64,000 bases of DNA from Pseudovibrio japonicus (GTDB lineage Bacteria > Pseudomonadota > Alphaproteobacteria > Rhizobiales > Stappiaceae): positions 682,001 to 746,000 of the forward strand of contig NZ_BMXE01000001.1 in assembly GCF_014651595.1 (NCBI RefSeq), given 5' to 3'. A program made the position numbers and the translations under genes. The notes below the pieces were generated by a model. That model was not told where the DNA came from. It searched no databases and worked only from the letters and a program-made list of their open reading frames with translations. Numbering within the stretch: position 1 is the stretch's first letter; each line of letters starts with the position of its first letter. Of the stretch, positions 1 to 64,000 are shown in pieces.

Positions 1-3000
1 CTTGCTGAGCACCTGTGCAGTGGCCGCTGCCTTTTCGGCGCGCAGGCTTTCTGGTGCGTTCTCCTCAGCGGCGCTGTTGGGGCTGATGTAATCGCGCAGG
101 CGGCGCGCCCGTTCAGGAGCTTTGCTCTTGGCGGCGGCGGGTTTTTCATCCGCTTTGCTGGTTTCTGTTGCTTCCATGGCCGCTGCTTTTGCAGCGCGGC
201 GGGCTGCCGCGATGAAATCTGCTTTGCGGTTGCGTGGGCCTTCCGGCTCATCAGCTCTCTGCTCCTCCATGCTGCCTTTGCGGCCCATAGAAAAGGCGCT
301 CAGGATATTGCCGAGCTGTTTGTCACCCACCAGCTTCTGATGTTCTCTGGAGATCTCGGTCTTGCCGATGGCGTTGCGGATGCTTTCCAGATTTTCCAAA
401 CGGTTGGAAATGGTGCCCAGAACATTTCGCAGGTCTTGCAAGGCGTGCTGGTCGGCATCGTCTTTCTGACCAGAGGCTTCCAGCAGGGATTGCAGATCAA
501 GGCGCAATGCAGAGATGGCAGCTTCAACGGCTTCACCCTGCTCTGCGCCATTGCCAAGTGCAAGTTTGTCGGTGGCCGCCTTTACCGCATCCTGTGCGAT
601 CTGCTGCGCCTTATTGGCCATGTCGGAGTGCAGGCCCTTCAGTTCCTGCTCAATGGAGCCGAAGCTGTTTTCCAACTCACCGATAGAGGCGAACTGGGTC
701 TTGGACATATCCAGCTTTTGGGAAAGGCCCGCAATCTGCTGCTCCAACCGGTCCAGCTCAACATCAGAGGACAGACCGGTAGGGCTGGCAATTGTTGTTG
801 CCAGTTCCTGCAGCTGGCTTTCAATATCGCCGGTGGTTGCCAGAGCACCGATATGGCCGCGCAGTTCACCGATCTCAGCGCGGATCATGGACATGGCCCT
901 GTCGGAGGAGCCACCGTGGGCACTGTCTTCCACCATCTGGGTCAGCGTCATCACACGCTGCTCAAGTCGGGCAAGCGCGGCGCTTTCATTCTCGTTCAAC
1001 GCAACTTCGAAGGCGGTTTCCGTCAGACGGACTTCGATGTCATCAACCTTGGTACACAGGTGTTCAAGTCGGCCTTCGATTGAGGAAAATGCTTGCTCAA
1101 GTCCGGTTGCGGTTTCCGGGCTGCGCTCCATACGCTGCAGCTGCTCACCGATGGTAGCAAGGCGCTCTTCCATGCGCTTGAGCTGTTCATTGTTGCCAGC
1201 GTGTTCAGGGCCTTCTGCCAGAATGTTGGAGATGGAGTCCAAGCGTCCGTGCAAGCGATCAATCTCACCCTCATCGGGCATGCGTGTTTCAACGCTGGTG
1301 AGACGAGACTGGATATCGCGCTGGATTGCGGAGAAATGGTCAAGCTCATCCATACGGGCGGTGAGGAAACGGATGCGTTGGTCCACATCATGGATCATGC
1401 GGCCTGAATCCAGACGATCAATCACCGTTCTCAACTGTGCAACATCTTCACGCACAACCTCAAGACCGGCGGCGCCTGAGCGGTGCAAAACATCTTCCAG
1501 CCGATCACCCATGGAAGACAAGCGGCTTTCCAGAGAATTGAGCTGATCTACCCGTGGCAACTGGCGGATTTGCGCTTCCACTTCGGCCATGCGCTCGGAG
1601 AGGCTCTCGTAAATTGCCGGATCAACGTGCTTTTCGGAGAGTTCCTGCAGGCGGGACTGAATAGACTCGTGGGCGAGGCCCAAGGCTTTGAGGCTGTCTT
1701 CGATGTCTGAGCGCGACAGAGCCGCTTTCATCTGCTCCAGTTCGTGGCGCAGTTCTTTCAGCAGCAGGCCGTTGCCCTCTTCATCACGCAGGCGGCCAAT
1801 GATCTCTGAAAGCTGCGTGCGGTTGTCGGTGGTGCGATCCATCATTTCATCGCGCAGGCTGTTGAGCTGGGTTTGCATGCCATCATGCAACTGCTCAATC
1901 CGCTCTTCATCCGGCTCTCGCAAGGTATCAAGCTTTGCGGCCAACTGCTTGAAGTGGCCGTCGATCATTGTGTTCAGTTCGGTGTAATTACCGGATTTTG
2001 CTGGTTGTTCAGGTGTTGCCTCCACACCGTGCGGCCTTACGCCGGTATCAAAGCGCGGCTCCATTTGGGTAATTGGTGGATAGGCGCTCTCAGGCGTGGC
2101 GAATGTCCGGCTTTGTTCTGGCTGTTCAGGCTGATGCTTTGGCGGAATGCCCTTGCCTTTTTCATTCTCATTGTGCGCAAGGGAGTCGAGGCGTGCATCA
2201 AGGGCGTTCAGCGCATCCAGCACGGAGGTAATGCGCTGGACTTTGGAATGCACAGCCTCTTGTGTCTCTTCGCGACCAGCAGCAGGTGCCGCCCACTGTT
2301 TTCTCTCCTGCGGCGCAGGATCTGCAGGAGCAGCGAAAGATTGCAGTGCAGACGGCTGCATGGGTGCACGCTCAGCATACGGCTCACGATGGCGCGGCGG
2401 CGTGGGTGCGGCAGGCGCCTGCGGTGCAGGACGATGTGATGCTTGTTCATGTGCGGGCGCCATGTGTCCGGGTGTCATGTGTTCGGGCATCATCGGTGAG
2501 CGCGGGTGCCTATACGGGTCGCGCGAGAAACCATCACGGATGTCACGGCGCTGATCCATGGCCGGATCATAGCGGTCTTCATAGGCATACGGGCTGGTGG
2601 ACTCGTCCAGCCCTGCTCTCAAGTCAGCGCGGTGCCATGGGTCCCGAGGATCAGTGTAGTGGGGATCGTGCAGACGAGGGTCATGCATATGCGGGTCACG
2701 CGAGCGAGGCTCGTGTGGATACGGTTCATGTGATCGTGGAGCGTGTGGCTGCGGCGTCTGCGCGAAGCGATCACCTGTGCGACGATCACGCGGGGCTTTG
2801 GGTGGACGGCCCTGTTCGGCTTGCATCAGGCGGCCTAAAGCCTCGGCGACCTCATTCATGGCCGCTTCCTGCGAGCTTGAATGTTGTCTGCGTGGTTGCT
2901 GGTCGGCATGCGCATATTCATCTGAATAAGAAGAGTGGTCCGCGCGGTGTGCTGCTGCAGGGTTTTGTCGCGCCATTCCACTTTCCTCCAACCACTTAAT

Positions 3001-3075
3001 GTGGTCTGCATCCAGCCCCTCAGTCATGGGCGTGTCTGCTGCGGATTTTCCAAATTCTGGTTTTTTCCAAGACAT
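1..3075 (-). CDS. podJ: PodJ-like polar localization factor, N-terminal part (cut by window edge)
   Basis: Open frame from an ATG at 3075 running off the left edge, about 1025 codons with no stop in the stretches I translated. The N-terminus (MSWKKPEFGKSAADTP) is followed by a polar region with a His/Asp/Pro/Arg repeat (about residues 105-150), then long heptad-like coiled coil (Leu/Ile/Glu/Arg rich, roughly residues 230-920) and an Ala/Lys/Arg-rich segment (DFIAAARRAA type) that in rhizobial homologues precedes the membrane segment and Sel1 repeats, which lie outside the window. PodJ-family proteins mark the new pole and recruit division and growth factors. The neighbouring MerR/acyl-CoA dehydrogenase/fadA/fadB order matches what I recall around podJ in Agrobacterium. 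The alternative name is Sel1-repeat or peptidoglycan-binding protein; the exact orthology is inference. Confidence 0.75.
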   Translation of the reverse strand, partial: MSWKKPEFGKSAADTPMTEGLDADHIKWLEESGMARQNPAAAHRADHSSYSDEYAHADQQPRRQHSSSQEAAMNEVAEALGRLMQAEQGRPPKAPRDRRTGDRFAQTPQPHAPRSHEPYPHEPRSRDPHMHDPRLHDPHYTDPRDPWHRADLRAGLDESTSPYAYEDRYDPAMDQRRDIRDGFSRDPYRHPRSPMMPEHMTPGHMAPAHEQASHRPAPQAPAAPTPPRHREPYAERAPMQPSALQSFAAPADPAPQERKQWAAPAAGREETQEAVHSKVQRITSVLDALNALDARLDSLAHNENEKGKGIPPKHQPEQPEQSRTFATPESAYPPITQMEPRFDTGVRPHGVEATPEQPAKSGNYTELNTMIDGHFKQLAAKLDTLREPDEERIEQLHDGMQTQLNSLRDEMMDRTTDNRTQLSEIIGRLRDEEGNGLLLKELRHELEQMKAALSRSDIEDSLKALGLAHESIQSRLQELSEKHVDPAIYESLSERMAEVEAQIRQLPRVDQLNSLESRLSSMGDRLEDVLHRSGAAGLEVVREDVAQLRTVIDRLDSGRMIHDVDQRIRFLTARMDELDHFSAIQRDIQSRLTSVETRMPDEGEIDRLHGRLDSISNILAEGPEHAGNNEQLKRMEERLATIGEQLQRMERSPETATGLEQAFSSIEGRLEHLCTKVDDIEVRLTETAFEVALNENESAALARLEQRVMTLTQMVEDSAHGGSSDRAMSMIRAEIGELRGHIGALATTGDIESQLQELATTIASPTGLSSDVELDRLEQQIAGLSQKLDMSKTQFASIGELENSFGSIEQELKGLHSDMANKAQQIAQDAVKAATDKLALGNGAEQGEAVEAAISALRLDLQSLLEASGQKDDADQHALQDLRNVLGTISNRLENLESIRNAIGKTEISREHQKLVGDKQLGNILSAFSMGRKGSMEEQRADEPEGPRNRKADFIAAARRAAKAAAMEATETSKADEKPAAAKSKAPERARRLRDYISPNSAAEENAPESLRAEKAAATAQVLSK

Positions 3076-3548
3076 GCCTAAAGGGCCCCATAAAACTTTC
3101 CGGTCCGCGCATGTCGCTTGCAATTGCTCAATTCAATTTTAAAAAATACACGTCAACCGCCTTACGCAGCCCATGAATTGGTCAAGAAACGAATCACTTT
3201 GCGGTTTTGCACCGATTTCAAAACTTCTGGATCCATTTTTTAATCCTTAGGGTAAATAGTGGGTTAATAGCGCAAATTCTGCGTGTAGATCGCCGCTACC
3301 ATGTGAATTACGGCAATAATGGGGCGAATACCGTCTCATTTCACAGAACATGACCAAAATGATGAAATAATTTCGCGTTAGATACTAAGCGAATTATGGG
3401 TAATCCCGTGGCCTACGGTGGACCTACGTGATGCTGCCAATGTATAAACTTGATAGAAGTTACGCGTCGCATCATTAGCATGCACTCCTGCACACGGGTC
3501 GCAGATTACCGGCAGTGTCGCGCAAGCAAAGAAGAATAGGTCAAGCAG
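3076..3548. other. Intergenic region between divergent podJ and merR
   Basis: About 470 bases without a credible ORF; AT-rich around 3130-3260. It must hold the divergent promoters of podJ and the MerR gene. One GANTC site (gaatc, 3191-3195) is visible; GcrA/CcrM-controlled promoters often carry such sites, but a single site is weak evidence. No terminator or RNA gene is seen. Confidence 0.6.
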
Positions 3549-3995
3549 ATGAGCGAAGCCCTACATATCAATGAGATGATTGTTGATGTTGTTGCCAATG
3601 AATTGGGTCAGGGAAAAAAAACGCAGTTTTCCATTGGCGATCTGGCAAAGGAATTTGACATCACGCTCCGCACTCTTCGGTTTTATGAGGACAAAGGCCT
3701 CCTGAATCCTAAGCGTGACGGGCTTAACCGAGTTTACAACCGGCGGGACCGGGCTCGCTTAAAGCTGGTTTTGATGGGCAAACGTGTTGGGTTTTCTCTT
3801 TCTGAAATCCGCGACATGCTGGACTTGTATGACCTGCGCGATGGGCAGGTGACACAACTTGAAGTGGCATTGGGACGGTTTCAGGAACAGATCCAGGTGC
3901 TCGAAGGCCAGCGTGCCAATATCGATGAAGCGATTGAAGATCTGCAGCGCACCGTTAGTATCGTTGAGGGTATGCTGAAAGAGAAAACCAGCTAA
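3549..3995 (+). CDS. MerR-family transcriptional regulator (LiuR-like)
   Basis: 148 residues. A MerR winged helix-turn-helix occupies about residues 27-95 (FSIGDLAKEFDITLRTLRFY, then GLNRVYNRRDRARL), and residues 100-145 form the dimerisation coiled coil. There are no cysteines, so it is not a metal or redox MerR of the classical type. The size and the position upstream of acyl-CoA dehydrogenase, fadA and fadB fit the regulators of acyl-CoA catabolism (LiuR-type). A dyad at 5796-5811 before the dehydrogenase is a plausible target. The ATG at 3549 follows a purine-rich stretch. It is monocistronic, closed by a terminator at 4011-4040. Confidence 0.88.
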   Translation: MSEALHINEMIVDVVANELGQGKKTQFSIGDLAKEFDITLRTLRFYEDKGLLNPKRDGLNRVYNRRDRARLKLVLMGKRVGFSLSEIRDMLDLYDLRDGQVTQLEVALGRFQEQIQVLEGQRANIDEAIEDLQRTVSIVEGMLKEKTS

Positions 3996-4010
3996 CTCAC
4001 TGGTTTTAAA

Positions 4011-4040
4011 AGGTGGGAGTTTAGCCCACCTTTTTGTTTT
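4011..4040. terminator. Bidirectional intrinsic terminator after merR
   Basis: Stem AGGTGGG / CCCACCT with a 7-base loop followed by TTTTTGTTTT on the plus strand. The opposite strand also ends in a T-rich run (TTTTAAAA), so the element can serve both the MerR gene and the convergent ABM gene. Confidence 0.85.
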
Positions 4041-4134
4041 GTAGCTTCTGTTTGGATCTGTGCTTTATCCCAAAATTCTAGATTCAATACTTTTCACCTA
4101 TAAATCTGGGGTGTTTCTCGCTGACAGTCTTCGG

Positions 4135-4443
4135 TCAGGTGTTATCCAACCCATAATCTCGCAAAACGCTCGACACACGGATGCGATATTTTTGAAAATA
4201 TTCACTTTTTCCGAGCTGCTGCGCCTCCTGATGCTTTTCCTGAGTACGCCAGCGCTTCACGGCTTCCTCATCTTCAAAAAATGACAGTGACAAAATTTTG
4301 TCCGGATTTGTGAGGCTCTGAAATCGCTCAACTGAGATGAAGCCGGGAATTTTTTCCAATTCCGGCTTAATCGCAGCGGCTACCTCCAGATAGCTGGCTT
4401 TGTGGTGTGGGTAAGGCTCAACTTCAAAGATAACGGCAATCAT
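4135..4443 (-). CDS. Antibiotic biosynthesis monooxygenase (ABM)-domain protein
   Basis: 102 residues from the ATG at 4443 (MIAVIFEVEPYPHHKASYLE); an upstream start at 4500 would add 19 unconserved residues and overlap the preceding gene. The sequence has the ferredoxin-like ABM pattern: a beta strand, then a helix (LEVAAAIKPELEKIPGF), then FISVERFQSLTNPDKILSLS and DEEAVKRWR. Such proteins are small dimeric heme- or cofactor-free oxygenases or ligand-binding proteins; the substrate cannot be told. It lies 28 bases after a NIPSNAP gene, and both have the same dimeric alpha/beta barrel fold, so they probably form a two-gene operon divergent from an ArsR regulator. Confidence 0.82.
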   Translation of the reverse strand: MIAVIFEVEPYPHHKASYLEVAAAIKPELEKIPGFISVERFQSLTNPDKILSLSFFEDEEAVKRWRTQEKHQEAQQLGKSEYFQKYRIRVSSVLRDYGLDNT

Positions 4444-4471
4444 TCTATGGCTTTCGGTGGTTGGCTGGCAG

Positions 4472-4792
4472 TCACGGTTTTGCATGCGGGTGAGAGGCAA
4501 GCTTGAGGAAGGTTCTGTCTTCTCTCAGGATGAACTTCTCTTGCATGGCGAACTCGTAGTTTTCACGACCAAGCGGGTCTTTTGCAAGGGTGGCTCTGTA
4601 CTCTTCGTAGTGGGCCAGACTGCGCACGTTGTAGATGCCATAGGCCAGTGTTGTAGAACCTTCATGGGGGGCGTAGTAGCCAATGAGGTCGGCTCCGCAG
4701 CGCGGAATGGCCTGTCCCCAGTTGCGGGCATATTGCTGGAATTCAGCCTTTTTCGTCGGGTCAATTTGATAGCGGATGACACAAGTGAGCAT
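4472..4792 (-). CDS. NIPSNAP-family protein
   Basis: 106 residues starting at an ATG with a strong Shine-Dalgarno (GGAGGAG, 4 bases upstream). The sequence (MLTCVIRYQIDPTKKAEFQQ, later RAEYEEYRATL-like HYEEYRATLAKDPLGREN) matches the NIPSNAP type of dimeric alpha/beta barrel. The function of bacterial NIPSNAP proteins is poorly known. It is first in a two-gene unit with the ABM gene and divergent from the ArsR-type regulator; the shared promoter region contains a near-perfect palindrome (4848-4874), so it is likely repressed by that regulator. Confidence 0.82.
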   Translation of the reverse strand: MLTCVIRYQIDPTKKAEFQQYARNWGQAIPRCGADLIGYYAPHEGSTTLAYGIYNVRSLAHYEEYRATLAKDPLGRENYEFAMQEKFILREDRTFLKLASHPHAKP

Positions 4793-4847
4793 GATACTCC
4801 TCCGGTTTGGTTTTTCGATGCTCTGGGTCTAGCAAGCGGGTGAGAGC

Positions 4848-4874
4848 GATTGTTTCGATCGTGATCGAACAATC
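4848..4874. promoter_or_regulatory. Palindromic operator candidate for the ArsR-type regulator
   Basis: GATTGTTTCGATC-GT-GATCGAACAATC: two arms that are reverse complements except for one extra T. It sits between the divergent NIPSNAP and ArsR genes, where an autoregulated repressor would bind. Assignment to the ArsR protein is inference. Confidence 0.7.
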
Positions 4875-4927
4875 AATTCTGTGTGTGTGCTATAAGTCCG
4901 TCCACAGTCAGGGAGGATGGAACTGCC

Positions 4928-5614
4928 ATGAAAGAAGGACCGAACATTGCCGGGATTGCCGCGCTCATTGGAGATCCGGCGCGGGCGAACATGTTGCAGG
5001 CGCTTATGACCGGTGTTGCTCTGACCGCAAGCGAGCTGGCGCAGGAAGCGGGCGTTACGCCGCAAACCTCCAGCTTTCATCTGGGACGATTGGCGGAGGC
5101 CGGGCTTATCAAATTACGCAGGCAGGGACGGCACAAGTATTACAGCCTTGCAGATAGTGATGTTGCCGAGCTGCTAGAGGCCATGAGCGGAATTGCCATG
5201 CGCGCAGGGATGACGCGTGTGAGGACCGGACCCAAAGAGCCTGCGCTGCGCAGGTCGCGTATCTGCTACAACCATCTGGCTGGTGAGTATGGTGTTCAGG
5301 CTTACGACAGTTTGCTGACGCGGGGCTTCCTCGTGGAAGATGGCGAGCAGTTGCATCTGACCGGAGATGGACGGGGCTTTCTGAGTGAGCTGGGTGTTGT
5401 GCTGCCGGAGAAGGAAAACAAAAGGCGGCCCTTATGCAAATCCTGTCTGGACTGGAGTGCACGACGCTCACATCTGGCGGGCATCGCTGGAACAGCCCTG
5501 CTCTCTTTCTTTCTGGATCAGGGCTGGGCGAAGCGCGTTGACGGAAGCCGGATCATCACATTTTCGCGAGAAGGCGATTCTCGCTTTCATGCCACATTTT
5601 CCCTTCAAGATTGA
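4928..5614 (+). CDS. ArsR-type winged-helix transcriptional regulator with CxxC motif
   Basis: 228 residues from the ATG at 4928, chosen for the AGGGAGGA Shine-Dalgarno at 4910-4917. The N-terminal winged helix (residues 7-75: LIGDPARANMLQALMTG, LAQEAGVTPQTSSFHLGRLA, GRHKYYSLAD) is ArsR-like. The C-terminal half (residues 110-228) contains CYNHLAGEYGV and CKSCLDWS (Cys170/Cys173), shared by the longer YdfF-like ArsR proteins; these cysteines could form a thiol or metal site. It is divergent from the NIPSNAP/ABM pair and probably represses it. The inducer is unknown. Confidence 0.87.
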   Translation: MKEGPNIAGIAALIGDPARANMLQALMTGVALTASELAQEAGVTPQTSSFHLGRLAEAGLIKLRRQGRHKYYSLADSDVAELLEAMSGIAMRAGMTRVRTGPKEPALRRSRICYNHLAGEYGVQAYDSLLTRGFLVEDGEQLHLTGDGRGFLSELGVVLPEKENKRRPLCKSCLDWSARRSHLAGIAGTALLSFFLDQGWAKRVDGSRIITFSREGDSRFHATFSLQD

Positions 5615-5851
5615 GTGCCAGACACGGATTTACCTTTGGTTTCATAGTGTACAAGTACGGCACCGTGAGATTTCACAGGGAAGTTCCCCCATGAAACCCC
5701 GCAGGATTCCGCGGATATGTACTTGACCCTAAGAAATTACACTTGGGTATAACTTGCCGTGAGCGCGAGGCCGTTCTATATTCCGTCACAAGTTGACGTT
5801 TACGCAAACGTTATGTCGCGCCTCTTCGGTTGGTCGGAAGGAAAAATTGCT
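5615..5851. other. Promoter region of the acyl-CoA dehydrogenase gene
   Basis: No gene. An in-frame GTG at 5759 would extend the dehydrogenase by 31 residues, but that extension is unlike the family and would swallow the dyad at 5796-5811, so I treat the stretch as promoter and leader. Confidence 0.6.
5796..5811. promoter_or_regulatory. LiuR/MerR-type dyad upstream of acyl-CoA dehydrogenase
   Basis: ACGTTT-ACGC-AAACGT, flanked by TTG on the left and TA on the right. The outer six bases of each arm are exact reverse complements. It resembles the TTTACGTnnACGTAAA-like sites of LiuR-type MerR regulators of acyl-CoA catabolism, and such a regulator is encoded 1.8 kb upstream. The binding assignment is inference. 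Confidence 0.55.
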
Positions 5852-7648
5852 ATGCCGAGTTATAGTGCTCCCGTTGAAGATACACTCTTTTTGCTCAAAG
5901 ATGTTCTGGGTTACGAAAAACATTCAAACCTGCCTGGGTTCTCCGAGGCAACTCCTGATCTTGTAGAAGCTATCTTGAAAGAAGGCGCAAAGTACTCTGA
6001 AGAGATCCTGCAGCCTCTGAACCTGAGCGGCGACAAGGCTGGCTGTACCCGCCATGAAGACGGAACAGTGACAACACCTGCGGGTTTCAAAGAAGCTTAC
6101 AAGGCTTATGCGGAAGGCGGCTGGGGTGGTCTTTCCATTCCTGAGCAGTATGGCGGCCAGGGCATGCCTGCGACCCTTTCTGTTATCTTGAATGAGTACC
6201 TGTGTTCCGCAAACCAGGCGTTTGCGATGTATCCGGGCCTGACCGCCGGTGCGATGGCAGCTCTGCTTGTTCACGCAAACGACGAAATTAAAGACACCTA
6301 CCTGCCGAAGATGGCAAGTGGCGAATGGACAGGTACCATGAACCTGACCGAGCCACATTGCGGTACCGACCTTGGCATGATGCGCACAAAGGCTGTTCCA
6401 CAGGGCGACGGCAGCTACAAGATTTCCGGCACGAAGATCTTCATCTCCGCTGGTGACCACGACCTTGCTGAGAACATTGTCCACCTTGTTCTGGCACGTA
6501 TTGAAGGTGCTCCTGAAGGTATCAAGGGTATTTCCCTGTTCGTCGTGCCTAAGAAGAAGCTCGATGCAGACGGAAATCCAGCTGAGTCAAACAACGTGAG
6601 TGTTGGTGCCATCGAAGAGAAGATGGGTATCCACGCCAACTCCACATGTGTCATGAACTATGACGAATCCGTCGGCTATCTCGTTGGTGAAGAGCACAAA
6701 GGCATGCGTGCCATGTTCGTCATGATGAACGAAGCACGCCTTGGCGTTGGTATTCAGGGTCTGGCTCAGTCTGAAGTGGCTTACCAGAACGCTCTGGCTT
6801 ACGCGAAGGACCGTCTTCAGGGTCGTTCCCTCACCGGACCTAAGAACCCGGATAAGCCAGCTGACCCGATCATCGTTCACCCGGATATCCGCCGTGTCCT
6901 GATGACCATCCGCTCCTTCAACGAAGCGGCTCGCGCTCTTTACATGTGGACCTCGCTGCATGGCGACGTATCCCACCTGTCCCAGGACGATACTGAACGG
7001 CAGACTTCCGACGACATCATGGGTCTGCTGACCCCGGTCGTAAAAGGCGTTCTGACGGACAAAGGCTTTGACAACACCGTTATGGCTCAGCAGGTCTTTG
7101 GTGGTCACGGCTATATCCAGGAATGGGGTATGGACCAGTTCGTGCGTGATGCGCGTATCGCCATGATCTACGAAGGTGCGAACGGCGTTCAGGCGCTTGA
7201 CCTTGTTGGCCGTAAGCTGCCTGCAAACGGCGGTCGTGCGGTTCAGGCGTGGTTCAAAGAAGTCGGCGCGTTCATTAAAGAACATGAAGGCGACGAAGAG
7301 CTTGGCGTTTACATGAAGGGTCTGAAGCAGTCCCTGAACGACCTTCAGGCAGCGACCATGTGGTTCATGCAGAATGCAATGAAGAACCCGGACAATGCTG
7401 GCGCTGGTTCCAACGACTACATGCACCTGTTCGGTCTGGTGGCTCTTGGTTACATGTGGACCAAGATCGCAATTGCTGCGAACCGCAAGATCAAAGAGGG
7501 CGCAAACGGTCAGGAAGACTGGCTGAAAACAAAGTTGACCCTTGGTACGTTCTTCATGGAACGCGTGATGCCAGAATCTTCTACGCATCTGGCACGCATC
7601 TCCACCGGTGCTGACACCATGATGAGCCTGGACGCGGAAGCGTTCTGA
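5852..7648 (+). CDS. Acyl-CoA dehydrogenase (long, ~600-residue class)
   Basis: 598 residues from the ATG at 5852 with a GGAAGGAAAA Shine-Dalgarno. It is an FAD-dependent acyl-CoA dehydrogenase that introduces the trans-2 double bond: N-terminal helical domain (GGWGGLSIPEQYGGQGMP), middle beta domain (GTMNLTEPHCGTDLG, KISGTKIFISAGDHD) and C-terminal domain (FGGHGYIQEWGMDQFVRDAR) with the catalytic Glu in IYEGANGVQALDLVGRKL, followed by the extra C-terminal helical domain of the 600-residue class, which also contains DmdC. The substrate is unknown; the fadA/fadB context favours fatty acids. It leads the cluster with GST, fadA and fadB. Confidence 0.92.
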   Translation: MPSYSAPVEDTLFLLKDVLGYEKHSNLPGFSEATPDLVEAILKEGAKYSEEILQPLNLSGDKAGCTRHEDGTVTTPAGFKEAYKAYAEGGWGGLSIPEQYGGQGMPATLSVILNEYLCSANQAFAMYPGLTAGAMAALLVHANDEIKDTYLPKMASGEWTGTMNLTEPHCGTDLGMMRTKAVPQGDGSYKISGTKIFISAGDHDLAENIVHLVLARIEGAPEGIKGISLFVVPKKKLDADGNPAESNNVSVGAIEEKMGIHANSTCVMNYDESVGYLVGEEHKGMRAMFVMMNEARLGVGIQGLAQSEVAYQNALAYAKDRLQGRSLTGPKNPDKPADPIIVHPDIRRVLMTIRSFNEAARALYMWTSLHGDVSHLSQDDTERQTSDDIMGLLTPVVKGVLTDKGFDNTVMAQQVFGGHGYIQEWGMDQFVRDARIAMIYEGANGVQALDLVGRKLPANGGRAVQAWFKEVGAFIKEHEGDEELGVYMKGLKQSLNDLQAATMWFMQNAMKNPDNAGAGSNDYMHLFGLVALGYMWTKIAIAANRKIKEGANGQEDWLKTKLTLGTFFMERVMPESSTHLARISTGADTMMSLDAEAF

Positions 7649-7668
7649 TCAAATTATCGCAATTCAGG

Positions 7669-7691
7669 GGCCCGGGACCTTTCCCGGGCTC
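7669..7691 (+). terminator. GC-rich hairpin after acyl-CoA dehydrogenase
   Basis: GCCCGGGA-CCT-TTCCCGGGC hairpin about 20 bases after the stop, followed only by CTCTTGTCC. The poor T-run makes it a weak terminator or a mRNA-stabilising hairpin that could set different levels for the dehydrogenase and the downstream GST-fadA-fadB genes. Confidence 0.5.
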
Positions 7692-7748
7692 TTGTCCTGC
7701 CCTAGTCTCGATCTGATATATTAAGCTAACAGATTTTAGGAGTGCGAT

Positions 7749-8387
7749 ATGGCGGAATATAAACTTCAGTGTTTTGCGCAGAGTGGCAATGCCTACAAGG
7801 TTGCGCTGATGCTGGAGCTGTCAAAGGCATCATGGACCCCTGAGTGGGTCGATTTTTTCAATGGTGCAACCCGCGATCCTGAGTTTCGTAGCGAACAGAA
7901 CGAGATGGGTGAAATTCCTGTGCTTGTGCACGGGGAAACACGGCTGACACAGTCTGCCGTGATACTGGAATACCTTTCCCAGCAGCTTGGCACGTTTGGC
8001 TGGGAGAACGAGGAAGAACGCCGGGAAATCCTGCGCTGGCTGTTCTGGGATAACCACAAGCTGACTGGCTATGTGGCTACCCTGCGCTTCCTGCGCGCCA
8101 TGGTAAAAACCGGTGAGACGGATGTGACCCGCTTTTTTGAAGGTCGGGCCATCGCAGCCCTCAAGGTTCTGGATAAGCGCCTTGCGGATCATACCTTCCT
8201 TGTTGCAAATCGCCCAACAATCGCAGACCTTTCGGTATGCGGATACCTGTTTTGGCCAGAAGAGATTGGTGTGGACTTCGGCCCTTTTTCAAATGTGAAT
8301 GCATGGCTTGAGCGAATTAAGGCCCTGCCCGGTTGGGTAGCCCCTTATGACCTTATGCCCGGCCACCCTATGCCTACACCAGCCTGA
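7749..8387 (+). CDS. Glutathione S-transferase family protein
   Basis: 212 residues with TAGGAGTGCGAT before the ATG. The N-terminal thioredoxin-like domain (1-80) contains SGNAYKVALMLEL and the glutathione-binding segment GEIPVLVHGETRLTQSAVIL; the C-terminal all-helical domain ends with the GST signature ANRPTIADLSVCGYLFW. It is a cytosolic GST. It sits between the acyl-CoA dehydrogenase and fadA, 21 bases before fadA, and is likely cotranscribed with it, though its role in beta-oxidation is unclear. Confidence 0.88.
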   Translation: MAEYKLQCFAQSGNAYKVALMLELSKASWTPEWVDFFNGATRDPEFRSEQNEMGEIPVLVHGETRLTQSAVILEYLSQQLGTFGWENEEERREILRWLFWDNHKLTGYVATLRFLRAMVKTGETDVTRFFEGRAIAALKVLDKRLADHTFLVANRPTIADLSVCGYLFWPEEIGVDFGPFSNVNAWLERIKALPGWVAPYDLMPGHPMPTPA

Positions 8388-8408
8388 CCAATTTTTGCGG
8401 AGGACAAT

Positions 8409-9617
8409 ATGGCAGACGCCCTTATATTCGATCATGTTCGCACCCCACGTGGGCGCGGCAAGAAAGACGGCTCTTTGCATGAAGTTTCGACAGCACGCCT
8501 TGCGGCGAACGCTCTTGAAGCCATCAGAGACCGCAATGAGCTTGACACCAAGCTTGTAGACGACGTTGTGCTTGGCTGTGTTGACCCGGTAGGCGATGCA
8601 GGCTCTGACATTGCACGTGCTGCTGTTTTTGCAGCAGGCTATGACCGCTCTGTTCCAGGTATGCAGATCAACCGTTTCTGCGCATCCGGTCTTGATGCGG
8701 TGAACATGGGTGCTTCCCAAATCATGTCCGGCCAGAACAAGCTGGTGATTTCCGGCGGTGTGGAAGCGATGAGCCGTGTTGGTCTTGGTGCTTCAGGCGG
8801 TCCATGGCCTGCAGAGCCGCAGGTTGCTATTCCTGCCTACTTTATGCCTCAGGGCGTTTCTGCAGACCTGATCTCCACCAAATACGGTTTCACCCGTGAC
8901 GATGTGGATGCTTACTCTGTAGAGAGCCAGCGCCGTGCGAAAAAGGCATGGGATGAAGGCCGCTTCAAGAACTCTGTTGTTCCTGTGCGCGACATCAACG
9001 GCCTGACCATTCTGGACCATGACGAGCATATGCGTCCTGAAACAGACATGCAGTCTCTTGCAGGTCTGAACCCATCCTTCGAGATGATGGGCAACATGGG
9101 CGGCTTTAACGCTGTTGGCATTCAGGCACACCCTGAGATCGAAAAGATCAACCACATGCACCATGCTGGTAACTCCTCCGGTATCGTGGATGGTGCAGCG
9201 GCTGTGCTGATGGGTTCCAAAGAAGCTGGTGAAGCTTATGGCCTGAAAGCACGTGCACGCATCAAGGCTTTCGCAAACATCGGTTCTGACCCTGCTCTGA
9301 TGCTGACCGGTCCGGTTGATGTGACCGAGAAGCTTTTGAAAAACTCCGGCATGGAAATTGGCGATATCGACCTGTTTGAGCTGAACGAAGCATTTGCTGC
9401 TGTTGTTCTGCGCTACATGCAGGCGTTTGAAATAGACCACTCCAAGATGAACGTGAATGGCGGTGCTATTGCGATGGGTCACCCACTGGGTGCAACTGGC
9501 GCAATGATCCTTGGTACAGTTCTTGACGAGCTGGAGCGCCAGGACAAAAACACAGCTCTCGTGACCCTGTGTATTGGTGCAGGCATGGGTACAGCAACCA
9601 TCATTGAGCGCGTTTAA
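8409..9617 (+). CDS. fadA: Acetyl-CoA C-acyltransferase (3-ketoacyl-CoA thiolase)
   Basis: 402 residues, GGAGG 5 bases before the ATG. It carries out thiolytic cleavage of 3-ketoacyl-CoA, the last step of beta-oxidation. All thiolase catalytic signatures are present: nucleophile Cys91 in [14 protein letters not shown], His358 in [15 protein letters not shown], and Cys388 in CIGAGMGTA. It is followed after 14 bases by fadB, with which it would form the trifunctional-type complex. Degradative thiolases and biosynthetic acetoacetyl-CoA thiolases are close in sequence; the neighbour fadB decides for degradation. Confidence 0.94.
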
Positions 9618-9631
9618 GGGGAGAGATAGAC

Positions 9632-11845
9632 ATGACTTACACACACTTTACCCTTGAAACCGATGCAGACGGTTTTGCAGTCCTGAAATGGGACTCACCT
9701 GAAAAGCCGATGAACGTTTTTGACGATTCCGTCATTAACGAGCTGGACAAAGTGATCGACGACATCACTGCCGACGACGCTATCAAAGGTGTTGTTGTAG
9801 CTTCCGGCAAGAAAGCGTTCTCCGCTGGTGCTGACCTTTCCATGATCGGCAAGGCACTTGCGACTTATAAGAAGCGTCAGGGCGTTGATGCGGAAGGTGC
9901 TGCAAAGGAACTGTTTGAAGGCACACGTAAGCTTTCTCTCATCCTACGCAAGCTGGAAACCTCCGGTAAGCCATATGTGGCTGCTGTCAATGGTGTTGCC
10001 ATGGGCGGTGGTACCGAGCTGGCACTGGCCTGTCACAAGCGTGTTGGTGCTGAAGACACCCTGAAGATGGCTCTGCCTGAAGTTAAGGTGGGTCTGTTCC
10101 CAGGTGCTGGTGGTACACAGCGTGTTATGCGTCTGGTTCCTGACCTTCAGGGCGGCTTGCAGTTCCTGATGACCGGTCAGAACCTTGATGCGAAGAAGGC
10201 CATGCGCCTGAAGCTGATCGACGCTGTTGCGCCTGAGGCTGACCTGATTGACGCTGCCAAGAAGATGCTCTCAGAAGGTGTTGACCCTGTTGCACCTTGG
10301 GACAAGAAGGGCTTCAAAATCCCGACTGGTAAGGTTTATTCCCCAGCGGGCATGCAGTTCTGGCCAGCAGCGAACGCGATCTACCGTCAGAACACCTATG
10401 ACAACTATCCGGGCGCACGCTACATGCTGCACTCTGTTGTTGAAGGTCTGATGGTTCCAATCGACGCTGGTCTGACCATCGAGAGCCGCTACTTTGCGCA
10501 TGTTCTGCAGAGCAAGGAAGCAGCTGCCATGGTTCGCTCCCTGTTTGGTTCCATGCAGGAGCTGAACAAAGGTGCTCGCCGTCCAGCTGGCGTACCGGAA
10601 AGCAACCTGAAGAAGGTTGGCGTTCTTGGCGCAGGCATGATGGGTGCAGGTATTGCTTACGTGACAGCGAAAGCTGGCCTTGAGGTTGTTCTGATCGACC
10701 AATCTCAGGAAGCTGCTGACAAGGGTAAGTCTTACTCTGAAGGCCTGATGGACAAAGCGATCAAGCGCGGCAAGTCTACAGCTGAGAAGAAAGAAAAGCT
10801 GCTCGGCCTGATCACCGCAACCACCGACTACAGCGCTCTGAGCGATGTGGATCTGGTGATTGAAGCTGTGTTCGAAGACCGTGAAGTGAAGCGTGTTGTA
10901 ACCGAGAAAGCTGAAGCGGCGATGCCAGCTTCTGCAGTCTACGCGTCCAACACCTCTACCCTTCCGATCACCTCTCTGGCAGAAGCTTCTTCCCGTCCAG
11001 CTGACTTTATCGGCATTCACTTCTTCTCCCCAGTGGACAAGATGATGCTTGTTGAGATCATTCTGGGTGAGAAGACCGAGGACAAGGCAACTGCTGTTGC
11101 TCTGGACTACGTGAAGGCAATCAAGAAGACCCCGATTGTTGTAAACGACAGCCGAGGCTTTTACACCTCCCGCGTGGTTGGCACCTATGTTCGCGAAGGC
11201 ATCATGATGCTTTCCGATGGTGTACCGGCAGCCATGATCGAGAACGCTGGCAAGATGGCAGGCATGCCTGTTGGTCCGCTTTCTCTGGGTGATGAAGTTG
11301 CTCTGGACCTTGCCTGGAAGATTAAAGAAGCAACCAAGAAAGACCTTGGCGATGCTTATCCTTCCAGCGGTTTTGACACCATTCTTGATGCGATGGTTGT
11401 TAAGAACGAGCGCTTTGGCCGTAAGAACTCCAAGGGCTTTTACGACTACAAAGGCAAGGACAAGGCTCTGTGGCCTGGTATCACCGAGATCACTGGTCCA
11501 TCCAAGTCCGCTGATGAGTTTGACGTTGAAGAACTGAAAGATCGCTTGCTGGGCATTCAGGCTCTTGAAACCGCTCGCGTGTTTGAAGAGAACTGTCTGA
11601 CAGACGTTCGTGAAGCAGACGTTGGTTCCATCCTTGGCTTCGGCTTTGCACCATTCTCCGGTGGCACGCTGTCTTACATCGACGGCATCGGCACCAAAGA
11701 GTTCGTGGAACGCTGTGACAAGCTGGCTGCCAAGTACGGCGACCGCTTCGCACCAAACAAACAGCTGCGCGCAATGGCAGAAGCTGGCGAGACCTACTAC
11801 GGTAAGTTCTCCCCTGTAGAAGCTATTGCAGAAGCTGCTGAGTAA
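9632..11845 (+). CDS. fadB: Fatty oxidation complex alpha subunit: enoyl-CoA hydratase / 3-hydroxyacyl-CoA dehydrogenase
   Basis: 737 residues, GGGGAGAGA before the ATG. The N-terminal crotonase domain (1-190) has the oxyanion-hole segment NGVAMGGGTELALACH and the two catalytic glutamates (Glu129, Glu150). The NAD-binding domain begins with the Rossmann motif VGVLGAGMMGAGIA (329-341) and has the catalytic His463 in GIHFFSPVDKM; two C-terminal HCDH domains follow. It hydrates enoyl-CoA and oxidises 3-hydroxyacyl-CoA, passing the product to FadA encoded just upstream. The codon use is highly biased, suggesting strong expression. The operon ends at the hairpins at 11855 and 11895. Confidence 0.95.
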   Translation: MTYTHFTLETDADGFAVLKWDSPEKPMNVFDDSVINELDKVIDDITADDAIKGVVVASGKKAFSAGADLSMIGKALATYKKRQGVDAEGAAKELFEGTRKLSLILRKLETSGKPYVAAVNGVAMGGGTELALACHKRVGAEDTLKMALPEVKVGLFPGAGGTQRVMRLVPDLQGGLQFLMTGQNLDAKKAMRLKLIDAVAPEADLIDAAKKMLSEGVDPVAPWDKKGFKIPTGKVYSPAGMQFWPAANAIYRQNTYDNYPGARYMLHSVVEGLMVPIDAGLTIESRYFAHVLQSKEAAAMVRSLFGSMQELNKGARRPAGVPESNLKKVGVLGAGMMGAGIAYVTAKAGLEVVLIDQSQEAADKGKSYSEGLMDKAIKRGKSTAEKKEKLLGLITATTDYSALSDVDLVIEAVFEDREVKRVVTEKAEAAMPASAVYASNTSTLPITSLAEASSRPADFIGIHFFSPVDKMMLVEIILGEKTEDKATAVALDYVKAIKKTPIVVNDSRGFYTSRVVGTYVREGIMMLSDGVPAAMIENAGKMAGMPVGPLSLGDEVALDLAWKIKEATKKDLGDAYPSSGFDTILDAMVVKNERFGRKNSKGFYDYKGKDKALWPGITEITGPSKSADEFDVEELKDRLLGIQALETARVFEENCLTDVREADVGSILGFGFAPFSGGTLSYIDGIGTKEFVERCDKLAAKYGDRFAPNKQLRAMAEAGETYYGKFSPVEAIAEAAE

Positions 11846-11854
11846 TACGGGATC

Positions 11855-11876
11855 GGCTGGGCATATGAGCCCAGCC
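11855..11876 (+). terminator. Hairpin just after fadB
   Basis: GGCTGGGC-ATATGA-GCCCAGCC, a perfect 8-bp stem ten bases after the fadB stop, without a T-run. It may protect the 3' end, with the true terminator following at 11895. Confidence 0.55.
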
Positions 11877-11894
11877 GCCTAGTTAGAGTTGGAA

Positions 11895-11930
11895 GCGCCG
11901 GTGGGAGAGGTCTCGCCGGCGTTTTTTATT
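11895..11930 (+). terminator. Intrinsic terminator of the fadAB operon
   Basis: GCGCCGG...CCGGCG stem, with inner GAGA/TCTC pairing, followed by TTTTTTATT. Standard position, about 50 bases after the fadB stop. Confidence 0.75.
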
Positions 11931-11946
11931 GAGGAGTTTCAGGCCC

Positions 11947-12044
11947 GGTCATCCCGCACTTGATGCGGGATCCAGAGCGACAAACTCAACACTTCAGCAT
12001 CCAAGGCATGGATCCCGCATCGCGCTTCGCTTGTGCGGGATGAC
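11947..12044. repeat. Palindromic intergenic repeat (REP/BIME-like)
   Basis: GGTCATCCCGCACTTGATGC... at the left and the matching ...TGCGGGATGAC at the right. Each half is itself a hairpin (ATCCCGCA-n-TGCGGGAT), and the two halves form a large inverted repeat around a 34-base centre. Similar ATCCCGCA/TGCGGGAT elements occur in many copies in alphaproteobacterial intergenic regions; only one copy is in this window. Confidence 0.75.
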
Positions 12045-12189
12045 GAGAAAGGTGTCAGCTGACAAGCGCGCTTTCAACATTGGAGTATGGAAGGACCACG
12101 AGCCGCAGCTACTCATACCTACGCTCCGTTGCGAAGCTATCCAGATAGAACTAACGGCATTGATGAGTTGGCCTCATATTAGGTTCTTA

Positions 12190-13860
12190 TTAGGCTGGTG
12201 CTTCTACAGATGCAGGTACGAAGTCGTAGCGTTTTTCGTTGGAACTGGCCTTGATCAATCGGAAACCGTTTCTAAGATAAAAATCATTCACCCAGCTTTC
12301 TGGGAAGGTTTCCAACGTAATTGATTTACGCTGCTCTTCGGCGTATTTCTTCAAATAGGTCAGAACGCCGCTTCCAATCCCACGGCTCTGGACGTTGACT
12401 TGAATATAGAGTCGCTCCAAATAGAGGTGGTCGTCACGCTCCCACAAAACATAGAAGCCTACCGTTTTGCCCTGTAGCGTAATTTTGCGTGTGAAAGCAG
12501 GATCAAACGTCTTCTCGAATTCTCTCCCATAAGCGGAGTGATCAAACATTCCGTTCGCTGCCCACTCTTCTTGCATAGCCTCTTGCCTAATATCGGCAAG
12601 CAGATTGAAGTCAGACTTGTCGGCAGCATCCACCGCGAAGTCGCCACAAGTATCCGTGAGCTGCGACAGCTTCCATTCATAGACATTCTCGTCCTCCCGC
12701 TCCTCAAGCAGTGTGAAGCCGTTGTGCTGGTAGAAGGCGTTGGCGCGGCTTTTGGGGAGGACTTCGAGTTTGATGGGTTTGTTTTGCTGTGTGGCCTGTT
12801 GTTTCAGGTGGGTTAGGACTTCTGCCCCGATGCCACGGCCCTGTGCTTTGGGCAGGAAGTAGAGGCGTTCCAGATAGAGGTGGTCAGGTTTGTTCCAGAG
12901 TACGTAGAAGCCAAGGACTTCTTCGTTTTCGGTGATCTTCCATGTGGAGGCCGGGTCGAAGCTGTTTTTGAAGTATTGGCGGTAGAGCGCATGGTCGAAC
13001 AGGCCATTGGCTTCCATATTGTCCTTCATGGCGTGCTGGCGCAGGTCTGCTAGCAGATCAAAGTCCTCAGCTTTCGCCTGCTCCAAGCGCCCGGAGGCTC
13101 GCTCGGAAGGGACTTGCGGAGCATATTCATAGTAATTGTTGAAATCCACGTTGTGCGTGAAGTGGAAGCCGTGGGACTTGTAGAACCTGTTGGAGTTGCT
13201 GATGCGGAGCGCTCCTAAACGGATTGGTTTGCCGACCTGCTGTGCGTGCTCCTTGAGGTTTTGAAGGATTTGTGAGCCGATCCCCTGCCCTTGTGCGGCC
13301 GGCAGTAGGTAGATCATGTCCAGATGGATAAACTCATCATACTCATGGATGGCCGCAAAGCCGAGCAGTTCCCCATCTTGCTCAATCTTCCATGTTGCCT
13401 CGGGCTTGTAGTCTTCAAAGAAATGTCTGCGAGCAAGGGCATAGTCGGTCAGGCCGTTTGCCGCCCATTCATCTTTCATAGCCTCATCGCGAAGGTCAGC
13501 GAGTTGTTCGATATCTTCCGGTTCAGCGCGTTTCAGAATGAAGGATAACGCCTGCTTGATAGCGGCTGTCCCAACATCTTCCCCTTGCTCTTCTGGCAAT
13601 AACCAGAGTTGGCCCCGCTCCACGTGATCAAGCTGCTCGAGCAGCGTGTAGAACCCGATTGTTTTACATCCGCGCACCAGCTTGAACGTCTGTGCAGGAT
13701 TAAAGCTTTGCAAGAAGCTACGGCGTAACCCATCGGGGTTTGAATGCCCCAACGCTTTGCGGCTGTCGTGCGTGGAGGTTACGTATATGTTTGCTAGGAG
13801 GTCTGCGTCGTCAGGTTCCGCAGCGTAGGTAATAAACGGCACACCAATAACTTTCGGCAA
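12190..13860 (-). CDS. Four-fold tandem GNAT acetyltransferase-like protein
   Basis: 556 residues made of four GNAT units in tandem: about 8-108, 109-255, 262-400 and 408-550. Units 2-4 align throughout (RDEAMKDEWAANGLTDYALA, RQHAMKDNMEANGLFDHALY, RQEAMQEEWAANGMFDHSAY) and keep the acetyl-CoA motif as QGQGIGS, QGRGIGA and QSRGIGS. Unit 1 is truncated after its helix 3 and its motif is degenerate (QGEDVGT), so it is probably inactive. Substrates are unknown. No ATG is available at the 5' end: the frame opens at TTG 13860, with GTG 13842 as an alternative, and neither has a good ribosome site. It is convergent with fadB and divergent from the DUF6460 gene. Confidence 0.8.
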   Translation of the reverse strand: MPKVIGVPFITYAAEPDDADLLANIYVTSTHDSRKALGHSNPDGLRRSFLQSFNPAQTFKLVRGCKTIGFYTLLEQLDHVERGQLWLLPEEQGEDVGTAAIKQALSFILKRAEPEDIEQLADLRDEAMKDEWAANGLTDYALARRHFFEDYKPEATWKIEQDGELLGFAAIHEYDEFIHLDMIYLLPAAQGQGIGSQILQNLKEHAQQVGKPIRLGALRISNSNRFYKSHGFHFTHNVDFNNYYEYAPQVPSERASGRLEQAKAEDFDLLADLRQHAMKDNMEANGLFDHALYRQYFKNSFDPASTWKITENEEVLGFYVLWNKPDHLYLERLYFLPKAQGRGIGAEVLTHLKQQATQQNKPIKLEVLPKSRANAFYQHNGFTLLEEREDENVYEWKLSQLTDTCGDFAVDAADKSDFNLLADIRQEAMQEEWAANGMFDHSAYGREFEKTFDPAFTRKITLQGKTVGFYVLWERDDHLYLERLYIQVNVQSRGIGSGVLTYLKKYAEEQRKSITLETFPESWVNDFYLRNGFRLIKASSNEKRYDFVPASVEAPA

Positions 13861-13879
13861 TATGGGAGGGGCACAAAGT

Positions 13880-13902
13880 GGATTTGCATCTATGCAATAT
13901 CC
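13880..13902. promoter_or_regulatory. Imperfect palindrome upstream of the GNAT gene
   Basis: GGATTTGCAT-CT-ATGCAATATCC, arms matching except for one inserted base. Twenty bases upstream of the GNAT frame and in the shared divergent region; a possible operator, with no regulator identified. Confidence 0.4.
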
Positions 13903-14050
13903 CTCGGGCTTCCTATATAGAAATCAATCTTAAGCAATATGCTTTTAACCTAGAGCAGTCAAACTGCCTTGGCTTTCAATTTTTGCGCGTATTCCTGCCG
14001 GTGATCGGCTTTATTTTTATGGGATACGCTTTGGTACAGCGGAGATCTTG

Positions 14051-14323
14051 ATGTCAGACGATAAGTTCAACCGTTTTCTTGGAGACTCGCCAGCACGGGT
14101 TCTCTTTCGGCTGATTTTTCTGTCCCTGATTGTCGGAATTATCCTGGCTGCGCTGGACTTTTCGCCGCTGACGCTGATCTACTCCGTGCAGGAGTTCTTT
14201 GTCAGGATCTGGAATATGGGCTTCTCTGCAATTGAGCGCTTTGGCTCTTACTTCCTGCTTGGCGCCATGGTGGTGGTACCGCTCTGGTTTATCTCCCGGC
14301 TCATGAACTGGCGCGGGCGCTAA
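14051..14323 (+). CDS. DUF6460 small membrane protein
   Basis: 90 residues from ATG 14051 (a TTG one codon earlier is less likely). There are two hydrophobic segments: about 19-38 (FRLIFLSLIVGIILAALDF) and 65-82 (YFLLGAMVVVPLWFIS), separated by an amphipathic stretch with VQEFFVRIWNMGFSAIERFG. The pattern matches the DUF6460 proteins I know from rhizobia (RFLGDxPxRVLxRL start, IWNMGF centre). Function unknown; inner-membrane location predicted. No operon partner. Confidence 0.75.
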   Translation: MSDDKFNRFLGDSPARVLFRLIFLSLIVGIILAALDFSPLTLIYSVQEFFVRIWNMGFSAIERFGSYFLLGAMVVVPLWFISRLMNWRGR

Positions 14324-14351
14324 CAGCGCCAGCCCATTGGGACAGGCCCAT

Positions 14352-14915
14352 TTACTGCATGCAGATATTGTGGATGTTGACGGAGAGGTTGTCGAAGATC
14401 TCCGGATCTTCGCTGGTGTTGCCCATCAGGACGGCAACTTCCAGAGCAGCAAGTACAAAATCTGATTTCACGAGCGCTTCTTCAGAGGACCAGTCACCGC
14501 TGTATTCCAAGAGATCTGCCAGCCAGAGGCGGTTGCGGCGGGCGAAGGTTGCGGCCAGCTGCTGAAGGTCTTCGGGCAAATCATCGTCCTTGTCCCCGAG
14601 CACGGCTGAAAGGAACAGCTCGCCACCATCTGTCATACCTGCCTGAAAGGCTGCAATGTAGGTGTCCAACGCTCTGCGGAAGTGGAGCGTTTGCATGACG
14701 GGGTCACCCAAAATTTGCAGGAAGCGGTCGATGTACCGTTCCAGCACAGCCCGTTCCACCCCGTTCTTCGAGGGGAACATTCTTGAGATGTCCTGTTTGC
14801 TCGCTCCGGTGGTGCTGGCAAGTTGATTTACATCCAAGCCCAACAGGCCACTTTCGCGGATCATATAATCGGCCGTGTCCAGTACGACGCTTCTATCGGT
14901 GAGCACAACACCCAT
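14352..14915 (-). CDS. TetR-like transcriptional regulator
   Basis: 187 residues with GGGAGACAAGT before the ATG. The N-terminal part (residues 8-60: VVLDTADYMIRESGLLGLDV, LASTTGASKQDISRMFPSKN, AVLERYIDRFLQIL) matches a TetR helix-turn-helix, and the rest is the helical ligand and dimer domain. The helix-turn-helix is somewhat atypical (ISRMFPSKN instead of LYHHFPSK). It is downstream of and convergent with the DUF6460 gene; no clear target gene. Confidence 0.75.
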   Translation of the reverse strand: MGVVLTDRSVVLDTADYMIRESGLLGLDVNQLASTTGASKQDISRMFPSKNGVERAVLERYIDRFLQILGDPVMQTLHFRRALDTYIAAFQAGMTDGGELFLSAVLGDKDDDLPEDLQQLAATFARRNRLWLADLLEYSGDWSSEEALVKSDFVLAALEVAVLMGNTSEDPEIFDNLSVNIHNICMQ

Positions 14916-15072
14916 ACTTGTCTCCCAGGCTTACGAGGCTCTTCTTCTTACAGCTTACGAAGGGGATACTGCGCATTTTTCAGAAAATGGCAAGGCACAT
15001 TTACCCCACTAATTCTTGAGGGTAATGCCTCAAATTTTACTTAAATTCTATGCAAAAGAACTTAGTTTTACA

Positions 15073-15978
15073 TCATAGGTACTTCGCGGCGGTCTGGTAC
15101 AAAATTGCATGACGACTAACCAATAGTCCTAGATCGAAGGAATACCCTCCCCCTAGGACACCTGCCATTGGGATACCTGCATTCCTTACCATCCTGAAGA
15201 CCAGATCCTCTCTTTTACGCAGGCCATCGTCCGAAAGGGCGAGACGTCCTAACCTGTCCTCATGGTGCGGATCAACGCCAGCGTTGAAGAACACCAGATC
15301 GGCTTTGAAGGTGGCGAGGACCGATTTAAGTGTCTCCTCAAGGATCGTCAGGTACTCGTCATCTTCCATACCATCCCGCAGAGGCACATCGAGCGTGGAG
15401 GCTCTCTTGCGGACCGGGTAGTTCTTTTCTGAGTGAATGGAGAGCGTGAAGACGCTGGCGTCATGGGCGAAGATGTCGGCAGTGCCGTCACCCTGATGGA
15501 CATCTAGATCGATAATGAGCACGCGGGATGCCATGCGCATGGTTTGCACGGTCCTAACGGCAACAGCCACGTCATTAAACACGCAAAAGCCTGCGCCTTG
15601 TGCAATTCGAGCGTGGTGTGAGCCGCCTGCGGTGTTGCAGGCAATACCGTGCTCCAAAGCCAGCATTGCGGTGAGCAGAGAGCCTCCTGTAGCGCATTGC
15701 GCACGAAAGGACACGCTCTCGTTCATTGGAAAGCCGATCTCGCGGGCAATGGCGCGGGGGACCTGACAGCAGAGGACCTGATCGACATAGTCCTTAGCAT
15801 GAACGCGCAGCAGGTTCTCTCTGGAGATTGGTGTGGGCTCGTGAAACTCATAGAGCCCGCCGTGCGGGTCGGTTTCTTTCAACCACTGAGCCACGCCGGC
15901 ATACTTGCGCATCGGGAAGCGGTGGTTTTCGGGAATATCTGCCGTGTAGGCGGGATGATGCACGATTGGTAGCTTCAC
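15073..15978 (-). CDS. Histone-deacetylase-family amidohydrolase
   Basis: 301 residues. Zinc-dependent deacetylase fold with the expected active site: His-His at 121-122 (NTAGGSHHARIAQGAGFCVF), zinc ligands Asp159 and His161 (IDLDVHQGDGT) and Asp236 (NAGVDPHHED), and the transition-state Tyr279 in GGGYS. Bacterial members deacetylate acetylpolyamines, acetylated small molecules or protein lysines; this short class (about 300 residues, starting LPIVHHPAY) is widespread in alphaproteobacteria. Cytosolic. Single gene. Confidence 0.9.
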   Translation of the reverse strand: MKLPIVHHPAYTADIPENHRFPMRKYAGVAQWLKETDPHGGLYEFHEPTPISRENLLRVHAKDYVDQVLCCQVPRAIAREIGFPMNESVSFRAQCATGGSLLTAMLALEHGIACNTAGGSHHARIAQGAGFCVFNDVAVAVRTVQTMRMASRVLIIDLDVHQGDGTADIFAHDASVFTLSIHSEKNYPVRKRASTLDVPLRDGMEDDEYLTILEETLKSVLATFKADLVFFNAGVDPHHEDRLGRLALSDDGLRKREDLVFRMVRNAGIPMAGVLGGGYSFDLGLLVSRHAILYQTAAKYL

Positions 15979-16161
15979 AGCGGCACCACCTTTTGTGAAG
16001 GTGCGCCGCTGACTATCATCGGTATTGCGAGTTCTGTATTTGCTATTTTGCTCAAAGAAGACATCTGGACCACGGTTTCAGTTGTCTTCTTCTTACAGCA
16101 GTCGCTGTCGCAAGCTCAAGATTGGAATCTGCCAGCCTGCGCGATGGCGAGCTAATACAGA

Positions 16162-16548
16162 TTATGAGCCGGAAGGCTGTGCAACAGACCACTCGTTCAA
16201 TACACCATCACCGGAGATATCGCCCGGAGCTGTATCAAGACGGTATGTATAGAGTGGTTTGCCGTCATAGGCCCATTGCTGCGTTCCGTCACTGCGAGTC
16301 ACGAGGCTGTAATCACCTTCTGCAGATGCACCTTCATCAGCCTCATATGGAGGCCAAAGGAACGCGCAGAGGTGGTCACAAGTTGACTGTCCGCTTGGGT
16401 CGTCAGAATAGATATACAGGGTCATACCGCTGTCGTCTGTCAGGGTTTGACCTTTACTTGTGTCGCCAACCTGCGGTGGAGGGGCTGCAAAGGCACTGGC
16501 TGCGGAGAAGAGAACTAGAACGGCTGCACTCAATAGTAGTCTAGGCAT
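16162..16548 (-). CDS. Secreted COG4315-type protein with two Yx(FWY)xxD repeats
   Basis: 128 residues. Signal peptide at residues 1-22 (LLLSAAVLVLFSAASAFA, cut after AFA). The mature part has two copies of the motif that defines this family, LYIYSDD and LYTYRLD, plus CDHLCAFLWPPY, whose cysteines may pair, and a W-containing DGTQQWAYDGKPLYTY segment. Periplasmic or secreted; function not known. It lacks a lipobox, unlike the lipoprotein members. Confidence 0.82.
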   Translation of the reverse strand: MPRLLLSAAVLVLFSAASAFAAPPPQVGDTSKGQTLTDDSGMTLYIYSDDPSGQSTCDHLCAFLWPPYEADEGASAEGDYSLVTRSDGTQQWAYDGKPLYTYRLDTAPGDISGDGVLNEWSVAQPSGS

Positions 16549-17029
16549 CTACTTTTTTCCTTGTAATGAGGTGACTTGATCGCTTTTCCATTACTGAAAC
16601 CAATATTTCTACCACTAGCAAATGGGCGATATTAAGGCACTATTCTTACTCAAACAAAGAACAACTAAAAGATTTACATAGTCAATACATGCATATTAAG
16701 TATCCAATAAATAACATCGAAAAATAGATCTACCTTTACTCCACAAACCTTGGCGATTTAACTCTTATCTTTAATCAACCTGCTTCCTGAACAGCTGGCC
16801 TAGTGCTTCAGGTAGAGCGTTTTGCTATTGTTTGTTTGCGCGTGCTTTCCGCGCGTGCTCTTTGCATGGATCTGCCTCCAAATTTGGGCACACTACGATT
16901 TCCCTAGGCCCTCCGTAATGTGTATGGACAAACAAGGAACAAACCAATAAGAGCGAAGGATACTCTGATTATGCAATCCATTTTGAGCTGCCTGTTTTTC
17001 TGGCGCTCGTGCGTTCGAAGGTTTTTTGC
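16549..17029. other. AT-rich intergenic region between divergent secreted-protein and MATE genes
   Basis: 480 bases with no credible ORF, strongly AT-rich from 16600 to 16760. A short direct repeat GCGCGTGCT occurs twice near 16839-16861. I see nothing else. Confidence 0.6.
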
Positions 17030-18382
17030 GTGTCTACAAGTTTTAAGGTGACGAACCGCTCTTTTCTGGCGCTCGCTGTTCCTATGACATTGGCCTACAT
17101 CTCCACTCCCTTGCTGGGACTGGTGGATACGGCAGTGATCGGGCAGTTACACGATGCCGCCCTTTTGGGTGGTCTGGCTGTTGGTACCATCCTGTTTGAT
17201 GTGATTGGTGCGTTTTTCTATTTCTTGCGGGCAGGCACAACCGGTCTTGCTGCCCAGTCACTTGGTGCTAACAATGGGCCAGAATTACGGGCTGTGCTGG
17301 CGCGTGCGTTGTTGCTGGGCATCATTGGCGGGGTTGTTGTTATCTTCCTGCAATGGCCTATTTTGCAGTTTGGTCTTCCAATTATCGGCGGCACAGAGGC
17401 TGTTCAGGAAGCGGCTGCCACCTATTTTGCGATCCGTGCGTTTTCCGCGCCGTTTGTTCTGGCCAACTACTCCATTTTGGGCTGGTATCTGGGCCTGAGC
17501 AAAGCTGGTATCGGGCTGCTTATCCAGACCTTCCTGAATGTGACCAATATGGTGCTCTCAGTTGTGTTTGTGCTGGGCTTTAACTGGGGCATTCCCGGCG
17601 TAGCCATTGCCACCTTCATTGCAGAGGCGCTAACATTCGGCCTTGGCCTTTACCTGATCAAACGGGAGCTGAACGGTGCGCCGCTGCCTACCTTCTCGCA
17701 GATCATCATTTGGGAAAAGCTAAAGCCCATGCTGGCGCTGAACCGGGACATCATGATCCGGTCCATGGTGATGTTGTTTGCGTTTGGCTTCTTCACCTCG
17801 CGCAGTGCGGCGCAGGGAGAAGTGGTGCTTGCGGCCAATGCTGTGCTTGAAAAATTCATTCTGGTTGCCGCCTTCTTTCTGGATGGAACGGCCTCGGCTG
17901 CTGAACAGGTTGTTGGGCAAGCCATTGGTGCAAAGCAGCGCACGGCCTTCCGCAAGGCCCTGCGCCTTTCTGTGGGCTGGGGATTTGGGCTTTCCTTTGG
18001 CGCAGCTGTTGTGCTGTGGCTGGCAGGCGGAGCCGTAATTGACTTGCTGACCACCCATGCGGAGGTACGTGAGACCGCCCGGACCTTTATGATCTGGGCC
18101 GTTCTGACACCGATCATCGGCACATTGGCCTTCCAGATGGATGGGATATTTATTGGGGCAACTTGGTCTCAGGATATGCGGAACTCGGTGGTGGTCTCCA
18201 CCATCCTATTCCTTGCAAGCTACTACCTGCTTTATCCAATTTATGGAAACCACGGCTTGTGGTTCTCCCTGCTGGTGTTCTTCGGGGCACGTGGGCTGAG
18301 CTTGAGCTTTATGTGCTACATTCGCGAGCGACAGCACTTTGATGGGCTGCAGAAGGCTGAGGCTGAAGGTCTGAGCACCTGA
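17030..18382 (+). CDS. MATE-family multidrug/organic cation efflux transporter (DinF-like)
   Basis: 450 residues from GTG 17030 (GAAGG 10 bases upstream); a GTG at 17009 is possible. About twelve transmembrane helices, starting LALAVPMTLAYISTPLLGLVDTAV, in two MATE halves with the typical GLVDTAVIG and LRAGTTGLAAQ segments; the second half has EQVVGQAIGAKQR. DinF-type MATE proteins export drugs or organic cations with H+ or Na+. Inner membrane. Monocistronic, no adjacent regulator. Confidence 0.9.
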   Translation: MSTSFKVTNRSFLALAVPMTLAYISTPLLGLVDTAVIGQLHDAALLGGLAVGTILFDVIGAFFYFLRAGTTGLAAQSLGANNGPELRAVLARALLLGIIGGVVVIFLQWPILQFGLPIIGGTEAVQEAAATYFAIRAFSAPFVLANYSILGWYLGLSKAGIGLLIQTFLNVTNMVLSVVFVLGFNWGIPGVAIATFIAEALTFGLGLYLIKRELNGAPLPTFSQIIIWEKLKPMLALNRDIMIRSMVMLFAFGFFTSRSAAQGEVVLAANAVLEKFILVAAFFLDGTASAAEQVVGQAIGAKQRTAFRKALRLSVGWGFGLSFGAAVVLWLAGGAVIDLLTTHAEVRETARTFMIWAVLTPIIGTLAFQMDGIFIGATWSQDMRNSVVVSTILFLASYYLLYPIYGNHGLWFSLLVFFGARGLSLSFMCYIRERQHFDGLQKAEAEGLST

Positions 18383-18451
18383 AGAAGAATTGCCTTGCCC
18401 GGAGGGGGATTGCCGGGCAAGGCAGGCAGTATCACTCTTAGGTGATAACTA

Positions 18452-19489
18452 CTAAGCGATGCTTATTGTGACTTTGCCCATGTGCTGGGCTTTTTCCATG
18501 TAGTCATAAGCAGCTTCAACCTCGGACATAGTGAAGTCTTTTTCTACGAGCGGCTTGATCTGGTGTTTGGCGACAAACACGGACAGGTGCTCAAAGTAGG
18601 TGCGTGAACCAACCAGAACGCCAGCCAAAGACCCGTTCTTCAGGACCAGATCACTGATGTTTTCCGGTGCATGTGCCCAGCCTGTCAAGACGCCCACCTG
18701 AGAGATTAGTCCGTGAGGTGCAACGGCACGAATGGAGCGTTCCAATGTGTCCTTACCACCCAGTTCCAGAACCACGTCTGCGCCGTGTCCGTCGGTCAGC
18801 TGGTGCAGTTCTGCATCCCAGTCTGGGACCTCTTTGTAGTTGATGGTGATGTCTGCGCCCAGTTCCTTTGCTTTTGCCAGCTTTTCATTTGAGGAGCTGA
18901 TGAGCGCGACGCGGGCGCCGAATGCTTTTACGAGCTGTAGCGCAAAGATTGCGACGCCGCCTGTGCCTTGTATCAGGACGAGGTCGTCCTTCTTCAATGT
19001 GCGGTGCTGTTCAAACAGCGCGTGCCACGCGGTTACGCCTGCGCACGGCAGTGTGGCCGCTTCCTGGAAGCTTAGGTGGTCAGGGATACGAACCAGCGTA
19101 TCCTCATGGAAATTGGCCTGCTCTCTAAGGATGCCTGGGTATTCGGCGGAGCTCAGCGCAGAGCCGAGCATATGGGGGACAAACGGCCCTTCGAGCCACT
19201 GTTGAAAGAAAGTTGGCATGACCCGGTCGCCAACGGACCATTTGGTTACCTTCTCGCCAACGGCGATCACTTCACCTGCCCCATCGGAGAGTGCGACAAG
19301 GTCTGCCGGCATTTCGCCGTACTGACCTTTGCGGATCATCTGATCGCGCGCATTCAAGCTTGCGGCGTGCAGGCGAACCTGAACGTCGAATGGCCCTGGG
19401 GTTTCAACCGGAAAGGTTTGCGAGCTTAAGGTTTCGCCGTTTACAACGACAGCCTGATTTTCGTTTTGCAATGTGATTTGGTCAGTCAT
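18452..19489 (-). CDS. Zinc-binding-dehydrogenase-like MDR oxidoreductase
   Basis: 345 residues. Medium-chain dehydrogenase/reductase: N-terminal GroES-like domain (SLNARDQMIRKGQYG, GDRVMPTFFQQW) and Rossmann domain (VLIQGTGGVAIFALQLVKAF). The position of the catalytic zinc Cys is occupied by NARD, so it is probably a zinc-free, NADPH-type alcohol or quinone reductase. It shares a 16-base promoter motif with the upstream wrbA (19522-19537 and 20271-20286), suggesting one regulon, perhaps against reactive carbonyls or quinones. Confidence 0.87.
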   Translation of the reverse strand: MTDQITLQNENQAVVVNGETLSSQTFPVETPGPFDVQVRLHAASLNARDQMIRKGQYGEMPADLVALSDGAGEVIAVGEKVTKWSVGDRVMPTFFQQWLEGPFVPHMLGSALSSAEYPGILREQANFHEDTLVRIPDHLSFQEAATLPCAGVTAWHALFEQHRTLKKDDLVLIQGTGGVAIFALQLVKAFGARVALISSSNEKLAKAKELGADITINYKEVPDWDAELHQLTDGHGADVVLELGGKDTLERSIRAVAPHGLISQVGVLTGWAHAPENISDLVLKNGSLAGVLVGSRTYFEHLSVFVAKHQIKPLVEKDFTMSEVEAAYDYMEKAQHMGKVTISIA

Positions 19490-19521
19490 TTAAATGTCTC
19501 TTGTATGTATTTGCGTTAAAT

Positions 19522-19537
19522 TGTGTACAAAGGTATA
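19522..19537 (-). promoter_or_regulatory. Promoter-proximal shared motif, copy 1 (dehydrogenase)
   Basis: TGTGTACAAAGGTATA on the plus strand, 15 of 16 bases identical to the copy before wrbA. On the gene strand it starts with TATACC, which lies 17 bases after TTGCGC (19555-19560), so it would overlap the -10 element of a promoter for the dehydrogenase gene. A repressor site at this place is plausible; the regulator is not in the window. Confidence 0.6.
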
Positions 19538-19547
19538 CGTATGCATT

Positions 19548-19606
19548 ATTGCCTGCGCAACCCCACAAACGACAGGTTGTGTTTCAGATCACATCGCGCA
19601 GGCAAT
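19548..19606. repeat. Large inverted repeat between dehydrogenase and wrbA
   Basis: ATTGCCTGCGC at 19548-19558 and its exact reverse complement at 19596-19606, with inner CACAA/TTGTG complementarity. It forms a hairpin of about 59 bases. The left arm overlaps the dehydrogenase promoter; it may also act as the end of the wrbA transcript. Confidence 0.65.
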
Positions 19607-19646
19607 TAAGTTGTTTTTGAAAAATATCGAGAGGTTTTGGGGCCGT

Positions 19647-20249
19647 TTAGGCCTTAGCAAGTTTCTTTGCAATTCCGGCTACGTGCCGCCCCTGATCGCG
19701 GGCAAGCTTCAGCTCATCTTCAGTCGGCTGGCGTGAGCCATCGGGACCGGCAATGGTGCTGGCACCGTAAGGTGAACCACCGCGGACCTCGGAGATTTTG
19801 CTCAGTTCCGGGCTTGAATACGGCAGGCCCGCAATCACCATGCCGTGGTGAGCCAGCGTTGACCAGAAGCTGGTGATGGTTGTTTCATTGCCGCCACCGG
19901 TACCAGTTGAGGTGAACACAGAACCAACTTTGCCGATCAGCTGACCGCCGAACCACAGAGCGCCGGTCTGATCAAGAAAGTTGCGCATTTGTGCTGCCAT
20001 ATTGCCGAAGCGGGTGGGCGTTCCAAAAATGATGGCGTCGTAGTCCGCCAGCTCGGCAGGCTCCGCAACTGGTGCTTTCTGGTCAACCTTAAAATGGTTG
20101 TTGCGAGCTACATCCTCAGGAACAAGTTCAGGAACGCGCTTGACCACAACTTCCGTTCCTTCCACGTCCTGAGCACCCTCGCGGATGGCGTCTGCCATGG
20201 TTTCGATGTGGCCGTAGCTGGAGTAATATAAAACAAGAACCTTTGTCAT
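19647..20249 (-). CDS. wrbA: NAD(P)H:quinone oxidoreductase WrbA
   Basis: 200 residues from ATG 20249, because AAGGA lies 6 bases before it and would abut the alternative ATG at 20255. Flavodoxin-like FMN-binding fold with the phosphate loop [33 protein letters not shown], and the WrbA signature [13 protein letters not shown]. It reduces quinones by two electrons, avoiding semiquinone radicals. The upstream motif at 20271-20286 is shared with the dehydrogenase gene downstream. Confidence 0.94.
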
Positions 20250-20270
20250 GATCATTCCTTTGTGTTGTTA

Positions 20271-20286
20271 TGTTTACAAAGGTATA
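20271..20286 (-). promoter_or_regulatory. Promoter-proximal shared motif, copy 2 (wrbA)
   Basis: TGTTTACAAAGGTATA, 22 bases upstream of the wrbA ATG and in the same orientation as the copy before the dehydrogenase gene. No good -35 is found 17 bases upstream here, which argues that the conserved bases are an operator rather than only a -10 element. Confidence 0.6.
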
Positions 20287-20519
20287 GCAACGAGGCGCAT
20301 GAACAATTCTTCACTTGGTAGACTGTCTGTTTATTAGAAGTTGACAATAACAAGAGGCAGATTTTGGCAGGGTGGGTGCAGTGCAATCGGAGCTTCAGTT
20401 TAAAGTTTTGGCAGACTTCGGTTCGACCGCCGTTTTACAGGTAAACGGGCCCTTTTTGCTGCGCCAGCGCGTGACTTTTGTAGTGCTACAAGTGCTGCGG
20501 ATTTTATTGGCGTGCGCTA
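20287..20519. other. Intergenic region upstream of wrbA
   Basis: No credible ORF. A short dyad TTGTAG-TG-CTACAA lies near 20478-20491. It must hold the wrbA promoter; the pyrD terminator follows. Confidence 0.5.
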
Positions 20520-20558
20520 CAAAAAAGGCCGGGACTTTTATCAGACCCAGCCTTTTTG
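20520..20558 (-). terminator. Intrinsic terminator of pyrD
   Basis: On the minus strand AAAGGCTGGG...CCCGGCCTTTTTT: a 10-bp stem with one mismatch, a 12-base loop and a T-run, starting about 20 bases after the pyrD stop. Confidence 0.85.
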
Positions 20559-20576
20559 CAAAAAATTTGTTCGTGC

Positions 20577-21683
20577 CTAGAGATCGAGCGGTTTGTCCGC
20601 CCAAAGGTCATTGTCGATCCCCACCAGATCCTGCAGGTTGGAGACATCGCGCAGCGCGACCAGACGGGACAGATGGTGGTTGATCTTCTTCACCAGCCCC
20701 TGCCCTTCATAGACCATCCCAGAATAGAGCTGGATCTGGTTTGCACCTGCAAAGATCTTGGCAGCCGCTTTCTCTGGTGTATCGACGCCGCCGACGCCGA
20801 AGAGCGGCAGGTCCGGTCCCACTGCTCGTCTTGTTTTGGCCAGAGCGATGGTGGAGCGCTCGAACAGCGGCGCGCCTGACAGGCCGCCGGCTTCCTTGGC
20901 CTGCACCTTGTCCTTAAGCGCGGACGGGCGGGCGATGGTGGTGTTGGAGACGATCATGCCATCGACCTTTTCGGTCATGACAACCTCCGCGATCTCCTTG
21001 ATCGCTTCTTCGGTGACGTCAGGGGCGATCTTGAGCATTACCGGCACCTTGCGGCCCAGACGATCTTCCTGCTCGTTGCGCGCGTCCATAATGGCCGAAA
21101 GGAGGTAGGCTAATGCGTCTTTCTCCTGAAGGTCTCTCAGGCCCGGTGTATTTGGGGACGAGATATTGGCAGTCAGGTAGTCGGCCAGCTCAGCGAACCG
21201 CTTTACGCCTAGCACATAGTCGGCGACACGGTCTTCGGAAAGCTTGTTTGCACCGATGTTAATGCCCAGAACACCCGGTGTGCGCCCAACTTTGCGGATG
21301 CGCTCATAAACGACGTCGTGGCCATCATTGTTGAAGCCGTAGCGGTTGATCACCGCACGGTCGGCGCTGAGGCGGAAGTTCCTTGGCTTTGGGTTGCCTT
21401 CCTGCGGCAAGGGCGTCACCGTTCCAACCTCGACGTGGCCGAAGCCGAGTTTCATCAAGGGAGTGATTGCCTGAGCGTTCTTGTCGAATCCAGCAGCCAT
21501 GCCCACCGGGTTCTTGAAGGTCAGGTCGCCCCACTTGTATTCCAGCGCCTTGTCCTTGATCTGGCCAAAGGACGGGGCCAGACCCGTGGAAAGCATTTTG
21601 ATGGTTGCGTTGTGCGAGGTCTCAGGGTCCAGACAATGCAGCGCCCGGATTCCGACTTTGTTGATCAGGTTTTCAATCGACAT
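20577..21683 (-). CDS. pyrD: Dihydroorotate dehydrogenase (quinone), class 2
   Basis: 368 residues, the length of membrane-associated class 2 enzymes. It oxidises dihydroorotate to orotate in pyrimidine synthesis with FMN and the quinone pool. Class 2 N-terminal helical extension (residues 1-45), then the TIM barrel: NPVGMAAGFDKNA, FGHVEVGTVTPLPQEGNP, INRYGFNNDG, LTANISSPNTPGLRDLQ with the class 2 catalytic Ser, KIAPDVT, VSNTTIARP, GGLSGAPL and GVGGVDTPE. Its ATG is immediately after the stop of the DUF952 gene, so translation is probably coupled. Confidence 0.96.
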   Translation of the reverse strand: MSIENLINKVGIRALHCLDPETSHNATIKMLSTGLAPSFGQIKDKALEYKWGDLTFKNPVGMAAGFDKNAQAITPLMKLGFGHVEVGTVTPLPQEGNPKPRNFRLSADRAVINRYGFNNDGHDVVYERIRKVGRTPGVLGINIGANKLSEDRVADYVLGVKRFAELADYLTANISSPNTPGLRDLQEKDALAYLLSAIMDARNEQEDRLGRKVPVMLKIAPDVTEEAIKEIAEVVMTEKVDGMIVSNTTIARPSALKDKVQAKEAGGLSGAPLFERSTIALAKTRRAVGPDLPLFGVGGVDTPEKAAAKIFAGANQIQLYSGMVYEGQGLVKKINHHLSRLVALRDVSNLQDLVGIDNDLWADKPLDL

Positions 21684-22025
21684 TTATAGCTCCGGAAACT
21701 CGTGATTGCCATTAGCATCCAGCGGAAGCGGTGTGACCCATTTTGCTTTGGAAACAGAAAACTTGCCATACAGGTGCGGAAAGAGTGTTCCACCGCGGGA
21801 GGCCTCCCACTTCATTTGCTCTTCAGGAAAGTCTTCGCTTTCAACGGCAATCAGTAGCAAATCGGTTTGTCCCGCGAAGTACAGCGCTGCTGTTTCTTTT
21901 ACAGTTTCCGCGCCGGAGAAATGGATGAAACCATCGGCCAGGTCGATCGGTGCACCCGCGAAAAAACCGGCGGCTTCAGCTTCCTGCCAAAGCGCCTTGG
22001 GGGCGATCTTGAATATAAGGGACAT
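21684..22025 (-). CDS. DUF952 family protein
   Basis: 113 residues. DUF952 sequence pattern: KIAPKALWQEAEAAGFF, APIDLADGFIHFSGAETVKE, LLLIAVESED, LKWE-like MKWEASRGGTLFPHLYG. Function unknown; the fold of the family resembles ADP-ribose-using enzymes. It is commonly found directly upstream of pyrD in alphaproteobacteria, and here the two are adjacent with no gap. Confidence 0.88.
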   Translation of the reverse strand: MSLIFKIAPKALWQEAEAAGFFAGAPIDLADGFIHFSGAETVKETAALYFAGQTDLLLIAVESEDFPEEQMKWEASRGGTLFPHLYGKFSVSKAKWVTPLPLDANGNHEFPEL

Positions 22026-22251
22026 TGGGTTTGCCTTTCAGGAGAGACGACTACTCAACTGAAGTCATGCTCATACATCGACAAATCAGGGACTGACAAC
22101 CCCCAATTGCGACTAAAGCTTGCAATAGGAATTTATTCACCACAAACAGGATTATATTGAAGCGTTTAGGCTTGCTTATATGGGGGCATTCCTGCGCCTG
22201 TTTCAGCACTCTCTTTGCTCACCTGTTCAAACTTACTGAGCTACTTTTTTC

Positions 22252-22668
22252 CTATATCATCTCGCGAGTTATGACTGCATCCAACAATTCAATTCTGTCT
22301 CTTTTCGGGCTAAAAACAAACCTAACTGTCTGCTCTGGCAAAAATCCGTAGCCCAATGCGTTAACGGGAACATCCATAATCAGAACTCTGCAGCTACATT
22401 CACCAGAATCATAAAACCAAGATTTTCCACTCAGATGTAATACTTCCAAGAATATCTTTTCTTCATCGCCATAGATTTCCAAAAGCCATGTTTTTATCGA
22501 CTTAGGCTCCCATGCAGTTAACTTCAGTGATGGGAGTTCCTTGGCTATCAGCAATGCAAGAGCGGGAGGTTTGTGAATAGATCTGACGGAAACAAGAAGG
22601 AGAGCGATGATCGCGATCATACTGGCAATTGTAAGGATTGCCTTGGTTGCGCAAAACCTTGATTGCAT
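22252..22668 (-). CDS. Hypothetical membrane-anchored protein
   Basis: 138 residues. One N-terminal hydrophobic segment (about 9-27, ILTIASMIAIIALLLVSV) with a basic residue after it, then a soluble domain with a CxC motif (GECSCRVLIMDVPV) and a C-terminal VRFVFSPKRDRIELLDAVI strand pattern. No family recognised. Lower GC and less biased codons than its neighbours, so it may be an accessory gene. No operon partner. Confidence 0.5.
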   Translation of the reverse strand: MQSRFCATKAILTIASMIAIIALLLVSVRSIHKPPALALLIAKELPSLKLTAWEPKSIKTWLLEIYGDEEKIFLEVLHLSGKSWFYDSGECSCRVLIMDVPVNALGYGFLPEQTVRFVFSPKRDRIELLDAVITREMI

Positions 22669-22968
22669 TCACTGGAGTTCCTAATTGCCCGCCTATACTT
22701 ATAGCGTGCAGGTATCTTGATATTATTTGGTCTAATCGCCAATCCTTTACATTTCATCGATTCCGCGAAGCATTGCCGTCTATCGTTCAATTTCCTAGAT
22801 AGCTCTCTCCCTTAGCTCATTAAATGCATGATCTGATCGCATAACGATTTAATGAGCTACAACAAACCCATTTTTGGTTGTGTTTGTTTGACGTATTCAA
22901 CAGGCATACCTAGAACCAAGGTCCAACCATTTTGTTTCAGCACTCTTATCTTCACCGCAGGAGGACCT
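22669..22968. other. Intergenic region upstream of the S24-type regulator
   Basis: 300 bases; the frame of the downstream regulator stays open from 22852 but the upstream part (MSYNKPIFGCVCLTY) has no ribosome site and no resemblance to the family, so I leave it out. Confidence 0.5.
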
Positions 22969-23613
22969 ATGTTGGATCATGAGCGCCTTTGGGCCGCACT
23001 GGACAAACTGGCGGTTCGGCATCAGCTGACGCCTTCGGGGCTTGCACGCAGAGCTGGACTAGACCCGACCTCCTTCAATCCATCAAAGCGATTTGCATCA
23101 GATGGGCGTCCGCGCTGGCCCTCTACCGAGTCGCTTGCAAAAGTGCTGGAAGTCACGCAGATGACCTTCATGGACTTTGCCTCTTTGCTGCAAGAGAAGC
23201 CGGAGAGCTCCAACACGCACTTCAGATCATTTCCCGCTTATCTTTGCACCAGTGACGAGTTAAGTGAGGTTGATTTGGAGGATCTCTCTGATTTTCAGCT
23301 GGACAAATTCTGCGATAGCTTCATTTTTCCCAGTTCTCAGAGTGATAAATTCTTCGCGCTTGAAGTTTCGAGTAATAGTTTTGAACCATACTACAGGGAA
23401 GGACAAATTATAATCGTCTCTCCCGAGACTTCTTTACGGCGCAATGACCATGTTTTGATTGCAACTACAACCGGAGATCTTCATTGCGGTGCTTTGCAGC
23501 GGCAAACGAACGAGCGCATTGAGTTTCGACGGGACACCCCTGAAGACAAACCACGGGTGTTTCAGGTTGCAGATCTGGTCTGGACGGCAAGGGTGTCATG
23601 GGTGAGCCAATAA
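22969..23613 (+). CDS. Helix-turn-helix regulator with degenerate S24 (LexA-like) domain
   Basis: 214 residues from ATG 22969, after GCAGGAGG. N-terminal helix-turn-helix (residues 5-70: ALDKLAVRHQLTPSGLARRA, PRWPSTESLAKVLEVTQ) of the Rhizobiales S24 type. The C-terminal domain (125-205) has the serine of the S24 fold in SSNSFEPYYREG (Ser137), but where family members have a Lys (AKEL or similar) this protein reads HCGALQRQT, so self-cleavage is unlikely. It may act as a simple repressor. The next gene, an SNase-like protein, starts 15 bases after the stop. Confidence 0.8.
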   Translation: MLDHERLWAALDKLAVRHQLTPSGLARRAGLDPTSFNPSKRFASDGRPRWPSTESLAKVLEVTQMTFMDFASLLQEKPESSNTHFRSFPAYLCTSDELSEVDLEDLSDFQLDKFCDSFIFPSSQSDKFFALEVSSNSFEPYYREGQIIIVSPETSLRRNDHVLIATTTGDLHCGALQRQTNERIEFRRDTPEDKPRVFQVADLVWTARVSWVSQ

Positions 23614-23628
23614 TCAAACAGGGCCCCT

Positions 23629-24525
23629 ATGCGGATTACCAAGACCACGTGTTTTCTTATTGGAGCATCACTTCTGGGTGCAGGCCTCTTCGCACTCATC
23701 CAGCACAACTCACAAACCACCCCACCTGGGAATGCGCGGACTCTGTATCGCCCATCCTCATTCCCGATCGAGCATCGCTCATCTGATGAAGAACGGAAGC
23801 GGGAACTTGCAGCGTTGGAGGCTACCCGCAGAGTGGCGGAGGGGCGGATCCCCCAAGCGCCACCGAAACATCCCCAAACACTGCGCAACGTAGGAGGCAC
23901 GCGTACGCCCCCTCCACCGGTCACCGGACCGCTTGAGCGGGTTGCCTATGTGAAGGAGCTGCGCAGGTCCAATCAGCCACTTCCGAAAGAACTGATCCTT
24001 TACCGTGCAGTGGCGGTTGACGGTGCAACCTTACGTGATAAAACGAAGTGGATTTCTCTCAATCACATCCGGCCTGTGCCACTACGCGCAACTTGCATCA
24101 GTGAAGATGGTGAAAGGTGGCAGTGTGGCGTTCGAGCAAGAACAGCTTTACGTGCTTTCATTCGACAAAAACGTGTCACCTGCTCCGATCTAAAAGCCGT
24201 GCATGATGATAAACTCACTGCCACTTGTAGTGTTGGCAATCATGATCTTGCCACTTGGCTCATCAAGAATGGATGGGCAAAGGCGGGAAGCGATGCGCCT
24301 AATACATTGAAAAAAATTGCAGAACGAGCTCGACAATCAGAGAAAGGCATCTGGCGTTCGAAAATGGTGCACCTAAATAAGGATGAAACCGCGACGCTGG
24401 TGAACTCCTGGGAGGAGCTGGACGATGACAGCACCTCGACCTCAACATTGATGATGGAGGGGGAGCCCGCCATTATCTGGCGTCCGCGCAATGATTTGAC
24501 TGCAGAGACCTCTGCGAGAAAATAA
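23629..24525 (+). CDS. Membrane-anchored SNase-like (thermonuclease-fold) protein, probably non-catalytic
   Basis: 298 residues. Membrane anchor or signal at residues 7-25, a Pro-rich linker (75-100), then a staphylococcal-nuclease-like OB domain (about 125-245): LRATCISEDGERWQCGVRARTALRAFI, KLTATCSVGNHDLATWLIKNGWAKAG, ERARQSEKGIW. The Arg/Glu residues used for catalysis in the nuclease are not visible at their places, while four cysteines (156, 166, 185, 200) could form disulfides. Probably periplasmic. It follows the S24-type regulator by 15 bases and may be cotranscribed with it. The C-terminal tail (250-298) is unrelated and polar. Confidence 0.7.
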   Translation: MRITKTTCFLIGASLLGAGLFALIQHNSQTTPPGNARTLYRPSSFPIEHRSSDEERKRELAALEATRRVAEGRIPQAPPKHPQTLRNVGGTRTPPPPVTGPLERVAYVKELRRSNQPLPKELILYRAVAVDGATLRDKTKWISLNHIRPVPLRATCISEDGERWQCGVRARTALRAFIRQKRVTCSDLKAVHDDKLTATCSVGNHDLATWLIKNGWAKAGSDAPNTLKKIAERARQSEKGIWRSKMVHLNKDETATLVNSWEELDDDSTSTSTLMMEGEPAIIWRPRNDLTAETSARK

Positions 24526-24558
24526 ACCTTATACAGGGCCTTAAGGAATAAAAAAATA

Positions 24559-25725
24559 ATGTCAGGGTTTGGGACTACTGTTAAGCGTGAGGCCTGTTTT
24601 TTTGCAGGAGCTGCAACTACCGCCTTCTTCTTTTTGGCGGGAGCTGATTTATTGCAGCCTTCAGCCGGCTTTTTGGTGCAGATGATCTGTTTTCTCTGGC
24701 TTTTTGGCGTCATGTTGTGGTGCGCCTTTGGTGTGGTGCGCCATGCGGACTGTCTAGCCGCGATCCTTGGGGAACCTTACGGAACGCTGATCCTTACGCT
24801 CTCAGTAATTGGCATTGAGGTTTCACTGATCGTTTCCATCATGCTGACAGGGGGCACCAACGAGCCACTGGCGCGTGATACCATGCTGGCGGTACTTCAT
24901 ATTGTGTTGAACGGCATGGTGGGCGTCAGTTTGCTTCTGGGCGGCCTCAAGTACGGGGAGCAGCCCTTTAACACTCAAGGGGCCCGCTCTTTCCTTTCTG
25001 TTCTTATCCCGCTTGTCACTATCTCTCTCATTCTCCCCCGTTACACCACTTCAACCGCTGATCCTTCCCTCTCTACCGGACAGCAGATCTCTTTTGCAGT
25101 GATGATCGGATTGCTTTATTTGATCTTCCTTGCCACCCAAAGTATCCGGCACAGATCGTTCTTCATTCAACCCAAAGCCCATTCAGGCGTTGCCCTGTCG
25201 TTCCTGATGGCGAAGGATGAAGCGGATGACGACCAGAGTACTCATGACGATGATGATCACGATCTGGAGATCTTTTCGACCGGCTACCATGCCACTTTCC
25301 TGATCCTGACCATGCTCCCGATTGTGCTGCTATCAAAGAAGTTCGCTGTGCTCGTGGACTATGGGATTTCAAGTTTCCACATGCCAGTGGCCGTCACCGG
25401 TGTGCTGGTTGCGCTTCTGGTTCTGACACCTGAGGGGCTGGGTAGCTTCCGTGCAGCGCTTTCAAACCGGTTGCAGCGTTCCGTCAATATCTGTCTTGGT
25501 TCGGCCCTTGCAACAATCGGGCTGACAGTCCCGGCTGTTTTGATCGCAGCCGGGATCTTTGACATTCACATCGTGCTCGGTGTGAAGGATACAGATATGA
25601 TCCTGCTCCTTCTGACCCTTATCTTGAGCGTGATCACCTTTACAGGCACACGGACAAACGCCCTACAGGGCGCTGTGCATCTCGTGCTGTTTATCTTCTA
25701 CTTCATCCTTCTGTTCCAACCCTAG
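24559..25725 (+). CDS. chaA: ChaA-type cation/proton antiporter (Y4hA-like)
   Basis: 388 residues with about eleven transmembrane helices. The two repeats of the Ca2+/cation antiporter superfamily are clear: EPYGTLILTLSVIGIEVSLI in the first half and TPEGLGSFRAALSNRLQRSV / LGSALATIGLTVPAVLI in the second, each with the acidic residue (Glu) of the cation site. A cytoplasmic acidic loop (about 218-240, DEADDDQSTHDDDDHDLE) separates the halves. ChaA proteins exchange Ca2+, Na+ or K+ for H+. Its 3' end overlaps the convergent SGNH hydrolase gene by 63 bases. Confidence 0.88.
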   Translation: MSGFGTTVKREACFFAGAATTAFFFLAGADLLQPSAGFLVQMICFLWLFGVMLWCAFGVVRHADCLAAILGEPYGTLILTLSVIGIEVSLIVSIMLTGGTNEPLARDTMLAVLHIVLNGMVGVSLLLGGLKYGEQPFNTQGARSFLSVLIPLVTISLILPRYTTSTADPSLSTGQQISFAVMIGLLYLIFLATQSIRHRSFFIQPKAHSGVALSFLMAKDEADDDQSTHDDDDHDLEIFSTGYHATFLILTMLPIVLLSKKFAVLVDYGISSFHMPVAVTGVLVALLVLTPEGLGSFRAALSNRLQRSVNICLGSALATIGLTVPAVLIAAGIFDIHIVLGVKDTDMILLLLTLILSVITFTGTRTNALQGAVHLVLFIFYFILLFQP

Positions 25726-26439
25726 GAGACCGCGTTCCAGAAGTTCGGCAACTGAGTGATTGACCCAAAGCTGGTTGCCGAGTGCTGTTGCGTGCATACC
25801 GTCTTCACAGAAGGCCTCTCGAGAGGCTTCAGCGATAGCGGAGGACGCGATCACACCGCGCTCGTGACAAAGCTGAGCGCCAATGCGGTTGATCATGTGA
25901 CGCCGCGGTTCCAGCACCCATGCCAGTCCGTTGGATAGGGCAGGAACGTATTGAAGTGACATCAGGTTGGGCCAGTAGATGCGCGCATTCGGGTATTTGG
26001 TGCGCAGCGCGTAGATCAGCTCGCCGAAGTCCTTCTTCCAGGCTCTGCTGGAATGGAAGTTCTTCAGGTCATTCATGCCAATGCTTATGAAAACATGCGT
26101 GTAGTCATCATATGGAAGATTGGGAACGACCACATCGCGCAGTTGCGTAGCTGTGGCAGAGTTGTTGCCTGCCGCACGCCATTTGACAGGCTGGCCGCTG
26201 ACTTCGGCCAGTTTCTTTGCCATGGTGTAGGTCAAACCACGGGTCGTGTGCTCAAGGCCAATAGCGGCAACTGACGAATCCCCAACAACGAGCATGTTAA
26301 TCAGCTCGCCATGCCCCTCAATGGTTCCTGAAAGCGGACCGGTAGCGGGTGCAAGGCGAATGGACCTGGCACGCGCCCGCAAGCCCTCAACAATGTAGAC
26401 AGGCAAAAGTGCCCAAGTAAGCCAGCTAGGAAAAGACAT
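25663..26439 (-). CDS. SGNH/GDSL-type hydrolase
   Basis: 258 residues. After an N-terminal hydrophobic helix (3-19) comes the SGNH fold: block I VVGDSSVAA (Ser55), block II around Gly91, block III GMND (Asn123), and block V DGMHATALGNQ (Asp213, His216). It is a membrane-anchored esterase or lipase-like hydrolase; substrate unknown. The ATG follows directly on the T-run of the lysK terminator, and the only Shine-Dalgarno (GAGGGGG) is the descending arm of that terminator stem. The 3' end overlaps chaA tail to tail. Confidence 0.85.
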   Translation of the reverse strand: MSFPSWLTWALLPVYIVEGLRARARSIRLAPATGPLSGTIEGHGELINMLVVGDSSVAAIGLEHTTRGLTYTMAKKLAEVSGQPVKWRAAGNNSATATQLRDVVVPNLPYDDYTHVFISIGMNDLKNFHSSRAWKKDFGELIYALRTKYPNARIYWPNLMSLQYVPALSNGLAWVLEPRRHMINRIGAQLCHERGVIASSAIAEASREAFCEDGMHATALGNQLWVNHSVAELLERGLLGLEQKDEVEDKQHEMHSAL

Positions 26440-26466
26440 AAAAAAGCCCCCTCGTTTGAGGGGGCT
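26440..26466 (-). terminator. Terminator of lysK containing the SGNH hydrolase ribosome site
   Basis: On the minus strand AGCCCCCTC-AAAC-GAGGGGGCT then TTTTT, immediately followed by the ATG of the next gene. A perfect 9-bp stem. GAGGGGG in the right arm is 7 bases before that ATG, so the hairpin would both end lysK transcription and hide the ribosome site of read-through mRNA. Confidence 0.85.
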
Positions 26467-26472
26467 AATTCA

Positions 26473-28134
26473 TCACGCTGCAAGCTCTCCTGCAAGTGCT
26501 TTTGCAATCAGGGCCCGGGTCTCCGGGATGCCATAGAGGGCTACGAAAGACCCGAACCGTGGCCCCTTCTCCTGACCCAGAAGTACTTGATAAATCGCTG
26601 AAAAGAATGTCTGCGAAACACCTGGACGACCATCTGGATTCAGCTTTGCAGTGTTCTGGTAACGCTCAATATTGCGACCAATGTCGTACATTGCGTTCTG
26701 GATATCACCACCATCAGTATCAGCTGGCAGGCCAGCAAGTACTTCGTCCAGTTTGGTGAGCATTTCCCTCTCAACATCATCAGGCGCTCTGAACTGCTTC
26801 ATCGGTTTTACAAAATCATCGTAGTAACGGATTGCGTAGCCGACCAGCTCGTCCAGCATCTTGTGCGTCTGAGCAGATGTACCTGGTGCATAGCGAGAGA
26901 TGAATGCCCACAAAACGTCCTTGTTGACGGCATTGGATGCCGACACGAGATTGAGCAGCATAGCAAACGGAACCGGCATTTCTTCCTTCGGCGGATTGCC
27001 ATAATGGATATGCCAGACAGGGTTCATCAGCTTTTGCTGAGCATCCATTTTCTCAAACTTGGACAGGAAGGTGCAGTACTCATCAACCGCTTTCGGGATG
27101 ACGTCAAAATACAGTTTCTTCGCAGTCTTAGGCTTTTGGAAGTTGAACAGGGACAGGCTCTCCTGCGAGGCGTAGTTCAGCCACTCCTCCATGGTCAGGC
27201 CGTTGCCTTTGGACTTGGAGATTTTCTGGCCCTTTTCATCCAGGAAAAGCTCATAGTTGAAGCCTTCGGGAGCTGGTGCGCCCAAAGCCTTACAGATTTT
27301 GCCAGACAAATTCACACTATCGATGAGGTCTTTACCGGCCATCTCATAGTCAATGCCCAGCGCATACCAACGCAACGCCCAGTCAGCTTTCCACTGACAC
27401 TTGACGTGACCACCGGTGACCGGCAGCTCCACGCGTTCTTCGGTTTCCGGGTCAATGTAGGTCACAGTGCCTTTCTCGACATCGCGGTCTACCATTGGCA
27501 CCTGCAATACAATGCCCGTGCGAGGGCACACTGGCAGGAACGGAGAATACGTGGCCTGACGCTCTTCCCCCAGAGTTGGGAGGATGATTGCCATGATCTT
27601 GTCGTAGACTTCCAGCATGCGCAGCAGGGCTTTGTCGAACACACCGGACTTGTAGTAATCGGTGGAGGACACAAACTCGTACTCGAAGCCGAACTTGTCG
27701 AGGAATGCCATGAGCTTTGCGTTGTTTGCGGCTGCAAAGCTCGGGTATTCGTTGGAGAACGGGTCGGGCACGCTGGTCAGCGGCTTGCCAAGGAAAGACG
27801 CCATCATTTCCTGATTAGGAACATTGGTTGGCACCTTGCGGAAGCCGTCCATATCATCTGAAAAGCAAATCAGCTTGGTCGGGATCTTGTCCTGCGTGAG
27901 CAGCCGGAAGGCGGTGCGGACCATTGTGGTGCGTGCAACTTCGCCAAAGGTGCCCATGTGAGGCAAGCCAGATGGACCATAGCCAGTCTGGAACAAGACC
28001 GGCCCGGTCTTGGGTTTCTTCTCCAGCCGTTTAACCAGTTTGCGTGCTTCTTCAAACGGCCAGGCTTTAGATACCTGCGCCGCCTCGATAAGTTCTGGGC
28101 TGAGATCGAGTTGAGGCAAACTGTTCGTAGACAT
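26473..28134 (-). CDS. lysK: Lysyl-tRNA synthetase, class I
   Basis: 553 residues. Class I LysRS, found in archaea, spirochaetes and alphaproteobacteria in place of the common class II enzyme. HIGH-equivalent HMGT at 59-62 ([18 protein letters not shown]), KMSKS-equivalent KISKS at 304-308 ([19 protein letters not shown]), and [20 protein letters not shown] in the active site. Charges tRNA-Lys with lysine. Divergent from the TerB gene, terminated by the hairpin at 26440-26466. Confidence 0.96.
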
Positions 28135-28391
28135 GGATTTTGAGATCCGTAATTGGAGATAAAACTGTGGTTGAGTTTGGCTTTCTGCGGCGGGATTTGA
28201 TGCCGGAAAGCTGCGCGAACTTATGTAAAACTTGCGCCCACGTCAATGCAAGTTCTCGGGTTTTCGGCGCTACCCCCTTGTATGAGGCAATAACCCAACT
28301 TACCTTTGCAGTCATTAAGCGCTGCCAGACGATTTGGCAGAGTAGATTTTCAAGGCCAACCAAGAAGCAAAGCTATTTGCTGTGGGGAGAT

Positions 28392-28814
28392 ATGGGTACA
28401 ATAGATAGATTACTGAGCGTAGAAGAAGCTCTTATTCATGTGATGGTGATGGTTTCGGCCGCTGATAGTGCGATGAGCGATGCAGAGCTCCGTCAGCTTG
28501 GCGATATTGTGGGCATTCTTCCTGTCTTCAAAGACTTTGACGACAATAATCTGATCAAGATTACCCAGCAGTGCGCCGAGCGTCTTTCCGGCGAAAACGG
28601 CATGAACAAAACGCTGGAGCTTGTGGCGGACTCCCTGCCAACCAAACTGCACGACACAGCTTACGCACTTGGGGTTGAGATTGCTGCGGCTGATTTGCGG
28701 GTGAGCCCTGAAGAAGTGCGCATGCTGCAATTGCTGCGTAATCACCTGAAGCTGGACAAGCTGACCATTGCTGCAATTGAGCGCGGTGCGCAGGCCCGTT
28801 TCCGCACACAGTAA
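28392..28814 (+). CDS. TerB-family tellurite-resistance-like protein
   Basis: 140 residues from ATG 28392, preceded by GGGGAGAT; the frame is open further upstream but has no plausible start. All-helical TerB-like fold: VEEALIHVMVMVSAADSAMS, AELRQLGDIVGILPVF, then the second repeat LGVEIAAADLRVSPEEVRML. The acidic positions that bind a metal in TerB (DSAMSDAEL and DLRVSPEE) are partly conserved. Function in tellurite resistance is not implied; such single-domain proteins are of unknown role. No other ter genes are nearby. Confidence 0.82.
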   Translation: MGTIDRLLSVEEALIHVMVMVSAADSAMSDAELRQLGDIVGILPVFKDFDDNNLIKITQQCAERLSGENGMNKTLELVADSLPTKLHDTAYALGVEIAAADLRVSPEEVRMLQLLRNHLKLDKLTIAAIERGAQARFRTQ

Positions 28815-28896
28815 CTTCAATTATCCGTGCTTGGCGGGCGGTGTTGCACTGCCCACAAGTTCTATGCTTGATCCGCTATGAGCTTTGCCGAAGCTT

Positions 28897-29289
28897 CTAA
28901 TGGACGGTTTTGACCATATCTGGCAGGTCTAGCGAGAAAGCCGGGATTTTTACAGCAAAGAACTCGCCTTTATCCGTTTGCATCCGATAATTGCCTGTCA
29001 TAATGCCTGAGGACGTGTTCAGCGGGCATCCGGATGTATATTGGAACGAGCCCCCCGGTTCAATGACTGGCTCCTCACCGACGACCCCTGCCCCATTGAC
29101 TTCCTGTGTGTTGCCGTTTGCATCGATTATATACCAGTGCCGCGACCTAAGCTGGACGGTTTCGCCACTCATGTTTTCAATCGAGACAGTATAGGCCCAA
29201 AAGAACTGCTCATCCTCCGGGGTCGACTCCTCGGCAAGATAATACGGTTCTACAGTGATCTGTATATCTCGGGTAACGGCACGATACAT
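28897..29289 (-). CDS. apaG: ApaG family protein
   Basis: 130 residues from ATG 29289 (a TTG at 29301 is less likely). Fibronectin-type beta-sandwich of the ApaG family with VEPYYLAEESTPEDEQFFWA, LRSRHWYIIDANG, VNGAGVVGEEPVIEPGGSFQ and the signature YTSGCPLNTSSGIMTGNYRM. ApaG of enterobacteria is linked to cobalt and magnesium homeostasis; the biochemical role is unsettled. Here it stands alone, not beside ksgA/apaH. Confidence 0.93.
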   Translation of the reverse strand: MYRAVTRDIQITVEPYYLAEESTPEDEQFFWAYTVSIENMSGETVQLRSRHWYIIDANGNTQEVNGAGVVGEEPVIEPGGSFQYTSGCPLNTSSGIMTGNYRMQTDKGEFFAVKIPAFSLDLPDMVKTVH

Positions 29290-29397
29290 AGCACAACCCA
29301 ACTTTCAGGAAAATTCCGCTGCAAATACAACAGCAGTACGCATCCTATTTGTAATAAGTCTAGCCTTTACACCCTGGTCTTCGCAAGAGCAACGATC

Positions 29398-30024
29398 TTA
29401 CACCGAAGGATCTGGGTGGTTCAAAACCATATGCCGAACCATGAAAACGCGAGAAATTGCCGAAAGTGTGCAGATTGCTGCAAAAGTCCATGCAACCCAT
29501 GAGAAATAAGTGGGGAAGAGACAGAAAATGACAAAGACACCTATGGTTTCAAAGCCCTCAGCCAGCCCTCCAAGGTAATAAAAGGACTTCTTTCCGCGCA
29601 GTGATGTTTCCATGCCCAGCTTTTGCGCCAGAGTCGCGAATGCGAGGAAAGTGGACCCGTTGATGTAAAAACTGAAAAGCAGAGCCGCAGCAGCGAGTGC
29701 ATTTTGCTCCGGTGCGACAAAGGCAAAGGCCAGCGGGATCGCGCCGTAAAAGATGAAGTCAAAGGTGATGTCGTAAAACCCGCCAAGCTGGGTTGATCCT
29801 GCCGCCCTGGCGACCGCACCATCCAACCCATCAGCGAAGCGGTTGAGCAGGATAAACAGCAGTGCCATGCCAAAGTGCCCGGCTGCAATCGCTGCTGCCG
29901 CTGCAAGGCCAAACCCAAGCCCGACCGTGCTTACTGCCGTTGCAGTAAATCCAAGATCTGCCAGTGCTTTGCCCATCTTGTTGAGTGGCGGGTCTATATA
30001 GCCGCGGAGTTTCGCATCAAACAT
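29398..30024 (-). CDS. CDP-alcohol phosphatidyltransferase family protein
   Basis: 208 residues from ATG 30024. Membrane enzyme with about six helices and a complete CDP-alcohol motif: Asp65, Asp68, Gly69, Arg73, Gly81, Asp85 and Asp89 in DGLDGAVARAAGS and GGFYDITFDF. It transfers a phosphatidyl group from CDP-diacylglycerol to an alcohol; which alcohol (glycerol phosphate, inositol, choline, other) cannot be read. The family also includes proteins annotated as PgsA or Pcs. Monocistronic. Confidence 0.87.
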   Translation of the reverse strand: MFDAKLRGYIDPPLNKMGKALADLGFTATAVSTVGLGFGLAAAAAIAAGHFGMALLFILLNRFADGLDGAVARAAGSTQLGGFYDITFDFIFYGAIPLAFAFVAPEQNALAAAALLFSFYINGSTFLAFATLAQKLGMETSLRGKKSFYYLGGLAEGFETIGVFVIFCLFPTYFSWVAWTFAAICTLSAISRVFMVRHMVLNHPDPSV

Positions 30025-30200
30025 ATCGTATCCTATCAGATATGCATTTCCTCTTAGGCCTTTTTTTCGCAGGTGCCTATCATTGCCGGTACCCAATCCA
30101 CACGCACGATGATCACTAATACTTCAATGACCCTTGATAATGTGTATGGCTGCAGCCTTCATTCACTTCAGCCTTTCCTTCAACCGGTATGAGAGCTGCT

Positions 30201-31001
30201 TCAGTCACCGTTTATGCGGTGTTTTTCCAATTCTTTGATCAGATCCGCTCTAAGGCCTTTCAACTCGTTTAAAATGAGCCGAGTTTCCTCGTGCACTTCG
30301 AGGCGATCAGCTTCAAGGTCTTTGTCGTGCTCCTGCTGCATGGCTGACACGATGATACCGATAAACAGGTTCAGGACGGTGAAGGCGGTGCACAAAATAA
30401 AGGGTATGAAGAACAACCATGCAAGGGGGTACACCTCCATAACCGGTCTCACAATCCCCATACTCCAGCTTTCCAATGTCATGACTTGGAATAGTGTATA
30501 GGTAGATCTGCTGATAGAGCCAAACCATTCAGGAAATGCTGCCCCGTAGAGTCCGGTTGCCATGACCGAAAAGACGTAAAACACCAGCGCCATTAACAGG
30601 ACGATTGAGCCCATACCCGGCAGTGCGCGGACAAGCCCGCCTACGACGTTTCGCAAAGACGGGATCACCGAAATAAGCCTCAAGACCCTAAGGATTCTCA
30701 GAGACCGAAGGATGGTTGCAGGTCCAGCTGCAGGAACAAGGGCGATAGAGACAATAATGAAATCAAAGAGGTTCCATGGGCCTCTGAAAAAACTTGGGCC
30801 AAATGCAAAGATGCGCAGGGTGAGTTCAATAACAAAAATGAACAGAGCCAATTCGTCAAGAAAGCTTAGGACTGGTCCATAGTGACTAACGAGCGCTTGG
30901 TTTGTCTCCAAACCGAGTACTACTGCGTTTAGCACGATTACGCCTATAATCGTGTATTCCCATTGGCGGCTTTCAATGATGGATCGTAACTTCGCCCGCA
31001 T
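30201..31001 (-). CDS. Voltage-gated sodium channel (NaChBac/NavAb-like)
   Basis: 266 residues, six transmembrane segments. S4 carries four regularly spaced arginines (99, 102, 105, 108 in ILRSLRILRVLRLIS). The pore has the bacterial Na+ selectivity filter TLESWSMG at 175-182 (Glu177), with FQVM before and IVRPVMEVYP after, nearly as in NavAb. The C-terminal coiled coil (about 225-262) would hold the tetramer together. Such channels are typical of marine or alkaliphilic bacteria and link Na+ entry to motility or pH. Inner membrane, no operon partner. Confidence 0.95.
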   Translation of the reverse strand: MRAKLRSIIESRQWEYTIIGVIVLNAVVLGLETNQALVSHYGPVLSFLDELALFIFVIELTLRIFAFGPSFFRGPWNLFDFIIVSIALVPAAGPATILRSLRILRVLRLISVIPSLRNVVGGLVRALPGMGSIVLLMALVFYVFSVMATGLYGAAFPEWFGSISRSTYTLFQVMTLESWSMGIVRPVMEVYPLAWLFFIPFILCTAFTVLNLFIGIIVSAMQQEHDKDLEADRLEVHEETRLILNELKGLRADLIKELEKHRINGD

Positions 31002-31173
31002 TTTTCTACTTGACCTTATAGGATGGAATTGGGGTCACCTTAAGTGCCTGTCTGAAGGCTTAATGTTGTAAGGGACCCTGGAATCTGACATGCATAAATG
31101 AAGAAGATTCCGAGTGCAACACGCAGGAGAGCCAAAATAACACTAGTGAGTTTGAGATATAGTTTTCAAAGGC

Positions 31174-31202
31174 TTGACCCTATTCGAAATAACCAGCATA
31201 AA
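31174..31202 (+). promoter_or_regulatory. Promoter of tRNA-Gly
   Basis: TTGACC, 17 bases, CATAAA; the tRNA begins 23 bases later. A good sigma-70-type match in the expected place. Confidence 0.65.
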
Positions 31203-31225
31203 TTTGCTTCGATCTTGCTGAGGTC

Positions 31226-31299
31226 GCGGGTGTAGCTCAATGGTAGAGCAGAAGCTTCCCAAGCTTAAGACGAGGGTTCGATTCCCTTCATCCGCTCCA
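31226..31299 (+). tRNA. tRNA-Gly (anticodon CCC)
   Basis: 74 bases including an encoded CCA. Acceptor GCGGGTG/CATCCGC, D-arm GCTC...GAGC, anticodon arm GAAGC-TTCCCAA-GCTTA giving anticodon CCC, and T-arm GAGGG-TTCGATT-CCCTT. The first anticodon-stem pair is G27-A43, a mismatch. It decodes GGG. Confidence 0.93.
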
Positions 31300-31450
31300 G
31301 GACCGCTCTTGGCCGATCCCCTCCAGTTCCAACTTTCCTGTCATATTAATTGCACCGCGAAGCTCTATGCATCGTATGAGGGGCTTTGCAACTTCTGGAC
31401 GGCAAAGACAAAGCCGCTCTGGCACATGAGAGCGGGCACGGAGACATCCA

Positions 31451-31894
31451 ATGGTAAGAACAACCAAAGACGATATCACCAGATTTGTGATTGCACAGGA
31501 AGCCGTGTTTCAGGAGGTGGTTCAGGAACTGGCTCAGGGGCACAAAACCTCTCACTGGATCTGGTTCATCTTTCCGCAGCTTCGCCAGCTTGGGCGCTCC
31601 TCCACCGCGCACTTCTTTGGCATAGAGGACCTTGACGAAGCACAAAGTTATCTTGCCTACCCCCTGCTTGCCTCGCGGCTGCGTGGTTGCTGTAAGCTGC
31701 TGCTTGAGCATGAAGGACTGACATCACGGGAGATCCTCGGAGAGGTCGACAGCATGAAGGTGCGCAGCTGCGCGACGCTTTTTGCTTATGCGGCGGAGGA
31801 TCCAACAGCGTTTCAGCAGATACTCGATCAGTTCTATGCCGGGCAGCCGTGCCCCCTCACGGTGGAGGCGTTGGGTATCGCCTGGAAAACCTAA
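31451..31894 (+). CDS. DUF1810 family protein
   Basis: 147 residues, GGAG 7 bases before the ATG. DUF1810 signatures are clear: FVIAQEAVFQEVVQELAQGH, KTSHWIWFIFPQLRQLGRSS, FFGIEDLDEAQSYLAYPLL, and MKVRSCATLFAYAAEDPTAF. Function not established; the fold is related to calpastatin-like or NADAR-type proteins according to family notes I cannot check. The last four bases overlap the stop of the convergent glycosyltransferase gene. Confidence 0.88.
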   Translation: MVRTTKDDITRFVIAQEAVFQEVVQELAQGHKTSHWIWFIFPQLRQLGRSSTAHFFGIEDLDEAQSYLAYPLLASRLRGCCKLLLEHEGLTSREILGEVDSMKVRSCATLFAYAAEDPTAFQQILDQFYAGQPCPLTVEALGIAWKT

Positions 31895-34047
31895 TGCCCT
31901 GAAACAACCGGCTTGTTTTCTGGCTTAACATTGCCCCTATGCCGGACAATGCCATGCTCGGTTTTGCGCCAGTAGTGCGGTTTTATCATGAACTCGAACA
32001 GGGCTTTGTAGGAAGCGATGCAGCCTAGCACCCAGTAAAGTGGAATGCTGGCAACCTCCCAGAGACGCGGGTGAAAGCCTCGTTTTGCACTCCCCTGCAG
32101 AACAGTGACCACAGTGCCACCGAGGCCAAAGAGAAAGCAGAACATCGCGTAGATACTGAAGGCATCAAGCGCCTGCCAACCGGTTCTGTAAACGTCCAGA
32201 CTAACTTTACCCAACATCAGCGCGGTCAGCGGAGCAGCCCAAAGACACAGCATACCACCAAGGAATGTGATGAGAAGCAGGGCAAAGTTTGTCACGCCGA
32301 GTTGCCTGAAGGTCAGTGCCGGGTTGCGCAAGTGAACAGCCAGCGTTTGAATCCAGCCCTTGTGCCAGCGCGTTCTCTGATGCAGCCAGGCATTTAAGGT
32401 CAGGGGGGCTTCTTCATAGGTGGAGCTGTTCAATGTGCGTGTCTTGAAGCCGTGGCGCGCAAATCTAACGGCCAGATCAGCGTCCTCTGTCACATTAAAC
32501 GGATCCCATCCGCCAACTTTTCTGAGCGCATCTACGCGGAAATGGTTGGAGGTGCCGCCCAGTGGGAGCAGGAGATTTTTGCGGGAAAGGAACGGGAGAA
32601 ATACATCAAACAGCGCGGCGTACTCGAAGGCAAACTGGCGCACCAGCCAGTTTTCTTCAGCATGGTCGATGGAGAGTGCGGCCTGCAAGCAAGCAACGTC
32701 ATGGCCTTCCAGTGCAAACCGGCAGATTGCCTTTTTGAGTTGCTGTGGCTCTGGCCGGTCCTCCGCATCAAAGACCGTGACGAAATCTCCCTTTGTTGCC
32801 GCAAGGCCGACTGACAGTGCGCGCGGCTTGGTCTGCGGTTTTCCGGGAGGCAGAATGATCATCCTCATAGATTTTTTGAGTAGCCTACGGAGGTTGCCTT
32901 GTGTGAGCTCGTCATCCTGCTCAACAAGGAAGATAATATCGAGCGCCTCCTTCGGGTAATCAAGAGCATCCAGAGCCTCAACAAGCTGGCGACAGATCGC
33001 GGATTCTTTGTAAAGCGGAACAAGGACGGTGTAGTGCGGCCAGTTCTCCAGCTCGGGGACTGCCACGTCCAGTCGGTCGGAATAGGTAAAGAACGATGCA
33101 AGGCGGAGCAGACCGATGGTTCCAAGCGACAGAGTCAGTAGAATAAACAAGCTCCAAATGACGGCATTGAACGAAAAGCTCAGTGCCGCAATGAAAACGA
33201 TGGGGGAAATTGTGAGAAGCTTCCGTTGCGAGGGAAGGAAACGGTGAACCGCTGACAGTGTGAGATTGTCCTGCGCCAAGGCGTTGGAGCTTGCGGTAGT
33301 GACGGTTAGCGCCTTCTGGTACTCTGGTGTGACGACAACAATCTTGCTGGCAGCTTCATCAAAATAGCCCAGTGCTCGTTCGAACGCCTCCAGTTGATGG
33401 CCAAGCGGAGCCGCAGCGAAGACGACCTTCCGGTTCAGATCCAACGCTGGGACGAACAGAATACCCTCGGTCTCAAAGGGCTTTAGCGTTTTGGCGATGG
33501 GGGCTATGGCGGACAGACTGCCGTCTGATGCGTAGCGGATACTCAACCTTCCCGAAACCCCCCAATAAAACACCGAGGCATCCAGAAAGCCTTGCTCTAT
33601 CAAATAATTACTGATGCACTCATCTGCTTCCGAGCTGCGGGAGACAGCAAACTCGATCAAGGCTTCCGAGCAATTGCATTGCAGAAGGATTTCCCGTTCC
33701 AAACTATTTTTTATGGTGTGAGCCTCAGGGTCTAAGCTCTCTTCTTCTGTAGTTGTTTGTCTGCTTTGGTGGTCTTGCCTTTGGGACTCGTGGCCGGATT
33801 TCTTATCGGTGGGGCACTCAAGAGGGATAAGGGTTGTCATACGACTTCGAAGCGCCTGCCCCGCTTCAGCGGTGCGCAGGTTGTCGATGCGGCCAATGGA
33901 GAGGGCGAGCGAGCGCAGGGTGTTGGCCTGTTGCGCTGAGAGTGGCAGGTCGTTACCCATTGAAAACTCGGAGTATTCCCGCCGCGCCCCTGTTAATTCA
34001 TGAGGCTGTTTTCCGGTGACAGGTCTTCCCCTCTCGCAGACATTCAC
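31891..34047 (-). CDS. Membrane family 2 glycosyltransferase with N-terminal regulatory region
   Basis: 718 residues from GTG 34047, chosen for AAGGAG 7 bases upstream. Residues 1-100 are polar and low-conserved; 110-240 resembles the N-terminal domain of type II secretion ATPases (GSPE/MshEN type) but without a clear c-di-GMP motif. After two helices (about 290-330) comes the GT-A domain: IIFLVEQDDE, VFDAEDRPEPQQL, TEDADLAVRFARHGF and the QxxRW-like QRTRWHKGWIQT, then three C-terminal helices. Such processive enzymes polymerise beta-linked glycans. Divergent from a periplasmic binding protein gene. Confidence 0.85.
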   Translation of the reverse strand: MNVCERGRPVTGKQPHELTGARREYSEFSMGNDLPLSAQQANTLRSLALSIGRIDNLRTAEAGQALRSRMTTLIPLECPTDKKSGHESQRQDHQSRQTTTEEESLDPEAHTIKNSLEREILLQCNCSEALIEFAVSRSSEADECISNYLIEQGFLDASVFYWGVSGRLSIRYASDGSLSAIAPIAKTLKPFETEGILFVPALDLNRKVVFAAAPLGHQLEAFERALGYFDEAASKIVVVTPEYQKALTVTTASSNALAQDNLTLSAVHRFLPSQRKLLTISPIVFIAALSFSFNAVIWSLFILLTLSLGTIGLLRLASFFTYSDRLDVAVPELENWPHYTVLVPLYKESAICRQLVEALDALDYPKEALDIIFLVEQDDELTQGNLRRLLKKSMRMIILPPGKPQTKPRALSVGLAATKGDFVTVFDAEDRPEPQQLKKAICRFALEGHDVACLQAALSIDHAEENWLVRQFAFEYAALFDVFLPFLSRKNLLLPLGGTSNHFRVDALRKVGGWDPFNVTEDADLAVRFARHGFKTRTLNSSTYEEAPLTLNAWLHQRTRWHKGWIQTLAVHLRNPALTFRQLGVTNFALLLITFLGGMLCLWAAPLTALMLGKVSLDVYRTGWQALDAFSIYAMFCFLFGLGGTVVTVLQGSAKRGFHPRLWEVASIPLYWVLGCIASYKALFEFMIKPHYWRKTEHGIVRHRGNVKPENKPVVSGH

Positions 34048-34111
34048 TTAGTATCTCCTTGAGAATTTCCCGTTAAGCTTATGCTCTGTTGCAAACTGGA
34101 TTGGATGGCTC

Positions 34112-35059
34112 TTGCGTTTCTCTCTATTCTTACTATCGCTGATCTTCTGCAGTGCCCAGCCGCTCATTTTCGCGACTTCAAATGCCGTAGCACAGATTGC
34201 AAATGGCTCTGATACCTGGGAGGTTTCCCAGAGCTCCCCTTTGCAGGGAACGGAAAACACTGGTGCTGATATTGGAGTGCGAGCCCGCAAGGCGCCGTCG
34301 TCCGTGACCATTCCGCTGTTTTCCGGTGGTCAGTCCGGCATTGCAACGACCGGCAAAGCGCCGGAACGCATCCGGTTTATTGCTGCCGACAACTTTCCGC
34401 CCTTTATCTTTCGCGATAGCGAGCAGCGACTGATGGGCTACAACGTGGACCTTGCCCGCGAGATCTGCCAGAGCCTGAAAGCTGCGTGCAGCCTGAAGAT
34501 CCTGCCCTTCAACCATCTGGCAAATACGGTTTTTAATGGTGAGGCCGACGCGGTGATTGCTGGGGTCAGCATGACACCGGAAAACCTGGAAAAGCTCTCA
34601 TTTTCACAGATGTACATGCGCTTTCCGGGGCGCTTTATTGTTGGCAAGAACAGCACGCTTGACCCACTACCGGAAACACTGAGCGGCAAGCGGATTGCTG
34701 TTGTAGAAGGCTCGCGGCATGAGGCATTCTTGGAGCGGTTCTTTACAGATGCAATCGCAGTTCCTTTTGAGACCGAGGAACTTGCCCGCAACGCCGTGAA
34801 ACGATCAGAAGTTGACGCGCTGTTTGGTGACGGGATGCGCCTATCCTTCTGGCTGGATACGCGCGCTGCTGATGGATGCTGCAAGTTTGCTGGCGGTCCG
34901 TGGCTGGATCCAAGCTACTTCAGTGGCGGGTTGACGATTGCAACAAAGGCAGGCGACACCAAGATGCTGAACGCTATCAACCTCGGTCTTACCCGCCTTC
35001 AATCTAATGGTCGGCTTGGAGAGTTGTATCTCAGATATTTCCCACGCGGCTTCTTCTAA
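34112..35059 (+). CDS. Periplasmic substrate-binding protein (SBP_bac_3 type)
   Basis: 315 residues; the only start in frame is TTG 34112, with GGATGG just upstream. Signal peptide 1-28 (LFLLSLIFCSAQPLIFATSNAVAQ). After a linker of about 60 residues, the binding domain (86-310) begins IRFIAADNFPPFIFRDSEQRLMGYNVDLAREIC, as in amino-acid-type binding proteins; SGKRIAVVEGSRHEAFL starts the second lobe. No permease or ATPase is adjacent, so it may act as a sensor or with a distant transporter. It is divergent from the glycosyltransferase; 64 bases separate their starts. Confidence 0.84.
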   Translation: MRFSLFLLSLIFCSAQPLIFATSNAVAQIANGSDTWEVSQSSPLQGTENTGADIGVRARKAPSSVTIPLFSGGQSGIATTGKAPERIRFIAADNFPPFIFRDSEQRLMGYNVDLAREICQSLKAACSLKILPFNHLANTVFNGEADAVIAGVSMTPENLEKLSFSQMYMRFPGRFIVGKNSTLDPLPETLSGKRIAVVEGSRHEAFLERFFTDAIAVPFETEELARNAVKRSEVDALFGDGMRLSFWLDTRAADGCCKFAGGPWLDPSYFSGGLTIATKAGDTKMLNAINLGLTRLQSNGRLGELYLRYFPRGFF

Positions 35060-35905
35060 TTACCCGGCTTTGGGCGTTCCGTCTTTGTCGACACGGCTGG
35101 AGATCCAGCCGCGAACATGCATCAACGCCTTGAAAGGCAAGATTAAAACCCAGGCCAGCTGGCGTGGTTCCTTGCCCCGAAATTCCTTTAATCCAAATGT
35201 TATGCCCTCCTGACCACCTTTCGGATCATGCACATATGTAAAGAATAGCCTATCCCACCAGGGGAAGTTGAAGCCGTAGTTGCTGTCGGTTTCTTTTGGG
35301 TGGGTCGAATGGTGGATGCGATGCATGTCCGGCGTTACGATAATCCAGCGCAAGATACGGTCTGCCTTTTCAGGGAGCTTGATGTTTGCGTGGTTGAACA
35401 TGGCAGCTGCGTTGAGAACCACCTCGAAGATAACGACTGAGAGGACTGGGGCGCCAAGGAGGGCGACGATGACCACTTTCCAGAGCATGGAGACTGCTAT
35501 TTCGAGCGGGTGAAAGCGCAAAGCGGTTGTGACATCAAAGCGTGGATCCGTGTGATGCACCTTATGCATATGCCATAGGAACGGGATCTTGTGGCTGGCC
35601 ACATGCATGGCCCAGACAGCAAAATCGAGCACAAAAAACGCGACAACGCCAGCGATGACCGGATCGACTGATAGCCAATGCGCGAGACCAAAGCCCTGCA
35701 CTTGTGCCCAGTAAGCCGTTGAAACAGCAGCAAAAGGCAGGGCAAACCGCAGCATCAAGGTGTTGATCACTGACAGGAGAAGGTTGGTTGACCAGCGCCG
35801 TGGGCGTTCCTGGCTCTCTGAACGCCGAGGGATGCAAATCTCCAGAAGTGCGAAGAGCAGAAATGCGCCCGCAAATATTCCCAGACGGATGACGCCTTCT
35901 TCCAT
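35060..35905 (-). CDS. Sterol desaturase / fatty acid hydroxylase superfamily protein
   Basis: 281 residues from ATG 35905 (GGAA 7 bases upstream); in-frame ATGs upstream give an unconserved extension. Integral membrane di-iron enzyme with the histidine clusters HVASH (101-105), HMHKVHH (112-118), NHANIK (172) and HRIHHSTH (195-202). Enzymes of this family hydroxylate or desaturate lipid chains or sterol-like substrates with O2. Ends tail to tail with the binding-protein gene, sharing no bases. Confidence 0.9.
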   Translation of the reverse strand: MEEGVIRLGIFAGAFLLFALLEICIPRRSESQERPRRWSTNLLLSVINTLMLRFALPFAAVSTAYWAQVQGFGLAHWLSVDPVIAGVVAFFVLDFAVWAMHVASHKIPFLWHMHKVHHTDPRFDVTTALRFHPLEIAVSMLWKVVIVALLGAPVLSVVIFEVVLNAAAMFNHANIKLPEKADRILRWIIVTPDMHRIHHSTHPKETDSNYGFNFPWWDRLFFTYVHDPKGGQEGITFGLKEFRGKEPRQLAWVLILPFKALMHVRGWISSRVDKDGTPKAG

Positions 35906-36037
35906 GATGTATTCCGTTTTATTTCGGCTCGTTGGCCGCATATTTATATTAGTTATTATGAATATGGGTCTAATTGAAGCCGGGGACAAGTAAATTTCCT
36001 GTCACCTGTGCCGTGAAACAGGCTATAAAATACCGCT

Positions 36038-36688
36038 ATGACTGAGATTTTATGGACACGTCCTGAAGGTGAGTGCCTTGGCACTCTTGTGTTGGCCCAT
36101 GGTGCGGGTGCGCCTATGGATTCCAATTTTATGAACCGGTTTGCGGAAGCTGCGGCTGAACATGGTATTGCAGTGGCGCGGTTTGAGTTTGATTATATGG
36201 CTAAGCGTCGGGAAACAGGGAAGAAATCGCCTCCGCCGCGGGCTGATAAGCTGATTGGTGAATACCAGAAGGCTGTGCAGTTGGTTCTGGATGAAGTTGA
36301 AGGGCCGATCCTGATTGGCGGCAAGTCCATGGGTGGGCGTGTTGCGGCGGCTCTAGCAGGTGGCGAGAGCCTTCCCAAGCGGGTTTCTGGCGTGGTCTGT
36401 CTGGGCTATCCTTTTCATCCTATTGGTAAATCTGATCTGGACAACTGGCGTTTGGACCAACTGCAGAATGCGCAGCGTCCGATCTTCATTGCGCAAGGGG
36501 ACCGGGATCAGATGGGAAGCCGGAGTGAGGTGGAAGTCGTTGATCTTCCTGAAACAATCAGCATTGATTGGCTGGAGGACGGGAACCATGATCTGGCCCC
36601 TCGGGGCGCCTCTCCGGCAACGTGGAATGGCAATATTGAACAGTCTGCGCAAAAGACCGCAGAGTTCCTTAAGCGCCTGATGCCTTAA
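36038..36688 (+). CDS. Alpha/beta-hydrolase-fold protein (COG3571 type)
   Basis: 216 residues. Small alpha/beta hydrolase: LVLAHGAGAPMDSNFM, the nucleophile elbow GKSMGGRVA (Ser97), the acid in QGDRDQMG (Asp155 or Asp157) and His184 in DGNHDLAPR. The family is known mostly as predicted dienelactone-hydrolase-like enzymes; the substrate is unknown. Cytosolic. Monocistronic with a terminator at 36699. Confidence 0.87.
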   Translation: MTEILWTRPEGECLGTLVLAHGAGAPMDSNFMNRFAEAAAEHGIAVARFEFDYMAKRRETGKKSPPPRADKLIGEYQKAVQLVLDEVEGPILIGGKSMGGRVAAALAGGESLPKRVSGVVCLGYPFHPIGKSDLDNWRLDQLQNAQRPIFIAQGDRDQMGSRSEVEVVDLPETISIDWLEDGNHDLAPRGASPATWNGNIEQSAQKTAEFLKRLMP

Positions 36689-36698
36689 GCTTTTTTAT

Positions 36699-36733
36699 GC
36701 CTCGCACTTTGACTGTGCGGGGCAATTTTCTTT
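36699..36733 (+). terminator. Terminator of the alpha/beta hydrolase gene
   Basis: GCCTCGCAC-TTTGAC-TGTGCGGGGC hairpin, then AATTTTCTTT. The stem includes one G-T pair. Starts about 10 bases after the stop. Confidence 0.7.
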
Positions 36734-36799
36734 GTAGGTTTTGCGCAGCTGAACTGAAAGCCTGCGGTTCTTCGGATGCGCCAGATGCGGAGTATTGAC

Positions 36800-38149
36800 G
36801 TGAGTGATGCTGTTTGGACCGCTCGTCAAAGTGCCTGGGTCCCCAAGCCGGATGATGCGCGCACGCCTTATGATGTGGACTATGCCCGCATCGTTCATTC
36901 TCATGCCTTCCGACGCCTGCAGGGGAAAACCCAGATCCTCAATCTGGGTGACAGTGACTTTTATCGCACCCGCCTGACACACACTTTGGAAGTGGCGCAG
37001 ATTGCCTCTGGCATTACGCGGCAAATCCGGACGTTCTTTATGGACCATCCGGCTTACGCCTACATTCCAGATGAAAGCCTCGTAAATACAATTAGTTATT
37101 GCCACGACATCGGGCATCCGCCGTTTGGTCACGGGGGCGAAGTTGCGCTGAATTATTGTATGCGCGATGCAGGTGGATATGAGGGCAATGGCCAGACTCT
37201 TCGGATCGTTTCAAAGCTTGAGAAGATGTCTGCCAGACATGGGGCGGATCTGACGCGGCGGGCATTACTTGGGATGATGAAGTATCCGGTGGCGTTCTCA
37301 CGGGTGCATAATCCGGAGCTATCCCCACAACTTGCTGCCAACACCTCTACAGTGCGCCTAATTGACCGGGAACGCTCCGCTCCGCCCAAATGCTATATGG
37401 ATGGGGAACAAGAGGTCGTGGACTGGGTGCTTGAGCCGCTCAGTGAAAGGGATAGGTCCTTGTTTTGCAGCTTTGAGAGCAAAGACGCCAAGCATGGGAA
37501 GTCCCTTTTTAAATCATGGGATTGCTCCATCATGGATCTGGCAGATGACATTGCATACGGGGTCCATGACTTTGAGGATGCAATTGCATTAGGGCTGGTT
37601 CGGGAGGAGCAGTTTCGGGAGGATATCTCGGCGGAAGACTGTACGGCATTTCTGGATGATCTGATTGAAAGCAATCGGGAGAAATATTCGGGCAATGCTT
37701 ATGAGCAGATGATTTCCGGCCTGTTTGGCGACCCTAATCGGAGAAAACAGTTCATCGGAAAGCTGGTTCACTTCTTTATCGTTGCAGTGCAGATCAAGCA
37801 GAACGAGGCTTTCTCCGAGCCATTACTGAAGTACAAAGCTGCTCTACCAGAGGGGCACTCCAAAGTGCTTGATGCGCTGAAAGGCTTTGTCTTTAAACGG
37901 GTTATTCAGGCGCCCAATGTGCAGCATCTGGAGTTCAAAGGGCAGACCATGGTGGTTGCTGTCTTTGAAACTCTGATGAGTGAACCAGAGGCGTTCTTGC
38001 CGGAAGAAGTCTACTTGGACTTCAAAAATACTGAAGACGGTTCACGGGTTGTCTGTGACTATGTGGCGAGCATGACGGATATGATGCTGCTGAAAACCTA
38101 TGACCGGCTGTTCAGCCCGCGCATGGGATCTATTTTTGACCGTGTGTAG
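36800..38149 (+). CDS. Deoxyguanosinetriphosphate triphosphohydrolase (dGTPase) family protein
   Basis: 449 residues from GTG 36800, preceded by GCGGAG at 7 bases; ATG 36776 lacks a ribosome site. HD-domain enzyme: HSHAFRRLQGKTQI, RTRLTHTLEVAQI (metal His61), SYCHDIGHPPFGHGGE (His102-Asp103), and MDLADDIAYGVHDFEDAI (last metal Asp). It hydrolyses dNTPs to nucleosides and triphosphate. The length of about 450 and the sequence resemble the dGTPase family reported to deplete dNTPs against phages rather than enterobacterial Dgt. No defence genes are adjacent. Confidence 0.92.
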   Translation: MSDAVWTARQSAWVPKPDDARTPYDVDYARIVHSHAFRRLQGKTQILNLGDSDFYRTRLTHTLEVAQIASGITRQIRTFFMDHPAYAYIPDESLVNTISYCHDIGHPPFGHGGEVALNYCMRDAGGYEGNGQTLRIVSKLEKMSARHGADLTRRALLGMMKYPVAFSRVHNPELSPQLAANTSTVRLIDRERSAPPKCYMDGEQEVVDWVLEPLSERDRSLFCSFESKDAKHGKSLFKSWDCSIMDLADDIAYGVHDFEDAIALGLVREEQFREDISAEDCTAFLDDLIESNREKYSGNAYEQMISGLFGDPNRRKQFIGKLVHFFIVAVQIKQNEAFSEPLLKYKAALPEGHSKVLDALKGFVFKRVIQAPNVQHLEFKGQTMVVAVFETLMSEPEAFLPEEVYLDFKNTEDGSRVVCDYVASMTDMMLLKTYDRLFSPRMGSIFDRV

Positions 38150-38183
38150 TTGCGATTTCTCTTTATCTTCAACACCTTAACGA

Positions 38184-38219
38184 AAAACGCTGCCAGAGGT
38201 TCTCTGACAGCGTTTTTTT
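38184..38219 (+). terminator. Intrinsic terminator of the dGTPase gene
   Basis: AAACGCTGCCAGAG-GTT-CTCTGACAGCGTTTTTTT: a long stem with one mismatch and a run of seven T. Confidence 0.9.
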
Positions 38220-38358
38220 GTGCGTCGGTTTGCGTTATTTACGCTTTTCGTGAGCTATTGGGTCACGCAGCACGCCTTTTTACTCGCGCGGCCAGATCCA
38301 ACTTTTTTGCAGAGCGAATTCTTGTCGCTTGATTGTCTCCAATCAAGCAGAACACGCA

Positions 38359-39345
38359 TTAGTCCTTGAACACCTCGTTGGCGTCCAGTTCATAATCTTT
38401 GGAGCAGAAGTCGCACTTGATGTGCACTATGCCTTCTGCTTTCATCTCGGCTTTGTCTGCATCAGAAAAATTCTGCATCATGGCAGTGATCTTTTTTTCC
38501 GAGCAGGTGCACTTGTCCGCCATTGGCTGCGGGGAGTAGACGGATGCACCACGTTCGTGGAACAAACGATAGAGCAGGCCTTCCACAGTGAGGCTTGGAT
38601 CGATGAGTTCATCATCTTTCACAGTCTCGACCAGCGAGCGGGCTTCGACCCATGCGTCGTCTTCCTCAACCTGATGGGCTTCGTGTCCTTCCGGGGCGTC
38701 GCCCGGATGGATGTCAGCCTGTTTCAGACGGTCCAGAGACTGCGGCAGGAACTGAACCATGATGCCGCCAGCGAGCCAGGAATGCTCAGCACCACCGTCT
38801 TCGGACTTGGTCAGCATTTCTGCAACGCCAAGACGGACGAAGGTCGGGATCTGTTCAGACTTCTGGAAGTACTCGTGGGCCGCCTCTTCCAAAGAGGTGC
38901 CGTTGAGAACCACGATGCCCTGATAGCGGCTGGTGTGTGCGCCCTGATCGATTGTGAAGGCCAGATGGCCTTTGCCGAGCAGGTGGTCCGGCTTGAACCC
39001 ATCTTGCGCAGCAACTTCAGCAACCTTGTCTGCATTGAACTGCGCCATTGCGCGCAGCCCGTCAGGCGCGTTGAAATCAACAACGAGCATGGAGACGGCA
39101 CCGTCGGTCTGCGCTTGCAGAGTCAGGCGACCTTCAAACTTGAGGGTACTGCCAAGCAGTGCGGTCAGGACGATTGCCTCTGACAGCAGCTTGTTGACCG
39201 GCGCAGGGTATTTGTGCCGCGCCAACATACTGTTCAGCACCGGCCCCATATTTACGATCCGACCGCGTACGTCCAGTGCTTCAACAGCAAATGGAACGAC
39301 AGCGTCAACGCCAGCGGCGGTCGGTTGAGCAGGTGTATTTGTCAT
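38359..39345 (-). CDS. hslO: Hsp33 family redox-regulated chaperone
   Basis: 328 residues, AGGAAAAAA before the ATG. Hsp33 N-terminal domain (RGRIVNMGPVLNSMLARHKY, VLTALLGSTLKFEGRLTLQAQ) and a C-terminal zinc switch with Cys279-x-Cys281 (CTCSEKK) and Cys311-xx-Cys314 (CDFCSKDY). On oxidation the zinc is lost and the chaperone becomes active. It lies downstream of argD-argF, an order usual in Rhizobiales, but separated from argF by two hairpins (39355-39445). Confidence 0.95.
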   Translation of the reverse strand: MTNTPAQPTAAGVDAVVPFAVEALDVRGRIVNMGPVLNSMLARHKYPAPVNKLLSEAIVLTALLGSTLKFEGRLTLQAQTDGAVSMLVVDFNAPDGLRAMAQFNADKVAEVAAQDGFKPDHLLGKGHLAFTIDQGAHTSRYQGIVVLNGTSLEEAAHEYFQKSEQIPTFVRLGVAEMLTKSEDGGAEHSWLAGGIMVQFLPQSLDRLKQADIHPGDAPEGHEAHQVEEDDAWVEARSLVETVKDDELIDPSLTVEGLLYRLFHERGASVYSPQPMADKCTCSEKKITAMMQNFSDADKAEMKAEGIVHIKCDFCSKDYELDANEVFKD

Positions 39346-39354
39346 TTTTTTCCT

Positions 39355-39445
39355 AGAGCCTCCGCGCTCAATTCGTGCGCGCGGCAGGCTCTATCCTTTA
39401 TTCTTAAACGCATCTTCTGCGAAAACCGGCAATCGGTTTTCGCAG
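39355..39445. repeat. Two palindromic hairpins between argF and hslO
   Basis: First AGAGCCT...AGGCTCT (39355-39392, with inner CGCGC/GCGCG), then CTGCGAAAACCG-GCAAT-CGGTTTTCGCAG (39417-39445, a perfect 12-bp stem). The second has the GAAAACCGG core of palindromes common in rhizobial intergenic regions. It probably separates argF and hslO expression. Confidence 0.7.
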
Positions 39446-39452
39446 CTATGCT

Positions 39453-40391
39453 CTATCTTTCAGGCAAAGCATCCATGCACCACGCCATAATGCCTTTTTG
39501 CGCGTGGAGACGATTTTCTGCCTCGTCGAATACCACAGAATGCGGGCCGTCGATCACCTCATTTGTCACTTCTTCCCCACGATGTGCAGGCAGGCAGTGC
39601 ATGAACAGAGCTGACTCGTTGGCTTCACTCATCAGGCGTTGATTGACCTGATAAGGTGCCAGCATGTTGTGACGAGTCTCGGCATTATCGTCACCCATGG
39701 AAACCCAACAATCGGTGATAACACAATCACTGTTTTTTACAGCAGCAAACGGGTCGTCGGTTACGACGAGTTCAGCTCCGCATGTATGCGCCTTTTCGAT
39801 CCAGTCAAGGGGTACCGTCAGTTCATTGGGTGCGGCCACGTTAATTTTGAAGTCAAATTTGGAGGCGGCATCGATCCAGGAGTAAAGAACGTTGTTGCTA
39901 TCACCGACCCAGGAAACGGTTTTTCCCTTGATGCTTCCACGGTGTTCTTCGAAGGTCATAATGTCTGCCATGATCTGGCAGGGATGGGAAACCTTTGTCA
40001 GACCATTGATGACGGGCACGGTTGCGTACTCGGCCAGTTCTCTGACCGCATCATGATCGAGCATACGGATCATGATCAGGTCCACGAAACGGGACAGCAC
40101 ACGGGCGGTGTCGGCAATGGATTCACCACGGCCAAGCTGCATCTCTGCGCCGGTCAACATAAGCGTTTCACCGCCAAGCTCGCGCATGCCCACATCAAAG
40201 GAGATGCGGGTTCTGGTGGAAGGCTGCTCAAAGATCATGGCGAGCACTTTGCCAGCCAGTGGGCCCTGCCCGCGATGTACGCCGTTGCGGGTGGACTTGA
40301 TCTGCTTGGCGCCTTCCAAAATCAAGCGCAGGTCATCGCCAGAAAAATCACTGATATCGAGAAAGTGTTGTTGGTTGGTCATAATGTTCAT
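39453..40391 (-). CDS. argF: Ornithine carbamoyltransferase
   Basis: 312 residues. It makes citrulline from ornithine and carbamoyl phosphate. Carbamoyl-phosphate loop STRTR at 58-62 ([15 protein letters not shown]), HPCQIMAD, and the ornithine-site [11 protein letters not shown] at 265. The first ATG (40391) overlaps the argD stop in an ATGA, so translation is coupled; ATG 40382 is an alternative. Second gene of argD-argF. Confidence 0.96.
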
Positions 40392-41590
40392 TTGGCAATC
40401 TCGGCGGTTTTCAGCTCGTTTTCCATGGCCACAGCAGCGGCTTCAATCTTTTCAACGAGGATGTCAATTTCTTCGGAGGTAATAGTCATTGGCGGCATAA
40501 TACGGAGCACGTTGTCTCCTGCACCCACAGGCAGCAGGCCGTTGTTGCGCATGTGCGTCAGCAATTGGGTGTTTGGCACCTTGCATTTGAGGCCAAGCAT
40601 CAGGCCTTCGCCGCGCACCAACTCAAACACGTCGCTGTGCTGATCGACCACACAGGCCAGCTTTTGCTTCAGCTGCAGCCCTTTTTCCCGAACAGCTTCC
40701 AAAAAGCCCGGCTCCAGAACAACTTCCAGAACAGCGTTGCCAACGGCCATTGCCAGCGGGTTGCCGCCAAACGTTGTGCCGTGAACGCCGGGCACCATGC
40801 CGCTTGCCGCTTCATTGGTTGCAAGGAATGCCCCCATTGGGAAGCCGCCGCCGATGCCTTTTGCAACGGCCATCAGGTCTGGTTCCACCCCTGCCCATTC
40901 ATGGGCAAACAGCTTGCCGGTCCGGCCTACACCAGTCTGGATCTCGTCATAGATCAGCAGCAGGTCGTTCTCATCACAGATGTCGCGCAGGCCTTTCAGG
41001 AACGCAGGGTCCATTGTGCGAATGCCGCCCTCGCCCTGAACAGGCTCCAGCATGATGGCTGCGGTTTCGGGGCCGACGATCTTCTTGACGGCTTGCAGAT
41101 CTCCTGCTGGGACCTGATCAAATCCTTCCGGCGCAGGGCCGAAGCCTTCCAGATACTTTTGCTGGCCGCCTGCTGCGAGTGCAGCCATGGTTCTGCCGTG
41201 GAATGCATTTTCAAAGGTGATGATGCGGTTCTTTTGCGGGTTGCCCTTGGCAAAGTGGTAGCGGCGGGCAGCCTTCATGGCGCCTTCGGTTGCTTCTGTA
41301 CCAGAGTTGGTAAAGAACACTACGTCAGCAAACGTGTTGTCAGTGAGCTGTCTGGCCAGCTTCTCACCCTCTGGAATGGTGTAGAGGTTGGTGACGTGCC
41401 AAAGCTTTTCAGCCTGCGACTTGAGGGCCTCGACGAGCTTGGGATGGGCGTGACCCAAGCCGGAGACGGCAATACCGGAGGCACAATCCATATATCGTCG
41501 ACCATCAGCCGCAATCAGCCAGACACCTTCCCCACGCTCGAACGCGAGGTCTGAGCGTGCATAAGTCTGCATTAGCGACGAAGTCGTCAT
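40388..41590 (-). CDS. argD: Acetylornithine aminotransferase
   Basis: 400 residues. PLP enzyme of arginine synthesis, possibly also succinyldiaminopimelate transaminase. [43 protein letters not shown] (Asp215) and the PLP Lys244 in [15 protein letters not shown]. Ribosome site GAGGAGTAAGAA before the ATG. The gene is preceded by a short leader ending in a hairpin plus T-run (41649-41676), with a promoter at 41715-41743, which suggests attenuation. Confidence 0.95.
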
Positions 41591-41648
41591 TTCTTACTCC
41601 TCATGGATTGAGCTTTCTCGGTTTGCTCAAAAATCTTGCTTGTTTAAA

Positions 41649-41676
41649 AACAAAAAACGCCATCTGGCGCTTTTGT
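41649..41676 (-). terminator. Terminator-like hairpin in the argD leader (attenuator candidate)
   Basis: On the minus strand AAGCGCCA-GA-TGGCGTTTTTTG(TTTTT): a compact stem followed by a long T-run, 60 bases before the argD ATG. No gene upstream on this strand needs it, and a promoter lies 40 bases upstream, so it would end a short leader transcript. Confidence 0.7.
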
Positions 41677-41714
41677 GTGACACCTAAGGTGCTCCGGTTT
41701 TAAGGGAGGCGACT

Positions 41715-41743
41715 TATAAACTGCGTTCCCTGAGGGCAGTCAA
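41715..41743 (-). promoter_or_regulatory. argD: Promoter of argD
   Basis: TTGACT, 17-base spacer, TTTATA on the minus strand. A strong sigma-70-type match, with the start of transcription expected near 41708 and the hairpin at 41649-41676 downstream. Confidence 0.65.
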
Positions 41744-42411
41744 TAACACGTATTGCCAGCAATCGGTTACTCCTGCTCAGGAATTCTTTGTCGATCCCCC
41801 GCTGTTGCTTCTGGTGCATCACAAACAGGTTGCACGTGAAGAAGGGCGCATTGTGACATTTTTGAGTAATGGAGTAGAGGGGAAATCCCCTGTTCTATGT
41901 CCAGTTTTTTTCCACGGTCCTTAAGGTTTATTCAATACACCTTTAGCGTGTATTTACCTATCTGAGCGCTCATATGGACCCGCGCCCCCTACGGCTATTT
42001 GTAGTTTATTACTGCTTTTGGCCAGTTGTTTTTTAGGGAGGCCTATAGGTATATAATAGTGACGGGGTAACACTAGCAGCTCTTACTTTGAGCTAGAAAG
42101 AATGCAGTAGAACTTGGTTTAACAAACAGCTCCTATTCTTTAGCTTGATAATCTTCTCCCACCACAAGAAGGCTGTTATAGGTAAGTAGTAGTACGGCAA
42201 TTCTGGGGAAAACCGGTTTCTTCCCCACCTCAATTCTTTAAGGTTATTGCTCGTATGAGCGCCCATATAGTACTGTACGATAAGAGTTATACACCATCTC
42301 GTAGTTACTGAACGCTGCAAGCACACAAGCTCAGGTAAGCGGCACTGTCGGATACGTCCGAGCTGAGCGAATGCTGTTTTGCGCGCCACTGAAGGAAGAC
42401 GGGGGCCTTTA
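41744..42411. other. Long intergenic region between argD and gcrA
   Basis: About 670 bases with no credible ORF. It holds several dyads: GGGGAAATCCCC near 41880, ATACAC...GTGTAT near 41935, and TGGGGAA...TTCCCCA at 42204-42227. It is AT-rich at 42000-42140. The gcrA promoter must be here; a small RNA is possible but I cannot support one. Confidence 0.55.
42204..42227. repeat. Inverted repeat upstream of gcrA
   Basis: TGGGGAA-AACCGGTTTC-TTCCCCA, 7-bp arms around a centre that itself contains AACCGGTT. 185 bases before gcrA. Could be an operator or a rhizobial-type GAAAACCGG palindrome. Confidence 0.5.
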
Positions 42412-42969
42412 ATGAGCTGGACAGCAGAACGTGTAGAGTTATTAACCAAATTATGGGCGGACGGATTAAGCGCCAGCCAAATTGCGGGGGAGCTTGGCAA
42501 TGTCACCCGAAACGCCGTGATCGGGAAGGTTCACCGGCTTGGACTTTCGGGACGCGCCAAATCGGGAGGCGGCGCAACCAAAACGAGAAAGGCACCTGCC
42601 CCTACGGCAAAGGCAGCCACCTTCACCAAGCCAACCCCGACTGAAGCTGTTACGGCAGCTATTCCGACCCCTACCCCCCGACAAATTCAACCTACCGTGT
42701 CCGGCGCCAACGCTCTTAAAGTTGAGCCAATTGAAACGATCGAAACCGAGATCGCTCCTCTTCCTGCCGCCGACATCTTCATTCCTGTTTCCGAGCGCGC
42801 TTCCATCCTGACATTGAATGAACGTACCTGTAAGTGGCCGATTGGTGATCCGGGGGCCGAGGACTTCTACTTCTGTGGTCGTCAGTCAGATGCAGGCACA
42901 CCTTACTGCGCTCACCACCGCAGTATCGCCTATCAGCCCGTCAGCGACCGTCGTCGCCGCGCAAGCTAG
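42412..42969 (+). CDS. gcrA: GcrA cell cycle regulator
   Basis: 185 residues from ATG 42412 with GAAGGAAGAC before. GcrA N-terminal DNA-binding domain MSWTAERVELLTKLWADGLS, then GNVTRNAVIGKVHRLGLSGR; Pro/Ala-rich linker (50-125); C-terminal sigma-70-binding domain with CKWPIGDPGAEDFYFCGR and PYCAHHRSIAYQP. It activates transcription at GANTC-methylated promoters in alphaproteobacteria, including cell-division genes. A partner of CcrM, which is outside the window. Confidence 0.96.
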   Translation: MSWTAERVELLTKLWADGLSASQIAGELGNVTRNAVIGKVHRLGLSGRAKSGGGATKTRKAPAPTAKAATFTKPTPTEAVTAAIPTPTPRQIQPTVSGANALKVEPIETIETEIAPLPAADIFIPVSERASILTLNERTCKWPIGDPGAEDFYFCGRQSDAGTPYCAHHRSIAYQPVSDRRRRAS

Positions 42970-43053
42970 AGCAGGCTGACAGATCAAGTTTTGAGCCGGG
43001 GCTTGTTCCCGGCTTATTGCTGTTTGGGAGTGGGTGCTCAGTGACTGCGCAGT

Positions 43054-43548
43054 TCATCGACCATTTGTTTGAAGGTCGAAGAATTCTTCCTTCTCCAGAT
43101 TGTAAACAATGCCCCACAAAGAAGGTCCTCCATCACACATGATGATCGCTTGTCCTCCGTTAACGTGATCTTCAACGTACTCCCTTGAGTAAGATGCATA
43201 GATGAGCTTCTTTCTCTCTTGCATGAAACCAACATACTGACCTCGGTAGGGCCCTGAATGCCAGCGGGGGTCAGACCACCGCTCAAATCCAGCTTGGATC
43301 AGATGTTCTGTAAGTTGCCCTTCTAGCTTGGCAATGACACTGAAGGAAGGAAGCCAATAAGGGCCAACAGGTTTGGGTGCAATGCGTGAGCACTGCTTAA
43401 AAAGTTTTGGTGCCTCGGCCAAGCTGATCGGTAGCGGGCCTTTTGAGGAGAATATTTCTGGAACAACGAAGGTCGTTCCTGTAGCCATCATGCTGGTCAG
43501 GGCCATAAAGACAATACTAAACACGACTTTCAATGACTTAACTATCAT
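43054..43548 (-). CDS. Hypothetical secreted protein
   Basis: 164 residues. N-terminal signal-like segment (LKVVFSIVFMALTSMMATGT, residues 6-25). The mature part has KLFKQCSRIAPKPVGPYW, an FERWSDPRWHSGPYRGQYVG stretch, two cysteines and IIMCDGGPSLWGIVYNLEKE. No family recognised. Less biased codon use than its neighbours, so possibly accessory. Convergent with gcrA, divergent from nothing close. Confidence 0.55.
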   Translation of the reverse strand: MIVKSLKVVFSIVFMALTSMMATGTTFVVPEIFSSKGPLPISLAEAPKLFKQCSRIAPKPVGPYWLPSFSVIAKLEGQLTEHLIQAGFERWSDPRWHSGPYRGQYVGFMQERKKLIYASYSREYVEDHVNGGQAIIMCDGGPSLWGIVYNLEKEEFFDLQTNGR

Positions 43549-43639
43549 ATTGAAAAACCTTATAAATCATTGGGACAACAGCTACCTAAGCGATAAATTT
43601 CGTCTTCCCAGATTCCATATGTTAGAGCCCAGTGAGCAT

Positions 43640-43663
43640 AAAAAAAACCGCCTCTCGGCGGTT
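43640..43663 (-). terminator. Terminator of the pst-phoU-phoB operon
   Basis: On the minus strand GAACCGCC-GAGA-GGCGGTTTTTTTT, a 7-bp stem plus T-run, about 28 bases after the phoB stop. Confidence 0.88.
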
Positions 43664-43690
43664 CTTCGATCCGTTAGATACCTATACCAA

Positions 43691-44386
43691 TTACCCAGTG
43701 GCAAACTGGTCGTTGAAGGCGTAGCCGGCGCCTCGGACGGTGCGGATCGGGTCTTTCATGCGGCCTTTGTTGATGGCCTTGCGCAGGCGGCCTACGTGTA
43801 CGTCTACTGTGCGTTCGTCCACGTACACGTCATGGCCCCAGACGGCGTCGAGCAGTTGTTCGCGGGAGTAGACGCGGCCTGGAGCGCTCATGAGGAACTC
43901 CAGCAGGCGGAACTCGGTTGGGCCGAGGTGGATCTCGTGGCCTGTTCTGCGGACGCGGTGGGTCTCGCGGTCGAGCTCTATATCTCCGGACTTGAGCATT
44001 GTGGAGACGACCTCCGGTAACGCACGGCGGAAGATCGCACGAACGCGGGCCATGAGTTCCGGAACGGAAAACGGTTTGACCACGTAATCATCGGCGCCTG
44101 TCGCCAGTCCACGAATGCGCTCGGATTCTTCGCCGCGGGCGGTGAGCATGATGATGGGCATGCGTTCGGTTTCCGAACGGGCCCGCAGGCGGCGGCAGAG
44201 CTCGATGCCTGAGAGGCCCGGAAGCATCCAGTCGAGCAGCAGGAGGTCTGGCTGGCTTTCCTGAAGAAGGAGTTCGGCCTCATCTCCTCTTGCGCACACG
44301 TCCACAGTGTAGCCTTCTGCTTCCAGATTATAGCGGAGCAGCAGGCTGAGTGGTTCTTCGTCTTCTACAATCAGTATCTTTGGCAT
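43691..44386 (-). CDS. phoB: Phosphate regulon response regulator PhoB
   Basis: 231 residues from ATG 44386. Receiver domain with Asp9 and phospho-acceptor Asp52 (LLDWMLPGLSG), the conserved Lys in VVKPFSVPELMARV, then an OmpR/PhoB winged helix (LGPTEFRLLEFLMSAPGRVY, DERTVDVHVGRLRKAI). When phosphorylated by PhoR it binds Pho boxes such as 50622-50638 and activates pstS and other genes. Last gene of the pst operon. Confidence 0.96.
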   Translation of the reverse strand: MPKILIVEDEEPLSLLLRYNLEAEGYTVDVCARGDEAELLLQESQPDLLLLDWMLPGLSGIELCRRLRARSETERMPIIMLTARGEESERIRGLATGADDYVVKPFSVPELMARVRAIFRRALPEVVSTMLKSGDIELDRETHRVRRTGHEIHLGPTEFRLLEFLMSAPGRVYSREQLLDAVWGHDVYVDERTVDVHVGRLRKAINKGRMKDPIRTVRGAGYAFNDQFATG

Positions 44387-44516
44387 ACCCAAGTGCTCTC
44401 TTTGCACCTTCTGTTGTCGAGCAGTTTACCGACACGTGTGTGCATGTAAACTGCTTTAACCTATTGCAGTTGCGTTTGTTCTCATCCCAACCGGCACCCA
44501 CTTTTGCAGGATATGC

Positions 44517-45221
44517 TCAAGTCGAGGCGCTATCTTCCAGTTCGTCCGTCTTCGGGCGATCTGCCGGGAGCTGGCTTCCGGTGGTCATGTAGTAGATGTT
44601 TTCAGCAATGTTTGTGGCGTGGTCGCCAATGCGCTCGATGTTCTTGGCGCAGAACAGCAGGTGGGCGCACATGGTGATGGAGCGCGGGTCTTCCATCATG
44701 TAGGTGAGCAGCTGGCGGAACAGGGACGTGTACAGAGCGTCGATCTCGTCATCACGCTGATGTACGCGGCGCACCACTTCCAGATCACCTGAGGTGTAGG
44801 CGTCCAAAATGGCCTTGAGCTGTTCCAGAGCCATGTCGGACATGTGCTCCACACCAACAGCGAGTTGTTTGTTGTTGAATTCGCTCTCAATGGCCAATGT
44901 GCGCTTGGCGATGTTCTTTGCCATGTCGCCGACGCGCTCCAGGTCGTTGGAGATGCGCATGGCGGCGATGATACCGCGCAGGTCGCTGGCCATTGGCTGG
45001 CGGCGGGCGATTACGGAGATGCACAGCTCTTCCAGCTCGGCCTGCATATTGTCCAGACGCTGGTCTGCCTCCTTGGTGCGGATTGCCAGTTCGCGATCCT
45101 GCCGCAGCAGTGCGGTGACTGCATCATTGACGAGAGTTTCCGCGAACCCGCCCATTTCGACGACACGTCCGGCCACTTCTTTCAGCTCTTCGTTAAAGGA
45201 AGAGACGATATGATCTTTCAT
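44517..45221 (-). CDS. phoU: Phosphate signalling protein PhoU
   Basis: 234 residues from ATG 45221, with AAGGAGATC 5 bases before. Two PhoU three-helix repeats (MGGFAETLVNDAVTALLRQD, RMSNDLERVGDMAKNIAKR-like ISNDLERVGDMAKNIAKRTL, then AKNIERIGDHATNIAENIYY), with the acidic E/D-xxx-D metal sites. It links the Pst transporter to PhoR and shuts off signalling when phosphate is ample. Confidence 0.96.
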   Translation of the reverse strand: MKDHIVSSFNEELKEVAGRVVEMGGFAETLVNDAVTALLRQDRELAIRTKEADQRLDNMQAELEELCISVIARRQPMASDLRGIIAAMRISNDLERVGDMAKNIAKRTLAIESEFNNKQLAVGVEHMSDMALEQLKAILDAYTSGDLEVVRRVHQRDDEIDALYTSLFRQLLTYMMEDPRSITMCAHLLFCAKNIERIGDHATNIAENIYYMTTGSQLPADRPKTDELEDSAST

Positions 45222-45257
45222 CGGATGATCTCCTTGGAGAACCACGTTTTTCTATTA

Positions 45258-46097
45258 TTAACCGAAACGGCCTGTGATGTAATCCTGCGTGCGCTGGTCT
45301 TTCGGATTGGTGAAGATGTCGTTGGTGAGCCCCTCCTCCACCAGATTGCCCAGATGGAAGAACGCAGTGTGCTGGGAGACACGCGCGGCCTGCTGCATGG
45401 AGTGGGTCACGATGACGATGGTGTAGTTCTGGCGCAGCTCGTCGATCAGCTCTTCCACTTTTGCGGTGGCAATCGGGTCGAGCGCCGAGCATGGCTCATC
45501 CATCAGGATAACTTCGGGAGACACTGCAATGGCCCGGGCAATGCACAGGCGCTGCTGCTGACCGCCGGAAAGGCCCGTTCCCGGCTCATCAAGGCGGTCT
45601 TTGACTTCTTCAAACAGGCCTGCACGTTGCAAAGAACTTGCGACGATTGCTTCCAGATCAGTTTTGCTTTGGGCCAGACCGTGGATGCGAGCGCCGTAAG
45701 CCACGTTCTCGAAAATGGATTTCGGGAACGGGTTGGGCTTTTGGAACACCATACCGACACGTGCGCGCAGTTCCACTACATCGATGCGTGGATCATAAAT
45801 ATCGTCGTTGTCGAGCAGGATATCGCCTTTCACGCGGCAGATATCGATGGTGTCGTTCATGCGGTTCAAACAGCGCAGGAAGGTGGACTTGCCGCAGCCG
45901 GATGGACCAATCAATGCGGTCACACGGTTTTTGCGTACGTCCAGATCCACGCCGTGAAGCGCCTGCTTATCGCCGTAAAACACTTTTACGTCACGGCCCC
46001 GCATTTTCAGCGTTTCGCCGTCAGGTGAGACCGCCGGTGGGGCGCTCACTGTTGTATCTACTGCACTCAAGGTGTCTGTGGTCATTTCTAATGCCAT
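45258..46097 (-). CDS. pstB: Phosphate ABC transporter ATP-binding protein PstB
   Basis: 279 residues from ATG 46097; the frame runs further upstream into pstA. Walker [10 protein letters not shown], PstB-specific [20 protein letters not shown], signature [16 protein letters not shown], Walker [15 protein letters not shown]-terminal extension of about 30 residues. Energises phosphate import by PstCA. Confidence 0.96.
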
Positions 46098-46113
46098 GAT
46101 CTTGCCTTTCAAA

Positions 46114-47961
46114 TCACCAGCGGCGCTCAAAACGTTTACGAAGGATGATTGCGAATGCATTCATCGAGATCAGGAAGCCGAGCAGCACCATGATCGCGGC
46201 AGAGGTTTTCTGCTGGAAGGCTGGTTCCGGGAAGTCAGCCCACATAAAGATCTGCACTGGCAGCACGGTAGAGGGATCAACCGGGCTTGCCGGGATGTCT
46301 ACGATGAAGGCTACCATGCCAATCATGAGAAGAGGAGCGGTTTCGCCGAGTGCCTGCGCCATGCCGATGATGGTACCCGTCAGGATGCCCGGCATTGCCA
46401 GTGGCAGTACATGATGGAACACGGCCTGCAAGCGGGAGGCGCCAACGCCCAGTGCGGCTTCGCGGATGCTTGGCGGCACGGCCTGAAGGGCTGCACGGGA
46501 GGCGATGATGATGGTTGGCAGCGTCATTAACGCCAGCACCATACCGCCGACAAGCGGCGCCGATCGTGGCAGTCCAAAGACATTGAGGAACACGGCCAGA
46601 CCGAGTAGACCAAACACAATGGACGGAACGGCTGCCAGGTTGTTGATGTTGACCTCAATCAGCTGGGTCCAGCGGTTCTTTGGCGCAAACTCTTCCAAGT
46701 AAATGGCAGCGGATACACCGATGGGGAATGATAGGGAAAGCGTGACCAGCATGGTCCAGAAGGACCCGACAGCAGCGCCCCAGATGCCTGCCATTTCAGC
46801 CTCACGGCTTGCACCGGCGCTGAAGAAGATGGAGTTCCATTCATTTTCCACGCTGCCTTTGGCAACCAGATAGTCGGTGTAGGCGATCTCTTTGTCAGAG
46901 AATTTGCGGAAGCTTTCTGGTGTTTCCAGCTCTTTGATGCCCCATTGGCCCGCTGCAACGGCAGCCTGTGAGGCCAGCGGGATAAAGGCTGTACCGGTGA
47001 CGCTGGTTGGTGTCACTTTTTCCGCTTTGATGGTGCCGCCATTCACCTCGATAAAGAAGCTTGGCATGTTAGCGTTGAGCGTACCGCCCTTGCCGACATT
47101 GTCAAAGTGGCCCTGCAGGGTAGCCAGTTCGGCCTTCTGCTTTTCCAGCGCTGCCTTAATCTTGTCCAGCGCGGCTTTGTTGCCCTCAATCTCGGTGGTC
47201 AGGCGCTGTGCGACCAGCGGGTCTTTTTCGCCAGCCAGACGGGTTTCAAGGCCTGTGATTTTGGAGGTCACGCTGGCATCGGAGCGGCCACGGGCTTCAA
47301 TCTTGCCTGCAAGCAGTTCAATCTCGCGCTCGTAGTAGGTCTTGAGGGATGCCAGAATTTTGGTGAACTCAGGTTGTTCAGCTGTGACGGTCACCAGACC
47401 TTCTGTGCCGGACACTGTTGCGGCGCTTGATGGGAGGGTCTTAGTTTGCTCCGTGATCAGGCCTTTGACATAAAGGTCAGCAAAATCAGAAAGTGGGACT
47501 GCGACCGGACCTTTATCGCCAAGCAATGAAGGATCATTCGTCACCTGCTTTTGCAAGATGACGTTGGCGCCGGAGGAGACCAGCGAATAGAGCACACGGC
47601 GGTTTTTGCGGTCAGAGGCGAACGGCAGTTCAGCCTTCAGGCCATCACGAATGATCTTGTTATAGCTTGCGCCTGCCGGATTGGCCGGATCGACCTTTTC
47701 GGCACTCAGGTCAAGCGGCACATTCACGTAGTTATAGGTGAAGGCGGGCAGACCGGAGCCGACAATCGTGAAGAGCAGCAGAACCAGAAACGTTGCAGCC
47801 AGAGCGATGGCTCCAATGCCGTAGGCCTTGAAGCGCGCTTCCATGCTGTAGCGCTTTTTCAGGCGCTTGCGAGCTTCGTCTGTCGTATGGACGCCGGGAG
47901 AAATGCCTTTGACACGTCCACCAATGGCGGAACCGGCAGTGTCCTGAGCGATATCAGTCAT
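46114..47961 (-). CDS. pstA: Phosphate ABC transporter permease PstA with long periplasmic coiled-coil insertion
   Basis: 615 residues, against about 280-300 for E. coli and about 430 for the rhizobial type with an N-terminal DUF3333 domain. TM1 at 48-68, then a periplasmic segment of about 330 residues (69-397) containing a charged coiled coil at about 198-288 ([40 protein letters not shown]). The permease core (398-615) has the EAA-like [20 protein letters not shown]. Its start overlaps the end of pstC by 8 bases. The role of the insertion is unknown; docking of PstS or a cell-wall contact are guesses. Confidence 0.93.
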
Positions 47962-49342
47962 ACTGTTCCCTATATTTCTTCACGACGCGCAGTGCGAAGA
48001 TGTTCAGAGCAAGAGTGATGCAGAAGAGGAGAAGACCAAGCGCAAATGCGGCAAGTGTTTTTGCACTGTCGAACTCCTGGTCACCGACCAGCAGAGTGAC
48101 GATTTGCACGGTCACGGTTGTTACAGCTTCCAGCGGGTTCACTGTCATGTTGGCCGCAAGACCCGCTGCCATCACCACTATCATGGTTTCACCAATGGCG
48201 CGGGAGATGGCTAGGATGAGCGCGGAGACAATGCCCGGCAGCGCGGCAGGCAGAACAACCCGGCGGATTGTTTCGGATTTGGTTGCCCCCAAACCGGCGG
48301 AGCCATCGCGCAAGGACTGTGGCACTGCGTTGATCACGTCGTCCGACAGGGAGGAGACGAACGGGATAATCATGATGCCCATAACAAGGCCGGCGGCCAA
48401 TGCGGATTCAGAGCTGACCGACAGGCCAATGCTTTCGCCCCATCCACGGATGAAGGGTGCCACTGTTAGGGCTGCGAAGAAGCCGTAGACCACTGTTGGG
48501 ATACCCGCCAGAATTTCCAGAACCGGCTTTGCAATGGCCCGGACCGGTGTGCTTGCGTAATCGGAGAGGTAGATTGCAGAGAGCAAACCGATCGGAGCAG
48601 CTACCATGATCGCGATAAACGTGATGAGCATGGTGCCCACAAGAAGCGGGATCGCACCGAAGATCTTGGTGTTGGTTTCGCCGTGGTCTGCGCCTGCACC
48701 TTCAAACGCGCTTTGCGGGCTCCAGTGGGTGCCGAAGACGAAGTCCATAATCGGGATCTTGCGGAAGAACATCAGGCTTTCGAAGATGAGCGAAAGCACG
48801 ATGCCGATGGTGGTGAAGATCGCAACAGCAGAACACAGGATCAGCAATCCCATGACGGTGCGCTCTACAAAGTGACGAGCCCGCATGGCCGGGTGGATGG
48901 AGCGGTTTCCGTACCACAGACCACCAGCAACCAGAGCGAGGATCAGCGTTGTCTTCAGGTAAAAGGAAATCCTGGCGAGCGAGGCGAACACTTCTGCGGC
49001 CTGCTCTTTGCCAGCGTCGGAGAACCCTACAATGCCGCCGAACGCGATGGCGCGCGCGTCGCGCAGAAAGGCCTGAAGTTCTGGTTTGTACAGTCCTTCA
49101 ACGAGTTGCGCGTTTGCATTGATGACCAGGGTATTAAGCAGTCGCGGCTCGATGACTGCCCATACAATCAGAAGGACAGATGCTGGCAGCACGGCCAGAA
49201 TGGCCAGATACCCACCATGATAACTTGGACGGGAATGAAGGGCTGACAGTTGATTGCCTGCCATCTGCATTGCCCGGAAGCGCCCGTAGACATTCGCGGT
49301 TACGAAAACCAATAGAAGAAGGGCGGCGTAAGTCCAGAACAT
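47954..49342 (-). CDS. pstC: Phosphate ABC transporter permease PstC (long rhizobial type)
   Basis: 462 residues if started at ATG 49342, whose first helix begins at once (MFWTYAALLLLVFVTANVYG); ATG 49381 would add 13 residues and neither has a strong ribosome site. Three N-terminal helices with a small soluble segment of about 60 residues (LNTLVINANAQLVEGLYKPE..., to LARISFYLKTTLI) precede the permease core with SLRDGSAGLGATKSETIRRV and SRAIGETMIVVMAAG. It forms the channel with PstA. Confidence 0.94.
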   Translation of the reverse strand: MFWTYAALLLLVFVTANVYGRFRAMQMAGNQLSALHSRPSYHGGYLAILAVLPASVLLIVWAVIEPRLLNTLVINANAQLVEGLYKPELQAFLRDARAIAFGGIVGFSDAGKEQAAEVFASLARISFYLKTTLILALVAGGLWYGNRSIHPAMRARHFVERTVMGLLILCSAVAIFTTIGIVLSLIFESLMFFRKIPIMDFVFGTHWSPQSAFEGAGADHGETNTKIFGAIPLLVGTMLITFIAIMVAAPIGLLSAIYLSDYASTPVRAIAKPVLEILAGIPTVVYGFFAALTVAPFIRGWGESIGLSVSSESALAAGLVMGIMIIPFVSSLSDDVINAVPQSLRDGSAGLGATKSETIRRVVLPAALPGIVSALILAISRAIGETMIVVMAAGLAANMTVNPLEAVTTVTVQIVTLLVGDQEFDSAKTLAAFALGLLLFCITLALNIFALRVVKKYREQYD

Positions 49343-49480
49343 TTGTTTGTGTCGCCTTATCGGGCTCTCCTGCCGCAGCATAATTCGGATGTTTGCTCAA
49401 AACACCCGAGTGGCAGGAGTGACCATTTTTCGAATAATCAGGAACGGTCAACCGGAATGTTGACCGTTCCCTTGTTGCAT

Positions 49481-50500
49481 TTAGAAAACGAGTGGTGTCA
49501 GTGCTGAGGCAGACTTGGAGACTGCTTCACGGTCACTTGTTGGCAGCGGGATCAGACCTTTGTCTGTCAGGTATCCTTCGTCGCCCCATGTGTCTTCATG
49601 GGTGAACTCAGCCAGGTATTCGGCAATGCCCGGGATAACGCCAACATGCTCTTTCTTGATGTAGAAGAAGAGCGAGCGGGAGACAGGGTAGTCGCCGTCT
49701 GCGATCGCTTCAAACGTTGGCGCAACACCAGAGATGTGAGTGCCCTGCATTTTGTCAGCGTTCTGATCGAGGAAGGAGAAGCCGAAAATGCCCAGTGCGT
49801 TCGGATTTGCGTCGAGCTTTTGAACGATCAGGTTATCGTTTTCGCCAGCTTCGATGTAAGCACCGTCTTCACGGATTTCGTGACAGGCTTTCTTATTCAG
49901 ACCTAGGTCTGCCGCACCCGGCACCATCTTACAGCCGCCTTCCATTGCCAGCTCAACAAATGCATCGCGGGTGCCGGAGGTTGGTGGAGGACCGAGAACT
50001 TCGATCTTGGCGTTTGGCAGGGAAGGATCGATGTCCGACCAGTTCTGGTATGGGTTTGCTACCAGCTTGCCGTCAACAGGAACTTCTTTTGCCAGAGCAA
50101 GGAAGATCTGCGCCAGTGTCAGATCGAGCTGGGAACCGGCCTTGGAGTTGGCAAGAACGATGCCGTCAAAGCCAACGGTCACTTCAACCGGGGTCACGCC
50201 AGCTTCGTTACACTTGACCAGTTCCTTCGCCTTCATACGGCGGGACGCATTGGTGATGTCAGGGGTATTGGCGCCGACGCCTTCACAGAAAAGCTTGATG
50301 CCGCCACCGGAACCAGTGGATTCAACAACCGGCGTCTTGAAGCTTGTTTTCTGACCAAACTGTTCAGCAACAGCTGTCGCAAATGGGAAAACAGTGGAGG
50401 AACCAACGATCTGAATCTGATCACGAGCCTGTGCGGAACCTGCAGCAATGGTTCCTGCGAGAGCGAGCGCCGCGACGCTTGCAAATGCCTTGATTTTCAC
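49481..50500 (-). CDS. pstS: Phosphate ABC transporter substrate-binding protein PstS
   Basis: 339 residues. Signal peptide 1-25 (FASVAALALAGTIAAGSAQA). Phosphate-binding loops: IVGSSTVFPFATAVAEQFG, ESTGSGGGIKLFCEG, NASRRMKAKELVKC, and PPTSGTRDAFVELAM. Delivers phosphate to PstCA. First gene after a Pho box (50622-50638), so it is induced by phosphate starvation. Confidence 0.96.
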   Translation of the reverse strand: MKIKAFASVAALALAGTIAAGSAQARDQIQIVGSSTVFPFATAVAEQFGQKTSFKTPVVESTGSGGGIKLFCEGVGANTPDITNASRRMKAKELVKCNEAGVTPVEVTVGFDGIVLANSKAGSQLDLTLAQIFLALAKEVPVDGKLVANPYQNWSDIDPSLPNAKIEVLGPPPTSGTRDAFVELAMEGGCKMVPGAADLGLNKKACHEIREDGAYIEAGENDNLIVQKLDANPNALGIFGFSFLDQNADKMQGTHISGVAPTFEAIADGDYPVSRSLFFYIKKEHVGVIPGIAEYLAEFTHEDTWGDEGYLTDKGLIPLPTSDREAVSKSASALTPLVF

Positions 50501-50621
50501 CTGAAGTCTCCTTGGGAGTCCTGGTTTAAAAAAACTGATTGATAACGTTCATCACACGGCGCCCCTGCTGTGCGATGGCTGTAACCTAGCGTTTGGCTGT
50601 GATGGTTATATGAACGTTACG

Positions 50622-50638
50622 TATCAGTTTTATGACAT
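50622..50638 (-). promoter_or_regulatory. pstS: Pho box upstream of pstS
   Basis: On the minus strand ATGTCATAAAACTGATA, close to the PhoB consensus CTGTCATAWAWCTGTCA (two direct 7-base repeats, 4-base spacer). About 120 bases before the pstS ATG, in the 166-base gap after phoR. Confidence 0.7.
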
Positions 50639-50666
50639 TGCAAGTATTTGAATTTATTTGTTTATT

Positions 50667-52034
50667 TTAATCGATGTCGTTTTCGTCATAAATGACGGCA
50701 CCGGGTATGAACACGCGGAAACAAGCGCCTTCATTGGGTTTGCTCTCAATTTCGAGGCGGGCGCGGTGGCGAGTCAGAATGTGTTTGACGATGGCCAGAC
50801 CTAGGCCGGTGCCCTTCATCTGGCGAGAGGTGACAACGTCAACCCTATAGAAACGCTCGGTCAACCGCGGCAGGTGTTCCGGATCGATGCCGGGTCCGTA
50901 GTCGCGGACCTCAGCGATCCATTGAGGTGTCTCGGTGGACTCAGTGTCGGGACGGCAGGTCACATCGACCCGGCCACCACTGGAGCCGTATTTCAAGGCG
51001 TTTTCCACCAGATTGCTGAAGACCTGCACCAGCTCATCGTTCTCACCGCGAATCTCGACGGGTTCGTCGGGAAGAGACAGATTGATCTTAACGCCGGATT
51101 CTTTTGCTACCGGCAGCAGCGTTTCCACGGAGTGATGCATGATCTCTCCCAGATCCACGAGGGCCTCAGGCTGGACGTGGACTTTCATCTCGATGCGAGA
51201 CAAGGACAGCAGGTCGTCAATAAGGCGGCGCATGCGCTCGGCCTGATGCAACATGATGTCAAGGAACTGGTCCTGCGCCTTGGGATCGTTCTTGGCTGGC
51301 CCTTGCAAGGTTTCGATGAACCCGGTCAGGGATGCCAGTGGCGTGCGTAGCTCGTGGGAGGCGTTGGCGACGAAGTCGGCACGCATGCGCTCCAGACGAC
51401 GCGCCTCGGTCAGGTCGCGGATGACGACGAGGATCAGGCCCGGACGGCCACGCGGAACGGCGAGGTTGGCGTTGGAGATGGAGCGCAGCGGCGCGATGTG
51501 CGCTTCCAGCCAGAGCTCCATGGGCACTTTCTCGGTCCAGTCGATGACTTCTGTTGAGCCGCCATTAGAGACGCGGTCCAGTGCTTCCAGCAAGGATGGT
51601 GCGCGGATGCGGAAGGAGAGCGGATCACCCACGGCAATGGTGCCGAAGCGGCGTTGTGCTGCGAGGTTCACGTATTGGGTTGTGCCGCGGTAGTCCACCA
51701 CGAAGCACGGGTCCGGCAGAGCGTTGACGGCGGACTTCATGCCACGATCAACGATCTGACTGGCTTCCCTGCGGCTGACTCCGCTGGGGGCCTTGACCTT
51801 GGTGCGGCTTTTGACGCCGCCGCCGATGACCAGCACAAAGATAAGCGCGTAAGCAAAAAACGACGCCCATAGCGGTACCTGAAAGGCAAAGGTGAAGACT
51901 GCGAAGATGCCCGCGGCAGCCAGAAGGATCCAGCGCACGTCCACGGTTTTGCGATAGATCGCTTGCCTGTTGAGACCCAGCCTCAAAGGTTCCTGACCGA
52001 TCTGCTTTTCTTCCTTGTCAGTATCCACGGACAT
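50667..52034 (-). CDS. phoR: Phosphate regulon sensor histidine kinase PhoR
   Basis: 455 residues from ATG 52034. Two N-terminal helices (about 35-72), a PAS domain (100-210: ALPDPCFVVDYRGTTQYVNL), the phospho-acceptor His227 in NASHELRTPLASLTGFIETL, and the ATP-binding domain (VFSNLVENALKYG, RDYGPGIDPEHLPRLTERFY, GTGLGLAIVKHIL). It phosphorylates PhoB when Pst-PhoU signals low phosphate. Upstream of and in the same direction as pstS. Confidence 0.95.
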   Translation of the reverse strand: MSVDTDKEEKQIGQEPLRLGLNRQAIYRKTVDVRWILLAAAGIFAVFTFAFQVPLWASFFAYALIFVLVIGGGVKSRTKVKAPSGVSRREASQIVDRGMKSAVNALPDPCFVVDYRGTTQYVNLAAQRRFGTIAVGDPLSFRIRAPSLLEALDRVSNGGSTEVIDWTEKVPMELWLEAHIAPLRSISNANLAVPRGRPGLILVVIRDLTEARRLERMRADFVANASHELRTPLASLTGFIETLQGPAKNDPKAQDQFLDIMLHQAERMRRLIDDLLSLSRIEMKVHVQPEALVDLGEIMHHSVETLLPVAKESGVKINLSLPDEPVEIRGENDELVQVFSNLVENALKYGSSGGRVDVTCRPDTESTETPQWIAEVRDYGPGIDPEHLPRLTERFYRVDVVTSRQMKGTGLGLAIVKHILTRHRARLEIESKPNEGACFRVFIPGAVIYDENDID

Positions 52035-52499
52035 ACATGCCACTCTCTAAACGCCGCTTTGCGCTTATATTGCTTTTTCACTCAAGACTGACCAATAGTT
52101 AAACAAGGCCAGCATGACATTCTCGCGACGGAGGTTCGTCAATTCGTCAGTTTCCCCAAATGGGAAGTCCTTGAAGACGTAGCGAAACCAGGCATTAGGG
52201 AGGTCTGGCCAAATCAGCAAGTAATGTCAAGCCGCGCAGATATATCCGCAGGGTTGTTGGGGTTATATCTTTAGCAGGTTCACGAAATCAAGCCGAAGAG
52301 CAGCTTAGAAAAAATAATGGAACCGCAAGTCTTCTTCTTGTTCAGATCAGGTGTTACCAATCCCTGACAGTCAGGTGTACTGTCTCACTTACCTTTAGCA
52401 GTTGTATTTGGAAGGCGTGCTCCTTTAAATAGTTCGGGCAATTGGACCTTGGAGCAGGACATGGGACCAGCGGTTGCGGTGCGTAACGAAGGGTGAGAG
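52035..52499. other. Intergenic region between divergent phoR and TPR gene
   Basis: About 465 bases with no ORF of note. A short dyad CTGAC-A-GTCAG at 52363-52373 and GACAGT...ACTGTC across 52366-52384 lie in the TPR gene side. The phoR promoter must be in the left part. Confidence 0.5.
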
Positions 52500-53081
52500 A
52501 TGGACAATACTCTGGAGAAACTGGAGACTGCGATTTCGCAGGAGAACTGGCCCGAGGCGGAGAGGCGCATTTTGCTGTTGCTGGACGGCGACCAGACCAA
52601 CCCGAGCCTGTGGTACAATCTTGGCCTTGTCCGGCGCCGCTCCGGCAACAATGCGCAGGCCCTTGAGGATTTTGCGAGGACGCTTGAACTTGCGCCTCAT
52701 CATAAGGGAGCGATGTTTGAACGGGCTGCTGCCCATCTTGATCTTGAGAACTTTAACGCCGCACTCAATGATTTTGCCGAGTTTACAGCCGCCTATCCGG
52801 ATGACAGTGACGGACTGCTGAACCTTGCCCGCATTGCGCTGCACATGGAGGTTCCGGAGCTTGCCCTGCAAGCCTTCCAGAAACGGGCTGGAATGGAGAA
52901 TGATGCAGAGAACATTCTTGGTGCAGCTGAAGCCATGCAGATGATGGGCGATGAACAAGGCATCAGCATGCTGCGTCGGCTGTTTGCCAACAACCCGGCG
53001 GTACGGCCTGAACTGCTGAAGATTATGAGTCAGAGCTCCCATGGCCGTGTGCCACTCAGCTCAAAGGCTATTTTGCCTTAA
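52500..53081 (+). CDS. Tetratricopeptide-repeat protein
   Basis: 193 residues. At least three TPR units (about 37-137): NPSLWYNLGLVRRRSGNNAQ, HHKGAMFERAAAHLDLENFN, DSDGLLNLARIALHMEVPEL, and a weaker first repeat (10-30). No signal peptide, so cytosolic scaffold protein. Partners unknown. ATG preceded by AAGGGTGAGAG. Convergent with the unknown gene at 53122. Confidence 0.8.
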   Translation: MDNTLEKLETAISQENWPEAERRILLLLDGDQTNPSLWYNLGLVRRRSGNNAQALEDFARTLELAPHHKGAMFERAAAHLDLENFNAALNDFAEFTAAYPDDSDGLLNLARIALHMEVPELALQAFQKRAGMENDAENILGAAEAMQMMGDEQGISMLRRLFANNPAVRPELLKIMSQSSHGRVPLSSKAILP

Positions 53082-53121
53082 GAGCGCCTCTCCGGCCTGA
53101 CAGCGGCTATGGCCCCGCGCC

Positions 53122-53838
53122 TCAGGCGTCTACGGATCGCTTAGCGCGGACGGATTTGCGGTAGTGGCCGGGTTCTGCCTGCAGTTTGTTTTGTGTGTCC
53201 AGATAAGTTTCGAACTCTGCTTCATCCATGGGCGCACAGTCCAACTGCAATGCCTCGCGCTTGAACGGGAAGCCTTGCGCGATAGGTGTTCCGGCTTTCA
53301 GCGTGCCTTCGAACTTCGCATCCTTCCAGAGCGCTGGGAAGTGCACAAACCCGCCTTTAAAGCGGTCACAGTCAACTACACCAGAGAGCGTTCTGAATGG
53401 CAATTCCTCGCGGTTTAGCGGATGGGTAAACAGCAGGGAAACGCCTTCGGGGGCCTCAATACTCCAGAAATTGTTGAGCTTAATGATGAAATCTCCCGGA
53501 CGGGTGCCCAATGGGGCGCCGGTTGCCTGTTCCGGCACGTGCAGGCCGATGGGTGATCTGGTCTGCTGCGCTTTGGGCGAGACGGGTTTGGGCCAGTCCC
53601 ATGACAGCTCGCCGTCTTTCATGGTCACATCACACGGCAGCCTGAAGAGAATGCCCGTAGAGAAGCCGTCGATGATTGGTGGACAGTGCTTGAGCGTACG
53701 CACCTGCTCGTTGCCGAGTAGCTCGCTCTGGACGGTTGAAGGAACATCCTTCAGCCAGTCGGGAAGCGCGGCTTTGGCTTCTACTGGCTCCGGGATGTGC
53801 CCGTGCAGCTCCGGAAGGCAGCGAAACTTGAGTTTCAT
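53122..53838 (-). CDS. Conserved protein of unknown function
   Basis: 238 residues from ATG 53838, with AGGGGACC before it. Starts MKLKFRCLPELHGHIPEPVE, and has a WLKDVPS segment, KHCPPIIDGFSTGILFRLPC, a WSIEAPEGVSLLFTHPLNRE block and PFRTLSGVVDCDRFKGG. These alternating blocks (CPP, GFSTG, P-rich) remind me of proteins in marine phages and alphaproteobacteria, but I cannot name a family. The ribosome site overlaps the end of the upstream SRPBCC gene (stop at 53847), so the two are probably coupled. Confidence 0.6.
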   Translation of the reverse strand: MKLKFRCLPELHGHIPEPVEAKAALPDWLKDVPSTVQSELLGNEQVRTLKHCPPIIDGFSTGILFRLPCDVTMKDGELSWDWPKPVSPKAQQTRSPIGLHVPEQATGAPLGTRPGDFIIKLNNFWSIEAPEGVSLLFTHPLNREELPFRTLSGVVDCDRFKGGFVHFPALWKDAKFEGTLKAGTPIAQGFPFKREALQLDCAPMDEAEFETYLDTQNKLQAEPGHYRKSVRAKRSVDA

Positions 53839-53846
53839 GGGGTCCC

Positions 53847-54335
53847 CTAGAATTTTCCAATAGCGGTTTTCAGTGCGCTCAGACAATAGGTCCAGCCTGC
53901 GCTGGAGTTCATGGCGCGCAGGTATTCGCGCCACCCCTCTCCATATCGCTCAAAGTGGCTGTGCACCAGCTGGAGCTGTGCCCCATGCTCAGTATCTGAA
54001 AACTGGAGGGTGACGATTCCAGCTTTTCGCGGATCTTCGATGAGCAGGCGTTTGGGTGAGATTTGCCAGGCGAGGACGATTTTGGCGCCCTCCTCCAGCT
54101 CCTGAATGGTGCCCCATTGCAGGCGCCTTCCGTCTTCCACGTCTTCAAAGCATGAGCCGCCAATCAGCGGCTCAATGCCGAGCACACCTTCGGAGGAGAA
54201 CCTGTATTCTGCAGGCCACCAAACATCGATACTCTCAAGAAAGAAGGCATAGGCGCTTTGGGCGGATGCAGGCAGCACAATCTCCGCCTTGCATAATGAA
54301 AATTGCTCCAAAACGCCTGTTTCACCTGATGTCAT
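53847..54335 (-). CDS. SRPBCC (AHSA1-like) domain protein
   Basis: 162 residues. START-like fold of the AHSA1 type: KAEIVLPASAQSAYAFFLES, DVWWPAEYRFSSEGVLGIEP, GGSCFEDVEDGRRLQWGTIQ, VLAWQISPKR, and the long C-terminal helix FERYGEGWREYLRAMNSSAGW. Binds a small hydrophobic ligand or acts as a helper for another protein; unknown which. Followed by the unknown gene with a 8-base gap. Confidence 0.85.
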   Translation of the reverse strand: MTSGETGVLEQFSLCKAEIVLPASAQSAYAFFLESIDVWWPAEYRFSSEGVLGIEPLIGGSCFEDVEDGRRLQWGTIQELEEGAKIVLAWQISPKRLLIEDPRKAGIVTLQFSDTEHGAQLQLVHSHFERYGEGWREYLRAMNSSAGWTYCLSALKTAIGKF

Positions 54336-54353
54336 CGCATCCCCCTAATACAA

Positions 54354-55190
54354 TCACGCGCGCCCTTTCCTGCGGCTTGCCATCACGTAGACTGTAGCAG
54401 CAATTATGGTAATTGCTACAAAGAGAACACCGATGACATTGATGACAGGGGAAATGCCAAAGCGCATGCGGGAGCCAATTTCTGTGACAAGGGTCCAGCT
54501 TGGACCAATGGCAAAGAAGGTGGTGTTGTAGTTCTCAATGGACTGCAAGAAAGCGATTGCAGCCGCTGTGAGAATGGTTGGCATGAGGAATGGTAGGGTG
54601 ATCCGGCGGAACACGAGGAAGGATGAGGCACCCAGATCGAGCGCAGCTTCTTCCTGTACAATATCCTGACGCTGCAAGCGTGCCATGAACATGAGCATGC
54701 AATAGGACGCGATGAAGCTTGACTGGGCGATGGTTGCGGTCAGCAGCCCGCCCTCTACGCCAAAGGCATCGCGCCAAAAGATGAGTGTGGTTGCACCCAG
54801 CACGATGCCCGGTGTGAGCATGGGGGAAACAAGCACGGTATACAGGAACGTGGTGGCCTGAGACTGCAAGCGTGTGAGCAGCAAGGCACCGGCCAGCCCA
54901 AGCGGGATTGAGATGACAATGACGCCCAGCGCAATAATGAGAGAGTGAATTAACCCATCAATAAAACGCTGATCCTGCGGCAAAGCGCGGAACCATTCCA
55001 GCGTGAAGCCCTGCCAGTCGATAACCGAAGGCGTTGGCGATGCGTTGAACGCGGCCACCACCATAAAGATCATTGGCAGGAACATATAGGCGAAGAAAAT
55101 CAGCAGATAGCCATTGAGGATCGCAGCGGCCCAATCGATGGGAGATTTTCTCTGTGCAGTCTCGGTGTGGTTTGCGAGTGTTGCTGTCAT
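54354..55190 (-). CDS. ABC transporter permease, PotC-like
   Basis: 278 residues from ATG 55190, whose ATGA overlaps the stop of the preceding permease gene. Six transmembrane helices; EAA-loop EEAALDLGASSFLVFRRITL in the cytoplasmic coupling helix. Belongs to the spermidine/putrescine-type importer of this locus (binding protein 57787, ATPase 56523, permeases here and at 55187). Substrate could be a polyamine, but the class also carries other cationic or thiamin-type solutes. Confidence 0.92.
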   Translation of the reverse strand: MTATLANHTETAQRKSPIDWAAAILNGYLLIFFAYMFLPMIFMVVAAFNASPTPSVIDWQGFTLEWFRALPQDQRFIDGLIHSLIIALGVIVISIPLGLAGALLLTRLQSQATTFLYTVLVSPMLTPGIVLGATTLIFWRDAFGVEGGLLTATIAQSSFIASYCMLMFMARLQRQDIVQEEAALDLGASSFLVFRRITLPFLMPTILTAAAIAFLQSIENYNTTFFAIGPSWTLVTEIGSRMRFGISPVINVIGVLFVAITIIAATVYVMASRRKGRA

Positions 55191-56530
55191 TTGGCGATGT
55201 CCCGAATACCGACGCGGAAGACCCACATATTGAACATAATAAAGATGATACAGGCCACCAGAAGGGCCAGTGAGTAGGCTGCGCCCTGGTTCCAGTTATC
55301 CGCCTCAAAGAAGCGGCGATAGATCACCTGAGAGAACCAGTCGGGGTGCAGGCCACGCCCCACGGTGCTTGGCACCGCGATGGAACCTGCGGAAAGCATG
55401 AAGGTCATGATGGCACCCACGGCGATGCCGGGCTTGGCGTGCGGGAGAACCACGCGCCAGTGAATACGCCAGGTGGATGCACCCAGATCCTTCGCCGCTT
55501 CGATCTGGTTTTTATCCAGCGTATCAATGGTGTTGTAGATCGGGAAGACCATGAAGAGCACGTAGGCGTAGACCATCACCGTGAACACCGCGCCGTTGGA
55601 GGCCACGAAGCGGAATCCTTCGCCAGCTTCCATATTGATGATGCCGAGCAAATCAAGGAAACCGTTCAAGATCCCCTGTTTTTCCAGGATCATGATCCAT
55701 GAGAAAATTCTGAGCAGCTCGTTGATTGCATAGGGGATCAACAGACCCAGCATAAGGATCGCGACTTTGTTGCCGTTGGTGGTGGTTGCGACCGCGTAGG
55801 CCACCGGATAACACAACGCAAACGCCAGAATAGTGACGCAGAGCGCGTAGCCGATGGTGGCAAGGAAGACCTGAAGGTGCACAGAACTCATCATGGTGAA
55901 GTTCTTGAGCGAGTAGGACTTATCTACTCCGACCGTGTCTGAAGTGGCCTGTTCTTCAGCTTCCAGCGTGGCGATCCGTTCTTCCAGTTCGCCCTTTTCT
56001 GACAACAGAGGGGTTTCTTCAGCCTCGATTTCCGCAAGGGTGCGGCTTACTGTGTTTGCGCTTCCTGCGGAGGGAGCTCCAAACGGGTTGAGGTCAGATC
56101 TGTCATTGGCCTGCGGGGCGGGTGACGCAGCAAACGGGTTAAGGTCTGAAGAGCCGCCAGATGGTGCTGGTGCAGGTTCGGCGAACGGATTGAGGCCAGA
56201 GGAGCCGCCAGAAGGTGCTGGTGTGGGTGCAGCGAACGGATTGAGCGAGGACGCCCCGTCCTGCTGGCCTGCTGAAGATGTGCCCGCGATCAGATCGTCT
56301 TTTTCTGCCTGCAGTTCATCCAGTCTTATGTTGATCTGGAATACTTGCTCATAGGCGCGATCGATCTCCACCGCCAATGTTGCAGCTGCGCCGCCTCTGT
56401 CTTCAAAGGTGAAGGCACGGTCGATCATGGACAGCTGAGGCAATACAATCAGCACAACAATCCAGATTGCGGTCAGGCCCAAAAAGATGGAGGTCAGGCC
56501 CTTTCCATAGCTCTTGATCAGACTATTCAC
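55187..56530 (-). CDS. ABC transporter permease, PotB-like, with NPF-repeat/coiled-coil insertion
   Basis: 447 residues against about 290-310 in E. coli PotB. TM1 at about 13-32, then an inserted periplasmic segment (33-215): helix with IDRAYEQVFQINIRLDELQA, then four copies of a roughly 17-residue unit (S-x-LNPFA-x-P-x-PAPSGGS; about 95-152), then a Glu-rich coiled coil (162-200, RTLAEIEAEETPLLSEKGEL). The permease core (220-447) has the EAA loop EAAKDLGASTWRIHWRVVLP. Nothing in the PotB family needs this insertion. Stop overlaps the next permease start. Confidence 0.92.
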   Translation of the reverse strand: MNSLIKSYGKGLTSIFLGLTAIWIVVLIVLPQLSMIDRAFTFEDRGGAAATLAVEIDRAYEQVFQINIRLDELQAEKDDLIAGTSSAGQQDGASSLNPFAAPTPAPSGGSSGLNPFAEPAPAPSGGSSDLNPFAASPAPQANDRSDLNPFGAPSAGSANTVSRTLAEIEAEETPLLSEKGELEERIATLEAEEQATSDTVGVDKSYSLKNFTMMSSVHLQVFLATIGYALCVTILAFALCYPVAYAVATTTNGNKVAILMLGLLIPYAINELLRIFSWIMILEKQGILNGFLDLLGIINMEAGEGFRFVASNGAVFTVMVYAYVLFMVFPIYNTIDTLDKNQIEAAKDLGASTWRIHWRVVLPHAKPGIAVGAIMTFMLSAGSIAVPSTVGRGLHPDWFSQVIYRRFFEADNWNQGAAYSLALLVACIIFIMFNMWVFRVGIRDIAK

Positions 56531-57608
56531 TGGCCAGCTCTCCCGGACGCATCACAACAGCGTCTTGCGCGGCAAACCAGAGTTTCTGGTCGGCGCCCAA
56601 TGGTTGATGGGTCTGCTCCACATTAGTTACGTGGATGGCGATGGACTGGTCCCCTGCCCGCATGTGCAGATTTACAAAGGGGCCTTCCATATCGCGGCGT
56701 TCCAGAACTGCGGACAGACCGTTTTGCTGGCCCTGCTTTTCTTCAAGGGACATGCGTTCAGGACGGACAAAGAGGATCGCCTCCTCCCCCTCGTTCAGGC
56801 CGTGTGCGTTCTGGCCGAACAGTTTGCCCTGAGATGTCTCCAAAATGGCGTAGCCGTTTTCTTTGCCAACGACCTTGCCTTTGAAGATGTTCTGCTCGCC
56901 AACAAAGCTCGCTACAAACGGTGTTTTGGGATGAGCGTAGATCTCATCGGAGGTGGCGACCTGTTCCACCACGCCCTTGTTCATGACGGCCACACGATCA
57001 GACATGGTCAGCGCTTCGCCCTGATCGTGGGTGATGTAGATGAAGGTGACGCCGGTTTTGCGCTGCAGGTCTTTCAGCTCGGCGCGCATGTGCTGGCGCA
57101 GCTTCAAATCGAGCGCGGAAAGTGGTTCATCCAGCAGGAGCACGGAGGGCTCAACTGCAAGGGCGCGGGCGATGGCGACGCGTTGGCGCTGTCCGCCTGA
57201 TAAGGCTGTCGGCAGTTTATCACCCTGCCCGTCCAGTGCGACCAGATCCAGAAGCTCCTCGGCCTTCTGATGGCGGACTTTTTTGGAGATGCCGCGCGCT
57301 TCCAGACCGAAGGCGATGTTGTCGCGCACGCTCATAAGCGGGAACAGCGCAAGGTTCTGGAAGATCAGCGCGGTTGGTCTGGCGTTGGCACGAATGCCGG
57401 ACATGTCCTTATCACCAATGACCACGCGTCCGTGGGTGGGATTGAGGAACCCCGAGATCATGCGCAAGATGGTTGTTTTTCCGCAGCCGGATGGACCGAG
57501 GATAGAGAAAAACTCACCAGCGTTGATCTTGAGGTCAGTGGGCCGCACAGCGACAAAGTCGCCAAAACTCATGGAGAGGTTTTCGAGGATTACATCATTG
57601 CCACGCAT
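56523..57608 (-). CDS. ABC transporter ATP-binding protein, PotA-like
   Basis: 361 residues. Walker A GPSGCGKTT, signature LSGGQRQRVAIARALA, Walker B VLLLDEPLSALD, H-loop YITHDQGEALTMSD, and a C-terminal TOBE domain (about 275-355). Energises the polyamine-type importer. Its end overlaps the PotB-like permease start by 8 bases. Separated from the binding-protein gene by a strong palindrome (57748-57775). Confidence 0.93.
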   Translation of the reverse strand: MRGNDVILENLSMSFGDFVAVRPTDLKINAGEFFSILGPSGCGKTTILRMISGFLNPTHGRVVIGDKDMSGIRANARPTALIFQNLALFPLMSVRDNIAFGLEARGISKKVRHQKAEELLDLVALDGQGDKLPTALSGGQRQRVAIARALAVEPSVLLLDEPLSALDLKLRQHMRAELKDLQRKTGVTFIYITHDQGEALTMSDRVAVMNKGVVEQVATSDEIYAHPKTPFVASFVGEQNIFKGKVVGKENGYAILETSQGKLFGQNAHGLNEGEEAILFVRPERMSLEEKQGQQNGLSAVLERRDMEGPFVNLHMRAGDQSIAIHVTNVEQTHQPLGADQKLWFAAQDAVVMRPGELASE

Positions 57609-57747
57609 GAAATGCCTATTGTTCTGATTTCAATATTCAGGGGCTGGACCGTCGTTGGTTTCCAGATGCCCGTTGCCTTTTTAGGAGCGCAACTCCTGCT
57701 CAGCAAAGCAGTTTTTTATTTTTTGAGAGAGCTTCGCGAGCTGAAAT

Positions 57748-57775
57748 GCAAAGCGCGGCATGTGCCGCGCTTTGC
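57748..57775 (-). repeat. Strong palindrome between binding protein and ATPase genes
   Basis: GCAAAGCGCGGCA-TG-TGCCGCGCTTTGC: 13-bp perfect arms around a 2-base centre. It lies 12 bases after the binding protein stop; no T-run follows directly, so it is more likely a stabilising or attenuating hairpin giving more binding protein than transporter. Confidence 0.75.
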
Positions 57776-57786
57776 TGCCACCGCAC

Positions 57787-58914
57787 TTAGGCGTTGGTGA
57801 TCCGTTCAACGTATTCCTGACGCAGCGTAGCAAACCACGGCGTATCAGCGGGGTACCACCACAGATTGGCAAGAGTATCGTCGTTATAGATTTCGAGGAA
57901 CTGGTTCTTGTAGGTTTCGCCCGCATGGTTTGCAGCCCCGACAACCGCCGAGTTGTAGCCGGTGTTTGCGCTGAACATACCTGCCATTTGCGGATCAAGC
58001 ATGGCATTGATGAACGCGTAGGCCTGCTGAGTGTTTTCCGCACCGCTTGGAATACCAATGGAATCCATCCAGGTCATGCCGCCTTCTTTTGGCATGCGGT
58101 ATTTCCACTTTGGATCTTCACGGCTGAGCAGAAGACCGGTTGTATCCCAGGACTGGCCGACGCTCGCACCGGCCTGTTTGAAGGCGTTGGTGGCTTCGGT
58201 GCCGTTGTTCCAGAACGCAGCGATGTTTTGCTTGTGCTCAATGATGAAGTTGGCAATCTGGCCCCAGATGCGGTGCGCATCTTCTTCTGACTTATAAACA
58301 TCGAGCATGCGGTTGGCCTGAAGGGCGCCAGTGGTTTCCAAATACAGGCCCACACCGATCATGCCAGATTTTTGGCGGAAGGTGGCCTTGCCAACTGCGT
58401 CCGGTGTCCAGAGCGAGCCGTAGGATACCTCGTCATCTGCCAGTGGGAATACGGAGCTGTCGAAGGTGATTGCCTCTGTGCCCCAGTCGAATGGCAGCAG
58501 CATGCGGCGGCCGCGGTAGGTGCCGCCCAGTCTTACACTGTCGCGCATCATGGATGGAACAATCGCGCTCACATTGAGGCGGCTCTCATCCAGTGGCGCC
58601 AGCAGGTCTTCACCGTAGTAGTTGGTGCCATTGGTGATGGACGGGAAGATAACGTCGAAGCCTTTGCCGCCAGCAGCTTTGAGCTTCTGCTCTGCTTCAT
58701 CATTGGAGCCGAAGGTGGACAGGTTGATCTTGATACCGGTGTCACCTTCAAACTTGGTGATCATGTTTTCCTGAATGTAATCGCCCCACGCGAATACATT
58801 CACCTGACCTGACGATGCGAGTGCATCGGAAGCTTTCAAGATTGCAGGAGCAGCAACGGCTGCGGCAGAGGCAGCAGCGGTGCCTTTAAGTACTGAACGA
58901 CGTGTAATAGACAT
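57787..58914 (-). CDS. ABC transporter substrate-binding protein, PotD-like, with Tat signal
   Basis: 375 residues. Tat signal peptide (MSITRRSVLKGTAAASAAAV, cleavage near residue 34), unusual for the family, where Sec signals are common. Periplasmic binding-protein fold: NVFAWGDYIQENMITKFEGD, VIFPSITNGTNYYGEDLLAP, LLPFDWGTEAITFDSSVFPL and WMDSIGIPSGAENTQQAYAF. First gene of the importer; binds a polyamine or similar solute. GAGGG before the ATG. Confidence 0.92.
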   Translation of the reverse strand: MSITRRSVLKGTAAASAAAVAAPAILKASDALASSGQVNVFAWGDYIQENMITKFEGDTGIKINLSTFGSNDEAEQKLKAAGGKGFDVIFPSITNGTNYYGEDLLAPLDESRLNVSAIVPSMMRDSVRLGGTYRGRRMLLPFDWGTEAITFDSSVFPLADDEVSYGSLWTPDAVGKATFRQKSGMIGVGLYLETTGALQANRMLDVYKSEEDAHRIWGQIANFIIEHKQNIAAFWNNGTEATNAFKQAGASVGQSWDTTGLLLSREDPKWKYRMPKEGGMTWMDSIGIPSGAENTQQAYAFINAMLDPQMAGMFSANTGYNSAVVGAANHAGETYKNQFLEIYNDDTLANLWWYPADTPWFATLRQEYVERITNA

Positions 58915-59160
58915 TAACGGGCCCTCAAGAGACTAAGAATACTTAGATAGTAACCGACTTGCAGCAAAGAGATTCGGTACTACTCCGGTACCATCACCAG
59001 AGCGGTTAACCGCAGCCTGTGACAGCGCCATGACAAGTTATATTTGTTAACCTATAAAGCGTAGCTCATTCTTAGCGAGCTGCGCAATATTAGATTTTAA
59101 CTTCTCTAATTAAAACAAATAATTTTAAGTAATTTCAATATATTATTTGATTGAAGACGC
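58915..59160. other. Intergenic region downstream of the metal importer
   Basis: About 245 bases, AT-rich at 59030-59150, no ORF. It must contain the promoter of the PotD-like operon, which starts at 58914. Confidence 0.55.
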
Positions 59161-59192
59161 AAAAAGGGAGCACCTTTTCTGGTACTCCCTTG
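59161..59192 (-). terminator. Terminator of the metal ABC importer operon
   Basis: On the minus strand AAGGGAGTACC-AGAAAA-GGTGCTCCCTTTTTG: stem with one mismatch and a T-run, 24 bases after the last permease stop. Confidence 0.88.
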
Positions 59193-59215
59193 CAATAACA
59201 AACGTTTACTCCGCC

Positions 59216-60157
59216 TCAAGCGACAGCATGTTTCTTTTGCCGTCGCCGCCGCATGATCACGCCGTAATGGGGGGCAAACAGCATGGCCAGCAGCTGCTGC
59301 AGACCGGCAACCACAGCAATCATACCCGCAGCCGAGACGGAGAATTCATAGCCCAGCAGGCCGGGGCCGAACGCTGCCAAAAGGTAGCCAAACAGGCCCG
59401 CTGACAGAGAGGCGATGCCGGACAGGACGAGCTGGACCTTAAGGTTGTCGGTCAGCATACGGGCAGTGGCAGCGGGGCAGATGAACATGGCAATCACAAG
59501 GATTGAGCCAACTGCACTGAAGGCAGCAACCGCAGCTACGGCAACCATCACAATGAGTGCCAGACCAAGCCACTTTGGAGAGAAGCCAAGGCTTGCGGAG
59601 AGCAGCGGGTCAAAGCTGGAGATTTTCAGTTCTTTAAAGAACAGCACGATGAACGCGATGATCAGCAGGTTAACCACAAACAGCTGCTGTATGCTTTCCG
59701 GCAGGGTGGAAAGAGCCTGCCAGTTCCACAGGTCGGAAAGGGAGTAAGCATCCAGCCAGATGGCACTTTCCAGATTGCCGTAAAGGGCGTGTTCCACATC
59801 CAAGTGGACGCCAGCGGTGCCGGTGCGTTCCAGAATGACAACACCTGCGGCAAACATGGTGGTGAAGACCACGCCCATCGCAGCACCGGGCTCCACATTG
59901 CCGACGCGGCGGATCAACTCAATCAGCAGTACAGCAAAGATAGCGGCGGCCCCTGCCCCGAGCATCATCGCCCAGGAGCCAGTGCTGTGGGAGAACAGGA
60001 AGCCAAGCACAATACCGGGCAGAACCACATGGGAGATTGCATCGCCCATTAGCGCTTGTTTGCGCAGAACAAGGAAGTTGCCGAGCAAGCCGCAGGCAAG
60101 AGCTGCCAGTGAGCCAAGCAGAATGCTGGGGAGGTCAAATTGCAGGAAGATATCCAT
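59216..60157 (-). CDS. Metal ABC transporter permease (SitD/TroD-type)
   Basis: 313 residues with about eight helices, ending in a His/Arg-rich tail. ABC-3 family: GLLGNFLVLRKQALMGDAIS, GLGKWLG-like LGFSPKWLGLALIVMVAVAA, GSILVIAMFICPAATARML. Transports Mn2+, Zn2+ or Fe2+. Its ATG overlaps the stop of the preceding permease in a TGATG. Last gene of a four-gene unit. Confidence 0.9.
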   Translation of the reverse strand: MDIFLQFDLPSILLGSLAALACGLLGNFLVLRKQALMGDAISHVVLPGIVLGFLFSHSTGSWAMMLGAGAAAIFAVLLIELIRRVGNVEPGAAMGVVFTTMFAAGVVILERTGTAGVHLDVEHALYGNLESAIWLDAYSLSDLWNWQALSTLPESIQQLFVVNLLIIAFIVLFFKELKISSFDPLLSASLGFSPKWLGLALIVMVAVAAVAAFSAVGSILVIAMFICPAATARMLTDNLKVQLVLSGIASLSAGLFGYLLAAFGPGLLGYEFSVSAAGMIAVVAGLQQLLAMLFAPHYGVIMRRRRQKKHAVA

Positions 60158-61392
60158 CAGTTTGTTCCTCCGTTGCCCGTTTCATCCGTGCGCGCAAATT
60201 GCGGACAGAGTTCTTGCTCCAGTACTTTGACGGTATCTGCCGGAAGGACTTCACCAATTGGCTTTAAAGACCAGTCTGTCAGTGCGTGAGACTCTTCAGG
60301 ATGCATTTCGCGGTAGAGGTTCCATAGTTTCTGGTCGCGCTCGATAAGACGTGCTTCTGACTGACCTTTCACAGTGGGCTGGCCGTCGCCGCTCATGAAA
60401 CCACCGCGCCGTAGGATAGAGCGGGTGAGCGGTTCCAGAACGGGCTCTTCGTGCGCAATGGCAAGCAGGCCTTGTCGCAGGTGGACGATGCGTTGGAAGC
60501 GGTAGTGCTTGAGCGCTGCGGCCAGAATGCCCCGAACCGGTGATATAAGCAGGGAAACCACGAAGAAGCCGAAGAGCACCAGCACAATCAAACCGCCTGT
60601 AGGCATGTTCGGGGCGCTGGCTGACAGAGCAGCTCCGATATAACTTCCCGAAGCCCCGATTCCTGCTGCGATTGCGACCAGTACGGGTACGCGATCTGTC
60701 CAGAAACGGGCGGCCACAGGCGGGATAATCGCCAAAGCGATAATAAGAACAAGACCGACAGTTTTCAGGCCAATCACCACGATGCCAAGCAGAAGCAGGA
60801 GCAGTGTGCGGTCCAGCCAACGTACATTGTACCCGCTGGCGGCGGCAAAAGCCTCGTCGAAGCACAACAGGGAGAACTCTTTCATGCGCAGCACCACAGC
60901 GAAGCCGACAAGAGCTGCGGCCACGGCGATGGTCAGCGCTTCAGACCTGAGCATACCGGAGGTCGCGCCAAGCAGGAAGCCTTCCAGCCCCGCCTGTCCG
61001 GTCAAAGACAAGGACTGAATGACGGTCAACAACACCATCCCGACTGCAAAGAACGTCGATAACACCGTGCCAATGGCAGCATCTTCTGTCAGGCGGGTGT
61101 GGGCTTTGATCCAATCGACCGCCAGAACACCAATGCCAGCGGACAGGGCCGCACCGAACAGGAGAACAGGCAAAGAGCGGCCAGCATCAAAGTAAATCTG
61201 CGCAATGATAAATGCGAGGGCGACACCGGGAAGGGTTGCGTGACTGACGGCGTCCGAGATCAGTGTTCGTTTTCGCAAGAGAACAAAAACGCCGATTGCG
61301 CCGCTGGCCGCGCCCAGAAGGGCTGCACCGATGCAGACCAGTGCGGTGTTGTAGCCTGCGGACAGAGTAAGGGCGGCAAAGAACTGTTCCAT
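60157..61392 (-). CDS. Metal ABC transporter permease (SitC/TroC-type) with C-terminal winged-helix domain
   Basis: 411 residues; an ordinary permease of this family has about 290. Residues 1-280 are an ABC-3 permease (VLLRKRTLISDAVSHATLPG, GFDEAFAAASGYNVRWLDR-like CFDEAFAAASGYNVRWL). Residues about 290-411 look like the C-terminal part of an iron-dependent repressor of the DtxR/MntR type (RQGLLAIAHEEPVLEPLTRS, LWNLYREMHPEESHALTDWS). TroC-type fusions are known. It could sense the metal in the cytoplasm and shut the channel; inference. AAGG before the ATG, 9 bases after the ATPase stop. Confidence 0.88.
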   Translation of the reverse strand: MEQFFAALTLSAGYNTALVCIGAALLGAASGAIGVFVLLRKRTLISDAVSHATLPGVALAFIIAQIYFDAGRSLPVLLFGAALSAGIGVLAVDWIKAHTRLTEDAAIGTVLSTFFAVGMVLLTVIQSLSLTGQAGLEGFLLGATSGMLRSEALTIAVAAALVGFAVVLRMKEFSLLCFDEAFAAASGYNVRWLDRTLLLLLLGIVVIGLKTVGLVLIIALAIIPPVAARFWTDRVPVLVAIAAGIGASGSYIGAALSASAPNMPTGGLIVLVLFGFFVVSLLISPVRGILAAALKHYRFQRIVHLRQGLLAIAHEEPVLEPLTRSILRRGGFMSGDGQPTVKGQSEARLIERDQKLWNLYREMHPEESHALTDWSLKPIGEVLPADTVKVLEQELCPQFARTDETGNGGTN

Positions 61393-61401
61393 GAGTTAGC
61401 C

Positions 61402-62226
61402 TTACGCGCCTGAGGCCTGAGAGAGGCCATCCAGCTGTGTGCTGGCGAGGCGTCCGCCATAGGCTTTTTGCAGGTTCTCAGAGGTAAAGGTGGTTTCGAC
61501 TGGACCATCTGCCACATGCTGACCGTTGAGCAGCAAGATGTGGGAGTAATAGTCACGCACCGTTTCAAGGTCATGGTGGACCACAAGAACGGTCCGACCC
61601 TCGGCCACCAGTTGGCGAAGCACCGTCACGATGGCCTTTTCCGTTGCCGCATCCACACCAGCGAACGGCTCGTCCATAAGATAGACTTCCGCATTTTGCG
61701 CCAGTGCTCTTGCAAGGAACACGCGCTGCTGCTGGCCGCCGGAAAGCTGGCCGATCTGCCGGTTAGCAAAATCCTGCATGCCAACGGATTTCAGGCAGTC
61801 CAGCGCGGTTTGGCGATGTTTGCGTGATGGCCAGCGAAACCATCCGATCTGGCCATAAAGGCCCATCAGTACGACATCAATTGCGGTCGCAGGGAAGTCC
61901 CAGTCGACTGCCGAGCGCTGCGGCACATAGGCGATGCGTTTAAGCCCCTTTTCGATCGGGTCGCCAAAGATTCTGGTTTCGCCAGAAAGTTTGGGGATCA
62001 GACCAAGAGCCGCTTTCAGGAAGGTGGATTTGCCTGCCCCATTGGGCCCGATTATGGCTGTGAGGCAACCTTTCGGGGCGGAGTAGGACACGCCCCAGAG
62101 CACGGGTTTATGGTGGTAGGCGACCGTCATGCCCTGCACGGTGAAGGGCAGATCGGCAGGGCTTACGCTCTTTGTGGCATCGGTGTCGTGCAACAGGTGC
62201 AGACCAGAGGGGCTTCTATCGTGCAT
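61402..62226 (-). CDS. Metal ABC transporter ATP-binding protein (TroB/SitB-type)
   Basis: 274 residues from ATG 62226, one base after the stop of the binding-protein gene. Walker A GPNGAGKST, signature [16 protein letters not shown], Walker B YLMDEPFAGVDAA, and the H-loop VLVVHHDLETVRDYY. Energises import of Mn2+, Zn2+ or Fe2+ with the two permeases encoded downstream. An upstream in-frame ATG at 62289 would overlap the binding protein. Confidence 0.92.
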   Translation of the reverse strand: MHDRSPSGLHLLHDTDATKSVSPADLPFTVQGMTVAYHHKPVLWGVSYSAPKGCLTAIIGPNGAGKSTFLKAALGLIPKLSGETRIFGDPIEKGLKRIAYVPQRSAVDWDFPATAIDVVLMGLYGQIGWFRWPSRKHRQTALDCLKSVGMQDFANRQIGQLSGGQQQRVFLARALAQNAEVYLMDEPFAGVDAATEKAIVTVLRQLVAEGRTVLVVHHDLETVRDYYSHILLLNGQHVADGPVETTFTSENLQKAYGGRLASTQLDGLSQASGA

Positions 62227-62227
62227 C

Positions 62228-63196
62228 TTAGTGACCTGCTCCAAGTTTGCCTTGCATGCCCTGCGCGGGGGCATCTCCGCCCAGCGCACGCGCGATTGAC
62301 GTCATGTTATGGTCGATCATACCTATATACGTACCTTCATAGGTATCGGACTGACCCATCGCATCTGAGAAGAGCTCGCCGCCGACCTCTACTTTGTGAC
62401 CTTTGGCCGCTGCACCTTCAACCAGCGCACGCACATTGCGCTCTGATACTGACGATTCTACGAAGACGGCTGTGACTTTTCTGTCCACGAGAAGGTCAAC
62501 CAGCGTTTCGATGCGTTGGAGGCCCGCTTCAGAGTTGGTCGAGATTCCCTGAATGCCAACAACCTCCAGATCAAAATCACGTCCCAGATAGGTGAATGCA
62601 TCGTGCGCGGTTACCAATACACGGTGCTCCTGCGGAACGGTTTGCAGAACCGTGTCGCCATACTCCGCCAGTTTTTCCATCTCTAGCTCGTAAGCGGCGG
62701 CGTTATCGCGGTACTCCTGCTCATTTTCTGGATCAATGGACACGAGAGCTTCAGTCACGCCATCCACTGCGCCTTTCCATAGGGTTGGGCTCATCCAGAC
62801 GTGTGGGTCATAGCGGCCTGAATAGGCGGTTGAGCCTTCCAGTTTCGCGGAATCGATGGATTCCCCGACAAAGAAGACGGGTTTGCGCTCTTGCAACTTC
62901 AGCAGCAGATCTTCCATCTGCGCTTCCAGAAACAAGCCATTTGCAAAAATCGCATCTGCTCGACCCAGCTTTACAACGTCAGAGCGGGTCTGGCGGTAGG
63001 AGTGCGGATCGATGCCGGTTCCCATGAGCGCTTCAACGGTGACATTATCACCGCCAACCGCGCGCACCGCATCGGCGACCATGCCGACCGTGGCAACTGT
63101 GTTAATCGGGGTTTTGGCAAGCGCTGTGGGCACGAGGGCAAAGCCTGCGAAAATCATTGTTATCACTGCAAATATAATTGCCTTTAAGTCGCGCAT
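62228..63196 (-). CDS. Metal ABC transporter substrate-binding protein (TroA/SitA-type)
   Basis: 322 residues. Signal peptide 1-27 (IIFAVITMIFAGFALVPTALA). Cluster A-I binding protein with metal ligands His65 (GIDPHSY), His132 (DPHVWMSP), His198 (TAHDAFTY) and Asp295 (IGMIDHNM). The His in the third place is as in TroA; MntA/PsaA has Glu there. There is no His-rich loop as in ZnuA. Mn2+ or Zn2+ are both possible. Expressed from a region with a Fur/Mur-like box (63361-63383). Confidence 0.92.
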   Translation of the reverse strand: MRDLKAIIFAVITMIFAGFALVPTALAKTPINTVATVGMVADAVRAVGGDNVTVEALMGTGIDPHSYRQTRSDVVKLGRADAIFANGLFLEAQMEDLLLKLQERKPVFFVGESIDSAKLEGSTAYSGRYDPHVWMSPTLWKGAVDGVTEALVSIDPENEQEYRDNAAAYELEMEKLAEYGDTVLQTVPQEHRVLVTAHDAFTYLGRDFDLEVVGIQGISTNSEAGLQRIETLVDLLVDRKVTAVFVESSVSERNVRALVEGAAAKGHKVEVGGELFSDAMGQSDTYEGTYIGMIDHNMTSIARALGGDAPAQGMQGKLGAGH

Positions 63197-63535
63197 AAAT
63201 CCAACTTTCCAATACGATATGAGCCAACCTTGCGGTGAATCATCTTTCGCAGTTCTCCAATCGGGGCCGGTCTGACCACTGGCCCTATCTTCGCCCTGAG
63301 CTCTTTATATATGGATACCATCATCTTTTGGCGGACATCCAGTTTCTTCAGATAGTCTAGTTGCAACTCATTCTTAATTGCAATAAAAAAATGAAGATTT
63401 CGGAAATCAGCTCGTTCGGATCCATTGCAAACGGACGGATGGCTTGCGCAGAAAGTTGACCAATAATCCGGCCCAGTTGCCATTGCCTCTTATTTGCCAA
63501 AGGCTTATTTATATGCGCAATGGGAGGGACCTGAG
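63197..63535. promoter_or_regulatory. Divergent promoter region of the metal importer and MBL gene
   Basis: About 340 bases between divergent genes. A 99-codon minus-strand frame (63184-63483) crosses it, but it overlaps the TroA-like start, has no family match and contains the Fur/Mur box, so I do not call it a gene. The Fur/Mur box at 63361-63383 is the main feature. Confidence 0.6.
63361..63383. promoter_or_regulatory. Fur/Mur-like box upstream of the metal importer
   Basis: TTGCAA-CTCATTCTTAA-TTGCAA on the plus strand, with the TTGCAA arms palindromic. Alphaproteobacterial Fur and Mur boxes have the form TTGCAAATnATTnnCATTTGCAA. 165 bases before the binding-protein ATG. Mur-type control by manganese would fit the importer; inference. 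Confidence 0.65.
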
Positions 63536-64000
63536 ATGAGCAAGATGGATTTTAATCGAGAATTTGAGGCACGGCACGGAAAGCTTGTAAAGATCACCGA
63601 GAAGCTGTCGCGCGTGACCTGCAATAATCCCGGTGCCCTAACGTTTGCAGGCACTAACACGTTTCTGGTGGGCCAAGACGAGGTGGTTGTGATTGATCCG
63701 GGTCCTATGGATCTGGAGCATCTGGACGCGTTGATAACGGCCATCGATGGCCGGCCCGTGAAGGCCATTCTTGTAAGCCATACCCACGTGGACCACTCCC
63801 CGCTTGCTGGCCCTTTGAAGGAAAAGACCGGTGCGCCGATCATGGGCTGCGGTCCTCACCGACGTGCGGCCTCCTTTGCCAACATGGACGAAACACCTAT
63901 GGATGCCAGCTCACAGAAGGACTTTGTGCCCGACGAAGAGCTCGTGGACGGCGCGCAAATCTCTGTTGATGGACTGGTGATCGAGGTGGTTGCGACCCCG
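63536..64000 (+). CDS. MBL-fold metallo-hydrolase (cut by window edge)
   Basis: 155 residues visible from ATG 63536 with GGGAGGG 8 bases upstream, open at the right edge. Metallo-beta-lactamase fold with TNTFLVGQDEVVVIDPGP and the zinc motif SHTHVDHSPL (82-90). The sequence resembles the LACTB2-like class with a C-terminal winged helix, which would be outside the window. Divergent from the metal importer; a zinc or iron enzyme whose link to metal supply is only positional. Confidence 0.9.
   Translation, partial: MSKMDFNREFEARHGKLVKITEKLSRVTCNNPGALTFAGTNTFLVGQDEVVVIDPGPMDLEHLDALITAIDGRPVKAILVSHTHVDHSPLAGPLKEKTGAPIMGCGPHRRAASFANMDETPMDASSQKDFVPDEELVDGAQISVDGLVIEVVATP

Follow-up and report, generated by a model that had tools for sequence, protein, structure and literature searches.

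An open reading frame at positions 12190–13860, on the minus strand of the window (the whole 64,000-nucleotide stretch of Pseudovibrio japonicus DNA analysed here), is composed of one truncated and three complete GNAT units. Based on its sequence and on comparison with related genomes, the locus is probably one version of a modular multi-GNAT array found in Pseudovibrio, in which the complete units would be specialised acyltransferases and the first unit of the present chain a dead leader. Across the genus, the arrays are built from six unit classes, which stand in a nearly constant order, are fused in frame and are lost by deletion.

Composition of the chain

The frame encodes 556 amino acids if read from a TTG at its head and 550 if read from the GTG at 13842. 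By class, the chain of the window's genome (G000) is A(truncated)-B1-D-E, with the following elements:

13858..13860, minus strand: alternative upstream start codon TTG, not common to all relatives
13840..13842, minus strand: likely start codon GTG (550-aa protein), carried by each of the 5 genomes that have this leader (G000, G002, G004, G009, G015)
13549..13842, minus strand: unit 1 (U1), class A, truncated GNAT; groups with unit 1 of G009 in the unit tree (98/94)
13570..13587, minus strand: broken acetyl-CoA motif QGEDVG, the first Gly of QxxGxG being changed to Asp in a column invariant in the 18-row alignment without unit 1
13549..13551, minus strand: codon at the junction of a 159-nt in-frame deletion, seen as a contiguous gap against G009, G015 and G002
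13114..13548, minus strand: unit 2 (U2), class B1, complete GNAT; PF00583 59.1 bits alone, clade 100/98, complete predicted fold
12661..13113, minus strand: unit 3 (U3), class D, complete GNAT; PF00583 50.3 bits alone, class D in the tree, complete predicted fold
12193..12660, minus strand: unit 4 (U4), class E, complete GNAT and end of the chain; PF00583 36.9 bits alone, complete predicted fold
12190..12192, minus strand: stop codon of the chain

An earlier note on this DNA had proposed four tandem GNAT units arisen by intragenic duplication, and both points are borne out: local alignments of all six unit pairs scored 116–360 vs a maximum of 61 among shuffled sequences (200 per pair), Pfam recognised GNAT in units 2–4, and unit 1, which on its own gave no Pfam match at E 0.1, was recovered by a profile made from units 2–4 (E 3.4e-13). 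Complete units inside the chain are 35–50% identical to one another, with identical positions at 69/138 for U3 and U4, 60/138 for U2 and U3 and 50/142 for U2 and U4; unit 1 shares 26/94 with U2, 29/88 with U3 and 29/93 with U4. The long identical stretches that had been ascribed to units 2–4 together are real, but each is common to two of them only (EWAANG to U2 and U4, LYLERLY and DPA-T-KI to U3 and U4). The acetyl-CoA motif of the GNAT superfamily is Q/RxxGxG/A; as the same note had observed, units 2–4 keep it (QGQGIG, QGRGIG and QSRGIG, respectively), and unit 1 departs from it with QGEDVG. In 18 aligned complete units, which cover all classes, columns Q91, G94, G96 and Y128 do not vary.

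PF00583 has 70 matches in the whole genome, of which three lie in the frame of the chain, two in an open reading frame of 311 aa and, by eye, at most one per frame elsewhere. Two PF00583 matches also occur in L062:433-1326 (minus strand), an open reading frame of 297 aa in the same genome. A second GNAT expansion, outside the window on contig C2 of this genome (L061:2372-9571), consists of ten consecutive GNAT genes, all separate and all on one strand; the genes flanking them are presumably rplU-like and obgE-like, as named from their translations alone.

Start of translation

There is no in-frame ATG at the head of the frame, as the earlier note had remarked, and no strong ribosome-binding site was seen before the GTG at 13842. 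The doubt cast on expression is nevertheless weakened, since this GTG is found in all five genomes with the leader and an ATG lies at nearly the same point in four others (G003, G006, G007 and G010); from these alignments, GTG 13842 is the likely start codon of the chain. Between 13599 and 13479 there is no in-frame ATG, GTG or TTG, so unit 2 with its first strand cannot be made without part of unit 1, and an internal start that skips unit 1 entirely was rejected for the same reason. The remnant of unit 1 may thus have stayed open because unit 2 needs a start within or upstream of it.

Arrays across Pseudovibrio

Among 61 genomes searched, matches at E 1e-15 or less were obtained in 12, all of them Pseudovibrio. 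The genus set comprised 16 Pseudovibrio genomes, one per species, and in ten of these the units stand beside a tetR-like gene and a fadJ-like gene, with one to four units each; in G003 the contig ends inside the site and fadJ lies on a different contig. Nine genomes, the window's included, have at least three units fused in a single frame: the one-frame arrays of the eight others hold three or four units, that of G004 being three and part of a fourth. Relatives with names that carry the chain are P. ascidiaceicola DSM 16392 (L004), P. denitrificans JCM 12308 (L006) and an uncultured Pseudovibrio (L005). The single distant unit of G011 and that of G013 served as outgroup and are excluded from the array counts; G001, G008, G012 and G014 have no units at E 1e-15. 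The arrays are as follows:

G000: a-B1-D-E (a, truncated A)
G002: A-B1-B2, followed by a c/d scar and, in a different frame, E
G003: A-C-E-like, with D following in a gene of its own
G004: A-B1-B2-C, the last unit being divided over two frames
G005: D alone (not counted among the nine multi-unit arrays)
G006 and G010, close sisters: A-B2-C, and 0.9 kb further D in an open frame of its own
G007: A-B-D-E
G009: A-B1-D
G015: A-B1-C-D

The split unit C of G004 may be either a true frameshift or a sequencing error. Between units C and D of G006 lies an open reading frame of 268 aa (L006:5390-6196, minus strand) with no Pfam match at E 0.001; the gap in G010 is of similar size.

Unit classes, order and history

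The earlier note had called for a phylogeny of the four units against single-unit homologues. In a tree of 39 units, with the single units of G011 and G013 as outgroup and a 38-aa D fragment of G002 excluded, units of one class (A, B1, B2, C, D or E) group together and those of one genome do not, U4 falling into a clade (99/97) with unit 5 of G002 and unit 4 of G007. Trees of the two gene halves, from which the G002 fragment and the latter part of the divided G004 unit were excluded, each need only 8 label changes, the lowest number possible, vs means of 25.3 and 24.3 for shuffled labels, with none as low in 200; class D does not form one clade in the C-half, nor B2 in the N-half, and unit 2 of G007 and unit 3 of G003 look mixed. 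Judged from these trees, the unit classes are older than the divergence of the Pseudovibrio species and the duplication is not recent. Class-specific columns were not confined to one site and are spread over the fold, with the highest mean in alpha2 and the lowest in beta5; they single out no one substrate site.

Eight of the nine multi-unit arrays are ordered subsets of A-B1-B2-C-D-E, the exception being G003. In G002, 104 nt resembling the B2-C junction of G004 (93%) abut 100 nt from the terminal part of D (88% to G010), followed by E; by its sequence, we read this scar as a deletion relic in which the beginning of C is fused to the last part of D, which implies that B2-C and D-E once stood in a single longer array. 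G002, G004, G009 and G015 form one clade in the tree of the tetR-like and fadJ genes (100/100) and have four different arrays.

In a wider survey, a profile of 18 units had matches at E 1e-18 in 8 of the 289 genomes sampled from the class and at E 1e-20 in 12 of the 398 sampled from the phylum; both counts include the window's genome, whose four units were all recovered. Outside Pseudovibrio (288 genomes of the class, 397 of the phylum) no genome had more than one unit, with the best 13 or 10 candidates per genome scored, so that in the genomes sampled multi-unit chains seem restricted to Pseudovibrio. The best 15 of 19 records of a plasmid search were 27.6–36.6% identical over stretches of at most about 600 bases, and by their shortness and low identity they would be single-unit relatives.

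Decay of unit 1 and selection on the units

That the first unit is degenerate, as had been claimed, is confirmed by an in-frame deletion, by substitutions and by its motif. Against G009, G015 and G002, unit 1 shows a single contiguous gap of 159 nt (53 codons), with which half of its fold is gone. Of 18 family-invariant columns, defined on an alignment of 18 other units with unit 1 excluded, eight are deleted, three are substituted (R25, M29, G94) and seven are kept (by eye). Its divergence extends outside the deleted stretch, and its branch in the tree is 0.9, vs 0.14 for the nearest relative.

Ratios of dN/dS were obtained by the method of Nei and Gojobori, with dS >1 in most pairs. Unit 1 gave 0.26–0.41 against six relatives (two further pairs were saturated), unit 2 gave 0.08–0.11 against four (a fifth was saturated), unit 3 gave 0.09–0.21 against seven and unit 4 gave 0.06 in one defined pair. 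It should be noted that the intact unit A of G009 likewise reaches 0.26–0.28 in its pairs with three relatives; on this measure, unit 1 of the window is thus only modestly relaxed. Units 2 and 3, at 0.08–0.21, are by these ratios under purifying selection.

Neighbourhood of the array

The genes around the array are:

9632..11845, plus strand: fadJ-like fatty-oxidation gene flanking the array downstream, with 3HCDH and ECH domains
14048..14323, plus strand: gene for a small DUF6460 protein (PF20061, 70.6 bits) between the tetR-like gene and the array
14352..14915, minus strand: TetR-like regulator gene, with a close homologue (76–100% identity) in the same 10 of 16 genomes as the units
15073-15978: histone-deacetylase-family gene

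The product of the tetR-like gene gave no Pfam match at E 0.001 and weak matches to TetR-family models, all below the cut-off; an eleventh match to the gene, in G008, is only 27% identical. A fadJ match is present in all 16 genomes of the genus, with 47–54% identity only in G011 and G013. The histone-deacetylase-family gene was found at E 1e-50 in 12 of the 16, among them four of the six genomes that lack the array (G008, G012, G013 and G014; not G001 or G011), and since it is kept there, a functional pair of this gene and the array was rejected; by its distribution, the gene is probably a bystander. In G008 and G012 it lies approximately 450 nt from fadJ in what looks like an empty site, and the array together with the tetR-like gene probably entered or arose between the two.

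A partly palindromic repeat of 27 bases stands beside the array at 11948-11974. It has ten copies in the genome with at most three mismatches (none in the control), at seven separate sites, of which four are within 2 kb of a PF00583 gene, a pattern seen after the fact.

Predicted structure

In an AlphaFold model of the window chain (mean pLDDT 80.7, pTM 0.46), units 2–4 have the complete topology beta1-alpha1-alpha2-beta2-beta3-beta4-alpha3-beta5-alpha4-beta6-beta7, and unit 1 runs from beta1 no further than a stub of alpha3 and ends after model residue 97, without beta5, alpha4, beta6 and beta7. The four-unit chain of P. ascidiaceicola (L004) is modelled with four complete folds (mean pLDDT 85.4, pTM 0.50). 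Crossed last strands connect the two lobes of VipF, according to the part of PMC10936415 drawn on here; with pTM of 0.46 and 0.50, the arrangement of units in our models, including any such packing, is not trusted.

VIA-align 2 against known GNATs gave Z of 15–19, the aligned rows being mostly units 3 and 4. Foldseek with the window chain placed VipF first and MAB_4324 third. Its first 14 matches include large axonemal chains (9fqr_Xg, 8j07_d0, 8glv_LZ and 9d2f_J) with low TM-scores, which perhaps reflect GNAT-like repeats in a ciliary protein.

Possible function of the chain and other explanations

According to the interpretation that we favour, each complete unit would be a working acetyl-CoA-dependent N-acyltransferase, the classes would differ in their acceptor substrate, and fusion would bring several related activities together in a single polypeptide. 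As a default guess from the fold, the acceptors would be the amino groups of peptide ends or of small molecules. Unit 1 of the window's genome would be catalytically dead and retained as the holder of the start codon, there being none next to the head of unit 2, so that it would now serve as leader for three active units. A more ambitious form of this proposal, which we put forward tentatively, is that of a combinatorial acyltransferase chain, in which one polypeptide would join active sites from as many as six specialised classes, taken from a set with a fixed order, and species would tune their acylation repertoire by in-frame module loss, the dead first module being a translation leader here.

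One alternative that deserves real weight, though we consider it rather doubtful, is that catalysis is confined to one unit, the remaining ones being acyl-CoA-binding lobes with a structural or regulatory role, as in two-unit tandem GNATs. In the part of PMC10936415 available to us, a single domain appears active in the tandem GNATs characterised so far, with one active lobe each in VipF and MshD, so the conserved motifs are no proof that all three units work; the Foldseek ranking of VipF and MAB_4324 fits this alternative as well. Against it speak the motif and Tyr columns, which are invariant in the complete units of all classes, the occurrence of complete units as lone open frames in G005, G003, G006 and G010, and the similar purifying selection on units 2 and 3.

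Another explanation, which we regard as unlikely, is dosage: the units would catalyse the same reaction and repeats would merely raise the amount of enzyme or its avidity. Fold and family are indeed identical and copy number differs among species; however, the complete units of the chain have diverged to the 35–50% identity given above, class identity is kept across species, and patches of mixed ancestry (unit 2 of G007, unit 3 of G003) are present and have not erased the classes. Less credible still would be the neutral wear of a useless locus, to which the truncated unit 1, the split unit C of G004, the out-of-frame scar of G002 and the single unit of G005 might be attributed, but which agrees poorly with the low dN/dS of units 2 and 3 and with a frame that stays open over 550 codons despite the loss of 159 nt. 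Finally, it is extremely improbable that a sequencing or assembly error fused separate genes, which the earlier note had named as what would refute it, or that a collapsed repeat shortened unit 1: one unit is a separate open frame in G003, G006 and G010, but nine other genomes have units at the site, eight of them with fusions of at least three units in one open frame (three of these also present in a second collection), the deletion keeps the frame, the rest of U1 has diverged as well, and the units would be too different to collapse in assembly.

Whatever the case, the arrays form a natural series, in which the same unit classes occur in one- to four-unit arrays of close relatives, some of them free-standing; they allow the activity of a class to be compared between its lone and its fused form, and module loss to be traced over short times.

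Comparison with known systems

The RimI model (TIGR01575), which shares the GNAT fold with the window chain, scored 94.2 on the whole chain vs a curated cut-off of 86.4, and only 35.2, 36.4 and 26.1 bits on units 2–4 alone. The RimI annotation by NCBIfam was rejected, since the cut-off is passed only by the summed unit scores; on repeated units this model is a trap for mis-annotation.

Single-unit GNATs with an 'MRxSLEAxGxF' helix (L044 in G011, L045 in G013) resemble class A in sequence and are perhaps the parent type of the units. They differ in having one unit per gene and in standing far from fadJ (on another contig in G013, at 1.3 Mb in G011). In the part seen, a sponge resistance paper (PMC5112248) has a GNAT gene whose source is environmental DNA libraries.

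Several GNAT domains in one protein are also found in class III or type V lysine acetyltransferases, which are described in the section of PMC6456759 consulted as proteins of ~400 aa with multiple GNAT domains and Eis as the sole characterised example. Homologues of Eis also carry a sterol-carrier fold (PMC5799202, in part); this fold, which in Eis comes with two GNAT regions, was not found in the window chain by Pfam, which at E 0.1 gives GNAT-type models only.

Two-unit tandem GNATs are already known; among the literature matches listed (open-licence texts), there was no GNAT chain of at least three units and none of a combinatorial kind. GNAT domains are fused in one chain, as in the window, in the two-domain proteins MshD, CBG (clavulanic acid cluster), GlmA, VipF and MAB_4324, and the Foldseek list holds all five (1ozp, 2wpw, 5kf1, 7wx5, 7q3a). 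In sequence, VipF is a weak match (7wx5, E 1.4e-4); the top PDB entry by sequence is a single-GNAT chain (3zj0, E 5.4e-6). Why GNAT folds become duplicated in one chain is described as unclear in the portion of PMC10936415 cited, and the arrays bear on this question. Proteins of the MshD and VipF type have two lobes, whereas the window chain has three complete units and one partial unit, and the Pseudovibrio arrays differ further from two-domain tandem GNATs in having six classes, of which different species carry different subsets.
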